The notes beneath the pieces are model-generated. The model had not been told where the DNA came from, searched no databases, and was given only the letters and a program-made list of their open reading frames with translations. Position numbers and translations under genes: made by a program. This document shows positions 1 to 64,000 of a stretch of DNA of 64,000 nucleotides, one piece after another. The DNA lies in the NCBI RefSeq assembly GCF_011022235.1, contig NZ_JAAIYP010000032.1, positions 1 to 64,000 of the forward strand, in the 5' to 3' direction. Position 1 is the first letter of the stretch; each line of letters starts with the position of its first letter. This stretch comes from Magnetospirillum aberrantis SpK. GTDB taxonomy: Bacteria > Pseudomonadota > Alphaproteobacteria > Rhodospirillales > Magnetospirillaceae.

Positions 1-291
1 ACGCCCCCCGCATGGGGGAGCGACTCTTTCAAGAGCCGTGCCGAAACGCCCTTTCCGGTTTCAATCCACGCCCCCCGCATGGGGAGCGACACGACAAGCG
101 GCTGGGCAACTTCGACACCCCCGAGGTTTCAATCCACGCCCCCGCATGGGGAGCGACGCCGCGACGCCATCGAGTTCGTGGATCGCGTGGAGTTTCAATC
201 CACGCCCCCGCATGGGGAGCGACACCTACAGACACCGCCACACGACGCGAGGCCGCAAAGTTTCAATCCACGCCCCCGCATGGGGAGCGAC
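1..291 (-). CRISPR. Type I-C CRISPR array, leader-proximal end (runs off the left edge)
   Basis: Five repeats are visible: partial 1-24, then 58-90, 126-157, 192-223 and 260-291, separated by unique spacers of 33, 35, 34 and 36 nt. Read on the minus strand the repeat starts GTCGCTCCCCATGC and ends GTGGATTGAAAC, the usual I-C handle, so crRNA is transcribed on the minus strand, co-oriented with the cas genes. The newest repeat is 260-291, next to cas2. The three leader-proximal repeats are identical 32-mers. Repeat 58-90 has one extra C in its C-run, and repeat 1-24 has extra bases in both arms. Small ORFs across this stretch are repeat artefacts. Confidence 0.97.
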
Positions 292-474
292 TCCTTAGCT
301 CTAACATTTTGAGGTGCTTTGGTAAAACAGTCCGCTTCCGCGAAGGGCGGGGGCGTTCGGTCGGACAGTGGGGTGGTTGGGTGGGGCCACGGGGAATTGT
401 TGAGCCGAACCAAAAGGATGGCTATTCCGCGAACGTTACGCCCTTTAAGTGGGGGCTCGTGGTTCGCGGTTGTC
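292..474 (-). promoter_or_regulatory. CRISPR leader
   Basis: Non-coding stretch between the end of cas2 and the first repeat. By position it should hold the array promoter and the Cas1-Cas2 integration signal. It contains short A/T-rich patches (around 300-330 and 405-450) in otherwise GC-rich DNA. I see no convincing ORF and no clear -35/-10 pair. Confidence 0.7.
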
Positions 475-765
475 TCAGAAGATCAGAGGGCCATCCAGGT
501 CCAATGGCTGCTTGGCGCCGTGGTGTTCGACACGACGTCGGCCATCAGCGCCCAGGTTGTAGAACCGCAGAGAGTCACTCTTGCCGTCGATGATGGAAAG
601 CAGGCGGGCGCGCAGTTCCACCCAGCGGGCGGGCGGAAGTTCGCATTCGAAGACCGAGAACTGCACTCGCTGACCATAATCCTGGCAGGTCTTGGCGATA
701 CGGCGCAGACGCTTGCGGCCCGCATTGTCGGTGGTTTGGACGTCGTAGCTGATGACCACCAGCAT
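475..765 (-). CDS. cas2: CRISPR-associated endonuclease Cas2
   Basis: A 96-residue protein of normal Cas2 length. It begins MLVVISYDVQTTD, the ferredoxin-like first strand with the conserved Asp (D8), and continues through the typical QFSVFECEL strand. Cas2 dimers bridge two Cas1 dimers in the spacer-integration complex. It lies 3 bp downstream of cas1 and is the last cas gene before the leader, the standard type I-C position. The start ATG is supported by this tight spacing. Confidence 0.97.
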   Translation of the reverse strand: MLVVISYDVQTTDNAGRKRLRRIAKTCQDYGQRVQFSVFECELPPARWVELRARLLSIIDGKSDSLRFYNLGADGRRRVEHHGAKQPLDLDGPLIF

Positions 766-768
766 AGC

Positions 769-1794
769 TCAGGGCCACAGCAGCGCGGGATAGCCGTCCA
801 GGTCACCGCGAACATGGCGCGCCATCAGCAAGGCTTGCAGATGGGGAAGAAGGCCGATTTCAGCGTCTTCGCCAAGGAACGGGTGGCGAATGGTTTCGCG
901 CTTGCGGGTCTGCCAGGCCTCGATCACGGTGTGCCGGGTTGCGTCTTCCATGACCACTGCGCCGCTGTCCAGGGTCTTGAAGCCGTCCAGCGCCACCTGT
1001 CGACGGTTGACCAGCGACAGCACCAGCCGGTCGGCCAGCACATGGCGTAGTTCCTCCATCAGGTCAAAGGCCAGACTGGCGCGGCCGGGCCGGTCACGAT
1101 GCAGGAACCCCACATAGGGGTCCAGGCCGACGCCTTCCAGGGCCGAACGGACATCGTGGGCCAGCAAGGTGTAGACGAATGACAGCAGGCAGTTGACCGG
1201 ATCCAACGGCGGTCGCCGATTGCGGCCACGAAAGGTGAAATCGGCATTGCCGATCAGGAAAGGGAACGCCGCCCAATAGGTGGCACCGGCATCGCCTTCG
1301 ACGCCGCGCAGTCCGTCCAGGTCACGCTCCCGGTCCAGTCGGGTCAAAGCGGCGGTCATCGTGTCGGCGGCCTGGGTCAGGGGCGTGGCGCGGGCGGGAT
1401 CGCGGTTGTCACGGGCGCCCCGACGCAGCACGGAACGGGCGTTGCCCAATTTGCCCTTGAGCACGAAACGCGCCATCGCCGCCGAACGCTCGGGATCGTC
1501 GGCCCAGCGGAATTGCTGGCGGCGCAGCAGCACGTTTCCCTTGGTCTCGCCATGCACCGAGGCGAGGAACCGCCCGTTCTCGCTCATCCAGCTCAGCGCC
1601 ACGCCGTGCTCGGCGCAGGCGGCCATCAGATAGGGGCTGACGTTGACGCGCCCCAGGCAGACGATGCCCTCCAACCCCATCAGCGGCAGGCGCCGGGGTG
1701 ACTGCCCCTCGATTCGCACCGACACGCATTGGCCATCCTTGCCAAGATAGGAATCCGAGGTCAGCACATAGAGGACGTTGAGCAGCTCTTTCAC
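769..1794 (-). CDS. cas1: CRISPR-associated endonuclease/integrase Cas1 (type I-C)
   Basis: 341 residues, normal for Cas1 of subtype I-C. I chose the GTG at 1794 because it overlaps the cas4 stop (GTGA, translational coupling) and gives the family start VKELLNVLYVLT. Candidate metal ligands are the Glu in GVEGDAGATYW, the His in GFLHRDRPG and the acidic DLMEE segment. With Cas2 it inserts new spacers at the leader end of the array; Cas4 next door selects and trims prespacers. A longer in-frame ORF upstream of 1794 overlaps cas4 and is not real. Confidence 0.97.
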   Translation of the reverse strand: MKELLNVLYVLTSDSYLGKDGQCVSVRIEGQSPRRLPLMGLEGIVCLGRVNVSPYLMAACAEHGVALSWMSENGRFLASVHGETKGNVLLRRQQFRWADDPERSAAMARFVLKGKLGNARSVLRRGARDNRDPARATPLTQAADTMTAALTRLDRERDLDGLRGVEGDAGATYWAAFPFLIGNADFTFRGRNRRPPLDPVNCLLSFVYTLLAHDVRSALEGVGLDPYVGFLHRDRPGRASLAFDLMEELRHVLADRLVLSLVNRRQVALDGFKTLDSGAVVMEDATRHTVIEAWQTRKRETIRHPFLGEDAEIGLLPHLQALLMARHVRGDLDGYPALLWP

Positions 1795-2423
1795 GGCTCC
1801 TCCAACTTGCGGACGAAATAATCGGCGACCGATGGTTTGGCCAGGGCGTCGGGCAAGCACAGATCGGCCAGCGAGCAGCGTTCGCAAGACGGATTGGGAA
1901 CCGGTGGCGGTGTCTGGCACTGGACCAACATGGCGCGGATGGCGGTGGCGGCCTGTTCGACCCGTGCGCGCAGGGCCGGGTCGAACAGCACCCTCTGACG
2001 CCGCCGGGTTTCGGCATAGAACAGGGCACCCTCGGGCACCGGCACGCCCAGCGCTTCCTCCAGACACAGTGCCTGGGCACACAGTTGCACCTTGTCGCGG
2101 TCGTCCCGTTTCTCACGGCCGCGCTTGTGCTCGATGGGAAAGGGAACCTCGCCATTGCCATCGGGAGCAGGGCGGAACTCCACCACGTCGGCCCGCCCCG
2201 ACAACCCCAGACGTCTGGATCGCAGGGGCAGGCCGGTAATGCGGCGGACACCGTGGCGGCTTTCGCCGCCCTGCCGGTCCACCGCCTGATGCAGTACGTT
2301 GCCCTCTGCGGTCCGTTCGTTGTCGCGCCATATCTGTTCCAGATGGATCAGGGCGCATTGACGCGGACAAACAAGCCAATGCTGGAGGGCCGACAATGGG
2401 ATCAAGTCGTCCTCCTCCTCCAT
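1791..2423 (-). CDS. cas4: CRISPR-associated exonuclease Cas4
   Basis: 210 residues. A RecB-type nuclease with N-terminal CPRQC near residue 19 and a C-terminal CERCSLADLC cluster, the four-cysteine arrangement that holds a [4Fe-4S] cluster. The core shows GRADVVEF followed by PIEHKRG, matching the D-(E/Q)xK nuclease motifs. Start MEEEDDLIPLSALQ at 2423 lies 13 bp after the cas7 stop. In type I-C systems Cas4 associates with Cas1 and trims prespacer 3' ends in a PAM-dependent way. Confidence 0.95.
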   Translation of the reverse strand: MEEEDDLIPLSALQHWLVCPRQCALIHLEQIWRDNERTAEGNVLHQAVDRQGGESRHGVRRITGLPLRSRRLGLSGRADVVEFRPAPDGNGEVPFPIEHKRGREKRDDRDKVQLCAQALCLEEALGVPVPEGALFYAETRRRQRVLFDPALRARVEQAATAIRAMLVQCQTPPPVPNPSCERCSLADLCLPDALAKPSVADYFVRKLEEP

Positions 2424-2436
2424 GGCGGGCCTCCGG

Positions 2437-3306
2437 CTACAGGATTTCGGTGGGTTCGACCCCCGCCGGAATAGCCGCGCGATCAATGGCGACGGCGTAA
2501 TCCTTGAACGAATTGGCTGGGCCTTCGGTGACGCGCTTGACGTCGATCGCGTCGAACAGCACCGGCGCGGGGGCGTCGCCCAACTTGCTGGCATGTTTGA
2601 AGACGATCAGCTTACGCGCCGACATGATGCCGCGCGCCGCCGAGCGGTCGTGGTCGAACATGTTGACCAGGGCCTTCCACAGCAAGGCCAGGTCGTCGTC
2701 GGAAAAGCCGGTGCGCTCGGCCAGATGGGCCGAGATGAAGCCGTCACAACGATACAGGCCATAGCGCAGAATGTGTTTGCGACCGATGGTCCGTTCCTTC
2801 TCGGCGTCCTTTTCGTTGGTCACCGCCATGCGGGTGATGGCGATTTCCTGGGGATGCACTTCCTCGATGGATTTGGCGAAGGTCAATTGCACCGGACCAC
2901 GCACCTGACCGCAATTGACCTCGGTGGTCATGACCGCGCCGAAAGCGCGGATATCGAAGAAGTTGGCGCACATCCAGGCGGTCAGCTCGCGGGCCTTGGC
3001 CTCGTCCTTGGGCAGCTTGCTGTCGGGCTTGAGCCCCAGCGCCTTGTACGCCTGTTCGTTCTCGCGGTTCAGCACGCCTTTCTCGCGCACATAGATGTTC
3101 AAGCCGTCTTCCACCCCCAGGTCGGCGCGCACCAGATCGACGTAATTGCGCACCTTGCGCTTCAGGCAGACATCGGTGACCAATCCATGGTTGGTCTGGT
3201 AATCCAGGCGCGGCATGTTGCCCGCGTCGGGGTCGCCGTTGGGGTTGCCCATGGCCACGTCGAACAGATAGGTGAACTCGTAGCGGTTCTGGATCGGCTG
3301 GGCCAT
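2437..3306 (-). CDS. cas7: Cascade backbone protein Cas7 (Csd2 type)
   Basis: 289 residues, the length of Cas7/Csd2 of subtype I-C. It starts with the family signature YEFTYLFDVAMGNPNGDPD and has the RRM-like fold signal around MTTEVNCGQVRGPVQLTFA. Several copies coat the crRNA spacer in the type I-C effector. It sits 4 bp downstream of cas8c in the same operon. Confidence 0.97.
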   Translation of the reverse strand: MAQPIQNRYEFTYLFDVAMGNPNGDPDAGNMPRLDYQTNHGLVTDVCLKRKVRNYVDLVRADLGVEDGLNIYVREKGVLNRENEQAYKALGLKPDSKLPKDEAKARELTAWMCANFFDIRAFGAVMTTEVNCGQVRGPVQLTFAKSIEEVHPQEIAITRMAVTNEKDAEKERTIGRKHILRYGLYRCDGFISAHLAERTGFSDDDLALLWKALVNMFDHDRSAARGIMSARKLIVFKHASKLGDAPAPVLFDAIDVKRVTEGPANSFKDYAVAIDRAAIPAGVEPTEIL

Positions 3307-3310
3307 GGTG

Positions 3311-5784
<2,474 letters not shown>

Positions 5785-5787
5785 TTA

Positions 5788-5817
5788 ATCGTAACGGGGG
5801 AAATTGAACATTTCAAT
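5788..5817 (-). promoter_or_regulatory. Candidate sigma-70 promoter and overlapping operator for cas5-cas2
   Basis: In the 86-bp gap between hicB and cas5 the minus strand reads TTGAAA (5811-5816), a 17-bp spacer, then TACGAT (5788-5793). A perfect palindrome ATTGAA-ATG-TTCAAT (5803-5817) covers the -35 element. HicB, encoded just upstream, ends in a ribbon-helix-helix-like segment, and such proteins bind short palindromes, so HicB repression of the downstream cas genes is a reasonable inference, not shown. The palindrome arm also resembles the ATTGAAA end of the CRISPR repeat. Confidence 0.5.
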
Positions 5818-5843
5818 GCGTGTTCTTGCATGTCTCTTAACGT

Positions 5844-6236
5844 CTACAGGTGGAGCGTAAGGTCCGCGATGAAAGCGCCGCGGCTTTGCCGGCGGGCCTT
5901 GGCCAGATCATCCAGACGCCGCAGCACGCGCTTCGGCAGGGTGATGTTGACACGTTCGATGGTGTCGTCGAACAAGGCAGGGTCCAACTCGACAACGCCG
6001 ACACTCCAGCCCTCGTATCCGGGAAGACGGCGGACATCCTCCAGCTTGGACGGAGCCGGGATGGCGGTGCCGTTATCCAGCGCGCAATCCACCCAGGCCG
6101 CCACGGCCTCCTTGGCGCTCTCCATGGCCTCATCCAGCGTGTCGCCAGCCGAGAAGCAACCGGGCAGATCAGGAACCACGATTCCGAAGGCCGTGTCTTC
6201 CGAGCCTTCTTCAATCAGGATGGGATAGCGCATCAT
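5844..6236 (-). CDS. HicB-family antitoxin-like protein inside the cas operon
   Basis: 130 residues. The N-terminal half (YPILIEEG, VVPDLPGCFSAGDTLDEAM, then an AWVDCALDNG helix) is a HicB fold. The C-terminal ERVNITLPKRVLRRLDDLAK looks like a ribbon-helix-helix DNA-binding segment. Its ATG overlaps the cas3 stop (ATGA), so it is translated with cas3. HicB normally neutralises the HicA mRNA interferase and represses its own operon, but no hicA-sized ORF is present on either side. It may be an orphan regulator or a relic of a toxin-antitoxin pair that stabilised the cas locus. Confidence 0.88.
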   Translation of the reverse strand: MMRYPILIEEGSEDTAFGIVVPDLPGCFSAGDTLDEAMESAKEAVAAWVDCALDNGTAIPAPSKLEDVRRLPGYEGWSVGVVELDPALFDDTIERVNITLPKRVLRRLDDLAKARRQSRGAFIADLTLHL

Positions 6237-8311
6237 CCCCTCACCCCCATCTCCCCGTCATACGCCGCCGCGTCCAACACCCACACCCGCTCGGCCACCA
6301 GTCGCAGCGCATTCCCCAACGCCTTGGCCTGGGCGGGACGGATTTGCACGGTGTGGGGGTGCAGGTCGCGCAGCAAGGCGGGATGGGGGCCTTCGGCCTC
6401 CAGGCGGCGGATCAGGTCCTGGGCCTGGGCGGTGCGGGGAATGGTGACGTCCACCTGTCCGCCCTCGATCAACTGGAACGCCTGGGCCGCGCTGCGGAAG
6501 GCGAAAGCCATTTGCTTGGTGGCCTCCAGAAGACGGCAAATGCCGTGAACGTCGCGGTTCTCGTCGCGAAACAGGTTCTTGAAATACCACGCCACGGCCT
6601 CCGGCGCCGCCGGGTCGGCGGCGAACGCCCCGGCCAGCACCTGACGGGCCAGATTGGCGTGGTTGGTCCACAGGGAGGGAACAGGATGGCCGGGTGCGGA
6701 AAACACCGTCACCACCGCGTCATTCCGCCCGCCCGAGCGGTTGCAGCGTCCCCCGGCCTGGATGATGGAATCCAGCCCGGCCAACGAGCGGAACACCACC
6801 GGAAAATCCACGTCGACGCCGCATTCCACCACCTGGGTCGCGACGACCCGGCAGGGCTGCCCCTTGTCCAGCGCACTCCGAATGTCGGCCAGAACCTGGG
6901 TGCGATGGGCCGGGGTCATGGCCGCCGACAGATGGAAGGCGCCGGGATTGCCCCGGATCAGGGCGAACAGTTCGCGGGCGTGGCGGCGGGTGTTGACCAC
7001 GGTCAGAACCTGCGGCCGCGCCAGCATGCGTTCGGCCACCGCCCGGTCATCCAAGGGCCCGGCCCATTCATAGCGGACACGGCGCATGGCGGTGTGCAGG
7101 GCATGGGGGTCCGAGACAATCTCGGTCACACCCGTCAGGGCGCAGCCCGGCAACCAGTCGGGATCTGTCAAAGCCGGTTGCGTCGCGGTGCTCAATACGA
7201 TGGTGCAGCCGTAATCGCGGGCCAAGGCTTGCAGAACGTGCAGACAAGGATTCAGAAAGGCGGTGGGCAGCAATTGCGCCTCGTCCAGCACGATCACCGC
7301 GTCAGCCAGATTGTGCAGCTTGCGACACCGTGACGGACGGTTCGAAAACAGACTTTCGAAGAATTGCACCGAAGTGGTGACCACCACCGGCGCATCCCAG
7401 TTTTCTTCGGCCAGCCGTAATTTCTCCCGCGCTTCCGGCTCGGGGCCATCGCGGTCGGCGGGATGGCGGAAGGCGCTGTGATGCTCCAGCACGTTCTCCG
7501 CCCCCAGGGCATCGCGGTAGATGGCGGCGTTCTGCTCGATGATGCTGGTATAGGGAATGACGACGATCACCCGACGCTTGCCCCAGCGTTTGGCATGGGC
7601 CAGGGCGAAGGCCATGGAGGCCAAGGTCTTGCCGCCGCCGGTGGGTACCGAAAGGGTGAACAAGCCGGGAGGCGTCTCGGCCTTGCGTCGACACTCGTCT
7701 AGAATCCGCCGCCGAAGCTGGTTGACCTCGGTCGGCGGCGCATCCGCCATCTTGGTGCCCAGATAGGCGGACAACCTGGAGAGCAGCACGTCCGCGTCGA
7801 ACGGGGTTCCCCGCAAATGTGGCACTTCGGGCCGGTAGAATGCCTCTGTGGCCAGGAAATCGGCATCCGTCAGGCAAGAGAAAACCATACGGATAAAAAG
7901 CGCGGCTCCCTGATCGTTCATCCGAACCGGCGGCGAGCCGAGGGGCGGCAGTGGTGGCTGCGCAGCTTCATCGAAGGGCGCGGGCCGCGTGATCCTTTCC
8001 GCCAGTTCCCCGGCGTCGGGCATGCCGCCATGGTGTCCTGCCACTGCATAGGCAAGCAACTTGCCGAGAGGAGACATCCGCACAGCGGCCTGAATTCCGG
8101 CGGATACGTGGTCGACCGAAGCGGGGTCGCCCTGCAATCGTCTCTGGAACGCATCGCAAGCCTTTCCCAGGTCGTGCAGCAACCCCGCGGCCTGCCCCCA
8201 GGCACCGGCCCTGAAAGCGGCGGCGAAGGTGCCGGCCATGGAGCCGACTTCAAGCAGATGGCGCTCAAGAGCTTCATCCCCATCGCCTGATGAATGCGCG
8301 AACCACACCAC
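6233..8311 (-). CDS. cas3: CRISPR-associated helicase/nuclease Cas3 (HD domain fused)
   Basis: 692 residues. The N-terminal HD nuclease shows FAHSS near residue 5 and LLHDLGKACDAF near 45-56. The superfamily 2 helicase has Walker A SVPTGGGKT (about 220-228) and a DEAQ box (about 342-345), and motif VI lies in QAGGRCNRSG. Cas3 is recruited by the effector and unwinds and degrades target DNA in the 3'-5' direction. It starts at a GTG at 8311 after a GGAGGCGGGG ribosome site and heads the cas operon, overlapping hicB. Confidence 0.96.
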   Translation of the reverse strand: MVWFAHSSGDGDEALERHLLEVGSMAGTFAAAFRAGAWGQAAGLLHDLGKACDAFQRRLQGDPASVDHVSAGIQAAVRMSPLGKLLAYAVAGHHGGMPDAGELAERITRPAPFDEAAQPPLPPLGSPPVRMNDQGAALFIRMVFSCLTDADFLATEAFYRPEVPHLRGTPFDADVLLSRLSAYLGTKMADAPPTEVNQLRRRILDECRRKAETPPGLFTLSVPTGGGKTLASMAFALAHAKRWGKRRVIVVIPYTSIIEQNAAIYRDALGAENVLEHHSAFRHPADRDGPEPEAREKLRLAEENWDAPVVVTTSVQFFESLFSNRPSRCRKLHNLADAVIVLDEAQLLPTAFLNPCLHVLQALARDYGCTIVLSTATQPALTDPDWLPGCALTGVTEIVSDPHALHTAMRRVRYEWAGPLDDRAVAERMLARPQVLTVVNTRRHARELFALIRGNPGAFHLSAAMTPAHRTQVLADIRSALDKGQPCRVVATQVVECGVDVDFPVVFRSLAGLDSIIQAGGRCNRSGGRNDAVVTVFSAPGHPVPSLWTNHANLARQVLAGAFAADPAAPEAVAWYFKNLFRDENRDVHGICRLLEATKQMAFAFRSAAQAFQLIEGGQVDVTIPRTAQAQDLIRRLEAEGPHPALLRDLHPHTVQIRPAQAKALGNALRLVAERVWVLDAAAYDGEMGVRG

Positions 8312-8356
8312 GCCCCGCCTCCGCAGCCAGACAAAGACTAAAAATGCGCTGGGATG

Positions 8357-8386
8357 ATTTTAGCTTTCTTTCATCAGAACGTACAA
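8357..8386 (-). promoter_or_regulatory. Candidate promoter of the cas3 operon
   Basis: On the minus strand TTGTAC (8381-8386), an 18-bp spacer and TAAAAT (8357-8362) lie 46-75 bp upstream of the cas3 GTG. This is the A/T-richest part of the intergenic region 8312-8561. A GTCTCCG...CGGAGAC inverted repeat lies further upstream near 8410-8435. Confidence 0.45.
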
Positions 8387-8561
8387 AACCCTCACAGAGG
8401 TGACCTCGTCTCCGAGGCATGCCCCGGAGACGGTGTCGGCGCGGTTTGGCGATACGTCTCGCCCCAACAAATTTTGATGGGGTGGACGGCCCCTGCTGAC
8501 CGGCATCGAAGTGCCCTACCGTGGTCGTCGGAAAGATCGCCGCAACCGAGGGAACCGTCCG

Positions 8562-8771
8562 ATGGAAGTTTGCATTGTTGGTCTTGACCTTGCCAAGAGC
8601 GTGTTTCAGGTCCACGGCACCGATGCCGAAGGGCGCGTTCTGATCCGCCGACAGCTGCGTCGCGGCGAGGTCGGCAAGTTTTTCAGCGCGTTGCCGCAAG
8701 ACCCTGCACGACCGCATGCTCAAACCATGACATCGGGGAACTCCGTCTTCGTTGGACGAAACCCTTACTGA
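8562..8771 (+). pseudogene. Remnant of an IS110-family transposase (5' end only)
   Basis: The translation from ATG 8562 begins MEVCIVGLDLAKSVFQVHG and continues to about residue 46 (GKFFSALPQ), matching the DEDD/RuvC-like N-terminus of IS110/IS1111 transposases, which run to 300-400 residues. After about position 8700 the similarity stops and the frame ends at 8771. Only a fragment remains, so it cannot transpose. It lies about 250 bp outside cas3, consistent with past element activity at the CRISPR boundary. No terminal repeats could be identified. Confidence 0.75.
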
Positions 8772-8818
8772 ATTTATTTCAGCGGTCCCCGCTACCGGCT
8801 TTCTTCAAATGCGCCCCC

Positions 8819-10180
8819 CTAATAGGTCGCCGGATCGCAGGCCTGACGGTGCAGTTTCAGGGTCTTGCACAGCTTGCGTGCCGCGTCCTTGTCCGCCAGC
8901 GGACCGGCGACCACACGATACCGTCCCTTGACCTTCTTGATCCGTGCGTCGAAGCCGCCCAGTTCCTCGGGGAATTTGGCCTTGATGCCGGTCCACAATT
9001 TCCGCGCCCCGGCTTCGCTTTTCGACGAGCCCAGCGAAACACCCCAGCCGGACGCCATTTCTCCGGCGGGCGCCATGGGACCGGCCGAGCCCGGAGCGCC
9101 GGGCCGCAACCCGGTGACGGTACCCGACACGGGTTGCCCCGCCAGTTGCATGTCGAGGGATTTTCCGATGGCGTCGCGTTCCTTGCGGGCCTCCCCCTCG
9201 GAAACCAAGCCGGCAGCCAGCAGACGCTCCACCCGACCGACCGCCTGGGCGGCCTCGATCATGTCCTTGGGCGGCAACGGCGCATTGTCGAGGCGCCGGA
9301 GCTTTTCCGGCAACAGGGCGTCAAGGATCATGGTGCGCTCGGCCACATGCTCGGGCGCGCTCATTTCCCGACGCTCAAGGGCGTCGGCCAAATCGCGCAA
9401 GCGACGGACCAACGTCTCGTCCCCCGGAATAGGCCGGTCCAATCCCACCGATGGTGGCGATTGGGTGAAAGGCAGCAAGGCCCCAACATTGGCGGCACGG
9501 CGACGGTTATATTCGTCCGGCGTGACCAAGCCCTCGTCCAGCAGACGCTTAAGAATGCGGAACCGGCCGGCCACGTTGGTTTCCGCGTCGGAAACCTTGC
9601 CGGGGGAAGCATAGGATGTCCCCACCGGTTGCAGGTCGCTGGCGCTGACCATCGGGCGTGGCGGCGACCCGACCGGCACGACCGACGGCAGCGGGGGCGC
9701 CCCCACTCCCGGCGCCCCGGTCGCCGTTCCCGATTCGCGAATGGAGCGCGCGGCCGAACGGCCGGTGATCTTGTCGACCAGCGCCATATTGGAACGCGCC
9801 ACGTCGACGATGGAGCGCGGCATCACCGCGCCGCTGTCGACGGTGCTCATGATGGTGCCGGGAATCTGATTGGTGACGATCACTTCATAATATTGCCGCG
9901 CCAAATCGTATTGGCCCATGCCCTGATAGGCCAAGCCGGCATTCAACAACGCCACCGGATCGCGCGGATTGTAGCGCAGGGCGGCGATGGCGTAGCGTTC
10001 GGCCGCAGGAAAGTCGCCACGGGTCAAAGCCGCCGACGAAGCGTCCGCCGCTCCGGCATTGACCATGCCGTTGACCGTGTCCTGGGTGCCACGCGGGTCG
10101 AGGATCGGAGCACAGCCGGCCAGCGTCGCCAGGGCGACCAGTGTCGCGGCCGTGCGTCCAAGACGAGTAAACGACCTCAT
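8819..10180 (-). CDS. TPR- and SPOR-domain lipoprotein
   Basis: 453 residues from ATG 10180, chosen because it follows GGGGGAG and yields a lipoprotein signal ending LAGC. After the lipid anchor comes a short TPR-like region (AAERYAIAALRYNPRD, LNAGLAYQGMGQYDLARQYY), a Pro/Gly-rich linker, and a C-terminal SPOR domain (about residues 375-450, GWGVSLGSSKSEAGARKL to GRYRVVAGPLADKDAARKL). SPOR domains bind denuded peptidoglycan at division sites, so it probably acts in the periplasm on the cell wall. Its exact role is unknown. Confidence 0.85.
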   Translation of the reverse strand: MRSFTRLGRTAATLVALATLAGCAPILDPRGTQDTVNGMVNAGAADASSAALTRGDFPAAERYAIAALRYNPRDPVALLNAGLAYQGMGQYDLARQYYEVIVTNQIPGTIMSTVDSGAVMPRSIVDVARSNMALVDKITGRSAARSIRESGTATGAPGVGAPPLPSVVPVGSPPRPMVSASDLQPVGTSYASPGKVSDAETNVAGRFRILKRLLDEGLVTPDEYNRRRAANVGALLPFTQSPPSVGLDRPIPGDETLVRRLRDLADALERREMSAPEHVAERTMILDALLPEKLRRLDNAPLPPKDMIEAAQAVGRVERLLAAGLVSEGEARKERDAIGKSLDMQLAGQPVSGTVTGLRPGAPGSAGPMAPAGEMASGWGVSLGSSKSEAGARKLWTGIKAKFPEELGGFDARIKKVKGRYRVVAGPLADKDAARKLCKTLKLHRQACDPATY

Positions 10181-10381
10181 CGAGCTCCCCCACACCATAA
10201 ACGCCAGCCCGGCTCCCCCTGGTCCTTCCTGATACACCGAGAGGCCGGGCAAGGCTACACCCTGGCAGAATGAAACAGGGCGGGTTCATACTTTGTTAAA
10301 AGCATGCGACATAACCGCCCGCACCGTTCAACCGGCGACGCCAAGATGATATAGCTGGTCACGCCGAAAACGCGAGGCCCC

Positions 10382-11890
10382 ATGAACGGCGACGAAATCG
10401 AACTCAAGCTGGCCATCGCCCCCGAAAGCCGGACCCGGCTGGGACGGTTGCCCCTGGTGCGCGACCACCGTGTCGGCACCACCGTCAGCCGGATTCAGAA
10501 ATCCGTCTATTTCGACACCCCCGACCTGACCCTGGCGCGGGCCGGTGTGACCGTCCGTTTGCGCCAAGGCGGCGGCCCGGTTCAGACGGTCAAGACCGCC
10601 GGCGAGCGCGTGTCGGGATTGTTCAACCGGCGTGAATGGGAGTGGCGCTTGAACGGCCCGAGCCTGGACACTGCCGTCCTGGCGTCAACCGGCCTCGGGG
10701 TGTTCGCCTCCCCCTCCGTACTCACCACCCTGGAGCCGTGTTTCGTCACCGACATCCGACGCAGCCTGACCATTCTGGCCGGTCCCGGCTGGCGGATCGA
10801 GATGGCGCTGGACCGGGGAGAGATCCGGGCCGGGGAACGCACGGCCCCGGTCTCGGAAGTGGAACTGGAATTGCGCGAGGGCGCGTCCATCCATCTTTTC
10901 GCCCTGGCCCGCCACATCGCCCAGGCGATTCCCGTGCGGCTGCTACCGCATTCGAAATCCGATCGCGGCCACGCCTTGGCGGCAAACCGGCCGGCCGCGG
11001 CGGTCAAGGCGACAGCCCCGGCCCTTGATCCGGGCATGACGCTGTCCGACGCTTTCCGCGCCATCGCCCACAATTGCCTGCATCACCTTCTTGCCAACCA
11101 GGACGCCTTGCGGGAGCGGGGCGACGGCGAGGCCGTGCATCAGATGCGGGTGGCGTTGCGGCGCCTGCGCTCTGCCTTTCGGATATTCAGACCGATGCTG
11201 GCCGGACAGGAACTGGACGCTTTGCGTCCGCGCCTGGGCTGGCTGCTGTCCCAGCTTGGCCCCGCCCGCGACGCCGAAGTATTCCTGGCCGAAATCATCG
11301 CCCCGGTGGTGGAGCGCCATCCCGGCCATGCCGCGTTGACCACGCTTCGCGAACGTTGGCGGGTGGAATGCCTGGATCATCTGGCGATGGCGCAGACGGC
11401 TGTCGCCGACCCGCGCTTTTCCCTGTTGCTGCTGGACCTGGGGGCCTGGGTCGAGGCCGGAGAATGGCAGGCCTCTCCCCTGGCCGGGCAACCGTTGGCG
11501 CCCTTCGCCGCCAAGGTCCTGAACCGGCTTGCCCGCCGTCTCAGAAGAGCTGGCGGCAAACGCCCCGACCGGTTGCCGCCGGCCGACCTGCATCGCGTGC
11601 GCATCGCCGGCAAGCACCTGCGTTATGCGGGAGAGTTCTTCGCCGCCCTTTACGGCAAGCGGGCCCGCGACACCTTGACCGTCCTGGCCCGTCTTCAGGA
11701 TACCCTGGGCGAGATCAACGACATCGCCGTGGCCGGGCCCCGCCTGGCGGCCTGCCACCATCTGGGCGACGCCGCCTGGGCCGCCGGGTTGGTCACCGGC
11801 TGGCACGAGGCACGACGGCCGGAACTTCTGGCCACCGCCCGCACCCTGTGGGGTGAGTTGCACCGCCGCCGCCGGTTCTGGCGCGATTAG
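10382..11890 (+). CDS. CYTH and CHAD domain protein (probable inorganic triphosphatase)
   Basis: 502 residues. The N-terminal CYTH domain (1-200) starts with the diagnostic EIELK (E5-x-E7-x-K9) and has YFDTPDLTLARAGVTVRLR. The C-terminal CHAD domain (about 220-500) has HQMRVALRRLRSAFRIF and HRVRIAGKHLRYAGEFF, helical segments rich in conserved His and Arg. CYTH enzymes hydrolyse triphosphate compounds with divalent metals; CHAD domains bind polyphosphate granules. Polyphosphate-related metabolism is likely. It converges on the DUF4169 gene with a 4-bp overlap. Confidence 0.9.
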   Translation: MNGDEIELKLAIAPESRTRLGRLPLVRDHRVGTTVSRIQKSVYFDTPDLTLARAGVTVRLRQGGGPVQTVKTAGERVSGLFNRREWEWRLNGPSLDTAVLASTGLGVFASPSVLTTLEPCFVTDIRRSLTILAGPGWRIEMALDRGEIRAGERTAPVSEVELELREGASIHLFALARHIAQAIPVRLLPHSKSDRGHALAANRPAAAVKATAPALDPGMTLSDAFRAIAHNCLHHLLANQDALRERGDGEAVHQMRVALRRLRSAFRIFRPMLAGQELDALRPRLGWLLSQLGPARDAEVFLAEIIAPVVERHPGHAALTTLRERWRVECLDHLAMAQTAVADPRFSLLLLDLGAWVEAGEWQASPLAGQPLAPFAAKVLNRLARRLRRAGGKRPDRLPPADLHRVRIAGKHLRYAGEFFAALYGKRARDTLTVLARLQDTLGEINDIAVAGPRLAACHHLGDAAWAAGLVTGWHEARRPELLATARTLWGELHRRRRFWRD

Positions 11891-12069
11891 CTTTCGTCCT
11901 CGACCTTCTTGCCGTCAAGACCACGCTTCAGCAATTCCGCCGCCTGACGTGCGGCTTCCTTCTCCGCCTTGGTGCGGCCAAAGGCGACACGGTTGGCGTC
12001 CGCCTGCTTGGTCTTTTCCTCTTTCGCCTTCGCCTTGCGCCAGCGGTTGAGGTTGACGATTTCGGCCAT
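11887..12069 (-). CDS. DUF4169 family small protein
   Basis: 60 residues from ATG 12069: MAEIVNLNRWRKAKAKEEKT followed by a Lys/Glu-rich amphipathic helix. The opening (A-x-I-V-N-L-x-x-x-R-K) and size match DUF4169, a short charged protein found in many alphaproteobacteria. Function unknown. A 10-residue N-terminal extension is possible but is not needed for the family start. Confidence 0.75.
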   Translation of the reverse strand: MAEIVNLNRWRKAKAKEEKTKQADANRVAFGRTKAEKEAARQAAELLKRGLDGKKVEDES

Positions 12070-12192
12070 GCCCGGGTCCCCTTGGAAAAGCGTGCCCAAA
12101 TCATAGCCCGAACCAGGAAAATGCGCCCTGGGAAAAAATCACTGCTTGCGCAGCCGAAAAGAGCCTGTTATATCCCCGGCCCTCACACCGGA

Positions 12193-13423
<1,231 letters not shown>

Positions 13424-13437
13424 CGCCCAGCCCCATG

Positions 13438-13462
13438 CCGGGCCTTGGTCAGGCCCGGTTTT
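13438..13462. terminator. Terminator between ldh and the convergent small gene
   Basis: CCGGGCCT-tggtc-AGGCCCGG followed by TTTT on the plus strand. It overlaps the 3' end of the minus-strand 58-residue gene. Confidence 0.7.
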
Positions 13463-13625
13463 CCTGCATGGTGTTGGCGTAGTCGAACAACTGGATGGCC
13501 ATGCTGATCAGCGAATCGGCGTCCTCGGGGCGATTGAGCGCTTCCGACATCAGACGAGCGGCCTCGAGCTTGATGTCCAGGGTGTTGTTTCCGTAGAGCA
13601 CGGCAAACTTTTCCGAGCTGCCCAT
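13449..13625 (-). CDS. Small hypothetical protein (58 aa), probably sigma-54/NtrC controlled
   Basis: ATG 13625 follows GGAG at good spacing. The 58-residue product starts MGSSEKFAVLYGNNTLDIKL and continues as predicted helix (AARLMSEALNRPEDADSLISMAIQLFDYAN). It has no cysteine, no membrane segment and no family I recognise. A near-perfect sigma-54 promoter sits 75-90 bp upstream, and NtrC-type sites lie beyond it, shared with the divergent ammonium transporter. That points to a role under nitrogen limitation. Longer in-frame starts further upstream would run through the promoter and are rejected. Confidence 0.7.
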   Translation of the reverse strand: MGSSEKFAVLYGNNTLDIKLEAARLMSEALNRPEDADSLISMAIQLFDYANTMQENRA

Positions 13626-13699
13626 GGTATTTTTCTCCGAGTGTTGAGGCGAAACCCCAGGCTTTCCGCCAAGATCCCGCTGTGACCTGACCAACACTT

Positions 13700-13715
13700 T
13701 GCAGGTGGCGTGCCA
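13700..13715 (-). promoter_or_regulatory. Sigma-54 promoter for the 58-residue gene
   Basis: Minus strand TGGCACG-CCAC-CTGCA: the -24 GG and -12 GC are separated by exactly 10 bp as sigma-54 requires. A transcript start near 13689 would give a leader of about 64 nt before ATG 13625. Confidence 0.7.
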
Positions 13716-13763
13716 ATTTGGCGGCCACTTTTTCATGCTCAAAAAAACGACAATAATAATTTT

Positions 13764-13780
13764 TGCACAAACACTGTGCT
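13764..13780. promoter_or_regulatory. NtrC-type enhancer site 1
   Basis: TGCAC-AAACACT-GTGCT, matching the NtrC consensus TGCAC-N7-GTGCA except for the last base. It lies between the two divergent sigma-54 promoters. Confidence 0.7.
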
Positions 13781-13860
13781 CAGGCATGGCTGCCGCCCAA
13801 CATCGGCGGACAAACAGCCTATTCCATGAGCCATATCAGCGCATGAATGCCCACATCCTG

Positions 13861-13877
13861 TGCACGGATGTCGTGCT
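13861..13877. promoter_or_regulatory. NtrC-type enhancer site 2
   Basis: TGCAC-GGATGTC-GTGCT, with the same arms as site 1, 97 bp from it, and centred about 95 bp upstream of the predicted amt start. The pair is placed as expected for an NtrC enhancer. Confidence 0.75.
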
Positions 13878-13936
13878 CACATTTTAAACACACCGTAATC
13901 CATTGTTATGAAATGATTTTCTGAAAGCACCCCATT

Positions 13937-13951
13937 TGGCACGACACTTGA
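13937..13951 (+). promoter_or_regulatory. Sigma-54 promoter for amt
   Basis: TGGCACG-ACAC-TTGA with correct spacing; the final -12 base is A instead of C, the only departure from consensus. Transcription would start near 13963, about 40 nt before the amt ATG. Confidence 0.7.
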
Positions 13952-14003
13952 TAGCCGCGCTCGCATCGCCACGCGCGAATAAGGGTTCATACGAGGTCGT
14001 ACA

Positions 14004-15287
14004 ATGGAATCGATGAAAACTGGGGTGGATGTACTTTTCGTCCTTTTGGGCGCGGTCATGGTTCTGGCGATGCACGCCGGATTTGCATTTCTTGAGGTCG
14101 GCACCGTCCGAAAGAAAAACCAGGTGAACGCCCTTGTGAAGATTCTCAGCGACTTCGCCGTATCCACCGCCGCCTACTTCTTCGTCGGCTATGCGGTGGC
14201 TTATGGCACCACCTTCTTCGCGCCGGCGGCAGTGTTGGCCGGCAAGGCCGAAGGCGGTGCTTTCGCCGCCGGCGGGTACGACCTGGTCAAATTCTTCTTC
14301 CTGGCAACCTTTGCCGCCGCCATTCCCGCCATCATCTCGGGCGGCATCGCCGAGCGCGCCAAATTCGGCCCACAACTGATCGCCACCTCGATCCTGGTGG
14401 GACTGGTCTACCCCATGTTCGAGGGTATGGTGTGGGGAAGCCGTTTCGGCTTTCAGGAGATGATGACGTCGGTGTTCGGCGTCGCCTTCCACGACTTCGC
14501 CGGTTCGGTGGTGGTACACGCGGTCGGCGGCTGGATCGCCTTGAGCGCCGTGCTGCTGTTGGGTGCCCGGCGCGGCCGTTACCGCAAGGACGGCCATGTG
14601 GTCGCCATTCCGCCGTCCAACATTCCTTTTCTGGCGCTGGGCTCGTGGATCTTGTGCGCCGGCTGGTTCGGCTTCAACGTCATGAGCGCCCAGAGCATGG
14701 AAAATATTTCCGGTCTGGTGGCCATGAACTCGCTGATGGCCATGGTCGGCGGCATCCTGGCCAGCCTGGTGGCCGGACGCAACGACCCCGGCTTCGTCCA
14801 CAACGGCGCCTTGGCCGGCCTGGTCGCGGTGTGCGCCGGTTCCGACGTCATGCATCCCATCGGCGCCTTCGTCACCGGCGGCATGGCCGGCGGCTTGTTC
14901 GTGCTCGCCTTCAACCTGTGCCAGAACAAATGGCGCATCGACGACGTGCTCGGCGTTTGGGCCTTGCACGGGCTGTGCGGCTTCATGGGCGGCATCCTGT
15001 GCGGCGTGTTCGGACTTGAATCCCTGGGCGGCCTGGGCGGCGTGTCGCTGGGCGCCCAGGTGACCGGCACCGCCATCGGCGCGTTGTTCGCCCTGTGCTC
15101 GGGTCTGGCGGTCTATGGCGCCCTCAGGGCCACGCTGGGCATTCGCCTGTCCCCCGAGGACGAGTTCATGGGGGCCGATCTGGCCATCCACCAGATCACC
15201 GCCTATCCCGAAGAGATGACCAGCATCCACGACGAGGCACCGCTGGCCATCCGCGCCGCCGCCGCACAGGCCCCGGTGCACGGCTGA
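14004..15287 (+). CDS. amt: Ammonium transporter (Amt/Rh family)
   Basis: 427 residues with about eleven hydrophobic segments. The two pore histidines lie in HDFAGSVVVH (about 171) and ALHGLCGFMGG (about 322), and the signature FGFQEMMTSVFGVAFHDFAG region is intact. It takes up ammonium across the inner membrane. There is no cleavable signal peptide; the protein begins directly with MESMKTGVDVLFVLLGA. No glnK lies next to it, unlike the usual glnK-amtB pair. Two NtrC-type sites and a sigma-54 promoter predict induction under nitrogen limitation. Confidence 0.95.
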   Translation: MESMKTGVDVLFVLLGAVMVLAMHAGFAFLEVGTVRKKNQVNALVKILSDFAVSTAAYFFVGYAVAYGTTFFAPAAVLAGKAEGGAFAAGGYDLVKFFFLATFAAAIPAIISGGIAERAKFGPQLIATSILVGLVYPMFEGMVWGSRFGFQEMMTSVFGVAFHDFAGSVVVHAVGGWIALSAVLLLGARRGRYRKDGHVVAIPPSNIPFLALGSWILCAGWFGFNVMSAQSMENISGLVAMNSLMAMVGGILASLVAGRNDPGFVHNGALAGLVAVCAGSDVMHPIGAFVTGGMAGGLFVLAFNLCQNKWRIDDVLGVWALHGLCGFMGGILCGVFGLESLGGLGGVSLGAQVTGTAIGALFALCSGLAVYGALRATLGIRLSPEDEFMGADLAIHQITAYPEEMTSIHDEAPLAIRAAAAQAPVHG

Positions 15288-15306
15288 TCCCGGCTATTTT
15301 CCGCCA

Positions 15307-15346
15307 AGCCGGCCCGCCGTTGAAATGGCGGGCCGGCTCTTTTTTC
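15307..15346 (+). terminator. Rho-independent terminator after amt
   Basis: AGCCGGCCCGCC-gttgaaat-GGCGGGCCGGCT followed by CTTTTTT: a 12-bp GC stem with a T-run. Confidence 0.9.
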
Positions 15347-15443
15347 GCTGGCTGCCCTGCTTGAATACGCACAGCGAACGGATGCCATGACCCAAAGGTT
15401 GTGCTAGGTTTCCCCTATATTGTGCTCCCCACAGGGGACAGGG

Positions 15444-17507
15444 GTGAAATCTCATTCTTCCTGGGCTCGGCTGCGCCCTTCCACCAGCAAGGCGCTGGCG
15501 ATTTTCGGCGGGATAGCCATGGTCGCGATCATGACCGTGACCGCGACCGAAATCTGGCGCCAGCGCACCACCACCGTCGCCGCCGCCGAAAAAAACCTTT
15601 CGGCGCTGTCGTTGGCCCTGTCCCAACAGACCGAGCGCGCTTTCCATTCCGTCGAACTGGTGGTCGAAGCCACGGCCCTGTCGATTGAGGCCGCCGGCGG
15701 CCTCGAACGCGCCGGCACGGAGACGCTGCACAATGTGCTGCGCGCCCGCATCACCGGCGTTCCGCAAATCTCCGGGCTGGCGGTCATCAACGCCCAGGGA
15801 CGGGTGGTCAACGGCGCCCGCCTGTTCCCATCACCCACGGACGACCGTTCAGGGCTGGATTACTTCATCCAGCACCGCGACACCCTTTCCAACGCCATCC
15901 TGATTTCGCCCACGCGCCCGTCCCTGGTCGACGGCCGCGCCATCATCCCGGTCAGCCGAAGGGTGTCGGCACCCGACGGTTCGTTCCAAGGCATCATCGT
16001 CGCCACCGTCGACCCGGATTATTTCCAGCAATCCTTCCGCCGGGCGCTGCCGGCCGAGGGCGGCGCCAGCGCCATTTTCCGATCCGATGGCATCTTGTTG
16101 GCGCGCACGCCGGCGGTGGACGGCATGGCCCCCGGCCGCAGTTACGGCCATCTGCCGATTTTCCGCCCCGACGCCCCACGTCACGGCCTGGGCTGGGGTG
16201 CCAGTCCCATGGATGGTGCGGTCCGCATCCTGGCCTATGACCGTCTCGACCTTTACCCGCTGATCGTCAACGTGTCGCTTCAGGAAAGCGCCTTGCTGGC
16301 CGATTGGTACGGCAATTCCGGCCGGCTGGCCCTGGCGGCGGCGATGGCCACCCTGTTGTTGGGCGGCGCTGCGTTCATCTTGGTTCGCCAATCCCGTCGC
16401 GAAGAGGAATTCGTCGTCGCCCTGCGCGACAGCGAACAAAGGCTGCGCTTCGCCCAATACGCCCTGGACCACGCCGCCGACATGGTGTTCTGGATCGATG
16501 CCGAAGCGCGCATCCTTTACGCCAACGACGCCGCCGGATCGCGCCTGGGCTACGCCCCGACAGCCCTGGTGGGCATGCCCATCGACCGCATCGACCCGCA
16601 TTTTTCATCCGATTTCTGGCCGCGCCTGCTGCGCCGGCTCAAACAGCGCGGCACCGTCCGTTTCGAAACCACCAACCTGACCGCCGATGGCGGCGCCTAT
16701 CCGGCCGAGGTGGCGGCCAATTGCGTGGCCTTTGCCGGCGCCGATTATGTCTGCGCCTTCGTGCGCGACATCAGCCAACGCAAGCTGGCCGAGGCGGCTC
16801 TGGCGGAAAAAACCGCCAAACTTGAGGCATCCAACGCCGAGTTGGAACAATTCGCCTATGTCGCCTCGCACGACCTGCGCGAACCGCTGCGCATGGTCTC
16901 GAGTTTCGTCACCTTGCTGGCCCGCCGCTATGGCCCGCTTCTGACCGACGAGGCGCGCGAGTTCATCGCCATGGCCCAGGACGGCGCCGTGCGCATGGAC
17001 CGCCTGATCCTTGGGTTGTTGGAATATTCCCGTGTCGGACGACAGGAACGCCCCCTGGTGCCGGTGCCGCTGGCGGAAATGACCGCCCAGGCCCTGCGAG
17101 CCCTGGCCGTGGCCGTCGAGGAAGCCGGCGCCACCGTCGAGGTGGCGCCCGACCTGCCCAGGGTGATGGCCAACGAGGAAGAATTGCTGCGCCTGATTCT
17201 GAACCTGTTGGGCAACGCCCTGAAATACCGCCACCCCGACCGCCTGCCGGTGGTCACGGTGGGATGGCGGCGCGAAGGGCCAGAGGTGGTGTACTGGGTC
17301 GCCGACAACGGCATCGGCATCGCGCCGCAATATCACGAACGGGTGTTCGGCATCTTCCAACGCCTGCATTCGCGCGAGCGTTACGAAGGCACCGGCATCG
17401 GCCTCGCCATCTGCAAGAAGATCGTCGAACGTGCCGGCGGCCGGATCTGGATCGAATCCACCCCGGATCTGGGCAGCACCTTCTATTTCAGCCTGAAAGT
17501 GGCCTGA
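15444..17507 (+). CDS. Membrane sensor histidine kinase with periplasmic Cache-like and PAS domains
   Basis: 687 residues from GTG 15444, chosen for the AGGGGA ribosome site 5 bp upstream; a TTG at 15420 is an alternative. A first membrane helix is followed by an extracytoplasmic dCache-like domain (about 50-285), a second helix (LALAAAMATLLLGGAAFIL), a PAS domain (about 330-435), HisKA with the phospho-acceptor His in ASHDLREPLRM (about 476) and an HATPase domain with NLLGNALKY, DNGIGI and GTGIGLAI. No response regulator is adjacent. Ligand unknown; proximity to amt alone does not show nitrogen sensing. Confidence 0.9.
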   Translation: MKSHSSWARLRPSTSKALAIFGGIAMVAIMTVTATEIWRQRTTTVAAAEKNLSALSLALSQQTERAFHSVELVVEATALSIEAAGGLERAGTETLHNVLRARITGVPQISGLAVINAQGRVVNGARLFPSPTDDRSGLDYFIQHRDTLSNAILISPTRPSLVDGRAIIPVSRRVSAPDGSFQGIIVATVDPDYFQQSFRRALPAEGGASAIFRSDGILLARTPAVDGMAPGRSYGHLPIFRPDAPRHGLGWGASPMDGAVRILAYDRLDLYPLIVNVSLQESALLADWYGNSGRLALAAAMATLLLGGAAFILVRQSRREEEFVVALRDSEQRLRFAQYALDHAADMVFWIDAEARILYANDAAGSRLGYAPTALVGMPIDRIDPHFSSDFWPRLLRRLKQRGTVRFETTNLTADGGAYPAEVAANCVAFAGADYVCAFVRDISQRKLAEAALAEKTAKLEASNAELEQFAYVASHDLREPLRMVSSFVTLLARRYGPLLTDEAREFIAMAQDGAVRMDRLILGLLEYSRVGRQERPLVPVPLAEMTAQALRALAVAVEEAGATVEVAPDLPRVMANEEELLRLILNLLGNALKYRHPDRLPVVTVGWRREGPEVVYWVADNGIGIAPQYHERVFGIFQRLHSRERYEGTGIGLAICKKIVERAGGRIWIESTPDLGSTFYFSLKVA

Positions 17508-18258
17508 TCAGGTCCAGGATGGCATTCGTCACCGCCTCGGGCTGGTCGCGTTGGGGCGAATGACCGCAATCGGGCAGCAGGATCGCCCGCACGGGCCCAG
17601 AAACGCCGTCGGCCACCGCGTCCACCTGGGCACGGGTGGCGTATTCGTCGTCCGCGCCCTGGATCACCGTCACCGGAACGGTGATGTTTGCCAGCAACGG
17701 GCGGTATTCCATGGCCTTGAAACGTGGGTCGAGCCAGGTGTCGTTCCAGCCGTGAAAGGCGCAATCGACGTTGGCGCCATGATGGCGGGCCAGCCGAGGC
17801 CGCAAGTGTTCGGCATAGGTGTCGCGAACCTTGGCGATGGCGGCGACGCACATGTCCTCGACGAAAGTGTGCGGCGCCAGCGCCGCCACCGCCCGCACCA
17901 CTCCGCCTCGGTCCTGCGCGGCATGGACCAGCGCGATGGTGGCGCCGTCGGAATGGCCGACCAGGACGGCCGAACGGATGCCGGCGGCTTCCAGCACAAG
18001 CGGCAGCACGTCGCGGGCCTCGCGCTCAAGGTAGTCCATGGGACGCGGCAACGGCACCGGGTCGGAACCGCCATACCCCCGACGCGAATAGACGAAGGCG
18101 GGCAAGCCGGCGGCGGCGGCCACCCGGTCGGGAAAGTCGCGCCACAACGCCGCCGATCCCAACCCCTCGTGCAGGAACACCAGGACAGGGGTATCGGTCA
18201 GGGGCATCCCGATCCAGCGGCATTCCAGACGCACACCGTCGATGTCGAGCGCGTCCAC
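17488..18258 (-). CDS. Alpha/beta hydrolase
   Basis: 256 residues from GTG 18258, which follows GAGGGCGGGA and lies 8 nt after the marR stop, so the two genes are probably cotranscribed. LVFLHEGLGSAALWRDF carries the oxyanion region, VGHSDGATIA the nucleophilic Ser, and PDCGHSPQRD the catalytic His. Substrate unknown; the fold covers esterases, C-C hydrolases and lactonases. Its 3' end overlaps the histidine kinase gene by 20 bp on the other strand. Confidence 0.85.
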   Translation of the reverse strand: MDALDIDGVRLECRWIGMPLTDTPVLVFLHEGLGSAALWRDFPDRVAAAAGLPAFVYSRRGYGGSDPVPLPRPMDYLEREARDVLPLVLEAAGIRSAVLVGHSDGATIALVHAAQDRGGVVRAVAALAPHTFVEDMCVAAIAKVRDTYAEHLRPRLARHHGANVDCAFHGWNDTWLDPRFKAMEYRPLLANITVPVTVIQGADDEYATRAQVDAVADGVSGPVRAILLPDCGHSPQRDQPEAVTNAILDLIRPLSG

Positions 18259-18266
18259 TCCCGCCC

Positions 18267-18725
18267 TCAGTCTCTTTCTGGACCGGGCAGCGGCTCGGGG
18301 CCGGCGACGTTGCCGTAAAGGCGCTGCAACAGCCCCTTGAGCACACGGACCTCGTCCTCGGTCATGCCGGCCACCGCCATGCTTTCCCAATCCATGGCGC
18401 GCGGCACGATGGACTCGGTCTTGGCACGGCCTTCGGGGGTCAACGCGATGATCACCGCCCGCGCATCCTGACCGGAACGGCGGCGGGTGACCAGATTGCG
18501 CGCCTCCATGGCGGCGGCGATGCGCGACAGCGTGGACAATTCGATGGCTGTCAACCGGGCCAGATCGCCCAGACGTTGCTCGCCTTCATCCAACAGCGCC
18601 GCCATCACCCGCCACATGGGCAAGGAGACGCCGAAGGCATCCAATTCGCGCGAAACATTGGTGGCCAGCGACACGCCGGCACGGCTTAGCAGATAGGGAA
18701 CGTATTCCCCAAGTCGGAAGCGCAC
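18267..18725 (-). CDS. MarR-family transcriptional regulator
   Basis: 152 residues, normal MarR size. A winged helix-turn-helix lies at about 55-100 (RLGDLARLTAIELSTLSRIAAAMEARNLVTR) with the wing GQDARAVIIALTPEG. It is divergent from an FAH-family gene and upstream of the alpha/beta hydrolase, an arrangement typical of MarR repressors of aromatic or acid catabolism genes. The ligand cannot be inferred. Possible operators are described in the intergenic region. Confidence 0.88.
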   Translation of the reverse strand: MRFRLGEYVPYLLSRAGVSLATNVSRELDAFGVSLPMWRVMAALLDEGEQRLGDLARLTAIELSTLSRIAAAMEARNLVTRRRSGQDARAVIIALTPEGRAKTESIVPRAMDWESMAVAGMTEDEVRVLKGLLQRLYGNVAGPEPLPGPERD

Positions 18726-18839
18726 GTCTTTATCCTCCCTGGCCGTCCTCTATCGGGACGTGTCCTTTTGAATCGATCAATGATTTCCGACGCAAGGGAA
18801 GTCAAGGTTCTTGTGCGCGACCTGGATCAATTGGCCCGT

Positions 18840-18864
18840 GTTGATTGGCCTAGGTTGATCGGCC
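18840..18864. promoter_or_regulatory. Direct repeats upstream of the FAH gene
   Basis: GTTGATTGGCC (18840-18850) and GTTGATCGGCC (18854-18864) repeat with one mismatch, preceded by a related CAATTGGCC (18828-18836). The cluster lies between the divergent MarR gene and the FAH gene and is a candidate regulator-binding region. The binding protein is not known. Confidence 0.35.
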
Positions 18865-18917
18865 ACGGCCCGCGGTGCATTCTGATATCCATCGCTGATC
18901 CGGGAGACGGCCGTTCC

Positions 18918-19604
18918 ATGTCCATGCTGTTCACGCTACCCCAACCCGCCGTGCCGGTGGCCGGCGAAGACACCCTTTATCCGGTGCGCCGCGTCTTCTG
19001 CGTCGGCCGCAACTATGCCGGCCATGCCCGCGAGATGGGGTCCGACCCCAACCGCGAACCGCCGTTCTATTTCACCAAGGCCGCCGACACGCTGGTTCCC
19101 GGCGGCGGCGCCATCCCCTATCCGCCAGCCACCGCCAACTTGCATCACGAGGTGGAACTGGTGGTGGCGTTAGGGGCCTCGGTGTTCCAGGCGACACCCG
19201 AGCAAGCCACCAAGGCGGTGTTCGGCCATGCCATCGGCCTGGACATGACCCGGCGCGATCTGCAATTCGCCGCCCGCGACAAGGGGCGGCCGTGGGATTT
19301 GGGGAAATCGTTCGAGTTTTCCGCGCCCATCACCCCGCTGATCCGCTCGGCGCAGCCCATCGTTTCGGGCGCCATCACCCTGACCGTCAACGGCGAGATC
19401 CGCCAGCGTGGCGACATTTCCGACATGATCTGGTCGGTGCCAGAGGTGATCGCCCATCTGTCGCAATATTACCACCTGAGCCTGGGCGACCTGATCTACA
19501 CCGGCACCCCGGAAGGGGTCGGCCCGGTGCGCCCCGGCGACCAATTGGTGGGCCGGATCGACGGCTTGGGCGAACTGGCCGTCACCATCGTCAACCCAGC
19601 CTGA
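18918..19604 (+). CDS. Fumarylacetoacetate hydrolase family protein
   Basis: 228 residues from ATG 18918. It starts just before VRRVFCVGRNYAGHAREMG and contains PFYFTKAADTLVPGG, the metal-site run HHEVELVVALG, and the C-terminal YTGTPEGVGPVRPGD, all standard for FAH-fold enzymes such as fumarylpyruvate hydrolase and oxaloacetate decarboxylase. It cleaves a C-C bond in a diketo acid using a divalent metal; the precise substrate is unresolved. It is divergent from marR. The in-frame extension to 18768 is upstream sequence, not family sequence. Confidence 0.88.
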   Translation: MSMLFTLPQPAVPVAGEDTLYPVRRVFCVGRNYAGHAREMGSDPNREPPFYFTKAADTLVPGGGAIPYPPATANLHHEVELVVALGASVFQATPEQATKAVFGHAIGLDMTRRDLQFAARDKGRPWDLGKSFEFSAPITPLIRSAQPIVSGAITLTVNGEIRQRGDISDMIWSVPEVIAHLSQYYHLSLGDLIYTGTPEGVGPVRPGDQLVGRIDGLGELAVTIVNPA

Positions 19605-19618
19605 ACCGGGCGGACACA

Positions 19619-19645
19619 AGAAAGGGGGCCAAGGCCCCCTTTCAT
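19619..19645. terminator. Bidirectional terminator between the FAH gene and bioB
   Basis: GAAAGGGGGCC-aa-GGCCCCCTTTC followed by ATTT: an 11-bp stem serving two convergent genes. Confidence 0.8.
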
Positions 19646-19668
19646 TTCACATCAGACCCCGCCGGCCC

Positions 19669-20643
19669 TCACATCGGGCTGAGCCCCAGACGCCCGAACA
19701 GGCTTTTGTCGTCGCCGGGCTTGGCGTTCTTGGCGGTCAGCAGCTTGTGGCCGCAGAACACCGAATTGGCACCGGCCAGGAAACACAGCGCCTGCATCTC
19801 GTCACTCATGCCCTCGCGTCCCGCCGACAGGCGCACGAACGACTTGGGCATCATGATGCGGGCGGCGGCGATGCAGCGGACGAAATCGAACGGGTCGGGC
19901 CGTTCGGCCTCGGCCAGGGGCGTGCCGGGAACGGGGATCAACAGGTTGATCGGCACGCTGTCGGGATGCTTTGGCATGTTGGCCAGCTCGGTCAGCATCT
20001 TGGCGCGGTCCTTGCGAGTCTCGCCCAGGCCGATGATACCGCCGGAACAGACGTGCAGGCCGGCGTCGCGCACCACTTCCAGAGTGTCCAGGCGGTCCTG
20101 GTAGGTGCGCGTGGTGATGATTTCCTTGTAATGCTCGGGGCTGGTGTCGAGGTTGTGGTTGTAATAGTCCAGGCCGGCTTCCTTGAGCCGCTGCGCCTGC
20201 CACTTGTCGAGCAAACCGAAGGTGGCGCAGGTTTCCATGCCCAGGGCCTTGACGCCCTCGATCATGGCCACCGCCACCTCGAAGTCGTCGCCCTTGGGGC
20301 CGCGCCAGGCGGCGCCCATGCAAAAGCGCGAGGCGCCCTCTTCCTTGGCCTTGCGGGCGGCTTCCACCACCTCTTCCACCGCCATCAGCTTTTCCTTTTC
20401 CAAGCCGGTGGCGTAATGGGCCGATTGCGGGCAGTACGAGCAATCCTCGGGGCACGACCCGGTCTTGATCGAGATCAGGCGCGACACCTGGACCTTGTTG
20501 GCCGGGAAATGGGCGCGGTGAACCTGTTGCGCCTGGATGATCAGATCCATGAACGGCATGGCGAAAAAGGTTTCGACCTCCTCCACCGTCCAGTCATACC
20601 TGAGTTCCGCGTCACCGGGCGTAATCTGGGCCGCTGCCGTCAC
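19669..20643 (-). CDS. bioB: Biotin synthase
   Basis: 324 residues. The radical SAM cluster CPEDCSYC is at about 64-71, followed by PQSAHY; the [10 protein letters not shown] and [12 protein letters not shown] segments and the second-cluster ligands (Cys in METCATFG and [11 protein letters not shown]) are all present. It inserts sulfur into dethiobiotin. It starts at GTG 20643 after AGGAGG. It is transcribed away from the rest of the bio genes, so the 122-bp gap 20644-20765 holds both promoters. Confidence 0.97.
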
Positions 20644-20670
20644 GATACCAACCTCCTTAAAGCCTTACTG

Positions 20671-20694
20671 CGCAAAGGGTCTTGCCCTTTTTGC
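20671..20694. promoter_or_regulatory. Inverted repeat between bioB and bioF
   Basis: CGCAAAGGG-tcttg-CCCTTTTTGCG, imperfect by two extra T. It lies in the 5' leader region of bioB and may be an operator or attenuator. I see no typical BirA or BioR (TTATCTATAA-like) site. Confidence 0.3.
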
Positions 20695-20727
20695 GGGGAG
20701 CGCAGATTAGAACCGCAGACAGTCCCT

Positions 20728-20756
20728 TTGCAACAAGCGCGAAAAGCCTCTAGAAC
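20728..20756 (+). promoter_or_regulatory. Candidate bioF promoter giving a near-leaderless mRNA
   Basis: TTGCAA (20728-20733), a 17-bp spacer and TAGAAC (20751-20756) place the start of transcription near 20763, only a few bases before the bioF ATG at 20766. No Shine-Dalgarno sequence precedes that ATG, consistent with a leaderless transcript. Confidence 0.4.
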
Positions 20757-20765
20757 ACGGGACCC

Positions 20766-21941
20766 ATGCACGACCTCGATTCCCGGCTCGACACAGCCAT
20801 CGCAGAATTGACCGCCCAGGGCCGCCGCCGCAGCTTGCGCGGCGTGGAACCGCTGGACGGCGGCCGTATCCGCGTGAACGGCCGCGAATTGGTCAATTTC
20901 TCCTCGAACGACTATCTGGGGCTCAGCCGCCATCCCATGGTGGTCGAACGCGCCCGCGAATGGGCGGCGCGCTGGGGGGCCGGCTCGGGGGCGTCGCGGC
21001 TGGTGACCGGCCACATGGCGGTGCTCGACGCCGTCGAAGACAAGATCGCCGCCGCCAAGGGGGTCGAGACGGCGCTGATCCTGGCCTCGGGCTGGCAATG
21101 CAACGTCTCGGTTCTGTCGGCGCTGTTGGACCGCGCGTTATGGGGAAGCGAGCCGCTGGTGTTCGCCGACCGTCTCAACCACGCCAGCCTGCACATGGGC
21201 TGCGCGGTGGCCGGGGCGCGCCAGAGCCGTTTCCGCCACAACGACCTGGGCCATCTCAAGGATCTTCTGGCCCGCACCGCCCGCGAGCCGGGACCGCGTT
21301 TCATCGTCACCGAATCGGTGTTCTCCATGGATGGAGACGTTCCCGATGTCGACCAGTTGGCGGCCATCGCCGAGGAATGGAACGCGCTGTTGTACCTGGA
21401 CGAAGCACACGCCACCGGCGTCCTGGGCCCCAACGGCTTCGGCCTGTCGGTGGGCGCGCATGTCGATTTATCCATGGGCACCTTTTCCAAGGCCATGGGC
21501 AGCTTCGGCGCCTATGTGGCATGTTCCAGGTCTGTTCGGGACTGGCTGATCAACAAGGCGTCGGGGCTGATCTACGCCACCGCGCTGCCGCCGGCCACCC
21601 TGGGCGCCATCGACGCCGCCATCGATCTGGTGCCAAGCCTGGGACCGACCCGCACCCGTCTGCAAGCCATGGCGACGCATGTGCGCGAACGCTTTCATGA
21701 GGTCGGGCTGGACACCGGAGCATCCAGCACCCAGATCGTGCCGGTGATCCTGGGCGACGAGGAACGCACGCTCAAGGTGGCTGCGCGGCTTGAGGAACAG
21801 GGGCTTTTGGGTATCGCCATCCGGCCGCCCACCGTGCCCAACGGCACCAGCCGCATCCGCTTCGCCCTGTCGGCGGCCCATTCCGATTCCGACATCGAAA
21901 GACTGATCGAAACCACCATCGACGCGGTGAGGACGGCATGA
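20766..21941 (+). CDS. bioF: 8-amino-7-oxononanoate synthase
   Basis: 391 residues. A PLP enzyme of the alpha-oxoamine synthase family with NFSSNDYLGLSRHP near the N-terminus, HNDLGHL, the DEAHATGVLG cofactor Asp, and the PLP Lys in GTFSKAMGSFG (about 242). It condenses pimeloyl-ACP (or -CoA) with alanine. First gene of bioF-bioH-bioC-bioD-bioA; its stop overlaps the next start by 4 bp. Confidence 0.96.
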   Translation: MHDLDSRLDTAIAELTAQGRRRSLRGVEPLDGGRIRVNGRELVNFSSNDYLGLSRHPMVVERAREWAARWGAGSGASRLVTGHMAVLDAVEDKIAAAKGVETALILASGWQCNVSVLSALLDRALWGSEPLVFADRLNHASLHMGCAVAGARQSRFRHNDLGHLKDLLARTAREPGPRFIVTESVFSMDGDVPDVDQLAAIAEEWNALLYLDEAHATGVLGPNGFGLSVGAHVDLSMGTFSKAMGSFGAYVACSRSVRDWLINKASGLIYATALPPATLGAIDAAIDLVPSLGPTRTRLQAMATHVRERFHEVGLDTGASSTQIVPVILGDEERTLKVAARLEEQGLLGIAIRPPTVPNGTSRIRFALSAAHSDSDIERLIETTIDAVRTA

Positions 21942-22582
21942 GCGCCAAGCGGACCCTGATTTTCGTCCACGGCTGGGGGTTCGATTCCAGCTTTTGGCAG
22001 CCGGTGGCGGAATTGCTGCCGGAATTCGCCCGCGTGTTCGTGGATTTCGGGTTCCGTACCCAGCCGGCCCACCATCCCAAGGTGCCGGGCGCCATCGTCG
22101 TCGGCCATTCCATGGGTTTCGCCTGGGCGCTGGCCAACCTGCCCCGCCCTTGGGCCGGAGCGGTGGCGGTCAACGCCTTTCCCCGCTTCACCCGCTCGCC
22201 CGACTTCGTCTCGGGCGTGGCGCCGCGCATGGTCGAACGCATGGTGTCGCGCTTCACCGAGGACCCGGCCGCCGTCACCACCGACTTCCTGCGCCGTGCC
22301 GGCGTGGAACAGCCCAACGTCGACGACATCCATTCCAACACCCTGGGCGAGGCGCTGGAATGGCTGGCCAATTGCGACCAACGCGCCGCCATGCGCGAGT
22401 TGGAATGCCCGATCCTGGCGCTGGCCGGCACCCGCGATTCCATCGTCCCCGAAGCCATGAGCCGCGAAGCCTTCGCTTCGGTGCCGCTGGTCCTGGCCGA
22501 AGGCGCCGACCATCTGTTGCCGCAAAGTCATCCCGATTGGGTGGCCAGCCAGATCAGATTGTTCTCGGCCCAATTGCGATGA
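21938..22582 (+). CDS. bioH: BioH-like pimeloyl-ACP methyl ester esterase (alpha/beta hydrolase)
   Basis: 214 residues. LIFVHGWGFDSSFW holds the oxyanion loop, VVGHSMGFAWA the nucleophile Ser, GTRDSIVP the acid, and GADHLLPQ the catalytic His. Position between bioF and bioC with ATGA overlaps on both sides argues that it removes the methyl ester added by BioC. It is shorter than E. coli BioH (about 256) and near BioG length, but the GHSMG motif and FTEDPAAVTTDFLRR lid segment look BioH-like. The exact subfamily is uncertain. Confidence 0.75.
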   Translation: MSAKRTLIFVHGWGFDSSFWQPVAELLPEFARVFVDFGFRTQPAHHPKVPGAIVVGHSMGFAWALANLPRPWAGAVAVNAFPRFTRSPDFVSGVAPRMVERMVSRFTEDPAAVTTDFLRRAGVEQPNVDDIHSNTLGEALEWLANCDQRAAMRELECPILALAGTRDSIVPEAMSREAFASVPLVLAEGADHLLPQSHPDWVASQIRLFSAQLR

Positions 22583-23328
22583 ACCGGAAGCAACTGGTGG
22601 CGGAATGTTTTTCCGCCGCCGCAGCAACCTACGACAGCGCCGCCCAGGCGCAGGCCCAGGCCGCCGACCGCATGGTCGAACTGGTGGCCGGGCTGAAGTT
22701 GCCGCCGCGCCCGACCGTGCTGGAAGTCGGCTGCGGCACCGGACTTCTTACCCGCCGTCTGTTGCCGCGTTTGGGCGGCGACTGGATGGTCACCGACCTG
22801 TCGCCGGCCATGGTCGCCGCCGCCGCAGCCGCCATCGGCCCCGACCAAGCCCGCTTCCGCGTCATGGACGGCGAATCCCCCGACGCCATGCCGGGCCTGT
22901 TCGACCTGATCGTCAGCAATCTGGCCGTCCAGTGGTTCCACGACCTGGGCCGCGCGGTCAACCGCCTGCGCGCCCGGCTGGCGCCGGGGGGAACACTGGC
23001 GTTCTCGACCCTGGGGCACGGCAGTTTCGCCAATTGGGTCGACGCGCACGCCCAATTGGGATTGCACGCCGGCACCCCCGCCTATCCCGACACCGAGGCC
23101 CTGAAGGCACGGCTGCCACGCAATGCCCAAGTCCTGACCGAAACCGTAAAGGTGCGCCATGCCGACGGCCGCGACTTCGCCCACGCCCTGAAACGTATCG
23201 GCGCCGGAACACCGGTCCCCGGCCACATCCCGCTATCCGCAGGCGCGCTGCGGCGGGTCTTCAAGATACTGGGCGGACCGTTCGATATCGACTATGTCAT
23301 CCATTACGCGTTGATCCCGGCGGAGTGA
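22579..23328 (+). CDS. bioC: Malonyl-ACP O-methyltransferase
   Basis: 249 residues. Starts at ATG 22579, overlapping the previous stop. N-terminal AAATYDSAAQAQ is the BioC opening, SAM motif I is VLEVGCGTGLLTRRLL, and SNLAVQWFHD is the characteristic BioC segment. It methylates malonyl-ACP to prime pimelate synthesis on the fatty acid machinery. The gene sits between its partner esterase and bioD. Confidence 0.93.
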   Translation: MNRKQLVAECFSAAAATYDSAAQAQAQAADRMVELVAGLKLPPRPTVLEVGCGTGLLTRRLLPRLGGDWMVTDLSPAMVAAAAAAIGPDQARFRVMDGESPDAMPGLFDLIVSNLAVQWFHDLGRAVNRLRARLAPGGTLAFSTLGHGSFANWVDAHAQLGLHAGTPAYPDTEALKARLPRNAQVLTETVKVRHADGRDFAHALKRIGAGTPVPGHIPLSAGALRRVFKILGGPFDIDYVIHYALIPAE

Positions 23329-23333
23329 AGACA

Positions 23334-23948
23334 ATGCGCGGCGTATTCGTCACCGGCACCGACACCGACGTCGGCAAGACCCTGGTTTCCGCCTGGCTGA
23401 CCCAGGCCTGGGGCGCCGATTACTGGAAACCGGTGCAGACCGGCGCCGCCGAGATCACCGATTACGGCACGGTCGGCCATCTGGTTCCCGACGCCGTCAT
23501 CCATCCCGCAACCTATGTGTTCCAAGCCCCCCTGAGCCCGCACGAGGCGGCGCGGCGCGAGGGCGCGCGGATCGATCTGTCCGCCCTGGTGCCGCCCAAG
23601 ACCGACAACGTGCTGGTGGTGGAAGGCGCTGGCGGCGCCATGGTGCCGTTGAACGAGATCGCGCTGACCGTCGATTTCATGGAACGCCTGGGCCTGCCGG
23701 CGCTGGTGGTGACGCGCTCGAACCTGGGAACCATCAACCACACCCTGATGACGCTCGAGGTGTTGCGCCGCCGCCGCATCCCCATTCTGGGCGTGGTGAT
23801 GAACGGCCAGAAGAACCCGGCCAACCGTCAGGCCATCGAGCATTTCGGCGCCGTGCCGGTGTTGGCGGAGATCCAGCCGTTGCCGGCGGTGACCGCCGCC
23901 ACCGTGGCCGGTCTGCCCCGCCCCACCTTCCAGCCGATCGGGGAGTAA
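23334..23948 (+). CDS. bioD: Dethiobiotin synthetase
   Basis: 204 residues from ATG 23334, 5 bp after bioC. P-loop GTDTDVGKT at residues 8-16, substrate motif YWKPVQTG, and VVEGAGGAMVPLNE. It forms dethiobiotin from diaminopelargonic acid, CO2 and ATP. A longer ORF in the same frame crosses bioC and is not real. Confidence 0.96.
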   Translation: MRGVFVTGTDTDVGKTLVSAWLTQAWGADYWKPVQTGAAEITDYGTVGHLVPDAVIHPATYVFQAPLSPHEAARREGARIDLSALVPPKTDNVLVVEGAGGAMVPLNEIALTVDFMERLGLPALVVTRSNLGTINHTLMTLEVLRRRRIPILGVVMNGQKNPANRQAIEHFGAVPVLAEIQPLPAVTAATVAGLPRPTFQPIGE

Positions 23949-23952
23949 GCCC

Positions 23953-25299
23953 ATGTCGAATCCATCCCACGACGAAGTGTTGGCCCACGACGAAGTGTTG
24001 GCCCACGACGAAGTGTTGGCCCTCGACGCCCGCCATGTCTGGCATCCGTTCACCCAGGCTGGCGTCGCGCCGCCGCCCTTGGTGGCCACCGGCGGCAAGG
24101 GGGTGACCATCACCGACGCGGACGGCCGCGACTATATGGACGTCTGTTCGTCGTGGTGGGTCAACCTGCACGGTCATGCCAACCCGGTGATCGCCCAGGC
24201 GGTGGCCGATCAGGCCGCACGGCTGGAACAGGTGATCTTCGCCGACTTCACCCACGAACCGGCGGCCCGGCTGGCGGCCGGCGTGGTGCGACACCTGCCG
24301 GGCGATCTGGACCGGGTGTTCTTTTCCGACGACGGCTCGACGGCGGTCGAGGTGGCGCTCAAGATGGCCCGCCAGTTCTGGACCAACCAGGGTCAGGACC
24401 GCCGGGTTTATGTGGGCTTCCACGGCGGCTACCACGGCGACACCGCCGGTTCCATGTCGGTGGGACGCTCGTGCGGCATCTTCAATGCCTGGGAAAACAT
24501 GATGTTCCCGGTCGAGGTGGTGCCCTATCCCGTCACCTGGGACGACGATCCCGAGGTCGAGGCCAAGGAGCAGCGCGCTTTGCTGGCCCTGGATGAAGTG
24601 CTGGAGAAGAACGCCGGCAAGGTCGCCGCGGTGATCATCGAGCCGTTGATCCAGGGCGCGTCGGGCATGCGCATGTGCCGGCCCCAGTTCCTGCGCGCGA
24701 TCGAGGCCCGTGTACGCGAGGCCAAAACCTTGTTGATCCTGGACGAAGTCATGACCGGTTTCGGCCGCACGGGGAACATGTTCGCCTGCGCCAAGTCCGG
24801 CATCCATCCCGATTTCGTCTGCCTGTCCAAGGGATTGACCGGCGGCTTCCTGCCCATGGGGCTGACGGTGACACGCGAGTACATCTACGAAGCGTTCGTC
24901 GCCCCCGACATCGCCAAGGCCTTCCTGCACGGCCATTCCTATACCGCCAACCCGCTGGGCTGCGCCGCCGGACTGGCCTCTCTGGCGCTGCTTGAAGCGC
25001 CGGAATGTCAGCAACGCCTCAAGGACATCGAAGCGCTGCACCGCAGCCGCCTGCCCGGCGTGGCGCGACGTCCCGGCGTGTCCAAGGCCCGTATCTGCGG
25101 CACCATCGCCGCTTTCGACCTCAAGGGCGACGGCTATGGCGGCGAATCCAGCCGCCGGCTCAAGGAAACCTTCATGGCCAAGGGATTGCTGATGCGTCCC
25201 ATGGGCGACGTTCTCTATTTGCTGCCGCCCTATTGCATCACCGATATGGAACTGCACCGCGCCTGGGATATCATCGACTCGGTGGTTTCCAAACTGTAG
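23953..25299 (+). CDS. bioA: Adenosylmethionine-8-amino-7-oxononanoate aminotransferase
   Basis: 448 residues. Class III aminotransferase with VWHPFTQ, SSWWVNLHGHANP, GYHGDTAGSMSVG, LDEVMTGFGRTG and the PLP Lys in LSKGLTGG (about 293). It converts KAPA to DAPA using S-adenosylmethionine as amino donor. It follows bioD by 4 bp. The N-terminus carries three exact copies of a six-residue unit, HDEVLA, encoded by an 18-bp tandem repeat just before the conserved domain. Confidence 0.95.
   Translation: MSNPSHDEVLAHDEVLAHDEVLALDARHVWHPFTQAGVAPPPLVATGGKGVTITDADGRDYMDVCSSWWVNLHGHANPVIAQAVADQAARLEQVIFADFTHEPAARLAAGVVRHLPGDLDRVFFSDDGSTAVEVALKMARQFWTNQGQDRRVYVGFHGGYHGDTAGSMSVGRSCGIFNAWENMMFPVEVVPYPVTWDDDPEVEAKEQRALLALDEVLEKNAGKVAAVIIEPLIQGASGMRMCRPQFLRAIEARVREAKTLLILDEVMTGFGRTGNMFACAKSGIHPDFVCLSKGLTGGFLPMGLTVTREYIYEAFVAPDIAKAFLHGHSYTANPLGCAAGLASLALLEAPECQQRLKDIEALHRSRLPGVARRPGVSKARICGTIAAFDLKGDGYGGESSRRLKETFMAKGLLMRPMGDVLYLLPPYCITDMELHRAWDIIDSVVSKL
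23968..24021 (+). repeat. Three exact 18-bp tandem repeats in the 5' end of bioA
   Basis: CACGACGAAGTGTTGGCC occurs at 23968-23985, 23986-24003 and 24004-24021 with no mismatch. The unit is a multiple of three, so changes in copy number keep the reading frame and only lengthen or shorten the BioA tail. Confidence 0.97.
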
Positions 25300-25309
25300 G
25301 AGAACAGCC

Positions 25310-25348
25310 ATGCCGCGCAAGACGATGGACGACAATGCTTCGCATTGA
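25310..25348 (+). other. 12-codon upstream ORF with a strong ribosome site
   Basis: ATG 25310 follows AGGAGAACAGCC, the best ribosome site in the area, and encodes only MPRKTMDDNASH before TGA at 25348. The next gene starts at ATG 25335, inside this ORF in another frame. Termination-reinitiation coupling is a plausible use; it may also be a degenerate start of the downstream gene. Confidence 0.4.
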
Positions 25349-25925
25349 GGAAATCGTCGGCGCCATGGACGACGAGTTCCGCTTTGCGTTGGAGGCGTTC
25401 GACGACGTCAAGCTGGCGGAATTGGCCGCCGACAAGGCGGCGTTGCGCCGCCTGCGTCCGGTTGGGGTGTCGCAGGCCGAGGCCATGTCCATGATCGCGG
25501 CGATCCAGGAGCGCCGTGCCGCCCAGGCACGGTATCGGGAGAAATGCCGTCGCCGTCAGGAGGCCGCAGGCGACCGCCGGGCACGCCGTACCCCATTCGT
25601 CAGAACCACCCCACCCCCGCAACCGATGGTGCCCGCCATCCTGCCGCCGCCACCATCCGCACCACGTCTGGCGCCCCCTGTCGCCACCGGCCCGGCCATC
25701 CGCCTGGGAGGCCCGCACACCACGGCAACCCGCCCCATCATCCTGCCGCCGCCATGTGACGAAACGGCAAAGGACCAAGAGCCGGAAGCGGAGTTGAAGC
25801 TGGAGCAGGAACAGGTGCCGACCTCACCACGGCATCGGCCGTGGAGGATGGCAGCGATCATCGCGGGATTGTCGGGATTGGCCGCAGCCCTTGCCCTGTG
25901 GGCGTGGGTCAGTAGCGGAAATTAA
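25335..25925 (+). CDS. Hypothetical protein with C-terminal membrane anchor
   Basis: 196 residues. Helical N-terminal half (MLRIEEIVGAMDDEFRFALE, then Arg-rich RYREKCRRRQEA), a Pro-rich middle (TPPPQPMVPAILPPPP), an acidic stretch (EPEAELKLEQEQ), and one C-terminal transmembrane helix, IIAGLSGLAAALALWAWV. This is tail-anchored topology with the bulk in the cytoplasm. No family recognised. The start has no good ribosome site of its own but overlaps a 12-codon ORF that does. It converges on the next gene with a 17-bp overlap. Confidence 0.6.
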   Translation: MLRIEEIVGAMDDEFRFALEAFDDVKLAELAADKAALRRLRPVGVSQAEAMSMIAAIQERRAAQARYREKCRRRQEAAGDRRARRTPFVRTTPPPQPMVPAILPPPPSAPRLAPPVATGPAIRLGGPHTTATRPIILPPPCDETAKDQEPEAELKLEQEQVPTSPRHRPWRMAAIIAGLSGLAAALALWAWVSSGN

Positions 25926-26328
25926 GGACGCTGCCGGGGCGCACCGCGCCCGGCATGGTGCGGCGCATATTGGATTCGTAAATGCCGATGCCGCGCATCA
26001 GGGTATCCAGGAACACCTTGCCACCGGACCCGCCCGCATCCGACGTTTCCTCCGCCTCTTCGACCTTGAAGCCGTTGGCGGAACGCACGATGAAGGGGGT
26101 CGCCTGTTTTTGCTGGTCCTGACCATGGTCCAGGTTGAATTCCTGTTCCTCGTCATAACGCCAGAGACGATTGTCGTTGACGCCGATCTGAGACGAGAAT
26201 TCGGTACTTTCGATCCCGGCCGAACCAACAGACGCGACGTTGCGGCCACCCGACGCGGGGCGGGCCGTGGCCGCCGCCGCCATGCCGGGCGATGCAATCG
26301 CCGAGACTTTGTTGGTTCCCATAGCCAT
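25909..26328 (-). CDS. Hypothetical protein
   Basis: 139 residues, no signal peptide and no membrane segment. Low-complexity Ala/Gly/Ser N-terminus, then a more ordered part (WRYDEEQEFNLDHGQDQQ, FIVRSANGFKVEEAEE, VFLDTLMRGIGIYESNMRR). No family recognised. It shares the 26329-26659 intergenic region with divergent phaC, but nothing in the sequence connects it to PHA granules. Confidence 0.6.
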   Translation of the reverse strand: MAMGTNKVSAIASPGMAAAATARPASGGRNVASVGSAGIESTEFSSQIGVNDNRLWRYDEEQEFNLDHGQDQQKQATPFIVRSANGFKVEEAEETSDAGGSGGKVFLDTLMRGIGIYESNMRRTMPGAVRPGSVLNFRY

Positions 26329-26659
26329 GGCTACACTGACCCTAAATTAACTCGATCTTAAGTATATGGACGCCCTGGCAATAAATCCATCTATTTCCGT
26401 CAACCACTCAGATAAATCGACTTTTTCCAATCCTCTCAGACATCAGTCACCGCAGAAATGAACGGATGACAAACAGGACCGCGAAAATATCAAACAGGGA
26501 TAAAACATCCCCCCACACAATCATCGGCACCGGCATTACCAGTGGCTCCACATCCTCTTCGCAGTTGCGAAATTTTCATAATAGCCTTGTGGCACTACGG
26601 TTATAGTAAGGACGCGGTCCGACACGACGACCGGCCGATAAACGTGAGGAAGCGACGCC
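26329..26659. promoter_or_regulatory. Intergenic region upstream of phaC with a candidate operator
   Basis: 331 bp without a gene, A/T-rich at 26340-26520. A palindrome TTCGCA-gt-TGCGAA at 26558-26571 lies about 90 bp before the phaC ATG. PHA-responsive repressors of the PhaR type bind TGC/GCA-rich palindromes, so this is a candidate, unproven. TATAGT at about 26602-26607 could be a -10 element. No RNA gene is apparent. Confidence 0.4.
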
Positions 26660-28507
26660 ATGACAGAACTCAGCCCGCAATCCCCAAAGACCGACCGCGC
26701 CACCGTCGCGACGAAGGCGACGGAACCGCGCCCGGTCCATCCGATGATGGCGGTTCCGCCGACCTCCGAGCCCTTCACGGCCCCCTTCCCCATCTTCACC
26801 GAATCGACCGACCGCCTGATGCACGCCCTTCAGGGCCGTTTCACCATGGCCATGTCCCCGGCCTCGTTGATGCTGGCCTATCTGGACTGGCAGGTGCACC
26901 TCGCCAACTCGCCGGGCAAGATGGGCGAACTGGCTCAAAACGCGCTGTCCAAGGCGCTGCCGCTCAGCCGCTACGCCCTCGATTCGTTGATGGGACGCAC
27001 CGACCCGGACCCGTTCGTGCCACTGGCCCAGGATTCCCGCTTCGCCAGCCCGGAATGGCAGCGTTTCCCCTACAACGTGATGTCCCAGGCGTTCCTCTAT
27101 ACCGAACAATGGTGGCATTACGCCACCACTGGCGTCCGTGGCGTCGGCAAGCATCGCCAGCAGGTGGTCAGCTTCGCCGCCCGGCAGTTGCTCGACATGG
27201 TCTCGCCGTCCAACTGTCCGTGGCTGAATCCTGACGTCCTCAAGGTGACGGCAGAGCAAGGCGGCCAGAATCTGGTGCGCGGCTGGCAGAATTTCTGCGA
27301 CGACATGACGCGCAACCTGACGGGACGCGACTATTCCGCCGACGACACCTACGCGGTGGGCAAGGGCGTGGCGGTCACGCCGGGCAAGGTGGTGTTCCGC
27401 AACCGCCTGATCGAGCTGATCCAATACGCGCCGGCCACCCCCGACGTCCACGCCGAACCGATCCTGATCGTGCCGGCCTGGATCATGAAGTACTACATCC
27501 TGGACCTGTCGCCCCACAATTCCATGGTCAAGTGGCTGGTGTCCAAGGGCCACACCGTGTTCATGATCTCGTGGAAGAACCCAGGCCCCGAAGACCGCGA
27601 CATGGGCATGGCCGACTACCGCCGCCAGGGCGTCATGGCGGCGATCGATGCCATCAACGCCATCGTTCCGGGGCAGAAGGTGCACGCCGCCGGCTATTGC
27701 CTGGGCGGCACGCTGCTGTCCATCGCCGCCGCCGCCATGGCGCGCGAGGGTGACGAACGGCTGGCCAGCGTCACGCTTCTGGCGGCGCAGACCGATTTCG
27801 AGGACGCCGGCGAGATCATGCTGTTCGTCGATGAAAGCCAGGTCACCTATCTGGAAGACGTCATGTGGGACCAGGGCTACCTGGATGCCAAGCAAATGTC
27901 CGGCGCCTTCCAATTGCTGCGCAGCAACGATCTGGTGTGGTCGCGCATGGTTCGCCAGTACTTCCTGGGCCAGACCGACCACGCCAACGACCTGATGGCG
28001 TGGAACGCCGACGCCACCCGCATGCCCTACAAGATGCATTCGGAATACCTGCGCCGGCTGTTCCTCAACAACATGCTGTCCAAAGGACGCTACACGGTCG
28101 AGGGACGCCCCATCGCCCTGACCGACATCCGCGCCCCCATCTGCGCCGTCGGCACCACCAAGGACCATGTGGCGCCGTGGAAGTCGGTGTACAAGATCGG
28201 CATCCTCACCGACACCGATTCGACCTTCATCCTGTGCAATGGCGGCCACAACGCCGGCATCGTGTCGGAACCGGGGCACAAGCACCGTTCCTATCAGATC
28301 GCCACCCGCACCGACGCCGACAAGTACGTCGATCCCGACACCTGGGCGGCGCTGACCCCCAAGCACGAGGGATCGTGGTGGGAGGCGTGGCAGGAGTGGC
28401 TGGTGTCCAATTCCACCGGCAAGACCCAACCGCCGGCCATGGGCGCCGCCGAGCGCGGCTATCCGGCGGTGGCCGACGCGCCGGGCCTTTACGTGCTGAT
28501 GCCGTAA
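26660..28507 (+). CDS. phaC: Poly(3-hydroxyalkanoate) synthase, class I
   Basis: 615 residues. Alpha/beta hydrolase fold with the lipase-box-like GYCLGGTL, nucleophile Cys about 347, preceded by PAWIMKYYILDLSPHNS and SWKNPGP. Conserved Asp lies in VGTTKDHVAPW and the His in NGGHNAGIV. Length and N-terminal domain fit class I enzymes that polymerise short-chain 3-hydroxyacyl-CoA. phaA, phaB and phasin genes are not adjacent. The terminal YPAVADAPGLYV matches the usual C-terminus. Confidence 0.96.
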   Translation: MTELSPQSPKTDRATVATKATEPRPVHPMMAVPPTSEPFTAPFPIFTESTDRLMHALQGRFTMAMSPASLMLAYLDWQVHLANSPGKMGELAQNALSKALPLSRYALDSLMGRTDPDPFVPLAQDSRFASPEWQRFPYNVMSQAFLYTEQWWHYATTGVRGVGKHRQQVVSFAARQLLDMVSPSNCPWLNPDVLKVTAEQGGQNLVRGWQNFCDDMTRNLTGRDYSADDTYAVGKGVAVTPGKVVFRNRLIELIQYAPATPDVHAEPILIVPAWIMKYYILDLSPHNSMVKWLVSKGHTVFMISWKNPGPEDRDMGMADYRRQGVMAAIDAINAIVPGQKVHAAGYCLGGTLLSIAAAAMAREGDERLASVTLLAAQTDFEDAGEIMLFVDESQVTYLEDVMWDQGYLDAKQMSGAFQLLRSNDLVWSRMVRQYFLGQTDHANDLMAWNADATRMPYKMHSEYLRRLFLNNMLSKGRYTVEGRPIALTDIRAPICAVGTTKDHVAPWKSVYKIGILTDTDSTFILCNGGHNAGIVSEPGHKHRSYQIATRTDADKYVDPDTWAALTPKHEGSWWEAWQEWLVSNSTGKTQPPAMGAAERGYPAVADAPGLYVLMP

Positions 28508-28534
28508 CCGGGAATTAACCTTTGCCGTGCGTCA

Positions 28535-28573
28535 ATGGGGCCGGACTCCCATCCACCAAGGATCCGGCCCCAT
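28535..28573 (+). promoter_or_regulatory. Hairpin that pairs the fliN start codon and exposes its ribosome site in the loop
   Basis: ATGGGGCCGGA (28535-28545) is perfectly complementary to TCCGGCCCCAT (28563-28573), an 11-bp GC-rich stem around a 17-nt loop. The fliN ATG (28572) begins in the 3' arm and AAGGA (28558-28562) lies in the loop. In mRNA this would mask the start codon. A role as a phaC terminator is the alternative, but no T-run follows. Confidence 0.55.
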
Positions 28574-28841
28574 GGCTAACGATACCATGGTCGGCGACAA
28601 GCCGACCGAAGCCGTCTACGGCGTCGATGTGGAATGCATCGCCGTTCTGGGCACCGCCAACTTGCCCATCGCCCAATTGCTGAAGCTGGGCCGCGGCGCC
28701 GTGGTGGAACTGGACCGCAAGGTCAGCGACCCGGTGGACCTTTACGTCAACCGCAAGCACATCGCCAAGGCCGAGGTCGTGGTGGTCGAAGACCATCTGG
28801 CCGTCACCATCACCGAAGTCCTGAAACGCGCCGCCGATTGA
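28572..28841 (+). CDS. fliN: FliN-like flagellar motor switch protein
   Basis: 89 residues. After a short tail comes a SpoA/FliN domain: VDVECIAVLGTANLPIAQLL, KLGRGAVVELDRKVSDPVDL, YVNRKHIAKAEVVVVEDHLAV. FliN forms the C-ring base with FliM and FliG on the cytoplasmic face of the flagellar motor. It is isolated from other flagellar genes here, between phaC and a transaldolase. It could be a paralogue of a main-cluster fliN. Confidence 0.85.
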   Translation: MANDTMVGDKPTEAVYGVDVECIAVLGTANLPIAQLLKLGRGAVVELDRKVSDPVDLYVNRKHIAKAEVVVVEDHLAVTITEVLKRAAD

Positions 28842-28928
28842 TCTTCACGGATCGGTCATTGATTTAACGCGGCCAGCCGCTAGGCTGTCCGGCGTATCCG
28901 TTCGTCATCACCAAGGGGAGCCGCCACC

Positions 28929-29585
28929 ATGAAGTTCTTTCTCGACACCGCCGAAATCTCCGAGATCAAGGCGTTGGCCGACACCGGACTGGTGGACGGC
29001 GTCACCACCAACCCGTCGCTGATCGCCAAGTCGGGCCGCAACATCCTGGATGTGGTGTGCGAGATTTGCGACCTGATCCCCGGCCCGGTTTCGGCCGAAG
29101 TCGCCGCCACCGATTTCGAGACCATGCTCGAGGAAGGCCGCAAGCTGGCGGCCTTGCGTCCCAACGTCGCCGTCAAGGTGCCGCTGACCCCCGACGGCCT
29201 CAGGGCGTGCAAGGTGCTGTCCGATGAAGGTCGGCTGGTCAACGTCACGCTTTGTTTTTCGGCCAATCAGGCGATCCTGGCGGCCAAGGCCGGCGCCGCC
29301 TTCGTCTCGCCCTTCGTCGGCCGTCTCGACGACATCGGCCAGGACGGCATGCAGTTGATTTCCGACATCGTCGAAATCTTCGCCCAATACCCCGACTTCA
29401 CCACCGACGTTCTGGTGGCCAGCGTGCGCAGCCCCATGCACGTCACCGACGCCGCCCGCCTGGGCGCCCATGTGGTGACCATGCCCCCGGCCATCCTGCG
29501 CCAGATGTACAACCATCCCCTGACCGACAAGGGGCTGGCCGCTTTCATCGCCGACTGGGCCAAGACCGGCCAAAGCATCCTCTGA
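28929..29585 (+). CDS. tal: Transaldolase-like / fructose-6-phosphate aldolase family protein
   Basis: 218 residues, the size of the short transaldolases (subfamily 3). [14 protein letters not shown] and [13 protein letters not shown] form the phosphate-binding opening; the Schiff-base Lys is in [13 protein letters not shown] (about 84). [19 protein letters not shown] and YVSPF-like [13 protein letters not shown] are intact. It transfers dihydroxyacetone units in the pentose phosphate pathway. ATG 28929 follows AAGGGGAG. Confidence 0.92.
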
Positions 29586-29595
29586 TCCCAACGAA

Positions 29596-29636
29596 CAAAA
29601 AAGGGCGGCATTCCGTTACGGGTACCGCCCTTTTTC
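29596..29636 (+). terminator. Rho-independent terminator after tal
   Basis: AAAAAGGGCGG-loop-CCGCCCTTTTT with T-rich flank on both sides. Confidence 0.88.
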
Positions 29637-29663
29637 TTTGTCTGGAAACCCTGTCCGGCGGAA

Positions 29664-29697
29664 CGCATATGCGAATTTCAAGATACTTGCATATGCA
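29664..29697. repeat. Two GCATATGC palindromes upstream of the CoA-transferase
   Basis: CGCATATGCG at 29664-29673 and GCATATGC at 29689-29696, 24 bp apart, followed by GCATGAATATG. They sit about 180-200 bp before the CoA-transferase start, in an A/T-rich patch. Candidate regulator-binding sites, identity unknown. Confidence 0.4.
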
Positions 29698-29871
29698 TGA
29701 ATATGGCCGCAGGAGCGTCTCAAACGCAAAATCGTTTCAATTAACCGCCAAAATTTGAAATTGCAACAGATAAGTTCGCCCTAGGCAGCCGCATCCTTCG
29801 CACTTCCGTAATGGACACCCATAGCCATAGGGTTGAAGCACCCAAAGGGTTTCATTGAAGCGAGGCAACGG

Positions 29872-31395
29872 ATGTATCGGGACCGGATCGGGTTGAAGTC
29901 GCTGTGGGGCAAGGTTGTCGGCGCCGAAGAGGCGGCTTTGCTGATCAAGGATGGCATGACTGTCGGCATGAGCGGCTTCACCCGCTCGGGCGACGCCAAG
30001 GTCGTGCCGATGGCGTTGGCTGAACGCGCGTCCGAAGCGCCCATGAAGATCACGCTGCTGACCGGCGCGTCCTTGGGCTCGGACATCGACAAGACCCTGG
30101 CCGAGGCCAAGCTCCTGTCCCGCCGCATCCCCTTCCAGGCCGATCCGGTGCTGCGCAAGGCGATCAACGCCGGCGAAGTGATGTTCGTCGACCAGCACCT
30201 GTCCGAAACGGTGGAAATGCTGCGTTCGCGCCAACTGCCGCCGGTTGACGTGGCGGTGATCGAGGCGGTCGCCATCACCGATGAAGGCGGGATCATCCCC
30301 ACCAGCTCGATCGGCAACTCGGCGACCTTCGCCATGCTGGCGGAAAAGATCATCGTCGAGATCAATATCCACCAGAGCCTGGATCTGGTCGGCCTGCACG
30401 ACGTCTACATCCCGACGCGGCGTCCGCACCGTGAGGCGATCCCGCTGACCAATCCGCAGGACCGCATCGGCCTGCCCTATATTCCGGTCGACCCGTCGCG
30501 CATTGCCGCCATCGTGGTCACCGAGAAGATGGACAGCTTCGCCACCATCACTCCGCCGGACGAGGAAACCAACGCCATCGCCAGCCATCTCGTCGACTTC
30601 TTCCGTCACGAGGTCAAGCTGGGCCGCCTGTCCACCAGCCTGCAACCGCTTCAGGCCGGCATCGGCTCGATCGCCAACGCAGTGCTGCACGGCTTCATCG
30701 ACAGCCCGTTTCATGACCTCAAGATGTATTCCGAGGTGTTGCAGGATTCGACCTTCGAGCTGTTCGACGCCGACAAGTTGAAGTTCGCTTCCGGTTCGGC
30801 GCTGTCGCTGTCCGAACCCTGCGCCCGCAACTTCTTCAGCAACGTGAAGAAGTACAAGGACCGTCTGGTGCTGCGTCCGCAGGAAATCTCGAACCACCCC
30901 GAGGTCATCCGCCGCCTGGGCCTGATCGGCATCAACACCGCGTTGGAAGCCGACATCTACGGCAACGTCAACTCGACCCACGTCAACGGCACCATGATGA
31001 TGAACGGCATCGGCGGTTCCGGCGATTTCGCCCGCAACTGCTACCTGTCGGTGTTCGTCACCAAGTCGGTGGCCAAGGGCGGCAAGATCAGCTCGATCGT
31101 TCCCATGGTCACCCACGTCGATCATTGCGAACACGACGTCGACCTGATCGTCACCGAACAGGGGCTGGCCGATCTGCGCGGTCTGGCGCCGCGCGAACGC
31201 GCCAAGGTGGTGGTCGAGAACTGCGTCCACCCGGCCTACAAGGACATGATGCGCGATTATGTCGCCGAAGCCACGGCGCGCGGCGGCCATACCCCGCATT
31301 GCCTGGAAAAGGTGTTCTCGTGGCATCTGGCCGCCCAGCAACATGGCGACATGCGCAAGGTCGGCCAAGTGGTCAAGAAGGCCGCCGCCGAATAA
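29872..31395 (+). CDS. Succinyl-CoA:acetate CoA-transferase (acetyl-CoA hydrolase/transferase family)
   Basis: 507 residues from ATG 29872 with GAGG upstream; the TTG 13 codons earlier lacks a ribosome site. The length matches AarC/Cat1-type enzymes (about 505). VGMSGFTRSGDAK is the N-terminal glycine loop; IGGSGDFARNCYLSVF and VTEQGLADLRGLAPRERA are the C-terminal signatures, with the catalytic Glu expected in the ADIYGNVNSTHVNG area. It moves CoA between succinyl-CoA and acetate, an alternative TCA step or acetate assimilation. A single-gene unit bounded by terminators. Confidence 0.9.
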   Translation: MYRDRIGLKSLWGKVVGAEEAALLIKDGMTVGMSGFTRSGDAKVVPMALAERASEAPMKITLLTGASLGSDIDKTLAEAKLLSRRIPFQADPVLRKAINAGEVMFVDQHLSETVEMLRSRQLPPVDVAVIEAVAITDEGGIIPTSSIGNSATFAMLAEKIIVEINIHQSLDLVGLHDVYIPTRRPHREAIPLTNPQDRIGLPYIPVDPSRIAAIVVTEKMDSFATITPPDEETNAIASHLVDFFRHEVKLGRLSTSLQPLQAGIGSIANAVLHGFIDSPFHDLKMYSEVLQDSTFELFDADKLKFASGSALSLSEPCARNFFSNVKKYKDRLVLRPQEISNHPEVIRRLGLIGINTALEADIYGNVNSTHVNGTMMMNGIGGSGDFARNCYLSVFVTKSVAKGGKISSIVPMVTHVDHCEHDVDLIVTEQGLADLRGLAPRERAKVVVENCVHPAYKDMMRDYVAEATARGGHTPHCLEKVFSWHLAAQQHGDMRKVGQVVKKAAAE

Positions 31396-31411
31396 CGGCA
31401 CCTGCGTAGAA

Positions 31412-31447
31412 AACGCCCCCCGGACCCCGGTCCGGGGGGCGTTTTTC
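31412..31447 (+). terminator. Strong terminator after the CoA-transferase
   Basis: AACGCCCCCCGGACC-cc-GGTCCGGGGGGCGTT followed by TTT: a 15-bp perfect stem. Confidence 0.95.
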
Positions 31448-31574
31448 GTTTCGGCCCTGCCCCCGCGCCGCAATGCGGCGTTGATCGGTTCAGATCAACG
31501 CGATTTGGTATAGCGCGTGGACATACCAGTCCGTGCTTTTTTACAGGCTGACATTTCACCATGGCCTCACTATA

Positions 31575-31609
31575 TACCGTCCGGACGGTACAGTACCGTC
31601 CAGACGGTA
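31575..31609. promoter_or_regulatory. Twin palindromic operators of the TetR-RND operon
   Basis: TACCGTCCGGACGGTA (31575-31590) and TACCGTCCAGACGGTA (31594-31609), separated by CAG: two 16-bp palindromes with a single central difference and a 19-bp period. They sit 21 bp before the tetR ATG, typical for an autorepressing TetR protein. Confidence 0.85.
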
Positions 31610-31629
31610 CAGCCAGCCCACGGGAAGCC

Positions 31630-32193
31630 ATGTCGGAACCAACGCTTTCTACCCGCGACAGAATCATCGACACCGCCATGGACATCGTCCGCGACCAAGG
31701 CGTGGTCAAGCTGACGCTGGACGAGGCGGCCAAGTGCGCAGGCCTGTCCAAGGGCGGTGTGCTTTACCACTTCAAGACCAAGGACGAACTGATCCGCGGC
31801 ATGCTCGAGGCCATGATCCTTCAGCACGAAGAAATTCAACTGGCCTATTACCAGCGCGAGCCCGAAGGCCCCTATCGTTGGGTCCGGGCCGTCGTGCGCA
31901 CCGCCTACGATTCCGATGGCCTTGCCAAGGACCGGGTGGCCGCCGCCCTGATGGCGCTGGTCGCCGTCAATCCTGAATTACAAAAGACCATACAGGCCCA
32001 TTACGAGAAATGGATCGCCCGTATCCGTGCCGACAGCCCCAACCAGATGTTGGCCGAGCTGATCTGCATGGCCATGGACGGCCAATACTTCGAAAGCATC
32101 CTGGGTCTTGAACTATGCGACACCACCGAGCGCGAGCAGATGCAGGCTTACCTGCTCGACCTCTTGAAGCGAGAAGACGGAGCCCTTCGATGA
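31630..32193 (+). CDS. TetR-family transcriptional regulator
   Basis: 187 residues from ATG 31630. N-terminal helix-turn-helix: RDRIIDTAMDIVRDQGV, LDEAAKCAGLSKGGVLYHF, KTKDELIRGMLE. The C-terminal ligand domain is generic. It overlaps the adaptor gene by ATGA and follows two palindromic operators, so it very likely represses its own efflux operon. An in-frame start at 31561 would place coding sequence over the operators and is rejected. Confidence 0.92.
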   Translation: MSEPTLSTRDRIIDTAMDIVRDQGVVKLTLDEAAKCAGLSKGGVLYHFKTKDELIRGMLEAMILQHEEIQLAYYQREPEGPYRWVRAVVRTAYDSDGLAKDRVAAALMALVAVNPELQKTIQAHYEKWIARIRADSPNQMLAELICMAMDGQYFESILGLELCDTTEREQMQAYLLDLLKREDGALR

Positions 32194-33317
32194 ATACCAA
32201 GCGCATGGTCGTCATGCTGGCCGTCAGCGGCGTCGTCTTCGGCGGCGTGTTCGGCTTCGTCCAGTTCAAGAACATGATGATCAAGGACTATTTCGCCAAC
32301 CTGCCCAAGCCGGTGATCACCGTGACCGCCCAACCGGCGGCGACCGAGAAATGGCAGCGCACGGTGCCGGCGGTGGGCACGCTTCAGGCGGTGAACGGCG
32401 TCGACATCTCGTCCTCGGTGGCCGGATTGATCAAGGAAATCGCCTTCCAGTCCGGGCAAAGGGTAAAGAAGGGAGACCGGTTGCTCCGCCTCGACGCCGA
32501 TGTCGAACAAACAGATCTGCATTCAGCCCAGGCCGACGCAGAGTTGGCCCGCATTTCGGCGAAGCGGCAACGAACCTTGGTGCGCACCGATACGGTGAGC
32601 CAGGCGGCCGTGGACAAGACCGAAGCCGAACTGAAGGTCAAGGAAGCCAAGGTCGCCGGCATCCGCGCCACTATCGAGAAAAAAACGGTGTTCGCCCCCT
32701 TCGACGGCGTTCTGGGCGTGCGCAAGGTCGATCTGGGGCAATACCTCCAGCCGGGACAAGCCATCGTCAACCTTCAGGACCTTTCGGTCATGCTGGCCGA
32801 CTTCACCGTGTCGCAAAAGGATCTGGCGGCGCTCGAGGTCGGCGCGGCCCTGGCCATGACCACCGACGCCTGGCCCGAACGCACGTTCGACGGCAGCATT
32901 TCGGCGGTGGAGCCCAAGGTGGACGAAAAAACCGGCATGGTCATGGTCCAGGGACGTTTCCCCAACCCTGATGGCATCCTGCGCCCCGGCATGTTCGCCC
33001 GCATCGAGGTGGTGCGCCCGTCACAGGCCGACGTGGTCACCGTCCCCATCAACGCCGTTTCCTACAACCTGCACGGCGACAGCGTGTTCGTGGTCCGCGA
33101 TGGCACCGACGGCAAGGAAGCGGTGCGCACCTTCGTCAAGGTGGGGGAACGCCGCGACGGCAAGGTGGCGGTGCTCAGCGGCCTGAGCACCGGCGACGTG
33201 GTGGTGACCTCGGGTCAGGTCAAGCTGGAAACCGGTTCCTTGGTGGACATCCGCGCCGACGACCCGCTCAGGGCCGACGCCAGCCAGCTTGCCCAGCCGC
33301 CGGCCAAGACCGAATAG
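32190..33317 (+). CDS. RND efflux periplasmic adaptor (membrane fusion protein)
   Basis: 375 residues from ATG 32190, coupled to tetR. N-terminal membrane anchor (MVVMLAVSGVVFGGVFGFV), lipoyl/hairpin region (VGTLQAVNGVDISSSVAGLI, GQRVKKGDRLLRLD, then a coiled coil), and beta-barrel segments (GMVMVQGRFPNPDGILRPGMF). It links the RND pump to an outer membrane channel; no outer membrane factor gene is in the operon. Confidence 0.93.
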   Translation: MNTKRMVVMLAVSGVVFGGVFGFVQFKNMMIKDYFANLPKPVITVTAQPAATEKWQRTVPAVGTLQAVNGVDISSSVAGLIKEIAFQSGQRVKKGDRLLRLDADVEQTDLHSAQADAELARISAKRQRTLVRTDTVSQAAVDKTEAELKVKEAKVAGIRATIEKKTVFAPFDGVLGVRKVDLGQYLQPGQAIVNLQDLSVMLADFTVSQKDLAALEVGAALAMTTDAWPERTFDGSISAVEPKVDEKTGMVMVQGRFPNPDGILRPGMFARIEVVRPSQADVVTVPINAVSYNLHGDSVFVVRDGTDGKEAVRTFVKVGERRDGKVAVLSGLSTGDVVVTSGQVKLETGSLVDIRADDPLRADASQLAQPPAKTE

Positions 33318-33328
33318 GGACCGCGCCT

Positions 33329-36300
33329 ATGTTCGACATCTTCATCAAACGGCCAGTGCTGGCCAGCGTGGTCAGCCTGTTGATCCTGTTCATCGGCTTG
33401 CGCGCCTTCATGATGTTGCCGGTACGGCAATATCCCGAAATGAAGAACACGGTGATCACCATCACCACCACCTTCCCCGGCGCCGATTCCGACTTGATCC
33501 AGGGCTTCATCACCCAGCCGATCCAAAAGGCGGTGGCCACCGCCTCGGGGCTCGACTACCTGACGTCGAAGTCGCTTCAGGGCATGAGCGAGATCAAGGC
33601 CTATGTGCGGCTGAACGAAGACCCCGACGCAGCCATGACCGAGGTCATGAGCAAGGTCAACGAGGTGCGTTCCGTGCTGCCGCGCGGCATCAACGATCCG
33701 ATCATCAAGAAGGAAACGGGCCAGACCTTCGCTTCGGCCTATCTCGCCTTCTCGTCGGACCGCATGAGCCAGCAACAGATCACCGATTACGTTACCCGCG
33801 TGGTCCAACCCAAGCTGTCGGCGGTGTCGGGTGTCGCCAACCCGGAACTTTACGGCGGCCAGAAATTTTCCATGCGGGTATGGCTTGACCCGGAAAAGCT
33901 GGCTCAATTCGGCCTGAGCACCGACGACGTGCGCAGCGCGCTGACCGCCAACAACTACACCTCGGCCGCCGGATCGACCAAGGGGACCTTCGACACCGTC
34001 ACCACCCAGGCCGACACCGACCTCAAGTCGGTGGACGAATTCAAGCAATTGGTGGTGAAGAACGTCGGCGCCCGCCTGATCCGCCTCGAAGACATCGCCG
34101 AGGTCAGCCTGGGCGCCGAAAACGACGACATGAGCGTGTTCGCCAGCGGTCAGCGCGCCATCTTCATCGGTGTCTACACCACCCCCGAGGCCAATCCCCT
34201 GACGGTGATCCGCGAGATACGTGAACGCGCCTTGCCCGACATCGTCAGCCAGTTGCCGCCCGGCCTGACCGCCAAGATCGCCTACGATTCCACCATCTTC
34301 ATCGAAGCCGCCATCGAGGAAGTGGCCAAAACCATCGTCGAAGCGGCGATCATCGTCATGGTGGTGATCTACCTGTTCATGGGCAGCCTGCGTTCGGTGG
34401 CCATTCCGGTGATCACGGTGCCGCTGTCGTTGATCGGCGTCGGATTGTTCCTGATCGCCCTGGGCTTCTCCATCAACCTGTTGACGCTGTTGGCCATGGT
34501 GTTGGCCATCGGCTTGGTGGTGGACGACGCCATCGTGGTGGTCGAGAACGTCCACCGCCACATCGAAGAGGGCTTGAGTCCATTCCAGGCCGCCATCGTG
34601 GGAACACGCGAAATCGCCGGCCCGGTCATCTCGATGACCATCACGCTGGCCGCCGTCTACGCCCCCATCGCCTTCATGGGCGGGCTGACCGGCGCATTGT
34701 TCAAGGAATTCGCGTTGACCCTGGCCGGTTCGGTGATCATTTCCGGCGTCATCGCGCTGACGCTGTCCCCCATGATGTCGTCGCTGATCCTCAAGCACGA
34801 TGCCGACCGCAAGGGGCTGTCGGCGCGTATCGACGCTACTTTCGACCGGGTGCGCGGGATTTACGAACGTTGGCTGAACGCGTCGTTGCATGACCGTCCG
34901 ACCACGTTGATGTTCGCCGTGATCGCCTTGGTCAGTCTGCCGTTCCTGTTCCTGGCGGTGCCCACCGAGCTGGCGCCCGAGGAAGACCAGGGCGTGGTGT
35001 TCACCGCCTTCAACGGTCCGGCCTCGGCCAACACCGAGTTCATGGAAGTGTTCAGCCATGAAATCGACACCAAACTGCGCACCCAGTTCCCCGAGATCGA
35101 GGATTCGTTCCTGATCAACGGCGTCGGGTCCATGAGCAATGGTTTCGGCGGTCTGGTGCTGAAATCGTGGGACGAGCGCAAGCGTCAGGCCAAGGAACTG
35201 ACCGCCGCGTTCCAAACGACCTTGGACACGGTGTCGGGCGTCAAGGCCTCGGCCTTCCCGCCGCCGGCCCTGCCCGGCGTCGATGGCTTGCCGGTACAGT
35301 TCGTGATCTCGACCATCGCCGACTACAAGCAACTCGAGGAAGTCCAGGCCGAGTTGATGAAGCGGGCCACCGCTTCCGGCATGTTCGCCTTTATCGACGC
35401 CGACCTGAAATATGAAAGCCCGCAGACCAAGGTGGTCATCGACCGCGACAAGGCGGCGGCCTATGGCATCACGCTGCAACAGATCGGCGACGCCCTGGCG
35501 ACCATGACCGGCGGTAATTACGTCAACCTGATCAACCTTCAGGGCCGGTCGTATCAGGTGATCCCGCAGGTGCCGCGCGAATACCGCCTGGACCCGCAGC
35601 AATTGGGGCGTTTCCACGTCCGCGCCTCGGACGGTGCCGCCATTCCGCTATCGTCCCTGGTGTCGCTGGCGCATGCGGTGCAGCCGGTGTCGCTCAACCA
35701 GTTCAACCAGTTGAACGCGGTCACCATCTCCGCCTTCCCCATGCCGGGCGTCACCTTGGGGCAGGCCCTGACCTTCCTTGACGACACCGCACGCCAAGTC
35801 CTGCCCCAGGGCTATACCGTCGATTACGCCGACCAGTCGCGCCAGTACATCCAGGAAGGCAACGCGCTGGTGCTCACCTTCGTCTTCGCGCTGGTCATCA
35901 TCTTCCTGGTGTTGGCGGCTCAGTTCGAAAGCTTCCGCGATCCGCTGGTGATCATGGTCTCGGTGCCGCTGTCCATCTGCGGCGCGCTGATCCCGCTGGC
36001 GCTCGGCGTCGCCACCATGAACATCTATACCCAGGTGGGATTGGTGACGCTGATCGGCCTGATCACCAAGCACGGCATCCTGATCTGCGAAGTGGCGCGC
36101 GAACGCCAGGAACAGGAAGGGTTGGACCGCATGGCGGCGGTCAAGGTGGCGGCGGGCCTGCGGCTTCGCCCCATCCTGATGACCACGGCGGCCATGGTCA
36201 CCGGCCTGATTCCGCTGTTGATGGCCAGTGGCGCCGGCGCCGCCAGCCGGTTCTCGATCGCCGTGGTGATCGTCGCCGGCATGAGCATCGGCACGCTGTT

Positions 36301-36421
36301 CACCTTGTTCGTGCTGCCGGTGATCTACACCTTCCTGGCCTCGGACCGACGCAAGCCGACCCGCGAAGAGATGGACGGCAAGAAGCACAAACCCCTGGAA
36401 CCGGCCGAAGCCGGCGAATAG
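33329..36421 (+). CDS. RND-family multidrug efflux permease
   Basis: 1030 residues, the usual HAE1 length. N-terminal MFDIFIKRPVLASVVSLLIL, periplasmic porter domains, the TM4 acidic pair in GLVVDDAIVVVENV (about 400-401) that carries protons, and a second set of six membrane helices starting near LVLTFVFALVIIFLVLAAQFES. Third gene of tetR-adaptor-permease, 11 bp after the adaptor. Substrate unknown; likely hydrophobic toxic compounds that induce through the TetR protein. Confidence 0.95.
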   Translation: MFDIFIKRPVLASVVSLLILFIGLRAFMMLPVRQYPEMKNTVITITTTFPGADSDLIQGFITQPIQKAVATASGLDYLTSKSLQGMSEIKAYVRLNEDPDAAMTEVMSKVNEVRSVLPRGINDPIIKKETGQTFASAYLAFSSDRMSQQQITDYVTRVVQPKLSAVSGVANPELYGGQKFSMRVWLDPEKLAQFGLSTDDVRSALTANNYTSAAGSTKGTFDTVTTQADTDLKSVDEFKQLVVKNVGARLIRLEDIAEVSLGAENDDMSVFASGQRAIFIGVYTTPEANPLTVIREIRERALPDIVSQLPPGLTAKIAYDSTIFIEAAIEEVAKTIVEAAIIVMVVIYLFMGSLRSVAIPVITVPLSLIGVGLFLIALGFSINLLTLLAMVLAIGLVVDDAIVVVENVHRHIEEGLSPFQAAIVGTREIAGPVISMTITLAAVYAPIAFMGGLTGALFKEFALTLAGSVIISGVIALTLSPMMSSLILKHDADRKGLSARIDATFDRVRGIYERWLNASLHDRPTTLMFAVIALVSLPFLFLAVPTELAPEEDQGVVFTAFNGPASANTEFMEVFSHEIDTKLRTQFPEIEDSFLINGVGSMSNGFGGLVLKSWDERKRQAKELTAAFQTTLDTVSGVKASAFPPPALPGVDGLPVQFVISTIADYKQLEEVQAELMKRATASGMFAFIDADLKYESPQTKVVIDRDKAAAYGITLQQIGDALATMTGGNYVNLINLQGRSYQVIPQVPREYRLDPQQLGRFHVRASDGAAIPLSSLVSLAHAVQPVSLNQFNQLNAVTISAFPMPGVTLGQALTFLDDTARQVLPQGYTVDYADQSRQYIQEGNALVLTFVFALVIIFLVLAAQFESFRDPLVIMVSVPLSICGALIPLALGVATMNIYTQVGLVTLIGLITKHGILICEVARERQEQEGLDRMAAVKVAAGLRLRPILMTTAAMVTGLIPLLMASGAGAASRFSIAVVIVAGMSIGTLFTLFVLPVIYTFLASDRRKPTREEMDGKKHKPLEPAEAGE

Positions 36422-36425
36422 CGAC

Positions 36426-36461
36426 AAAAACGGCCGGGAACGTTCCCCGGCCGTTTTTTTT
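36426..36461 (+). terminator. Terminator of the RND operon
   Basis: CGGCCGGG-aacgttc-CCCGGCCG followed by eight T. Confidence 0.93.
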
Positions 36462-36542
36462 ATTTCCCGGCCGACTGGACAACGCCCGCGGCCGCCCCCA
36501 TGTCCGATTAGATGCATAGAGGCATCAACGCCATGGTTGCCT

Positions 36543-36573
36543 GTCCCCCTTTCCGCTGGAAAGGGGGACTTTT
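36543..36573. terminator. Hairpin at the end of the nirN operon
   Basis: GTCCCCCTTTCC-gct-GGAAAGGGGGAC, a perfect 12-bp stem 12 nt beyond the nirN stop. The T-run is only on the plus-strand side (TTTTG), so on the minus strand it may act as a 3' stabiliser rather than a classical terminator. Confidence 0.65.
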
Positions 36574-36580
36574 GTTCGGA

Positions 36581-38134
36581 TCAGTGGCTGGTGCCGCTGG
36601 AATAGGTGATCTTGTTCCAGACGTTGTATTTACCGATGGGCGCGCTCATGGGCAGGCGCTTGACCTCGGCGAAGCTGTCGGCGTCCATCACCAGCACGGC
36701 CCCGTCCTTTTCCGACAACGACACCAGAGCACGCTTGCCGTCGCGGGTGAACTCCACATGCCGGGTCAGATGGCCGGGGACCGGGCGGATGGTCCGCACG
36801 ATTTCCAGCGTCCGGGTGTCGATGATCTGAAGCGCGTCCTTTTCCGGCCCCATGGACACGTCCACCCAGGCATAGGGGGTGTTCTCGTGCCCCCGCATGA
36901 AGAAACCCGGCCCCAGGGTGGGAATACGCTTGACCGTTTCCCAGGTAGTCATGTCGATGACGCTGACCACCGCCTCCTTCAGATGCGGCGTCGCCATCAT
37001 CATGCGCCCATCCTTGTGGAAGACGATGCCCGAGCCCAGATGCGGCATCCCCGACAAGTCGAGATCGGCCACCTTGCGCTTGAGGTCGAGATCGACCACC
37101 AGCCCCTTGCCGCCGCCCCGCGCCGCGCCCATCACCCGTTCGTAGCCGGGATCGAAAAAGAAATCGTCCATGAAATCGGGCACACGGATCCGCAACGCCT
37201 GAAAGCGACCTTGGGCGGACACGCCTTCTTCCAAGCCCTTTTCGTGGGAATGGGCCAGACCGTTGATCACCGGCCCGGCGTCGTCGGCATAGGGAATTTC
37301 CCAAATTTCCTGCAAGTCGCGCAGGGCGACCACGAAGGAATGCCTGGGCGGCGCGGTATAGACCGCCGACACCCGGCTGGTCTTGCCGTCCCCGGCCACC
37401 GGCATCACCTGAAGCGGCGTCAGGTCGCCGGCGTCAAGCGCCACCAGGGTATGGGGCAGGACGTTGCCGACCATGAGGAAGCGGCCATCGTCCGACACCG
37501 CCACGTTGCGGGTGTTGATGCCGGCGCGGATTTCCGCCATCAACTTGCCCGTCCACATGTCCACCTTGGACACCCAGCCATCGCGCGAGGCGAAATAGAC
37601 GAAACGGCCGTCTGGCGAATACTTGGCACCGCCATGCAGGGCGAAACGGCTTTGAAAGCGGTAAAGCGGCGCCATGCGGTCACCATCGACGATGCTGACG
37701 TGATGGTCGCCGCCTTCGACGACGGTGAACAGGTTCAAGGGATCGGATTTGAACGGCGGAGCCTTGGGCAGGCTGGCCGGATCGGTCACCACCAGGTGGC
37801 TGGCCTTGATTTCGGCCATGCCCCAGGCCGGCACCTCGGGCAACGGCGTCATGACGTATTTGGCCAAAGCCTTGATCTGGCCCTCGCTCAGACGATCACG
37901 AAATCCTTCCATCTGGGTGGCGGCGCGGCCATCGGCGATCACCGTCTCGGTCTCTCCGGGCTTGATGCGCCCCAAATTCTCGGGCAACAACGCCGGCCCG
38001 ATGGCCCCCAGCCGGTCGCCGCCATGGCAGGCGGCGCAATGTTGGGTGTAAAGCCGCTCGACCTCCGGCTCGGCCCAGGCCGGCGCGGCGGCGGTCACGG
38101 TCAAGGCCAGGACGGCAAGGGCGGCGGCCTTCAT
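36581..38134 (-). CDS. nirN: NirN, dihydro-heme d1 dehydrogenase (cytochrome cd1-like)
   Basis: 517 residues. Sec signal peptide (LAVLALTVTAAAPAWA), a short cytochrome c domain with CAACH near residue 33, then an eight-bladed d1-type propeller. It resembles NirS but has a shorter heme c domain. NirN oxidises the last heme d1 precursor in the periplasm before handover to NirS. It is the last gene of the operon and its ATG overlaps the nirJ stop. Confidence 0.93.
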   Translation of the reverse strand: MKAAALAVLALTVTAAAPAWAEPEVERLYTQHCAACHGGDRLGAIGPALLPENLGRIKPGETETVIADGRAATQMEGFRDRLSEGQIKALAKYVMTPLPEVPAWGMAEIKASHLVVTDPASLPKAPPFKSDPLNLFTVVEGGDHHVSIVDGDRMAPLYRFQSRFALHGGAKYSPDGRFVYFASRDGWVSKVDMWTGKLMAEIRAGINTRNVAVSDDGRFLMVGNVLPHTLVALDAGDLTPLQVMPVAGDGKTSRVSAVYTAPPRHSFVVALRDLQEIWEIPYADDAGPVINGLAHSHEKGLEEGVSAQGRFQALRIRVPDFMDDFFFDPGYERVMGAARGGGKGLVVDLDLKRKVADLDLSGMPHLGSGIVFHKDGRMMMATPHLKEAVVSVIDMTTWETVKRIPTLGPGFFMRGHENTPYAWVDVSMGPEKDALQIIDTRTLEIVRTIRPVPGHLTRHVEFTRDGKRALVSLSEKDGAVLVMDADSFAEVKRLPMSAPIGKYNVWNKITYSSGTSH

Positions 38135-39261
38135 GCGGCGATCTCCGCGTCGGTGAGGTAACAGCCGGGATCCTCGCCCCAGCGGTCATCATGAATGCGT
38201 TCGGCCCGGACCCGGCTGTTGCCGTTGCACAAGGCCAGATGGGCACACGAGCCGCAGCGCCCCGAAAGCCTGCGCGGAAATTGCTTGAGCCCGGCCATCA
38301 GCGGGTTGGACAGGTCGCTCCAGATGGCCGAGAACGGCCGCTGGCGCACGTTGCCCAGGCGTTCGTGCCACCACATGGTGTCCGGGTGAACCCAGCCCAG
38401 GTTGTCGATGTTGGCGACGTTGCGGCCCGAAGCGTTGCCCCCCCATTGCGCCAGTTTGGCGCGGACGTGCCCGGCGCGTTCGGGCCGGCGGTTTTCCACC
38501 CATTTCAGGAAATAGGCGCCATCGGCGTCGTTGTTGCCGGTGACGAACTCGACCTCGGGCATGCGACTGGCGGCGTCGAACAGACTGTCCATGGCACGGC
38601 GCGTCATGCGGTGATGGGCGTCTTCCTCGCGGTTGGCGTTGCCGCGGCCGGCATAGTTGAGGTGCGAGAAATAGAACTTTCCCACCCCCATCTCGCGCGC
38701 AAGGTACAGCACGTCGGGCAGATGATGGGCGTTGTCGCGGGTCATGGTGAAGCGCAACCCCACCTTGACCCTACGTGCGACACATCGCCTGATGCCGCCC
38801 AAGGCTTCGGCGAAGGCGCCGGGCCGGCCGCGAAAGGTGTCGTGCACCGCACCGATGCCGTCCACCGAGATTCCCACATAGTCGAAACCGGCACCGCCAA
38901 TCCGGTCCGCCATGGCGTCATCGACCAGGGTTCCGTTGGTGGACAGCGCCACGCTGGGGAAACCCAGGGACTTGGCCTCGGCAGCGATCTCGAACAGGTC
39001 GGAACGCAACAGCGGTTCGCCCCCCGACAGAATCAGCGCCGGCACGCCAAAACCGTGCAAATCGGCCATCACCGTCTTGATCTCGTCCGTGTTCAACTCG
39101 CCGCTGAAATCCTTGTCGGTGCTGCCGGAATAGCAATGTCGGCATAACAGGTTGCAACGCCGCACAAGGTTCCAGATCACCACCGGCCCCTTGGGATCGC
39201 GGCGCGGCGCCACCGCCGAGGGAACATCCAACTCGCGCAGGAACTGGCTCAGCCGGAACAT
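38131..39261 (-). CDS. nirJ: Heme d1 biosynthesis radical SAM protein NirJ
   Basis: 376 residues. Radical SAM motif CNLLCRHC near residues 36-43, ILSGGEPLLRSDLF, and a C-terminal SPASM-like cluster CGSCAHLALC plus a final Cys in DPGCYL. It removes propionate side chains of didecarboxysiroheme to form the d1 oxo groups. The start overlaps nirH by 13 bp. Confidence 0.95.
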   Translation of the reverse strand: MFRLSQFLRELDVPSAVAPRRDPKGPVVIWNLVRRCNLLCRHCYSGSTDKDFSGELNTDEIKTVMADLHGFGVPALILSGGEPLLRSDLFEIAAEAKSLGFPSVALSTNGTLVDDAMADRIGGAGFDYVGISVDGIGAVHDTFRGRPGAFAEALGGIRRCVARRVKVGLRFTMTRDNAHHLPDVLYLAREMGVGKFYFSHLNYAGRGNANREEDAHHRMTRRAMDSLFDAASRMPEVEFVTGNNDADGAYFLKWVENRRPERAGHVRAKLAQWGGNASGRNVANIDNLGWVHPDTMWWHERLGNVRQRPFSAIWSDLSNPLMAGLKQFPRRLSGRCGSCAHLALCNGNSRVRAERIHDDRWGEDPGCYLTDAEIAA

Positions 39262-39761
39262 GGTGTCCCTCCCCCTTGTTGCCGGCCCAACCGAAGACCG
39301 GTCTTTTTCAGGATGCGGGTGGAAAACAAGACGCGATGACCGCGCGCCAACGGCCCCAGCGCCGTCGCCAGCCGCTCCACCAACGCGGTCGCGGCGGCTT
39401 CGTCACGGGCATGGATCATGGCGAAGATGTTGTAGGGCCAATCGGGCAACAGCCGTGGCCGCTGATAACAATGGCTGACGACACCCGTCGCGCAAAGCCG
39501 CCGCCCCGCCTCTTCCACATGGTCGTCGGCGACGTCCCACACGGTCATGCCGTTGAAGCGGTAGCCCAGGGCGTAATGATTGGGGACCACGCCGATCCGA
39601 CGCACGACGCCGTCTTGTTGCATGGCGTCAAGGCGGGCGATCACCACCTCGGCCGACAGGCCCAAGGCGTCGGCGACCGCGCCGTAAGGATCGGCCACCA
39701 GCGGCAGGCCACCTTGGGTGGCGATGACGATGGCGCGGTCGATGTCGTCCAGCTTCGTCAT
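39249..39761 (-). CDS. nirH: Siroheme decarboxylase subunit NirH
   Basis: 170 residues from ATG 39761, overlapping the nirG stop. AsnC/Lrp-like helix-turn-helix fold (DIDRAIVIATQGGLPL) and the Y-x-R-P-R-x-x-x-x-W-P-Y-x-x-F-x-M-I-H signature (CYQRPRLLPDWPYNIFAMIH) shared with NirL. With its partners it decarboxylates siroheme in heme d1 synthesis; it is not a DNA-binding regulator. Family assignment by order follows nirF-D-L-G-H-J. Confidence 0.9.
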   Translation of the reverse strand: MTKLDDIDRAIVIATQGGLPLVADPYGAVADALGLSAEVVIARLDAMQQDGVVRRIGVVPNHYALGYRFNGMTVWDVADDHVEEAGRRLCATGVVSHCYQRPRLLPDWPYNIFAMIHARDEAAATALVERLATALGPLARGHRVLFSTRILKKTGLRLGRQQGGGTPCSG

Positions 39762-40207
39762 GCCTCGAACCTCAACTGGACCAGGAACTCGCGCTGCTTG
39801 GGCATGTCGTGCACCGAAATCCCGGTCCGCGCCGCGATTTCGGCCAAGACCTCGTCCACCCGGACACGGCTTTCGGCGGCGACCACGAACCACATGTTGA
39901 AGCTGTGGTCGCGGGCGTAATTGTGGGCGACTTCATCGAAGGCGTTGACCAGTTCGGCCACCTCGTCGAAACGCTCTTCTGGCACCACCATGGCCGCCAG
40001 GGTGTTGTGCCCCCCGAAACGGTCGGCGTTGAACATCGGGCCGAAACGGCTCAGGACACCGCTCTCCCGCAGCTTTCGAATGCGGCCGATCAATTCGGCC
40101 TCGCTCAGGCCCAACGGCGCCGCCGCGTCGGCGAACGGCCGCCGGGTCAGCGGAAAACCGCCCTGAAGCGCATTGACGATACGGCGGTCGATGTCATCCA
40201 TGGTCAT
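39758..40207 (-). CDS. nirG: Siroheme decarboxylase subunit NirG
   Basis: 149 residues. ATG 40207 overlaps the nirL stop (ATGA). DDIDRRIVNALQGGFPLTRRP opens the AsnC-like fold and AHNYARDHSFNMWFVVAAES is the signature it shares with NirD. It pairs with NirH in the siroheme decarboxylase complex. Confidence 0.9.
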   Translation of the reverse strand: MTMDDIDRRIVNALQGGFPLTRRPFADAAAPLGLSEAELIGRIRKLRESGVLSRFGPMFNADRFGGHNTLAAMVVPEERFDEVAELVNAFDEVAHNYARDHSFNMWFVVAAESRVRVDEVLAEIAARTGISVHDMPKQREFLVQLRFEA

Positions 40208-40698
40208 TCCGCCGCCGTCTTGGGGATATAACGGGCGCCGCATTGCTTGAAGCGGCGGGTGCTGAACAACGCCTCGTGCGGGTAATGGGAGACCCCCTCA
40301 CGCATCGCCAGCGCCGCCAGACTGGCTTCGACCTCGGCACGGTCACGACCATGGATCATGGTGAACAGACAATAGGGCCAACCGGGCAGCCGGCGCGGCC
40401 GGCGATAGCACAGCGAGACCTCGGGACACGCCCCCAGCCGCCGGCCGATTTCGGCGATTTCGTCGTCGGGCACGTCCCACACCACCATGGCGTTGGCTTT
40501 GTAACCCAATTCGTGGTGACGGACGATGACGCCCAAACGGCGGATGATCCCGGCCTGCCGCAACGCCCGCAAGCGCTCGACCACCTCGTTCTCGTCCATG
40601 CCGATGGCGCGGCCCAGGACGTAATAGGGCCGGCTGTCCAGCGCCAGACCGCCACACAACGCGGAAATCAGGTTCAAATCGCGGTCATTCAGTTCCAT
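40204..40698 (-). CDS. nirL: Siroheme decarboxylase subunit NirL
   Basis: 164 residues. NDRDLNLISALCGGLAL at the start and CYRRPRRLPGWPYCLFTMIH near residue 100, the same signature as NirH. Overlaps nirD by 10 bp. In Paracoccus-type denitrifiers nirD and nirL are fused; here they are separate. Confidence 0.9.
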   Translation of the reverse strand: MELNDRDLNLISALCGGLALDSRPYYVLGRAIGMDENEVVERLRALRQAGIIRRLGVIVRHHELGYKANAMVVWDVPDDEIAEIGRRLGACPEVSLCYRRPRRLPGWPYCLFTMIHGRDRAEVEASLAALAMREGVSHYPHEALFSTRRFKQCGARYIPKTAAE

Positions 40699-41147
40699 CG
40701 CAGGCCAAACCCCAGGTCGATGTGGAACTGTTCGACCATGGGCAGGTCAAGAACGTCGAGGCCGGTACGGCGGGCGATGTCGTCCAGAACCGCCTGGACC
40801 TCGTCACGGCCGGTGGCGGCGACCACGAACCACAGGTTCAGACGGTGGTCGCGCTGGTAATTGTGGTTGACCTCGGCGTAGCCGGAGACCATCTCGGCCA
40901 CATGCTCCAGCCAGTCGGGCGGCACGGCCATGGCCGCCAAGGTGGAGTGGCCCACCGCATGCGGGCGGATCACCGCCCCGACACGGCTGACAGTCCCCTT
41001 TTGCCGCAAGCGTTCCAGACGGGACAGAACCTCGCTCTCGGCGATGCCCAGACGCTTCGCCATGGCGGCATAGGGGCGCGGGTCGAGCGGAAAGTCATGC
41101 TGGAAGTCGTCCAGCAAATGGCGGTCGATGGCATCGAGCTGAGCCAT
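40689..41147 (-). CDS. nirD: Siroheme decarboxylase subunit NirD
   Basis: 152 residues from ATG 41147, 2 bp after nirF. LDAIDRHLLDDFQHDFPLDP and NHNYQRDHRLNLWFVVAATG are the NirD/NirG signatures. First of four alternating paralogues (D/G type and L/H type). Confidence 0.9.
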   Translation of the reverse strand: MAQLDAIDRHLLDDFQHDFPLDPRPYAAMAKRLGIAESEVLSRLERLRQKGTVSRVGAVIRPHAVGHSTLAAMAVPPDWLEHVAEMVSGYAEVNHNYQRDHRLNLWFVVAATGRDEVQAVLDDIARRTGLDVLDLPMVEQFHIDLGFGLRWN

Positions 41148-41149
41148 GG

Positions 41150-42316
41150 TCACAACCCGATGCGATGGGCGCGGGCGGTGAAGAAGATGCCCGACGGCTT
41201 GGACGCCGGCAGCTCCGCCACCTGTTCCAGGGTTTCGGTGTCCCACACCGTGACGTGGTCGGCGTCGCGCGACGACAACCACACCCGTTCGCCGCGCGGG
41301 GTGAATTCCATGTGCAGCACCCCCGGCCCCGGCTCGATGGTCTTGACCACGCTGAGGCTGGGCACGTCGATCACCTGGACCTTGCCGTTGTCGGGCAAGG
41401 CGAAATTGACCCACATCTGACGGCCATCGGGGCGCAGCATGGCGAAGACCGGTTGGCCCGCCACCGCGATACGGCCAACCTCACGCCAGGTGGTGGTGTC
41501 CACCACCAACACCTCGTGACGGCCGATGGCCGGCAGGAACGCCTGTGTCCCCGAGGCGGCCCAACCTTCCAGATGCGGCATCTTGTAGACCGGCAGCGGT
41601 TGCTGTCCCTTGCCGTAATGGTCGAGGATGCGCCGAACCCCGGCCTCGGGGTTCCACAAATCCACCATGGCGATGCCGTCCTCGCCGAACAGGCCGGCCA
41701 TGTAATAACGGCCGTCCTCGGTCACCAGCGCGTCATAGGGCTGTTTGCCGATCCCGGTGAACTTGCGGATGGCCGGCTTTTTCGGGTCCTTGAGGTCGGC
41801 CAGCCAGATCTCGCCCGAATCGTAGAGGGAAAAGACGAAGCGGTTGCCCGGCGCGTCCTCAAGCCCCACCACCTTGCTGGTCTGGCCGTCGGCACCCAAG
41901 GCCGGGATGTCGGCCACCATCTCCAGCGTGTCGGTATCGAACACCCGGACACCGCCAGGGGTGTAATTGGCCACCGCCACCAACCGCCCGTCCTGGGAAA
42001 TGGCTCCACCGATGGAATTGCCCGACTGCATCACCCGCCCGACCACCCGGCCCGACAGCATGTCCACCTTGCTGAGGCCGCCGTCACGGCCGAACACGAA
42101 GGCGTATCGTTCGTCGCGGGAATAAACCACCGAAGCGTGGGAAAGGTCGCCCAAGCCAGAAACACGCGACAGCCGGGTGTTGTGGCTGGTCTCGACCAGT
42201 TGCAGCGCGCCGTCGGCGCGTTCCACCACCAGGCCAAGGTCGCCGGTAGCGCGCATGGGCGCCTCGGCACAAGCTGAAAGCGCAACCAAAGCGGCCACGA
42301 CGGCAAGGCGCTTCAT
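41150..42316 (-). CDS. nirF: NirF, periplasmic heme d1 biosynthesis protein
   Basis: 388 residues from ATG 42316, overlapping the nirC stop. Signal with lipobox LSAC at about residues 13-16 predicts a lipid-anchored periplasmic protein. The rest is a d1-type beta-propeller without heme c (SKVVGLEDAPGNRFVFSLYDSGEIW, AGLFGEDGIAMVDLWNPE). NirF acts in late heme d1 maturation and interacts with NirN and NirS. Confidence 0.93.
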   Translation of the reverse strand: MKRLAVVAALVALSACAEAPMRATGDLGLVVERADGALQLVETSHNTRLSRVSGLGDLSHASVVYSRDERYAFVFGRDGGLSKVDMLSGRVVGRVMQSGNSIGGAISQDGRLVAVANYTPGGVRVFDTDTLEMVADIPALGADGQTSKVVGLEDAPGNRFVFSLYDSGEIWLADLKDPKKPAIRKFTGIGKQPYDALVTEDGRYYMAGLFGEDGIAMVDLWNPEAGVRRILDHYGKGQQPLPVYKMPHLEGWAASGTQAFLPAIGRHEVLVVDTTTWREVGRIAVAGQPVFAMLRPDGRQMWVNFALPDNGKVQVIDVPSLSVVKTIEPGPGVLHMEFTPRGERVWLSSRDADHVTVWDTETLEQVAELPASKPSGIFFTARAHRIGL

Positions 42317-42645
42317 GGCATTTCTCCCTTGAGGTGGTGAACGATCCACAGGGCGTCGTCTTCCGACAGCAACGCCCGCCAGGGCGGCATGGGGGTGCCG
42401 GGCCGGCCATCCAGAATGGTGGCGACCAGGGCTTCGTCGCCGATACCGGCCAGGTTCTCGGCCAGAAGCGGCGAGCCCAGCCCCCCCTTGCGGGTCATGC
42501 CGTGACAGGACCCGCAATCCTGGGTCACCAGGGCCCGCAACTGCTCTTGGCGGGCTGGTGCAGGAATTGGGGCGGCGCTGACGGACGCCGCCCCCAGCGC
42601 CGTCGCTCCGACCAGGAACAGGCCTGGGATGACGGCGGCTTTCAT
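42313..42645 (-). CDS. nirC: Cytochrome c NirC
   Basis: 110 residues with a signal peptide (FLVGATALGAASVSAAP) and one heme c site, CGSCHGM, near residue 44; Met ligand likely in TPMPPWRALL. A small periplasmic cytochrome c55X that donates electrons to NirN or NirS. It overlaps nirE and nirF by 4 bp each. Confidence 0.92.
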   Translation of the reverse strand: MKAAVIPGLFLVGATALGAASVSAAPIPAPARQEQLRALVTQDCGSCHGMTRKGGLGSPLLAENLAGIGDEALVATILDGRPGTPMPPWRALLSEDDALWIVHHLKGEMP

Positions 42646-43409
42646 TGCGCGGCCTCGTGCACCAGGGACCGCAATTGGGGAAGCGTGACATGGGCGACCA
42701 CTTGGCCGATGACCAGAAGCGACGGCGGCTGCGGTCGCCACGCCGCCATGTCGGCGGCAAGCCCGTCCAAGGTGGAATAAAACGTGCGCTGATAGGGCGT
42801 GGTGCCCCGTTCGATCAGCGCAACGGGCGTCTCGCCGGCGAGCCCCGCGCCCCGTAGGCCGCCGGCGAGACGCTCCGCGCTTGCCACCCCCATGTACACC
42901 ACCAGGGTGCAGCGGGGATCGGCGAGCGAAGTCCAATCCAAATCCAGGTCGCGGTCGTCCATGCGATGACCGGTGACCAAACGCACGCTTTCCGCCACGC
43001 CACGCTGGGTCAGCGGAATACCGGCGCTGGCGGCGCAGCCGGCGGCGGCGGTGATGCCCGGCACCACCTCGAACGGCACGCCGGCGGCGGCCAACGCCTG
43101 GGCTTCCTCGCCACCACGGCCGAAAATGAACGGATCGCCGCCCTTGAGCCGCACCACGTCGTGGCCGGCCAACGCCAGATCCACCAACAATCGGTTGATC
43201 TCGTCCTGCGGCAGCGAATGCCGCCCGGTCTGTTTGCCTACGTCCACCCGCATGGCGTCGGGGGGGACCATGTCCAGCACCGCCTCGCCCACCAGCCGGT
43301 CGAACACCACCAGTCGCGCCCCGGCGATCAGACGGGCCGCCCGCAACGTCAGCAATTCCGGGTCACCGGGACCCGCCCCCACCAACGCCACCTTGCCGCG
43401 ATTCGTCAT
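42642..43409 (-). CDS. nirE: Uroporphyrinogen-III C-methyltransferase NirE
   Basis: 255 residues from ATG 43409. VALVGAGPGDPELLTLRAARL, VVRLKGGDPFIFGRGGEEA, and GVPFEVVPGITAA are the SUMT signatures. It makes precorrin-2 from uroporphyrinogen III as the first step toward siroheme and heme d1. The single-domain size and position in the operon favour nirE over cobA or a cysG fusion. Confidence 0.9.
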   Translation of the reverse strand: MTNRGKVALVGAGPGDPELLTLRAARLIAGARLVVFDRLVGEAVLDMVPPDAMRVDVGKQTGRHSLPQDEINRLLVDLALAGHDVVRLKGGDPFIFGRGGEEAQALAAAGVPFEVVPGITAAAGCAASAGIPLTQRGVAESVRLVTGHRMDDRDLDLDWTSLADPRCTLVVYMGVASAERLAGGLRGAGLAGETPVALIERGTTPYQRTFYSTLDGLAADMAAWRPQPPSLLVIGQVVAHVTLPQLRSLVHEAAQ

Positions 43410-43423
43410 GGCAGCTTCCCCCT

Positions 43424-43738
43424 TCAGTTCGCCACCTCGACCATTCCCATCATGTCGGGATGGGGACCGCATCGGATCGGGAACCGGCCCGGCCGGTCGA
43501 AACGAAAGCGGAAGCTTTCGCCGGGAAAAAGCCGCTCCGATTCCGACTGTCCCTCGACGATCACCGAATGGCTGGTGCGCTTTTCCGCATTCAGCCACTC
43601 GACCACCGTTCCCGGCCGCACCGTCACCGTCCTGGGCTGGAACTGGTACTTGTCGATCACGACCTGCACCACCTCGTCGCCCCAGGCGGGCGCCGCCAAC
43701 AGGGAGAACAGCGCCGTCGCGACCTTGATGCGGTTCAT
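43424..43738 (-). CDS. Periplasmic cupredoxin (plastocyanin/azurin-like)
   Basis: 104 residues with signal peptide (LFSLLAAPAWG). Type 1 copper ligands are visible: His in RTSHSVIV, then Cys-x-x-x-His-x4-Met in IRCGPHPDMMGM. Likely a small electron carrier. It lies 14 bp upstream of nirE inside the heme d1 operon, suggesting that it donates to NirS or serves the biosynthesis enzymes under denitrifying conditions. Confidence 0.85.
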   Translation of the reverse strand: MNRIKVATALFSLLAAPAWGDEVVQVVIDKYQFQPRTVTVRPGTVVEWLNAEKRTSHSVIVEGQSESERLFPGESFRFRFDRPGRFPIRCGPHPDMMGMVEVAN

Positions 43739-43766
43739 GGCGTGTCCTCCCCTTCCTGGCTGCGGC

Positions 43767-44756
43767 CTATTGCTTGACCGCCTTGATCTCGCCATCGGCG
43801 CCCAGCCCCAGCCGCATGTCCAGGGACACGTGGTGGAAGCGGCCCCAGGCGTGGTCGTCATGGATGGCGAAGCCGACGGTGTAGGTCTTGCCCGCCTGCA
43901 ACACATGGTCGCCGGGCTGACCGGAATTGAGTTTCCGGGTCATGGTCACCACCCAGGTATCGCCTTCCCTCTTGCCTTCGAACTTGGCCCCCGCGTCCTG
44001 CTTCAGCACGCGCTCGGCCAGCACGTAGCCATCCTCGGAAACGCCGCCCTTGCCGCTCTTGTAGCGGGCGAGATCGAGGAACTTGCCTTCCTTCAGCATG
44101 GCGTCCAGTTCGGCCTGGGGCTTGAGCTTGTCCCAGCCACCGCGCGGCTCGTCCTTGATCGAGACGCTGGTGCGCGATTCGGGGATGTACTTGGTAACGA
44201 AGCCATCCTTTTTCGGCGCGCTCGGCATGTCGCGGGCATCGGCGTGGCACGAGCTCCAGCATCCGGCGCGGTCGGCGTTGGGCACCGAACCGTCGTCGAT
44301 CATCATCGCCAGCTTGATCTCGTTGTCGGGGTCCATCTTGCCGCCCGGCGCATTGGGAGCGGCGTTGTGCGGGCCGGCCGGGAACTCGAACCGCATGTAA
44401 AGGTTCTCGGCGTCGAAAGCCGCCTTGATCTTGAGCGGGATCGAGCCGCGCTTGCCGGGAATGACGGTCGGCTCGATCTTCTGGCCGGTGACCATCTTCT
44501 TGCCCATGTCGGCGGCTTCCTCGGCATGGCAGTCCGAGCACTTGTCCCCCTTCTTGGTGAAGGAGCGGGCGCCGCCATGGTCGGTTCCGGTCTGGATCCA
44601 TTCGAACGAGGCCTGGCCGGGATAAAACAGCACCGCCTTGGCCTCGGGCAGCTTGGACCAATCGACGGCCTTGCCGGCGGCCCAGGCCGAGCCCATGCCC
44701 AGCATCAGCGCGCAAGAGGCGGCGCCCAGGGTGGTGAACAGGGAACGCTTGCTCAT
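43767..44756 (-). CDS. Periplasmic cytochrome of the ethylbenzene-dehydrogenase gamma type
   Basis: 329 residues from ATG 44756; a GTG three codons earlier is possible. Signal peptide (LGAASCALMLGMGSAWA). One canonical heme site CSDCHAEE near residue 76, a second unusual CWSSCH (C-x3-C-H) near residue 170, and a C-terminal beta-sandwich (TWVVTMTRKLNSGQPGDH, YTVGFAIHDDHAWGRFHH) like the heme-binding gamma subunits of DMSO-reductase family enzymes. Placed directly after NirT, it may pass electrons from the quinol pool to NirS. Function inferred from context. Confidence 0.75.
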   Translation of the reverse strand: MSKRSLFTTLGAASCALMLGMGSAWAAGKAVDWSKLPEAKAVLFYPGQASFEWIQTGTDHGGARSFTKKGDKCSDCHAEEAADMGKKMVTGQKIEPTVIPGKRGSIPLKIKAAFDAENLYMRFEFPAGPHNAAPNAPGGKMDPDNEIKLAMMIDDGSVPNADRAGCWSSCHADARDMPSAPKKDGFVTKYIPESRTSVSIKDEPRGGWDKLKPQAELDAMLKEGKFLDLARYKSGKGGVSEDGYVLAERVLKQDAGAKFEGKREGDTWVVTMTRKLNSGQPGDHVLQAGKTYTVGFAIHDDHAWGRFHHVSLDMRLGLGADGEIKAVKQ

Positions 44757-44761
44757 CGTCC

Positions 44762-45346
44762 TCACTCCTCGTCTTCTTCAAGGCCCTGGTGGACCGGCTT
44801 GTGGGCAATGCCCTTGTGGCAGTCGATACAGGTCATGCCGTCTTCCTGGGCGTTCTCGTGCTGCTTGCGCGCCCGTTGCTTCTGCTTTTCCGGGTCCATC
44901 TGGTCGAAGGCGTGGCAGTTGCGGCATTCGCGGGAATCGCTGGCCTTCATGCGCGCCCATTCGCGCTTGGCCATCTCCAGACGGTTGGCGTCGAATTTCT
45001 CGGGGGTGGAAACGGTGCCGACGATCTTGTGGTAAAGCTCGTTCGAGGCCTGGATCTTGCGCAGGATCTTGTGCGTCCAGTCCTTGGGCACGTGGCAATC
45101 GGGACAGGCGGCCCGCACGCCGGAACGATTCGTGTAATGTATGGTTTTCTTATATTCCTGATAGACGTTGTCGCGCATCTCGTGGCAGGAAATACAGAAA
45201 TCAAGGGTATTCGTGGCTTCCATGCCTGTATTGAAGGCACCCCAGAAAACAATTCCCCCTACGAAAAGGATAGAGGCCCCGACCAGGGTCGCTCCCAGGA
45301 TCCGCATCCTGAACAGACGTGACAGCAAGGATTGGTTGGACGCCAT
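44762..45346 (-). CDS. nirT: NapC/NirT-family tetraheme cytochrome c
   Basis: 194 residues from ATG 45346 with GGGGAAGG upstream. One N-terminal membrane anchor (ILGATLVGASILFVGGIVFW) and four heme motifs, CISCH, CPDCH, CRNCH and CIDCH. Such proteins oxidise quinol in the inner membrane and feed periplasmic reductases. It heads the nir accessory operon, divergent from nirS, behind an NNR-type site. Confidence 0.92.
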   Translation of the reverse strand: MASNQSLLSRLFRMRILGATLVGASILFVGGIVFWGAFNTGMEATNTLDFCISCHEMRDNVYQEYKKTIHYTNRSGVRAACPDCHVPKDWTHKILRKIQASNELYHKIVGTVSTPEKFDANRLEMAKREWARMKASDSRECRNCHAFDQMDPEKQKQRARKQHENAQEDGMTCIDCHKGIAHKPVHQGLEEDEE

Positions 45347-45491
45347 TGCCTTCCCCCGAAGGGCTCCTCTCTCGTGTTTTTCCCGAGGCTTAGCACGAAG
45401 ACCCGGCAAACGGATTTGACGTTGGACAACCGGAACAGGCCTGTCCGGCACGATGTGGCGGCACCCTATCGCGACGAAGGCAGGCGCTTTT

Positions 45492-45505
45492 GTGACCTTG
45501 GTCAA
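45492..45505 (-). promoter_or_regulatory. NNR/DNR-type site serving nirT
   Basis: GTGAC-CTTG-GTCAA. 5+4+5 architecture like the NNR consensus TTAAC-N4-GTCAA; an activator centred at -41.5 here would start transcription near 45457, about 110 nt before nirT. Confidence 0.65.
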
Positions 45506-45564
45506 TTTGCGTTACGTTGTGCAGCGCGGTAGTTTTCCGCACGGGGACTTTTCCGGTCCACTAT

Positions 45565-45578
45565 TTGACTTTGGTTAA
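45565..45578 (+). promoter_or_regulatory. NNR/DNR-type site serving nirS
   Basis: TTGAC-TTTG-GTTAA, on the other strand TTAAC-CAAA-GTCAA, essentially the site described for NNR at nirS of Paracoccus. Predicted start near 45613, 60 nt before nirS. Confidence 0.75.
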
Positions 45579-45670
45579 AGAGGCCCCCTTCCCGCCCCTT
45601 CATCCTCACGATCATTCGAAGCGCTGGGTCCCTTGGGGGGAATTCCGGCACCCGAACATTGTGGAGGTAG

Positions 45671-47293
<1,623 letters not shown>

Positions 47294-47316
47294 TAACCCC
47301 ACCTCGTGCCTTGTCA

Positions 47317-47350
47317 GCCCCGGAAGCAACGTCTTCCGGGGCTTTTTTTT
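47317..47350 (+). terminator. Terminator after nirS
   Basis: GCCCCGGAAG-caacgt-CTTCCGGGGC followed by eight T. Confidence 0.95.
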
Positions 47351-47356
47351 CGACGC

Positions 47357-47370
47357 CTGACCAAAGTCAA
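47357..47370 (+). promoter_or_regulatory. NNR/DNR-type site upstream of the Crp/Fnr pair
   Basis: CTGAC-CAAA-GTCAA, same core as the nirS site. Predicted start near 47405, 25 nt before the first regulator, implying autoregulation or cross-regulation. Confidence 0.65.
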
Positions 47371-47429
47371 GGGCGTGCGGGCGCGCCCGCGCGACCCTTG
47401 CCGTCACCGCTTAGGGATCGGAGGGGGAA

Positions 47430-48137
47430 ATGAAATCCGAGGCCCTGGAGGCGTTGCGCTGTCATCCACTGTTCGCGGCCCTGCCGGCCGCCGAGCTGGC
47501 GGCCGTGCTCGACCTGCCGGAAGTCCTGGCGTTCGCCAGGGGAGAAACGTTGTTCCGCCAAGGTGACGAGGCCAGACGGCTGTACGTCATCGTGCGCGGC
47601 CGCGTCGAATTGCAGATCGAACGCCTGGACCGCCCGCCCGAAGTCCTGGCTCAGTTGGTGGCCGGCGAAAGCGTCGGCGCCGACGCCCTGTTGCCGGCCG
47701 GACGCCACGCCGCCACCGCAATTGTCGCCGAACCCGCCGAAGTCGCCGTGATCGCCGCCCATCGTCTGGTCGCCCGCCTGGATCAGGAATTCGACCTGGC
47801 GCTGATCATGCTGGCGGAAATGGCCGGCTCGCTGCGCGGTCAGGTCAAGGAAATCACCGAACTCAAACTGCAATCCACCAGCGAACGCCTGGCCAGTTAT
47901 CTGGCGGCGCTGGCCGGCGATTGCTGTGGCCGCGCGGTGGTCCGCCTGCCCTGCGAGAAACGCCTGCTGGCCGACCGGCTCGGCATGGAACCGGCGACAC
48001 TCAGCCGCGCCTTCGCCAAGCTGCGCGACTGGGGTGTGGAAACCGGGCGGGGCGACCGTGTCGACATCGCCGACGTTGGCGCATTGCGCAAGCTGTCGGA
48101 ATCCCTGGCCACCGACGGCGACGGAGATACGCCATGA
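47430..48137 (+). CDS. Crp/Fnr-family regulator 1 (DNR/NNR-like)
   Basis: 235 residues. Cyclic-nucleotide-binding-like N-terminal domain (GETLFRQGDEARRLYVIVRGRVEL), long dimer helix, and C-terminal helix-turn-helix (EKRLLADRLGMEPATLSRAFAKLRDWGV). No N-terminal Fnr cysteine cluster, so it is of the DNR/NNR class that senses NO, probably through heme. ATG follows GGAGGGGG. It starts 60 bp after an NNR-type site and overlaps the next regulator. Confidence 0.88.
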   Translation: MKSEALEALRCHPLFAALPAAELAAVLDLPEVLAFARGETLFRQGDEARRLYVIVRGRVELQIERLDRPPEVLAQLVAGESVGADALLPAGRHAATAIVAEPAEVAVIAAHRLVARLDQEFDLALIMLAEMAGSLRGQVKEITELKLQSTSERLASYLAALAGDCCGRAVVRLPCEKRLLADRLGMEPATLSRAFAKLRDWGVETGRGDRVDIADVGALRKLSESLATDGDGDTP

Positions 48138-48901
48138 CCTGTCCCTGCCGTCAAATATGCCTGATTCCCAAACCGGCCTGTTCGCGCCCCCATGCCAGCC
48201 TGCCGCGCCATCGCGCCGCCGGACCGCAACTGGCCGCCCAGGTGATGGCCCTTCCGCTGTTCTGCGGCCTGGAGCACGCGATCCTGGAACGTCTGATGGC
48301 CGACGCCACCGCCTTGGCCTGTGAGCGCCGGACCTTGCTGTTTTCCGCCGGTGCGCGGGCCGATTGCTTCTACATCGTGCTGGACGGCCAGGTGAAGCTG
48401 TTCGCCCTGACCCCCGATGGCCGCGAAAGCATCGTCGAAGTCTTCACCCCCGTCTCCAGCTTCGGCGAAGCGGCCATGCTGTCGCACGGTCCCTTTCCGC
48501 TGCATGCCGAGGTGATCGAAGACGCGACCCTGATTCGCGTCGGACGCCGCGCTTTCGTCAACACCCTTCGCACCGACCATGCCGTGGCCTATCGCATGCT
48601 GGCCAGCATGTGCCGCTGGCATCAACGGCTGTCGGGAGAAATCCGCCACCTCAAGCAGGTGCCGCCCTGGCAGCGCGTGGCGGAGTTCCTGTTGGCGCTG
48701 ACCGAAGCCCGCGAGGGCGAGGCGCTGGTCGCCCTGCCCTTCAACAAGGAAGTGCTGGCCAGCCGGGTCGGCATTCGTCGGGAATCCCTGAGCCGGGTGT
48801 TGGCGCGGCTGCGCGACATGGGCGTGCGCACCGAGGGCAACGCGGTGCGCATCGACGACGTCGACAACCTGCGCCGCCGCTGTTCCCAGCAATCAGCCTG
48901 A
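48134..48901 (+). CDS. Crp/Fnr-family regulator 2 with a cysteine-rich N-terminus
   Basis: 255 residues; ATG 48134 overlaps the stop of the first regulator. The N-terminus MTCPCRQICLIPKPACSRPH has Cys at 3, 5, 9 and 16, unlike regulator 1, suggesting an Fe-S or redox centre though the spacing is not that of E. coli Fnr (C20, C23, C29). Sensor domain RTLLFSAGARADCFYIVLDGQ and HTH KEVLASRVGIRRESLSRVLAR are intact. The two likely act on the nir promoters, possibly one for NO and one for O2. Confidence 0.85.
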   Translation: MTCPCRQICLIPKPACSRPHASLPRHRAAGPQLAAQVMALPLFCGLEHAILERLMADATALACERRTLLFSAGARADCFYIVLDGQVKLFALTPDGRESIVEVFTPVSSFGEAAMLSHGPFPLHAEVIEDATLIRVGRRAFVNTLRTDHAVAYRMLASMCRWHQRLSGEIRHLKQVPPWQRVAEFLLALTEAREGEALVALPFNKEVLASRVGIRRESLSRVLARLRDMGVRTEGNAVRIDDVDNLRRRCSQQSA

Positions 48902-49471
48902 GGTCAGTTCGCCGCCGACCTGTAACAGCACCAGCACGCCCAGAATGGCGAACAGCGCCGCGGCCACCGCGTGAACCACGCGCAAGGGAATCTTCTTGGC
49001 CGCCACCTCGCCCAACAGCACCGCCGGGACGTTGGCCGCCATCATGCCCAAGGTGGTGCCGGCCGTGACCCACATCAACGAATGAAAGCGCGCGGCCAAA
49101 GCCACGGTGGCGATCTGGGTCTTGTCGCCCATTTCCACCAGGAAAAAGGCGACCACAGTGGCGACGAAGGCACTGGCGCCCCCCTTCACCCCCTCGTCGT
49201 CATCGACCTTGTCCGGGATCATCACCCAGGCCGCCATGGCCAGGAACGACAGTCCCAGCACCCAGCGCATGATCTCTGGCCCGACCCAGGCGGCCACCGC
49301 CGCCCCCAAGGCGGCGGCCAAGGCGTGGTTCGCCAGGGTCGCGACCAGGATGCCAAGAATGATGGGAACCGGCTTACGGAAACGCGCCGCCAGCATCAGG
49401 GCAAGCAACTGGGTCTTGTCACCGATCTCGGCGATGGCGACCACGACGGTCGAGGTCAGCAAAGCTTCCAT
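48893..49471 (-). CDS. UPF0016/GDT1-family manganese or calcium exporter
   Basis: 192 residues, six membrane helices in two homologous halves. Each half has the diagnostic E-x-G-D-K-T-Q motif: AEIGDKTQLLALML (about 15-27) and VEMGDKTQIATVAL (about 113-125). Bacterial members export Mn2+. It starts at ATG 49471 downstream of a yybP-ykoY-like riboswitch, which senses Mn2+, in agreement with that role. Its 3' end overlaps the Crp/Fnr gene by 9 bp. Confidence 0.9.
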   Translation of the reverse strand: MEALLTSTVVVAIAEIGDKTQLLALMLAARFRKPVPIILGILVATLANHALAAALGAAVAAWVGPEIMRWVLGLSFLAMAAWVMIPDKVDDDEGVKGGASAFVATVVAFFLVEMGDKTQIATVALAARFHSLMWVTAGTTLGMMAANVPAVLLGEVAAKKIPLRVVHAVAAALFAILGVLVLLQVGGELTSG

Positions 49472-49530
49472 GAAAACACCACAGGGGGCCGGATGGACAG
49501 ACCAATGGCTTGCCGCCCCCCGGCCCCCGG

Positions 49531-49650
49531 GTGTGGCGGACAAAACCAAAGGTCTCGCCAAACTGCCTTGCAGTCGGACACGCCATGGGCCGCGGCCCAA
49601 GTCTGTTGACGTGTCCCCCTCTTCGCGAGGGCGGCTACTCCCCAATGACG
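49531..49650 (-). ncRNA. yybP-ykoY type manganese riboswitch
   Basis: Read on the minus strand the leader contains ATTGGGGAGTAGCCGC (near 49645-49631), an intervening arm with GTCAACAGACTTGG, and GGCGAGACCTTTGG followed by TTTTGTCC (near 49559-49539). These are the two conserved internal loops of the yybP-ykoY class. It is followed by a GC-rich hairpin region (TGGCGG...CCGCC) next to the ribosome site. The gene it controls is of the family most often linked to this RNA. Confidence 0.85.
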
Positions 49651-49655
49651 CGGGC

Positions 49656-49684
49656 ACCATAATGACGCTTCAGCGCTTGCGCAA
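49656..49684 (-). promoter_or_regulatory. Promoter of the riboswitch-exporter transcript
   Basis: Minus strand TTGCGC (49679-49684), 17-bp spacer, TATGGT (49656-49661). It would start the RNA at the 5' edge of the riboswitch. Confidence 0.5.
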
Positions 49685-49688
49685 GTCC

Positions 49689-50345
49689 TCAACCGAGATG
49701 GCGTGCGACCCGTTCAAGCCCCTGGTCGGGAATGCCCAGACGGCGCAGGGCATCCACCGTGCGCCAGAGGTAGTCGCTGTTGCGCCCCAACGGCCCTTCG
49801 GCCGCCGCCACCGCCGCCGCCACCCGTTCTGGAGCAAGCGCCCCGGCGAAAGTGGGATGGCGGGAATTGGCCACGAAGGTCACAGCCCGTACCACACCTT
49901 GCGGCGTCGCCACCGGCAACAGGCGTGGCGCATAAGCGCCGGTCACCATCTCACGGCGCCACAACAGCGACAATTCCTCAGCCGCGCGGTCGGGTGCGAT
50001 ACGCAGCACTTGGCCCCGACAGGTGCCGCCCGGCATCAGGCCCATCATCAAACCGGGATGCCCCGGCGAGGCACGGCCGGCATGAATCCAAAAACAGAAG
50101 CGACGGTGATAGCCGGCAAGACGGGCATCGCGCCGTTCGACCGGATCGAACAGCGGGTTCCACAGCAACGACCCATAGGCGAACACCCAGCAGGCGTCGT
50201 CAGGCGGGCGGACCGAAGCCAGAGATTGCGCCAGTTGCCGTTCATCCAGCAACAGATGCCCCCAGCCCGATTGGGCGATCATCCGGTGCAGGTCGCCCCG
50301 TTCCAATCCCTGACGGGATACGCTTATTTCCTGTTCGTCTTTCAT
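49689..50345 (-). CDS. ChaC-like gamma-glutamylcyclotransferase
   Basis: 218 residues from ATG 50345; an ATG 8 codons upstream is possible. VFAYGSLLWNP (about 54-64) is the family's phosphate-like loop, with RRFCFWIHAGRASPGHPGLMMGL and YLWRTVDALRRLGI further on. It breaks glutathione into 5-oxoproline and Cys-Gly in the cytosol. The neighbouring genes offer no further clue. The start is uncertain because GAAGGG directly abuts the ATG. Confidence 0.85.
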   Translation of the reverse strand: MKDEQEISVSRQGLERGDLHRMIAQSGWGHLLLDERQLAQSLASVRPPDDACWVFAYGSLLWNPLFDPVERRDARLAGYHRRFCFWIHAGRASPGHPGLMMGLMPGGTCRGQVLRIAPDRAAEELSLLWRREMVTGAYAPRLLPVATPQGVVRAVTFVANSRHPTFAGALAPERVAAAVAAAEGPLGRNSDYLWRTVDALRRLGIPDQGLERVARHLG

Positions 50346-50430
50346 CCCTTCAAGTCTTAGCCCAGGCATCGCGGACGGGCAAAGCGAAACGCCCTGCGCC
50401 GCCGGATCAGGCCCGCGGTGCGGAGGGATT

Positions 50431-50883
50431 TCAATCCCCCCGTCCCCGCACCACCAATGGCGTGGTGAAGGTCTGAACCGTCTCTCCCAGGTGGTCCTGG
50501 GTTTCGACACGCATGCGCACGATGCCGTAGCCGGGCTTCGAACGCATGGCCCGCGTGTCCACCACCTCGGCCCGGACCTTGAGCACGTCGCCGGGACGCA
50601 CCGGACGGAACCATCGCAATTCCTCGACTCCGGCACCGATCATGCCGCCGGCGGGGCGCAATTCTCCGGTCACCAACAGGCGCATGGTGATACAGGCGGT
50701 ATGCCAACCGCTGGCGGCCAGTCCTTGAAAAAAGCTGTCCTCGGCCTCGACCTCGTCCACATGGAAGAATTGCGGGTCCCATTGCCCGGCGAATTCCTTG
50801 ATGTTGTCCACGGTCACCGCATAGGAATCCGAGCCGAAAACCTGGCCCACCGCGAAATCTTCCAGATACCGCCTTGTCGTCAT
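50431..50883 (-). CDS. MaoC-like hotdog-fold hydratase
   Basis: 150 residues from ATG 50883. RYLEDFAVGQVFGSDSYAVT, DPQFFHVDEVEAEDSFFQGL with the hydratase-like D-x4-H segment, and ASGWHTACITMRLLV. Single hotdog domain typical of (R)-specific enoyl-CoA hydratases and related proteins. The gene could supply (R)-3-hydroxyacyl-CoA for PHA, but it is 22 kb from phaC and this is speculation. Confidence 0.85.
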   Translation of the reverse strand: MTTRRYLEDFAVGQVFGSDSYAVTVDNIKEFAGQWDPQFFHVDEVEAEDSFFQGLAASGWHTACITMRLLVTGELRPAGGMIGAGVEELRWFRPVRPGDVLKVRAEVVDTRAMRSKPGYGIVRMRVETQDHLGETVQTFTTPLVVRGRGD

Positions 50884-50986
50884 CTTCTTGGGTTCCTCTG
50901 CCTCGTTCGGTTGCGGGATGGATAAGCACAGCATGGATGCAGTACCATCCAAGAATGAATTTTTCTAAATCGGGGGGATAGAAACC

Positions 50987-51751
50987 ATGCGGGTGGGAAT
51001 TCTGGCGGCGGCCCTGGTGTTGACGGCCCCGGCGATCGCGGTCGCCCAAGGGTCGCTGCTCGACATGGGCAAGGCCGTCCTGCAACAGAAGGTGGGCGGC
51101 ACCGGCGGCACGACGTCCTCGTCCAATTCCGGCGGGCTTGGTGCCGCGCTGTCCACCTCGGACATCGCTTCGGGCCTGAAAGAGGCGCTGCGCCAGGGTT
51201 CGGCGGCGGTGACCCAGCGCCTGGGCCAGGCCGATGGCTTCAACGCCGATCCCAAGGTGCACATCCCGCTTCCCGATAGCCTGCGATCCGTGCAGTCGGC
51301 ACTCAAGATGACGGGAATGTCCGGTTTGGCCGACGACCTTGAACTCAAGCTCAACCGCGCGGCCGAAGCGGCGACCCCCAAGGCGAAGCAGATTTTCACC
51401 AGCGCGCTGGAGAAAATGACACTGGACGACGCCCGCGCCATCCTGAACGGCCCCAAGGACAGCGCCACCCAATATTTCAAGAAGGCGATGACCCCCGACC
51501 TCAAGACCGCCTTCCGCCCGGTGATCGACAAGACGGTGGCCGAGGCCGGAGCGGTCAAGTCGTTCGAGACGCTGACCAGTTCGGCCAAGGGACTGCCCAT
51601 GGTGGGCGACGCCCGTTCCATGCTGACCGACCACGTTCTTGACGGCGCGCTTTCCGGCATCTTCGCCTATCTGGCCGAAGAGGAAGCGGCCATCCGCGAC
51701 AATCCGGCCAAACGCGGCAGCGAATTGCTGCGCAAGGTTTTTGGAAACTGA
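50987..51751 (+). CDS. DUF4197 family exported protein
   Basis: 254 residues. Signal peptide (ILAAALVLTAPAIAVAQG), a Ser/Gly linker, then the DUF4197 body: LSTSDIASGLKEALRQGS, HIPLPDSLRSVQSALKMTGM, ATQYFKKAM. Probably periplasmic; function unknown. It precedes the AsmA gene by 19 bp and is likely cotranscribed. Confidence 0.85.
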   Translation: MRVGILAAALVLTAPAIAVAQGSLLDMGKAVLQQKVGGTGGTTSSSNSGGLGAALSTSDIASGLKEALRQGSAAVTQRLGQADGFNADPKVHIPLPDSLRSVQSALKMTGMSGLADDLELKLNRAAEAATPKAKQIFTSALEKMTLDDARAILNGPKDSATQYFKKAMTPDLKTAFRPVIDKTVAEAGAVKSFETLTSSAKGLPMVGDARSMLTDHVLDGALSGIFAYLAEEEAAIRDNPAKRGSELLRKVFGN

Positions 51752-51770
51752 TCCAGGAGGAGAACGCCCC

Positions 51771-53741
51771 ATGAAGAAACTCGCAATCGTCCTGGGGGCG
51801 CTGGCCGTGCTGGTGGTCGCCGCCCTGGTGATCCTGCCCAGCCTGGTGCCGGCCGACAAGATCCGCGCCGAGGTGGTGTCCCAGGTCAAGGCGGCCACCG
51901 GCCGCGACCTGACCATCGATGGCAAGGTTGCGGTATCCGCCTTCCCGTCGTTGTCGGTTCAGGTCAACTCGGTGGCGTTGTCCAACCCGGCCGGGTTCCA
52001 GGGCAAGGAACTGGTGCGCCTGGGCGCGCTGGACCTCAAGCTCAAGCTGTTGCCCATCTTGTCGGGCAAGGTCGAGGTGGACAGCTTCGTCCTGGTCGAC
52101 CCGGTCATCAGCCTGGAGGTCGACCGTCAAGGGCGCGGCAACTGGGTGTTCGAAACCGCCAAAAGCGAGGCCAAGTCGGCCGAAACCAAGACCGAGGGCA
52201 AATCCGCCGACAGTTCTGGCGGGGCAACCTTGTCCGACATCAGCCTGGGCGAAGTTCGCATCGACAACGGCAAGCTGACCTTCGTCGACGCCAAGGCCGG
52301 CACGCGCGAGGAAGTGGACGCCATCAACCTGGGCATCGAGCTCAAGAACCTGGACACCCCGCTCAAGGCCAAGGGCGGCTTGCGCTATCACGGCAAGGTG
52401 ATCGACATCACCGCCGACCTGAGCAAGCCACGCGCCCTGATCGAGGGCGCGACGTCGCCGCTGGACCTGTCGGTCGCCGCCGACACGGTCAAACTGGCGC
52501 TCAAGGGCCAGGCCAGCCTGGGGGCCGTCGAAGGCGACCTGGATCTGACGGTTCCTTCGGTGCGGGGTCTGGTGCTGTGGGCCACCGGCAAGCCGCTCGA
52601 CGCCCCCGGTTCCGGGCTGGAGACGTTCGCGGTCAAGGGTAAGCTTGCCGCCGGCGGCACCAAGGTCGCGCTGTCACAGGCGGCCATCGCGCTGGACGCC
52701 ATCAAGGCCACCGGCGACTTCGCCGTGGACACCGGCGGGGCGCGTCCCAGCCTCAAGGGCAAGCTGGACGTGGCGGCGCTCGACGTGAACCCCTATCTGC
52801 CGCCTGAACAACCGGCGACGGCCAAGAGCGGTGGCGGCGGTTCGGCCGGCGGCGGCGCGGCCGGAAAGTCCGACTGGAGCGATGAAACCATCGACGCCTC
52901 GGGCCTCAAGGCGGCGGATGTCGACTTCGCCCTCAGCCTGGGCTCGCTGACGGTCAAAAAGATCAAGGTCGGCAAGAGCGCGTTGCGGGTGGTGCTGGTG
53001 GGCGGCAAGATGACCGCCGATCTGTCACAGTTCGAACTCTATCAGGGAAGCGGCAAGGGTAAGGTCATGCTGGACGGCAGCCAGCCGGGAATCGGCCTGG
53101 ACGCCACGTTCCAACTCAAGAATCTGGCGGCAGAGCCATTCCTGGCCGACGCCGCCGGTTTCGACCGTATCGCGGGCACCGGCGCTTTCGACATCCAGGT
53201 GGCGGGACGCGGCAAGAGCGAACGCGCCCTGGTTTCCAGCCTGAGCGGCAAGGGTGCCGTCACCTTCCTGAACGGCGCCATCAAGGGAATCAATCTGGCC
53301 GAGATGGTGCGCAATGTCGGTTCCGCCTTCACCACCGGCGGCGGCACGCAAAAGACCGACTTCGCGGAACTGGGCGGCACCTTCACCATCACCAACGGCA
53401 TCGTCACCAACAAGGATCTGGCGCTGAAGTCGCCGCTGTTGCGGGTCGAAGGCGCCGGCACGGTGGAATTGCCGCCGCGCACGGTGCATTACCGCGTCAC
53501 CCCCAAGGCGGTCGCCAGCCTTGAAGGCCAGGGCGGCAAGTCCGACCTGGGCGGCGTCGCCGTGCCGGTGATCGTCGAGGGGCCGTGGGAGAACCTGAGT
53601 TTCCGCCCCGACCTTGAGGCGTTGGCCAAGGGCAAGGCGCAAGAGGCCCTGCAAGGCGCCATCGACAAGAAACTGGGCGGTTCGACCGGCGGCTCGAACA
53701 TTCCGTTGCCGATCAATCCCGGCAGCCTGTTCGGGCGCTAA
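51771..53741 (+). CDS. AsmA-family protein
   Basis: 656 residues from ATG 51771 after AGGAGGAG. N-terminal membrane anchor (LAIVLGALAVLVVAALVILP), AsmA domain (DKIRAEVVSQVKAATGRDL, VSAFPSLSVQVNSVALSNPAGF), a Gly/Ser/Ala-rich hinge near 350, and the C-terminal AsmA_2 domain (GKGAVTFLNGAIKGINLAEMVRN). These periplasmic proteins are thought to bridge phospholipid movement to the outer membrane. Confidence 0.9.
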   Translation: MKKLAIVLGALAVLVVAALVILPSLVPADKIRAEVVSQVKAATGRDLTIDGKVAVSAFPSLSVQVNSVALSNPAGFQGKELVRLGALDLKLKLLPILSGKVEVDSFVLVDPVISLEVDRQGRGNWVFETAKSEAKSAETKTEGKSADSSGGATLSDISLGEVRIDNGKLTFVDAKAGTREEVDAINLGIELKNLDTPLKAKGGLRYHGKVIDITADLSKPRALIEGATSPLDLSVAADTVKLALKGQASLGAVEGDLDLTVPSVRGLVLWATGKPLDAPGSGLETFAVKGKLAAGGTKVALSQAAIALDAIKATGDFAVDTGGARPSLKGKLDVAALDVNPYLPPEQPATAKSGGGGSAGGGAAGKSDWSDETIDASGLKAADVDFALSLGSLTVKKIKVGKSALRVVLVGGKMTADLSQFELYQGSGKGKVMLDGSQPGIGLDATFQLKNLAAEPFLADAAGFDRIAGTGAFDIQVAGRGKSERALVSSLSGKGAVTFLNGAIKGINLAEMVRNVGSAFTTGGGTQKTDFAELGGTFTITNGIVTNKDLALKSPLLRVEGAGTVELPPRTVHYRVTPKAVASLEGQGGKSDLGGVAVPVIVEGPWENLSFRPDLEALAKGKAQEALQGAIDKKLGGSTGGSNIPLPINPGSLFGR

Positions 53742-53751
53742 TACCGCTGAC

Positions 53752-53778
53752 AAAGCCCTCGCCATAGGCGAGGGCTTT
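53752..53778. terminator. Hairpin between asmA and the DUF779 gene
   Basis: AAAGCCCTCGCC-ata-GGCGAGGGCTTT: a perfect 12-bp stem with A/T ends that can serve both convergent genes. Confidence 0.85.
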
Positions 53779-53789
53779 GTACCTCCAGC

Positions 53790-53838
53790 TTATCCCACCA
53801 CGGCCCTTATCCCACCACGGCCCTTATCCCACCACGGG
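53790..53838. repeat. 17-bp tandem repeats at the 3' end of the DUF779 gene
   Basis: TTATCCCACCACGGCCC at 53790-53806 and 53807-53823, then a third partial copy from 53824 that contains the gene's stop codon and last residues. The unit duplicates the VVG-stop end of the gene on the minus strand. Confidence 0.9.
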
Positions 53839-54204
53839 TCGAACCACCGGGCGCACCTCTGGCAATTCGTCGGCGGTGAACACTCGCGAGCGGGTGGCGA
53901 AGCGCACGCCGTCGGCGGCCTCCAGCGAAAAGCTGTCGCCGCCCCCTTCCTCGATCAGGTCGATGGTGATCTCGCTGGACGCCCAGGCCTCGAACTGGGC
54001 GGCGCTGATATAGACCGGGCAATCCTCGACCTCGCCCAAAAGAACGTCGGAACCACCGATTCGAAACTCGCCCTTGCGGAAGCACATGGGGGCGCTGCCT
54101 TCGCAGCAACCACCCGACTGGTGCAGCAACACCGGCCCGTGGCGGGCCACCAGCCCACGCAGAACCTCGGCCGCCGCCGACGTGATGCGGACCCTTTCGA
54201 TCAT
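53824..54204 (-). CDS. DUF779 family protein
   Basis: 126 residues. LVARHGPVLLHQSGGCCEGSA, CFRKGEFRIGGSDVLLGEVE and CPVYISAAQFEAWASSEITID match DUF779, small cytosolic proteins encoded beside acetaldehyde dehydrogenases. It follows the aldehyde dehydrogenase gene on the same strand and is probably its operon partner. The GGCCEG pair of cysteines is conserved in the family. The C-terminal RPVVRPVVG looks like the product of the local repeat duplication. Confidence 0.9.
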   Translation of the reverse strand: MIERVRITSAAAEVLRGLVARHGPVLLHQSGGCCEGSAPMCFRKGEFRIGGSDVLLGEVEDCPVYISAAQFEAWASSEITIDLIEEGGGDSFSLEAADGVRFATRSRVFTADELPEVRPVVRPVVG

Positions 54205-54259
54205 GGTCGTTCCCTTCGCGGGCCGGCGGCGGATGCCGCCGGCCCGTCACGGTTCAGGC

Positions 54260-55780
54260 TCAGAAGAAGCCCAAGGCCTTGGGGCTGTAGCTGACCAACA
54301 GGTTCTTGGTCTGCTGGTAATGGTCCAGGATCATCTTGTGTGTCTCACGCCCGAAGCCCGATTGCTTGTAACCGCCAAAAGCGGCGTGGGCGGGATAGAG
54401 GTGGTAGCAATTGGTCCACACCCGGCCGGCCTTGATCTCGCGGCCGACCCGATAGGCGGTGGTGCCGTCGCGCGACCATACCCCGGCACCCAGGCCGTAA
54501 AGAGTATCGTTGCCGATGGCGATGGCTTCTTCCAACGTCCTGAAGGTGGTCACCGACAGTACGGGACCGAAAATTTCCTCTTGGAAGATCCGCATCTTGT
54601 TGTGGCCGACGAACACCGTCGGGCGGACATAGAAGCCGTTTTCCAAATCGCCGCCCAGATGGGCGCGTTCGCCGCCGGTAGCCAGTTGCGCGCCTTCCTG
54701 ACGGCCGACATCGATGTAGCCGAGAATCTTCTCGAGCTGGCCACGCGACGCCTGTGCCCCCATCATGGTGGCGGGATCAAGCGGGTGCCCCATCTTGATC
54801 GCCTCGACACGGGCGACGGCCTTTTCCATGAAGCGGTCGAAGATGGATTCGTGGATCAGCGCCCGCGACGGGCAGGTGCAGACCTCGCCCTTGTTGAAGG
54901 CGAACAGGGTGAACCCCTCGAGCGCCTTGTCCAGGAAGGCGTCCTCGCGGTCCATCACGTCGGCCATGAAGATGTTGGGCGATTTGCCGCCCAGTTCCAG
55001 TGTCATGGGAATGATGGTTTCGGCCGCATACTGCATGATCTGGCGGCCGGTGGTGGTTTCGCCGGTAAAGGCGATCTTGGCGATACGCGGGTTGGCGGCC
55101 AGGGCCCGTCCCACCTCGGCACCGCTGCCGGTAACCACGTTGAGCACGCCGGGCGGCAGAATGTCGGCGATCAGATCCATGAACACCGCCAGACTGAACG
55201 GCGTGTCCGAAGCCGGCTTGATGATGACGCAATTGCCGGCGGCCAGGGCCGGGGCAATCTTCCACGCCGCCATCAGGAACGGGAAGTTCCATGGGATGAT
55301 CTGGCCGACCACCCCCAGGGGTTCCTTGAAATGATAGGCCACGGTGTCGTCGTCCAATTCCGCCAAGGTTCCTTCCTCGGCACGGATGCAGGCGGCGAAA
55401 TAACGGAAATGATCGGCCGCCAGCGGAATGTCGGCGGCACGGGTTTCACGGATCGGCTTGCCGTTGTCGATGGTTTCGACATGGGCAAGCAGTTCCAGGT
55501 TTTCGTCGATGCGGTCGGCGATCTTGTTCAACAGCCGGGCACGCTCGGCCGGCGCGGTGCGGCCCCAGGCGTCGCGGGCCTTGTGCGCGGCGTCAAGGGC
55601 CAGTTCGATGTCGGCCGCCGTGGATTTGGCAAGTTCACACAGCTTGGTTCCGTTGATCGGGCTGTTGTCGGTGAAGTAACGCCCCTCGGTCGGGGCCTTC
55701 CAGTCGCCACCGATGAAATTGTCGTAGCGGCTGCGCAAGCGTTGATCGTTGGGAAGAATGGAGTCGATCTGGACGCCCAT
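54260..55780 (-). CDS. NAD-dependent aldehyde dehydrogenase (acetaldehyde type)
   Basis: 506 residues from ATG 55780 after [27 protein letters not shown], the Glu of LELGGKSPN (about 264), and the catalytic Cys in [12 protein letters not shown] (about 300), which marks the ExaC/AcoD group together with the neighbouring DUF779. It oxidises acetaldehyde or related short aldehydes to acids. The terminal [10 protein letters not shown] is typical of the group. Confidence 0.93.
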
Positions 55781-56185
55781 GATGTTCTCCTTTGTGCAAG
55801 GATTTTGCCGGGCGGGGGAAACATGTCCTCCAATTCTCACAGGATACCCTGAAAATTCTATTTCCGCCAATTAAACCAACAGCTTAGATACCCTCGACGA
55901 AGGTAAGACAGGCTTTTTTTGCCGCAAAAACGGCAGAGCTTGTGGCCCATTTCTTGCGTATCCCGCCAACCAGGGAGGACGGCACCGGCCGCAAGCCGGT
56001 GCACGTCGCGATCTTGTTGCGCCAGGCTTTGTCGATCAAGGATCGCAAGAGAGACTGAATCGCATCTGCATTGCGTTCCCGACACGGCTGTCTCCTCATT
56101 TTCCCTGTGGCTATGACGCAAACGACCTGTTAGCCTGCCCGACATATGCGAGTGACTCTGACTTTCGATATCAAAGGGGCTTCCC
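55781..56185. other. Intergenic region between the aldehyde dehydrogenase and feoA
   Basis: 405 bp without a firm gene. On the minus strand a GTG at 56085, after GAGGAG, opens a 75-codon ORF to 55858 that includes a CRFCG pair but has no recognisable family. A hairpin GCACCGGC-cgcaa-GCCGGTGC lies at 55982-56002. On the plus strand TGGCCC-ATTTC-TTGC at 55943-55957 has sigma-54 spacing. None of these is certain. The feoA promoter must lie here. Confidence 0.4.
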
Positions 56186-56419
56186 ATGGATATTTCCCTG
56201 ACCACCATGAAACCCGGCGAAACCGCCAGGGTGACCGGCTTTGCCCGTGGCGAGCGCGGCTACCGCCAGCGCCTGTTGGCCATGGGATTGACGCCGGGTG
56301 CGGTGTTCTCGGTGACACGGGTCGCCCCCTTGGGTGACCCGGTGGAAATTTCGGTACGCAACTTCACCCTGACCTTGCGCAGGGAAGAAGCCGCAATCCT
56401 TAAGGCGGAAAGGATCTGA
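56186..56419 (+). CDS. feoA: Ferrous iron transport protein FeoA
   Basis: 77 residues, an SH3-like domain: MDISLTTMKPGETARVTGF, YRQRLLAMGLTPGAVFSV, VEISVRNFTLTLRREEAAIL. FeoA is a cytosolic partner of FeoB. ATG 56186 begins the operon feoA-feoB-feoC and lies 4 bp before feoB. Confidence 0.95.
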   Translation: MDISLTTMKPGETARVTGFARGERGYRQRLLAMGLTPGAVFSVTRVAPLGDPVEISVRNFTLTLRREEAAILKAERI

Positions 56420-56423
56420 ACCC

Positions 56424-58790
56424 ATGGCCCATGCGATCGCCGTCGTCGGCAATCCCAATTGCGGCAAGACCACTTTGTTCAACGCCCTGACCGGGGCCAA
56501 CCAGCAAGTTGGCAACTGGCCCGGCGTCACCGTGGAAAAGAAGGTCGGCACCTTCCGCCATGACGGCGAGACCTTCGATCTGGTCGATCTTCCCGGCGTC
56601 TACATGATCGGCGGCATCTCCGCCGGTTCCGAGGATGAACGGGTGGCGCGGGACTACATCCTGTCGGGCGAGCCCGAGGTGGTGGTCAACATCGTCGACG
56701 CCTACAACCTGGAACGGAACCTCTATCTCACCGCCCAGTTGCTTGAGATGCGGGTGCCCATGGTGGTGGCCATCAACATGATGGATCTGGCGGAAAAGAC
56801 CGGCATCCATATCGACGTCGCCGCCCTGTCCAAGATTCTGGATTGCCCGGTGGTGCCGATCGTCGCCAGCCGACGCAAGGGCGTCGCCGAGTTGCGTGCC
56901 GCCATCGCCGCCGCCGCCGCCAACCCCAAGGTCCCCGCCCATCAGCCCGAACACGCCGAGGCGGTCAACGCCGCCATCGACGTACTGGCCCCGGAACTGT
57001 CCGCCGCCGCCACCGCCGCCAAGGTTCCGGCGCGTTGGGCGGCGCTCAAGCTGATCGAAGGCGACAGCTTCGCCGACACATTGGCCGGAACCGGCCTGTC
57101 CCCGACGCTCGCCGCCCAGCGCGCCGCCATCGAGGAATCCTGTGGCGAGGAAGCCGACATCATCGTCGCCGACGGACGCTACAACTTCGTTTCGTCGGTG
57201 ATGGCCGCGTGTTTCCACCAGCCGCGCAAGGTGTCGCTGGCCATGACCCGGCGCATCGACAAGGTGGTGCTGAACCGCTGGCTTGGCGTGCCGGTGTTCC
57301 TGTTGGCCATGTACGTCATGTTCCTGTTCACCATCAACATCGGCGGCGCCTTCATCGACTTCTTCGACCAGGCGGTGGGCGCCCTTCTGGTGGACGAGGT
57401 CGGCGTGCTGCTGGCCGCGGCCGGCGCGCCGGACTGGCTGACCGCACTGATCCAGGGATTGGGCAGCGGCGTCCAGACCGTGTCCACCTTCATTCCGATC
57501 ATCGCCTGCCTGTTCCTGTTCCTGTCGTTCCTGGAAGATTCCGGCTACATGGCCCGCGCAGCCTTCGTCATGGATCGTGCCATGCGAGCCATCGGCTTGC
57601 CGGGTAAGTCGTTCGTGCCGCTTATCGTCGGCTTTGGCTGCAACGTGCCGGCGATCATGGCGACCCGCACCTTGGAAAGCCGCCGCGACCGCATCATGAC
57701 CTCGATGATGGCGCCGTTCATGTCGTGCGGCGCGCGTCTGCCGGTGTTCGCCCTGTTCGCCGCCGCCTTCTTTCCGCAGAACGGCCAGAACGTGGTGTTC
57801 GGCCTGTACCTCCTGGGCCTGCTGTTCGCCGTGCTGACCGGTCTGGTGCTGAAGACCACCCTGTTGCAGGGCGAGGCGTCGCATTTCGTCATGGAACTGC
57901 CGCCCTATCACCTGCCGACCGTGCGCACCGTGGTCTGGCAGGCTTGGCAGCGCTTGCGCGAATTCATCTTCCGGGCCGGCCAGATCATCGTGCCGATCGT
58001 CATGGTTCTCAGCTTCTTCAACGCCATGGGCACCGACGGCACCTTCGGCAAGGAAGACAGCCGCGATTCCGTCCTGTCGGCGGCCAGCCAGACCATCACC
58101 CCCATCTTCCATCCCATCGGCCTGACCGACGAGAACTGGCCGGCGGCGGTGGGATTGTTCACCGGCATCTTCGCCAAGGAAGCGGTGGTCGGCACCCTGA
58201 ACGCGCTGTACGCCCAGGCCAGCGCCGAAGACGCCGCCGCCGCGGCTGCGGCTGACGAAGCCAACGCGGGCGAAGGCGAAGCCGCCGCCGAGGAAGAAGA
58301 GGAAACCCTGGGGACCAAGCTGTTGGCCGCCGTGGCGACCATTCCCGAAAATCTGGCGGGTGTCGCCGATTCGCTGGGCGACCCCTTGGGCCTCAACGTC
58401 TCGTACACCGGCGACGCGGCGGAAGCCGCAGAGGAACTGGAGGTCGAGGACGGCGTGTTCGGCGCCATGGTCAGCCGCTTCGACGGCGCCGCCGGGGCGT
58501 TCGCCTACATGCTGCTGATCCTGCTCTACACCCCGTGCGTCGCCGCGCTGGGCGCCATCCGGCACGAAGCGGGTCTGGCCTGGACGGCGTTCGCCACCGC
58601 CTGGACCACCTCGCTTGGCTATATCGCCGCCGTCAGCTTCTACCAGATTTCCATCTTCAGCCGCGATCCCGCCAGCGCCACCGCCTGGCTGTTGGGATGC
58701 GGGGTGGCGGTGCTGTCGGCTGTCGGCATCATGTGGGTGGCCGGACGCACGCAAAGCCGTCGTCTGGCCGCCACCATGCCGGCGGAATAA
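56424..58790 (+). CDS. feoB: Ferrous iron transporter FeoB
   Basis: 788 residues. N-terminal G domain with GNPNCGKTT (9-17), DLPGVYM switch II and a guanine-specificity motif in VAINMMDLAEKTG, then the GDI helix domain and two Gate segments (FGCNVPAIMATRTLESRRDR and CGARLPVFALF). An acidic Ala/Glu-rich loop precedes the last helices. FeoB imports Fe(II) across the inner membrane. Full length and intact. Confidence 0.97.
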   Translation: MAHAIAVVGNPNCGKTTLFNALTGANQQVGNWPGVTVEKKVGTFRHDGETFDLVDLPGVYMIGGISAGSEDERVARDYILSGEPEVVVNIVDAYNLERNLYLTAQLLEMRVPMVVAINMMDLAEKTGIHIDVAALSKILDCPVVPIVASRRKGVAELRAAIAAAAANPKVPAHQPEHAEAVNAAIDVLAPELSAAATAAKVPARWAALKLIEGDSFADTLAGTGLSPTLAAQRAAIEESCGEEADIIVADGRYNFVSSVMAACFHQPRKVSLAMTRRIDKVVLNRWLGVPVFLLAMYVMFLFTINIGGAFIDFFDQAVGALLVDEVGVLLAAAGAPDWLTALIQGLGSGVQTVSTFIPIIACLFLFLSFLEDSGYMARAAFVMDRAMRAIGLPGKSFVPLIVGFGCNVPAIMATRTLESRRDRIMTSMMAPFMSCGARLPVFALFAAAFFPQNGQNVVFGLYLLGLLFAVLTGLVLKTTLLQGEASHFVMELPPYHLPTVRTVVWQAWQRLREFIFRAGQIIVPIVMVLSFFNAMGTDGTFGKEDSRDSVLSAASQTITPIFHPIGLTDENWPAAVGLFTGIFAKEAVVGTLNALYAQASAEDAAAAAAADEANAGEGEAAAEEEEETLGTKLLAAVATIPENLAGVADSLGDPLGLNVSYTGDAAEAAEELEVEDGVFGAMVSRFDGAAGAFAYMLLILLYTPCVAALGAIRHEAGLAWTAFATAWTTSLGYIAAVSFYQISIFSRDPASATAWLLGCGVAVLSAVGIMWVAGRTQSRRLAATMPAE

Positions 58791-58800
58791 GGGAGGCACG

Positions 58801-59016
58801 ATGACTGCCAGCGAACTCAAGGCCTATCTGGCCGAACGGGGACAGGCCAGCCTGGGCGACATCGCCATCCATTTCGGTTCGTCCCCCGACGCGGTGCGCC
58901 AAGCCGCCCAGCTTTGGGTCGGCAAGGGACGCTTGCGGGCGATCGAAGGCAGTGGCTGCAAGACCGGATGCAATTGTGGCCACAAACCCGAAACCGTCTA
59001 CGAGTGGGTCGGCTGA
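58801..59016 (+). CDS. feoC: FeoC-like winged-helix protein
   Basis: 71 residues from ATG 58801, 10 bp after feoB. N-terminal winged-helix (LKAYLAERGQASLGDIAIHF) and a C-terminal cysteine loop GCKTGCNCGHKP that could hold an Fe-S cluster or sense redox. FeoC controls FeoB stability. It ends where the next HMA-like gene begins. Confidence 0.9.
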   Translation: MTASELKAYLAERGQASLGDIAIHFGSSPDAVRQAAQLWVGKGRLRAIEGSGCKTGCNCGHKPETVYEWVG

Positions 59017-59493
59017 ATGGCCCGATCACCTTTGGTGTCGCGCCTTCCCGGCCGTCTGCGCCTGCGCCATGACTGGCTCAGGCGCACGGACGACAACCAT
59101 GCGTTCCGTGCCACCCTGGCCGGGTGGGAAGGCGTGCTCTCGGTCGAGGGCAACGCCGCCACCGGCGGCGTGCTGGTCCTTTACGACCCGGCCCGACTGG
59201 CGCCGTCCAACATGGAAACACGGGTCTCCGCCTGTCTTGCCGAAATGATTGGGACAGCGGCGCCCCCTTCCCCCGCCGCCAAACCCGCCCGCAATCCCCG
59301 CCGAAGCAAGCTTCAAGGTGTTCTTGACGACGGCGACATCCATCGTGTGGTCAAGATCGGCATGATGGCGACCATGGGCGGCAGCTTGCTCGCCCTTGCC
59401 GCCAGCAAGAAGTTCCATGCCGCCCTGGGGGGCCTGCATCTGGCTTTCCTGGCGTTCCACCTCGTCAAATACCGTAAGAAATTGCTGCGATAG
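59017..59493 (+). CDS. HMA-like protein with C-terminal membrane helix (fez cluster candidate)
   Basis: 158 residues. Starts directly after feoC with no gap. The N-terminal half has SRLPGRLRLRHDWLR, the HMA2-type P-G-R-x-R-L signature without a CxxC metal motif, and a ferredoxin-like fold. A basic linker (ARNPRRSKLQ) leads to hydrophobic segments (IGMMATMGGSLLALAA and LGGLHLAFLAFHLV). The same signature occurs in the next small gene and in the ATPase. Membrane-associated partner of iron handling is the inference. Confidence 0.7.
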   Translation: MARSPLVSRLPGRLRLRHDWLRRTDDNHAFRATLAGWEGVLSVEGNAATGGVLVLYDPARLAPSNMETRVSACLAEMIGTAAPPSPAAKPARNPRRSKLQGVLDDGDIHRVVKIGMMATMGGSLLALAASKKFHAALGGLHLAFLAFHLVKYRKKLLR

Positions 59494-59496
59494 GCC

Positions 59497-59838
59497 ATGA
59501 CCGCGTCCTCTTTTGTCGCCACGAACGAATCCCTGTGGCGTTTCGCCACCATGCTGAACATCGCCCACCACATTCCCGGACGGGTCCGCCTGAAAGTGGC
59601 GGCCAGTGCCGAAGCCGGGCTGGCCGCCGCCGTGGACGAAGCCAAAAGCTTCGTGCGGGCAGTCGAACGGGTTCCCGGCATCCGTTCGGTCAACCTCAAC
59701 CTGCTGGCCCGCTCCTGTGTGGTGGAATACGACCCGTCACAAATCGCCCCCATGGCGTGGGGAGACCTTGTATCCGGCAACCGCACCGCAGCCGCAGGAC
59801 AGTTGTTGTCCGCCATACATACCGCGAACAATTCTTAG
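59497..59838 (+). CDS. Small HMA-like protein (fez cluster candidate)
   Basis: 113 residues, 3 bp after the previous gene. IAHHIPGRVRLKVAASAEAG carries the same P-G-R-x-R-L signature; VPGIRSVNLNLLARSCVVEYDPSQI is the C-terminal half of the fold. No membrane helix, so cytosolic or bound to a membrane partner. No CxxC. It is the last gene before an A/T-rich gap of 186 bp. Confidence 0.7.
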   Translation: MTASSFVATNESLWRFATMLNIAHHIPGRVRLKVAASAEAGLAAAVDEAKSFVRAVERVPGIRSVNLNLLARSCVVEYDPSQIAPMAWGDLVSGNRTAAAGQLLSAIHTANNS

Positions 59839-59879
59839 TTCTTTCTTTCATAAAGAAGAGAACAGTTCTTAATTCTTTC
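59826..59879 (+). repeat. Direct repeats in the A/T-rich promoter region of the second fez block
   Basis: A 20-bp sequence GAACAnTTCTTAnTTCTTTC occurs at 59826-59845 and 59860-59879 with two mismatches and a 34-bp period. The first copy includes the stop of the upstream gene. The local A/T content is far above the neighbourhood. Confidence 0.75.
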
Positions 59880-59889
59880 AAATAAAATG

Positions 59890-59914
59890 ATCACCATATC
59901 TAATTCTGGTGAAA
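59890..59914 (+). promoter_or_regulatory. Inverted repeat upstream of the small membrane protein genes
   Basis: ATCACCA-tatctaattc-TGGTGAaAT, arms TCACCA/TGGTGA (59891-59896 and 59907-59912). Together with the two direct repeats just upstream it marks the probable promoter-operator of the 60025-63149 operon. Confidence 0.45.
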
Positions 59915-60024
59915 TCAACTTTTTTCATTGTACGTCGCCATACCGAGTAGCACGATGTTACGGTTTTAAGGCACACCTCACGCGAGCATCGAACTTTCGG
60001 CGTCGCGTCATGAAAGGAACCGCC

Positions 60025-60402
60025 ATGCTTCCTTTGCTCACTTTCGCATCGGGCCTGGTCGCCGGCATCGTCGGCGTCCGTATCGCCAAGTCGGTCAAAG
60101 CTCCCGAAAGCCTGCGCAGCGCGGCCAGCACCGTGGGCGACAAGGCCCGCCAAGGTCTGGATCAGGCGCAAAGCGGCTTGCGCGGCGCCGCCGTCACCAG
60201 TCTTTCCGCCATCGAGAAGTCTTCGGCGTCGCTGCGTCAGAAGTTGACCCCGGCGGAAACTGAAACAGCTCCCGCCGAAGCCACGGTTGAAAAGGCCGCC
60301 GCCGCCAAGCCGGCCCGCAAGCGCCCGGCCCCCCGGAAGAAAACCGCCGCCAAGCCGGCCGCCGAACCCGTGGCCGACGCCCCCACCGGAGAGGCCTCGT
60401 GA
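60025..60402 (+). CDS. Small membrane-anchored protein with a Lys/Pro/Ala-rich tail
   Basis: 125 residues from ATG 60025, preferred to ATG 60010 because GAAAGGAA precedes it. N-terminal helix LLTFASGLVAGIVGVRIAKSV with a small-residue face, then an amphipathic stretch, and a disordered tail of AAAKPARKRPAPRKKTAAKP type. Magnetosome and PHA-granule proteins show similar tails, but I recognise no family. It begins a run of three small genes before the ATPase; its stop overlaps the next start. Confidence 0.65.
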   Translation: MLPLLTFASGLVAGIVGVRIAKSVKAPESLRSAASTVGDKARQGLDQAQSGLRGAAVTSLSAIEKSSASLRQKLTPAETETAPAEATVEKAAAAKPARKRPAPRKKTAAKPAAEPVADAPTGEAS

Positions 60403-60737
60403 AGCGCGCCAAGCGCAAGGATCTGATGGCCGGGGACGACGTTCCCACGGTCTTCCTGCGCGGCATGATGGTGACCGGCCTGTTGGTGGCGATCCAGGAT
60501 CGGCGGGCCGCCCGCCGTCCGGCGGCGCCGGCCAAGGTGCTGCGCCATGCCCTTCAGGGTGGTGCCGCGCTGGCGGCGGGAACGGTCGCAGCCCGTGCCT
60601 TGACCCGGAACGATCTGCCGCTGGCGCTGACCGCCATCGCCGCCGGCGCGGCGGGCGTGCTGGCCGCCGAAGCCCTGATCCCTTCCCCCGACACCGACGA
60701 CATCAAGGAGAGTGGCCGTGGCCAAGAAGAAGTCTAA
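60399..60737 (+). CDS. Small protein with two hydrophobic segments
   Basis: 112 residues. GTG 60399 overlaps the previous stop (GTGA). KRAKRKDLMAGDD is a basic start, followed by hydrophobic segments TVFLRGMMVTGLLVAI and LQGGAALAAGTVAA / LALTAIAAGAAGVLAAEALI. No family recognised. Coupling to its neighbours on both sides shows that it belongs to the ATPase operon. Confidence 0.65.
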   Translation: MKRAKRKDLMAGDDVPTVFLRGMMVTGLLVAIQDRRAARRPAAPAKVLRHALQGGAALAAGTVAARALTRNDLPLALTAIAAGAAGVLAAEALIPSPDTDDIKESGRGQEEV

Positions 60738-61059
60738 GCAGTCCAAGCAGTTGAAGCGCCTGATGCGCGACATGCAATCGTCCATGGGAGCCAACGCCAC
60801 CCTGGCTGCCAATCAGAATAGCGGGTTGTTCAGCGGCTTGAGCCGGCTGTTGCCGTCGCGCCGCACCGACCAGTTCCTGGTGGGCCTGTTGCTCGGCGCC
60901 GCCGCTACCTACGTGCTGAGCGACGAGGAATTGCGCGGCAAGATCATGAAATCCGGCGCCAAGCTGTATGGCGGCATGGTCGGCGGTCTCGAGGAAATGA
61001 AGGAGCAGATGGCCGACATCCGTGCCGAGCTGACGGCCGAGCAGAACGGCAGCCTATGA
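60718..61059 (+). CDS. Small glycine-zipper membrane protein
   Basis: 113 residues from GTG 60718 (AAGGAG 7 bp upstream; GTG 60712 is too close). Lys-rich N-terminus (KKKSKQSKQLKRL), one helix FLVGLLLGAAATYVLSDEEL with a YtxH-like small-residue pattern, then an amphipathic helix (LEEMKEQMADIRAELTAEQ). Its stop overlaps the ATPase ATG. Function unknown; likely an organelle-membrane or accessory protein. Confidence 0.65.
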   Translation: MAKKKSKQSKQLKRLMRDMQSSMGANATLAANQNSGLFSGLSRLLPSRRTDQFLVGLLLGAAATYVLSDEELRGKIMKSGAKLYGGMVGGLEEMKEQMADIRAELTAEQNGSL

Positions 61060-63149
61060 CCGTTCCTTTCTGGCTGAGCGCGGTGGATGTCCTCCACCGC
61101 GTTCCGGGCCGCGTGCGGTTGCGGTATCGCCTGGCCCCCGACACGCCCGACGATGCAGCCGCCTTGCGCCGGCTGGTGGCCGACCTTCCCGGCGTTTCCC
61201 ATTGCCGGGTCAACGCCCGCATCCGTTCCGTGGTGGTCGAATTCGCCCCCGAGGAAACCTGCGCCGAACAGGTGGCGGACGGCATGCGGAACCTGCCGGC
61301 GCCGCTGGCCCTGATTCCGGCTGACGCTCGCGACGATGGCCGCGCGGCGGTCGCCGCCAGCCTGGCGACCCTGGTGGGCAGCGGCCTGTTGCCCCGCCCC
61401 ATCCAATTCCCGGTGGCTCTGGCCGGCGCCTTGCCGTTGTTCCGCCACGCCGCCGCCGATTACACGGAAAAGGGCGTCACCTCGCATGTGCTCGAGGGCA
61501 TGGCGGTCGCCATCTCGCTGGCACGGGCCGATTACACCGCCGCCAACACCACCACCTTCATGCTGGTGCTGGGCGAATATCTGGAAGATTCCATCGCCCG
61601 ACGCTCCGACGAATTGCTGAAACACCTGTTGCGGCCGTCCAGCGACCAGGTTTGGGTGCTGCGCGACGGCGTCGAGGTCCAGGTTCCCACTCAATCGGTC
61701 GAGGTGGGCGACACCGTGGTGGTCGGCACCGGCACGGTCATCCCCGTCGACGGCACCGTTCTGGGCGGCGAGGCCATGGTCAACGAAGCGGCCATGACCG
61801 GCGAGAGCGTCTCTGTGGTCAAGAACCGGGGCAAGGGCGTGCTGTCGGGTACCCTGGTCGAGGAAGGGCGGCTGTCCATTTATGCCGAGCAGGTGGGAAC
61901 CGCCACCGCCGCCGCCCGCATCGCCGAATACGTGGAACAGTCGCTGACCGCCAAGAGCGAAGCCCAGCTCGAGGCGGCGCGCATGGCCGACCGGCTGGTG
62001 CCGGTGGTGCTCAAGCTGGCGGGTGCGGCGTTCCTGGTGTCGGGCGACTGGCGACGCGCCGCCTCGGTGCTTCAGGCCGATTATTCCTGCGCCCTCAAAC
62101 TGGCGACGCCGGTGGCGTTCAAATCGGCCATGTACGGGGCCGGCCGCGCCGGCATCCTGGTCAAGGGCGCATCGGCGTTGGAACGTCTGGCCCAGGCCGA
62201 TACCTTCGTGTTCGACAAGACCGGCACCCTGACCACCGGTATCCTTGAGGTCACCGACGCCATCACCTTCGACGAACGCTACAGCGCCGACGATCTGATC
62301 TGTTTGGCGGCATCGGTCGAGGAACACTATTTCCACCCGCTGGCCCTGGCGGTGGTCAACGCCGCCCGCGCCACCCACAATCACCATTTCGACCATCAGG
62401 AAGTTCAGTTCATCGTCGCCCACGGCGTCGCCAGCGTCATCGACGGCAAGCGCATCGTGGTGGGGTCGCGCCATTTCGTCCAGGAAGACGAAGGCGTCAA
62501 CGTCACCCCCCACCAGCACGTCATCGACGCGCTGTATCAGCAAGGCAAGACCTTGCTGTTCATCGGCTTCGGTGGGCGTCTTCTGGGCCTGATCGCCCTC
62601 AAGGACAGCACCCGCGTCACCAGCGCCCGCACCATCCGCCGGCTGCGCGAACTGGGGGTGAAACGCATCCTGCTGCTGACCGGCGACCATCGCGACCGGG
62701 CCGAGGAACTGGCCGCCGAACTGGGACTGGACGGCGTGCACGCCGAACTGATGCCCCAGGACAAGGCCCGGATCATCGAAACGCTGAACCAGGACGGCGC
62801 CCGTATCGCCTTTGTCGGCGACGGCATCAACGATGCTCCGGCCCTGGCCGGCGCCCATGTGGGCATCGCCATGCAGAAGGGGGCCGACATCGCGCGGCTG
62901 ACCGCCGATGTCGCCTTGCTCGAAGACGACATCGAACGGGTGGCCGACGCCAAACAGGCGGCCAACGACGTGATGGAGCTGATCGGCCGCAATTACCGTA
63001 TGACGGTGGGGCTGAACACCGCCATCCTGGGCGCCGCCGCCTTGGGCCTGTTGTCGCCGGTGGCGACGTCGATCCTGCACAACGGCACCACCATCGGCAT
63101 CCTGTTGAACGCCCTCAGGCGCCGCAAGCCGGCTCCCCGTCAGGATTGA
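61056..63149 (+). CDS. P1B-type metal ATPase resembling FezB (P1B-6 group)
   Basis: 697 residues. N-terminal HMA-like domain with HRVPGRVRLRYRLAPD and no CxxC. Actuator TGES (MTGESVSV), phosphorylation site DKTGT (about 387), HP motif YFHPLALAV (about 426), and GDGINDAPAL (about 588) are intact, so it is an active-type ATPase. The transmembrane metal motif is Ser-Cys-Ala (DYSCALKLATP, about 344) in place of CPC/SPC/TPC. FezB of ferrosomes belongs to the P1B-6 group with a non-CPC motif. Location beside feoABC supports iron as substrate. Confidence 0.85.
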   Translation: MTVPFWLSAVDVLHRVPGRVRLRYRLAPDTPDDAAALRRLVADLPGVSHCRVNARIRSVVVEFAPEETCAEQVADGMRNLPAPLALIPADARDDGRAAVAASLATLVGSGLLPRPIQFPVALAGALPLFRHAAADYTEKGVTSHVLEGMAVAISLARADYTAANTTTFMLVLGEYLEDSIARRSDELLKHLLRPSSDQVWVLRDGVEVQVPTQSVEVGDTVVVGTGTVIPVDGTVLGGEAMVNEAAMTGESVSVVKNRGKGVLSGTLVEEGRLSIYAEQVGTATAAARIAEYVEQSLTAKSEAQLEAARMADRLVPVVLKLAGAAFLVSGDWRRAASVLQADYSCALKLATPVAFKSAMYGAGRAGILVKGASALERLAQADTFVFDKTGTLTTGILEVTDAITFDERYSADDLICLAASVEEHYFHPLALAVVNAARATHNHHFDHQEVQFIVAHGVASVIDGKRIVVGSRHFVQEDEGVNVTPHQHVIDALYQQGKTLLFIGFGGRLLGLIALKDSTRVTSARTIRRLRELGVKRILLLTGDHRDRAEELAAELGLDGVHAELMPQDKARIIETLNQDGARIAFVGDGINDAPALAGAHVGIAMQKGADIARLTADVALLEDDIERVADAKQAANDVMELIGRNYRMTVGLNTAILGAAALGLLSPVATSILHNGTTIGILLNALRRRKPAPRQD

Positions 63150-63160
63150 CGGGGAGCTTT
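63132..63160. terminator. Terminator at the end of the ATPase operon
   Basis: GCTCCCCGTCA-ggat-TGACGGGGAGC then TTTCC. The stem contains the ATPase stop codon. Confidence 0.85.
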
Positions 63161-63168
63161 CCTGCCGT

Positions 63169-63867
63169 TCACGCGCAGCAACGAGCCGGCGGCTCTGCCG
63201 GTTCGGGGCGCGACCGCGTCACCGCGTCGAGCGGAGCGACGGTGGGAGCCAGGGTATCGCCCAGGTCGCCCTCGGCCAGCCAGCGCATCATGCCGTACAG
63301 CATGCGGGTGGCCGCCGGCATGAAATTGCTGCCGTGGTGGAACACCGGGTCCAGGGTGGACACCACCAACCGGCCCGGCGTGCTGACCCGGTCCACATAG
63401 ACCAGGGCCCCCTTACCCTCGACCTCGACCAGCGGCACCGCACCGGGCGGAGGCACCAGGACGCCGTGGTGGTGCCAGACCACGTCGGCCGCGCCGATGA
63501 AGCGAAACAGCGGATGGTGCGGCCGGCTGATACGGATGCCGGGGTCGTTGGTCTGATCCAGCCACCACCAGAAATTCACCTCGGACGGCGACCACACCAC
63601 GCCGGGCAGGAACTCCTCGGCCCCTTCCGCCGACAGCGACACCACGGTTCCGCCGTGGCCGAGATAGGCCAAAAGCGGCTCGCGCAGCGGGGCCATCAGG
63701 TCGGGGTCCAGGCGACACGGCAACACCACCACGTCGAAATCGGCCAGCGTCACTTCGGCCAGCTTGCGCACGTGGACACGGCGGCGGATATGACGCGCCA
63801 CCTGGGGATCGGAATAGGCGAAATGGTGGAAATAGGTGCCGCCATCGACGGCCAGAATGGATCGCAT
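63169..63867 (-). CDS. Glutamine-amidotransferase-like fold protein
   Basis: 232 residues. ATG 63867 follows GGAGAACGAGC. DFDVVVLPCRLDPDLM, AYLGHGGTVVSLSAEGAEEF and GRLVVSTLDPVFHHGSNFMP suggest a class I GATase/ThuA-like alpha-beta fold; the usual nucleophile Cys motif is not obvious. No enzyme activity can be assigned. It is 11 bp downstream of another gene that runs off the right edge, so the two form an operon. Confidence 0.6.
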   Translation of the reverse strand: MRSILAVDGGTYFHHFAYSDPQVARHIRRRVHVRKLAEVTLADFDVVVLPCRLDPDLMAPLREPLLAYLGHGGTVVSLSAEGAEEFLPGVVWSPSEVNFWWWLDQTNDPGIRISRPHHPLFRFIGAADVVWHHHGVLVPPPGAVPLVEVEGKGALVYVDRVSTPGRLVVSTLDPVFHHGSNFMPAATRMLYGMMRWLAEGDLGDTLAPTVAPLDAVTRSRPEPAEPPARCCA

Positions 63868-63878
63868 GCTCGTTCTCC

Positions 63879-64000
63879 TCAGGCGGCGGTCAGCCAGTCG
63901 ACCAGTTGCGGCGCCATGCGCGCGGCGGAAGTGGGATCGGCGGCATAAGCCCAGACGTCCAGGCCGCCATGCATGAACACGGTGCCGCCGGCCGGCCGCT
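63879..64000 (-). CDS. 3' end of an unidentified gene (cut by the window edge)
   Basis: About 40 codons remain, ending GGLDVWAYAADPTSAARMAP then QLVDWLTAA and a TGA at 63879-63881. The stop is 11 bp before the start of the GATase-like gene. Too little sequence for a family. Confidence 0.6.
   Translation of the reverse strand, partial: RPAGGTVFMHGGLDVWAYAADPTSAARMAPQLVDWLTAA

Follow-up and report, generated by a model that had tools for sequence, protein, structure and literature searches.

A six-gene locus behind feoABC in Magnetospirillum aberrantis SpK as a probable ferrosome operon of the Rhodopseudomonas palustris type

Introduction

Ferrosomes are small membrane-bound iron stores, and an arginine-rich HMA-like N-terminus that lacks CxxC, carried by FezB and its partner proteins, is a feature of the Fez systems. 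MamC (Mms13), by comparison, is an abundant membrane protein of magnetosomes. The available part of one report describes Rhodopseudomonas palustris CGA009 as making ferrosomes from six fez genes (PMC12016538), and haem b in FezC has been demonstrated in print for a relative. A second paper, in its available sections, names an HN motif as a feature of P1B6 ATPases (PMC9374683).

Here we describe six co-directional genes that follow feoABC in Magnetospirillum aberrantis SpK, within a stretch of 64,000 nucleotides that was analyzed as a whole (the window). With a probability of about 0.92, they constitute an R. palustris-type ferrosome (fez) operon located behind feoABC.

Results

Gene layout

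The six genes and the feo genes before them are listed in Table 1. As originally predicted, all six run in the direction of feoABC, whose three products score over the Pfam cut-offs, and the spacing of the genes divides them into two tightly coupled blocks, feoABC-hmaA-hmaB and sp1-sp2-sp3-ATPase. A terminator search in the gap between the blocks yielded a weak hairpin at the start of the gap only, which is not significant (fold z = -1.5, with 19 of 200 shuffles folding as well). FNR-like patterns with at most one mismatch occur twice in the window (0.71 expected), none of them near the operon.

Table 1. Features of the feo-fez region (positions in the window; negative spacings are overlaps)
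Feature	Position	Strand	Remarks
feoA	56186-56419	+	Pfam FeoA, 73.5 bits; ferrous iron uptake; first gene of the co-directional run
feoB	56424-58790	+	Pfam FeoB_N, 229 bits; NCBIfam FeoB, 808.9 bits; ferrous iron uptake
feoC	58801-59016	+	Pfam FeoC, 65.6 bits
Six-gene locus	59017-63149	+	starts right at the feoC stop codon
hmaA (gene 1)	59017-59493	+	gap 0, ATG directly after the feoC stop codon; FezC-like by sequence; arginine-rich HMA_2-type domain and two-helix anchor
hmaA H134	59416-59418	+	invariant; candidate haem b ligand
hmaA H148	59458-59460	+	invariant; candidate haem b ligand
hmaB (gene 2)	59497-59838	+	3-base gap after hmaA; stand-alone HMA_2 protein
Gap between blocks	59839-60024	none	186 bases
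sp1 (gene 3)	60025-60402	+	186 bases after hmaB; open frame extends upstream to 59887, start assigned to ATG 60025 by conservation in relatives
sp2 (gene 4)	60399-60737	+	-4 to sp1; small membrane protein, family includes MamC
sp3 (gene 5)	60712-61059	+	-26 to sp2; small protein
fezB (gene 6)	61056-63149	+	-4 to sp3; P1B-6 ATPase, 697 aa; TIGR01525, 480.7 bits
FezB N-terminus HRVPGRVRLR	61095-61124	+	arginine-rich, HMA-like motif
FezB M4 DYSCALKLATP	62079-62111	+	conserved Cys
FezB M6 HN	63078-63083	+	P1B-6 feature

The ATPase belongs to P1B-6

In the phylogenetic tree, the ATPase falls within a 31-row P1B-6 clade (100/99), apart from the CPC-type ATPases, and groups with R. palustris PS3 FezB in a clade of nine rows (100/99). 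A position outside P1B-6, which would have refuted the original prediction, was not observed. A motif scan confirmed the predicted absence of CPC. HxxPGRxRL is present in hmaB and in the ATPase, and hmaA carries LPGRLRLRH. Among the 103 P1B-6 ORFs of at least 600 aa, 100 have HN, none has CPC, and two have CxxC within the first 140 residues. A loose form of the arginine motif was found in 84 of these ORFs but also in 9 of 29 control paralogues (at least two of the 29 being proteins entered twice), so that this motif alone proves little. DYSC is kept among the 80 loci by construction, because one of the two patterns by which they were collected was built on it; this does not apply to HN and the arginine motif.

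These results bear directly on the alternative that the ATPase is an ordinary exporter of Cu, Zn, Cd, or Co, with chaperones as helpers, and lies behind feoABC by chance. The generic P-type ATPase models TIGR01525 and TIGR01512 do match the ATPase, and the HMA-like proteins are predicted to be metallochaperone-like in fold. However, CxxC was absent from hmaA, hmaB, and the ATPase in the motif scan, CPC is missing as well, and the ATPase lies outside the CPC group, in which Escherichia coli CopA and the paralogues from the host genome are found. On tree position and motifs together, we reject an ordinary Cu/Zn exporter, and we consider the broader idea highly improbable.

Gene set shared with R. 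palustris

All six genes are present, with their order kept, in eight of eight relatives that carry an orthologue of the ATPase. R. palustris PS3 has six counterparts in identical order, all supported by both HMM and BLAST, with identities of 71% over 701 aa for FezB, 59% over 75 aa for sp1, 53% over 68 aa for sp3, 52% over 96 aa for hmaB, 44% over 59 aa for sp2, and 35% over 164 aa for hmaA. Conservation of the six-gene order in the eight relatives and in PS3 is more than chance, and the gene-for-gene match to the PS3 operon, together with the P1B-6 clade, bears out the candidate ferrosome locus of the original prediction. The same R. palustris-type order was also found at loci L211, L213, and L214, whose genomes belong to one family with L077 (a Xanthobacter MAG). 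The Feo setting, which had been taken to fit a ferrosome, is real at this locus but was rejected as a diagnostic, feoABC adjoining the operon in only four of the eight syntenic relatives.

Counterparts exist in all three groups to which the prediction had pointed, R. palustris (six of six genes in PS3), Shewanella, and Desulfovibrio, the last being represented by locus L224 in a genome that we take to be of the Desulfovibrio magneticus RS-1 type (here, RS-1-like). On a wider scale, first-round searches with nine-sequence profiles (E 0.01, anywhere in the locus, Magnetospirillum loci included) found sp3 at 49 loci, sp2 at 19, and sp1 at 15. An sp3-type neighbor was eventually counted at 74 of 78 P1B-6 loci (the 80 minus L098 and L129, which had no ATPase ORF by the rule applied), an upper figure because the profiles were iterated on the same loci that they count. 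No sp1, sp2, or sp3 neighbor was found within flanks of up to 1.5 kb of 23 CPC-ATPases. At the class level, 3 of 385 genomes including the host's own were positive in a search that scored at most three candidates per genome and may therefore have missed copies.

hmaA and hmaB

The hmaB protein matches HMA_2 over the cut-off (38.7 bits; motif HHIPGRVRLK, no CxxC), and hmaA scores slightly below the cut-off of 30 (29.1 bits). The AlphaFold2 model of hmaA has a pLDDT of 85, and its best Foldseek rows are mostly HMA domains, with a best E value of 0.01 and none at or below 0.001. Pfam models gave little else for this protein type: the PS3 hmaA matches no family at E 0.05, and a scan of six hmaA-type proteins, including those of the window and the RS-1-like genome, gave a single DUF4405 match, weak and below the cut-off (E 0.0049). 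By BLASTP, hmaA matches the RS-1-like protein in the FezC position at 7.6e-10; by its HMA_2-type domain and two-helix anchor, hmaA is FezC-like in sequence. Residues S8, G12, R13, R15, H134, G138, and H148 are invariant in 22 of 22 sequences.

sp1 and sp3

By eye, sp1 has a single membrane helix at its N-terminus, along with an amphipathic stretch and a tail rich in K, P, and A; the N-terminal sequence, MLPxLTFASGxVAG, is conserved in a nine-sequence alignment, and no Pfam family matches over the cut-off. In sp3 we see one membrane helix and an EMKEQ/AE-rich stretch; its matches to YtxH and DUF5132 are below the Pfam cut-off. It is 37% identical to its Shewanella counterpart over 59 aa. The nine-sequence sp3 profile matches the latter at 5e-12 and does not reach the RS-1-like protein in the FezA position, which the iterated profile reaches at 2e-12. 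The iterated profile joins the window, Shewanella, RS-1-like, and DUF6110 neighbors in a partly circular manner, and the RS-1-like protein itself scores 14.2 bits against DUF6110, under the cut-off of 26. By position and iterated profile only, sp3 thus resembles FezA/DUF6110.

This resemblance raises the idea of a metal-efflux platform in the plasma membrane, where the P1B-6 ATPase would export iron or another metal and PacL-like helical proteins would cluster it, with no organelle involved. The available text of PMC9374683 reports that genes for DUF6110 proteins typically accompany those for P1B6 ATPases and that the mycobacterial Zn pump CtpC is clustered by PacL1, which consists of one helix and a cytoplasmic part with Glu/Ala repeats. 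The sp3-type neighbor of the P1B-6 ATPase in a Ruminococcus (L105) is a DUF6110 protein (113 bits). However, the PacL systems are described in that text without an hmaA-, hmaB-, or sp2-type partner, and the gene set at the present locus is that of R. palustris, where, according to the available account, the six fez genes make ferrosomes. We consider an efflux platform without an organelle very unlikely, although it and the ferrosome may be stages of one mechanism.

sp2 and the MamC family

The sp2-type family aligns with MamC at an hhalign probability of 97 (E 4e-11), and a MamC HMM run over 8407 ORFs returned sp2-type proteins as all of its top 24. Of 37 sp2 relatives in the alignment, 21 are hit by the NCBIfam MamC model (NF038051) with E values of at most 0.01, the lowest being 3.9e-13. 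The window's sp2 has no match to this model, nor were any of the Magnetospirillum- and R. palustris-type copies matched by the MamC profile; these copies are linked to MamC by way of the broader sp2 family and by the fixed place of the gene. In the tree, sp2-type proteins and MamC form one family in which MamC is nested, and the window's sp2 appears to belong to the protein family of MamC. Its AlphaFold2 model has a pLDDT of 75.5 and a pTM of 0.51. In the magnetosome region of one congener (G007; 579 ORFs), only MamC clearly matched the iterated fez profiles (sp2 profile, 4.9e-9); another sp2 match stood at 0.09, and the sp1, sp3, hmaA, and hmaB profiles found nothing at E 0.1.

Magnetosome genes in the host and its genus

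The host genome has no match to magnetochrome (PF18509) or MamC (NF038051). In the genus, 4 of 13 genomes match, the same four with both models, and serve as positive controls. Hence, the host is probably not magnetotactic. The Magnetospirillum-like cell of the original prediction fits, but the prediction's wording on an iron organelle distinct from magnetosomes needs softening for a host in which these markers are missing. Among the 13 congeners, only G007 combines the two systems, and its ATPase frame is broken. The near-exclusion between fez genes and magnetosome genes has a p value of 0.22 if G007 is counted as fez positive or 0.02 if the broken ATPase is excluded, in a statistic that ignores kinship. 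A complete ferrosome-type operon exists in Magnetospirillum members without magnetosome markers and in two relatives with them (one having the broken ATPase frame), a natural setting for studying how one iron supply is divided between two iron organelles.

Discussion

In the mechanism that we propose for a ferrosome operon, FeoABC would bring Fe(II) into the cytoplasm, and FezB, residing in the membrane of an intracellular vesicle, would pump it into the lumen; we infer both the substrate and the vesicle. The lumenal iron would be kept there in the form of an iron-phosphate mineral. The HMA-like domains in hmaA, hmaB, and FezB are rich in arginine and devoid of the CxxC metal site; their ligands are probably not Cu or Zn but one another, phosphate, or anionic lipid. 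The hmaA protein probably dimerizes, holds haem b via H134 and H148, and changes the redox state of the stored iron, while sp1, sp2 (MamC-type family), and sp3 (FezA/DUF6110-like) may form the coat or scaffold of the vesicle. Because fez clusters include a MamC-type protein, the idea that parts of the two organelles have a common origin can be tested directly, and the fez small proteins without a function gain a concrete hypothesis: mineral binding or templating at the vesicle membrane.

Compared with known systems, the mycobacterial PacL1-CtpC platform likewise pairs a P1B ATPase with a small scaffold-like protein that has one helix; CtpC differs in being a Zn resistance pump with CPC, and no FezC-like or MamC-like partner is described in the available part of PMC9374683. 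The Shewanella clusters (L083 from Shewanella sp. TC10, L216, and L217) have hmaB, sp2, sp3, and fezB in order, and their sp2 matches MamC, but in place of hmaA there is a divergent HMA_2 gene in the opposite orientation, and a Pro/His-rich protein of 287 to 306 aa takes the sp1 position. The RS-1-like fezABC cluster, from a magnetochrome-positive genome, shares an sp3-like gene, a P1B-6 ATPase, and a FezC-type gene (HMA_2 plus two helices); it comprises three genes only, with no hmaB, sp1, or sp2 counterpart found beside them, and its FezB is 36% identical over 719 columns. The R. palustris operon (RPA2333-2338 in CGA009; the copy compared is that of PS3) has the same six genes, all homologous, in the same order and orientation, and the window's copy differs in lying directly behind feoABC and in the gap after gene 2, the feo neighborhood having been viewed on the window side only. 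MamC, finally, is of one family with the sp2-type proteins but is encoded in the magnetosome island, and its charged loop is longer; in the alignment, the window's sp2 lacks most of this loop. We see about even odds for shared descent, in which MamC is a branch of a family whose other members are FezB-adjacent in nonmagnetotactic bacteria, and in which the magnetosome island would have acquired MamC from a ferrosome-type cluster; the magnetic organelle would then have borrowed a part of an older iron-storage organelle, and the two organelles would largely replace each other in the genus of the host.

Gene layout and identity of the ATPase

The six genes behind feoABC, labeled here hmaA, hmaB, sp1, sp2, sp3, and fezB, are a new case of an already known system, the operon of the ferrosome, a membrane-bounded iron store. 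The original prediction of a fez locus of six co-directional genes held: all lie on the plus strand with no base separating feoC from hmaA, the ATPase falls in the P1B-6 clade, and gene set and order are as in Rhodopseudomonas palustris PS3. The open frame of sp1 begins at 59887, and the start conserved among relatives was adopted in the table.

Genes of the feo-fez locus in the window
Feature	Position	Strand	Remark
feoA, feoB, feoC	56186-59016	+	Pfam families above cut-off
hmaA	59017-59493	+	0 bases after feoC
hmaB	59497-59838	+	second of six
gap between hmaB and sp1			186 bases
sp1	60025-60402	+	third of six
sp2	60399-60737	+	4-base overlap with sp1
sp3	60712-61059	+	26-base overlap with sp2
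P-type ATPase (FezB)	61056-63149	+	4-base overlap with sp3

The ATPase matches the heavy-metal P-type ATPase model TIGR01525 (480.7 bits), its M4 motif reads DYSCALKLATP, and its final helix carries an HN pair; in line with the original prediction, motif inspection found it to be without CPC, the motif of ordinary Cu/Zn-type pumps. HN in TM6 is described as a P1B6 feature (PMC9374683). Among P1B-6 ORFs of at least 600 aa (n = 103), HN is present in 100 and CPC in none, and among 29 control paralogues CPC is present in 25 and HN in one (E. coli CopA). A P1B tree had also been proposed, and in the 42-row tree that was built the window ATPase is P1B-6, lying within a 31-row clade (100/99) separate from E. 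coli CopA and the CPC pumps of the host. A narrower nine-row clade (100/99) unites it with proteins of R. palustris PS3, Azospirillum, Sinirhodobacter, and Magnetospirillum.

One genome (G509, locus L219) from the genus of Shewanella locus L083 has an R. palustris-type set (hmaA, hmaB, sp1, sp2, and fezB, with sp3 unmatched), while other members of that genus usually have a Shewanella-type set. Its ATPase clusters with the R. palustris type, and acquisition by transfer is possible.

Distribution and conservation

ATPase orthologues (identity of at least 70%) were found in nine of the 41 genomes in the nearest-relatives search. Besides the host itself, they occur in 7 of its 12 congeners, the frame in G007 being broken, and in a single genome among the 12 from other genera of the family; none occurred in the 16 genomes from other families of the order. 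All six genes, in the same order, are present in each of the eight ATPase-bearing relatives, and feoABC lies immediately upstream in four of these. In wider searches (E ≤ 1e-180; best few candidates of each genome scored), P1B-6 ATPases of the FezB type were found in at least 10 of 117 genomes in the genus of L083 (Shewanella), at least 14 of 296 in the family to which the Xanthobacter MAG L077 belongs, and at least 148 of 247 in the family of L115 (Desulfovibrio), each query included.

Of the 80 named loci fetched, 78 carry a P1B-6 ORF; within 1.5 kb of it, iterated profiles identified sp3-type neighbors at 74, HMA_2-type at 43, sp2-type at 33, and sp1-type at 8. In the flanks of 23 CPC-type ATPases, none of sp1, sp2, and sp3 was found, and the single HMA-type neighbor is at L033, whose ATPase carries an interrupting stop.

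Relationship of the sp2 family to MamC

The finding likely to surprise specialists is the relationship of the sp2 family to the magnetosome marker MamC, a link on which the accessible portions of the literature searched, which did not extend to Grant et al. 2022, hold no statement. The NCBIfam MamC model matches 21 of 37 aligned sp2-type proteins (E ≤ 0.01; best, 3.9e-13), the window sp2 being among those unmatched; the counterpart in Shewanella sp. TC10 scores 2.9e-7. When the fetched loci (8,407 ORFs) were searched with a profile of four MamC proteins from congeners, ranks 1 to 24 were all sp2-type, a label assigned before any use of MamC, and the first non-sp2 ORF ranked 25th (E = 0.38). 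No Magnetospirillum-type sp2 is among these 24, and PS3 sp2 is likewise unmatched, so the window branch is tied to MamC via the wider sp2 family. Run in reverse, the sp2 profile recovers MamC (E = 6e-17 to 1e-13), and hhalign of the sp2 family with MamC gives a probability of 97 (E = 4e-11). In the magnetosome region of G007 (579 ORFs), the iterated sp2 profile has two matches below 0.1, MamC at 4.9e-9 and one other at 0.09.

In a midpoint-rooted 49-row tree, MamC groups with MamC-like genes from two magnetochrome-negative Desulfovibrio-family genomes (98/89). A nine-row group (97/94) nested in the fez-linked family comprises all of these and three additional fez-linked rows. Because the 121 columns come from Gly/Ala-rich helices and the root is a midpoint, the direction of transfer between MamC and sp2 is hypothetical.

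Large fez-type regions at two loci in the family of L115 (L220 and L222; genomes G885 and G942, both magnetochrome negative) encode several P-type ATPases, two of which bear the P1B-6 M4 motif, along with an sp2-type protein and a more closely MamC-like one (E = 3e-12 and 2e-14). At about 39,650-40,140 on its contig C31 (L046, 9479-10275, minus strand), the host encodes a second sp2-type protein (E = 2.0e-16 to the sp2-family profile A8), directly preceding an HMA_2 protein (34.5 bits) and an ORF matching DUF2202 (23.5 bits; cut-off, 22), a presumably ferritin-like family. The contig ends at 40,311, and no second FezB was seen in the host genome; this set possibly represents ferrosome accessory genes truncated by the contig end.

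fez and magnetosome genes in the genus

Of the 13 genomes in the genus, 4 show magnetochrome domains, the host not being among them; MamC scores above cut-off in the same four, and fez genes are present in eight. Only G007, which we take to be M. gryphiswaldense MSR-1, carries both; in this assembly, the ATPase frame of its six-gene cluster (L043, C1 at about 4.065 Mb) is interrupted close to residue 607, by either real decay or sequencing error. Mutual exclusion within the genus is suggestive only (kinship ignored, P = 0.22 with G007 scored fez positive and 0.02 with its broken ATPase scored negative). Contig C296 of genus member G012 matches the record of Magnetospirillum sp. W65 (10,000 bases, gene position identical).

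G013, from another genus, has magnetochromes (C230, C251, and C323) and an intact six-gene cluster (L042, C196) at a bin contamination of 7% and is a candidate for a cell with both iron organelles.

hmaA as a FezC-like protein

FezC of Desulfurispirillum indicum binds heme b, with the heme sites modeled between two FezC copies (PMC10979944). Seven residues are invariant among 22 aligned hmaA-type proteins; four of them (S8, G12, R13, and R15) belong to the arginine-rich HMA region and three (H134, G138, and H148) to the membrane hairpin. In the AlphaFold2 model of hmaA (pLDDT, 85.3; pTM, 0.58), two long helices come after an HMA-type fold; HMA domains predominate among the Foldseek matches of this model (best E, 0.01; none at 0.001). 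DUF4405 matches weakly in one of six scanned hmaA-type proteins. The best reading of the sequence is that H134 and H148 are candidate heme ligands.

At five Campylobacterota loci (L061, L062, L063, L065, and L066), a FezC-type hairpin with both histidines forms a separate protein of 75 to 98 aa without HMA_2, encoded near fezB, which suggests that the hairpin and the HMA_2 part are separable modules.

Proposed mechanism and comparison with known fez clusters

Beyond the gene content and homology established here, the mechanism is a proposal modeled on what is described for R. palustris, D. magneticus, and C. difficile (PMC12574912 for C. difficile). Feo would supply Fe(II), FezB would load it into the vesicle, and the FezC-like hmaA may adjust the redox state of the iron. 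The arginine-rich HMA_2 domains, without CxxC, could dock proteins or bind phosphate or lipid, and sp1, sp2, and sp3 might shape or line the vesicle, sp2 perhaps with a role comparable to the one MamC has at the surface of magnetite.

The comparison with the R. palustris fez cluster proposed in the original prediction matched all six genes in PS3 (G713), where hmaA-hmaB-sp1-sp2-sp3-fezB is identical in order and direction to the window. BLASTP identities are 71% over 701 aa for FezB, 59% over 75 for sp1, 53% over 68 for sp3, 52% over 96 for hmaB, 44% over 59 for sp2, and 35% over 164 for hmaA. Strain CGA009 of R. palustris forms ferrosomes by means of six fez genes (PMC12016538). Six-gene fez operons in R. 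palustris and Shewanella putrefaciens, and three Fez proteins in D. magneticus, were reportedly described by Grant et al. in 2022. The Shewanella loci L083, L216, and L217 differ in having a Pro/His-rich protein of 287 to 306 aa with an sp3-like C-terminal helix at the sp1 position and the first HMA_2 gene on the opposite strand. In the magnetochrome-positive genome G980, which we take to be D. magneticus RS-1, the order is sp3-like gene, FezB, hmaA-like gene. Its sp3-like protein is matched by the iterated sp3 profile alone (2e-12), the first-round nine-sequence profile giving no match, and its hmaA-like protein matches window hmaA by BLASTP (7.6e-10; 29% over 153 aa) and by the nine-sequence HMM (1.6e-18). 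Judged from position and make-up, these three genes are the putative FezA, FezB, and FezC of that organism.
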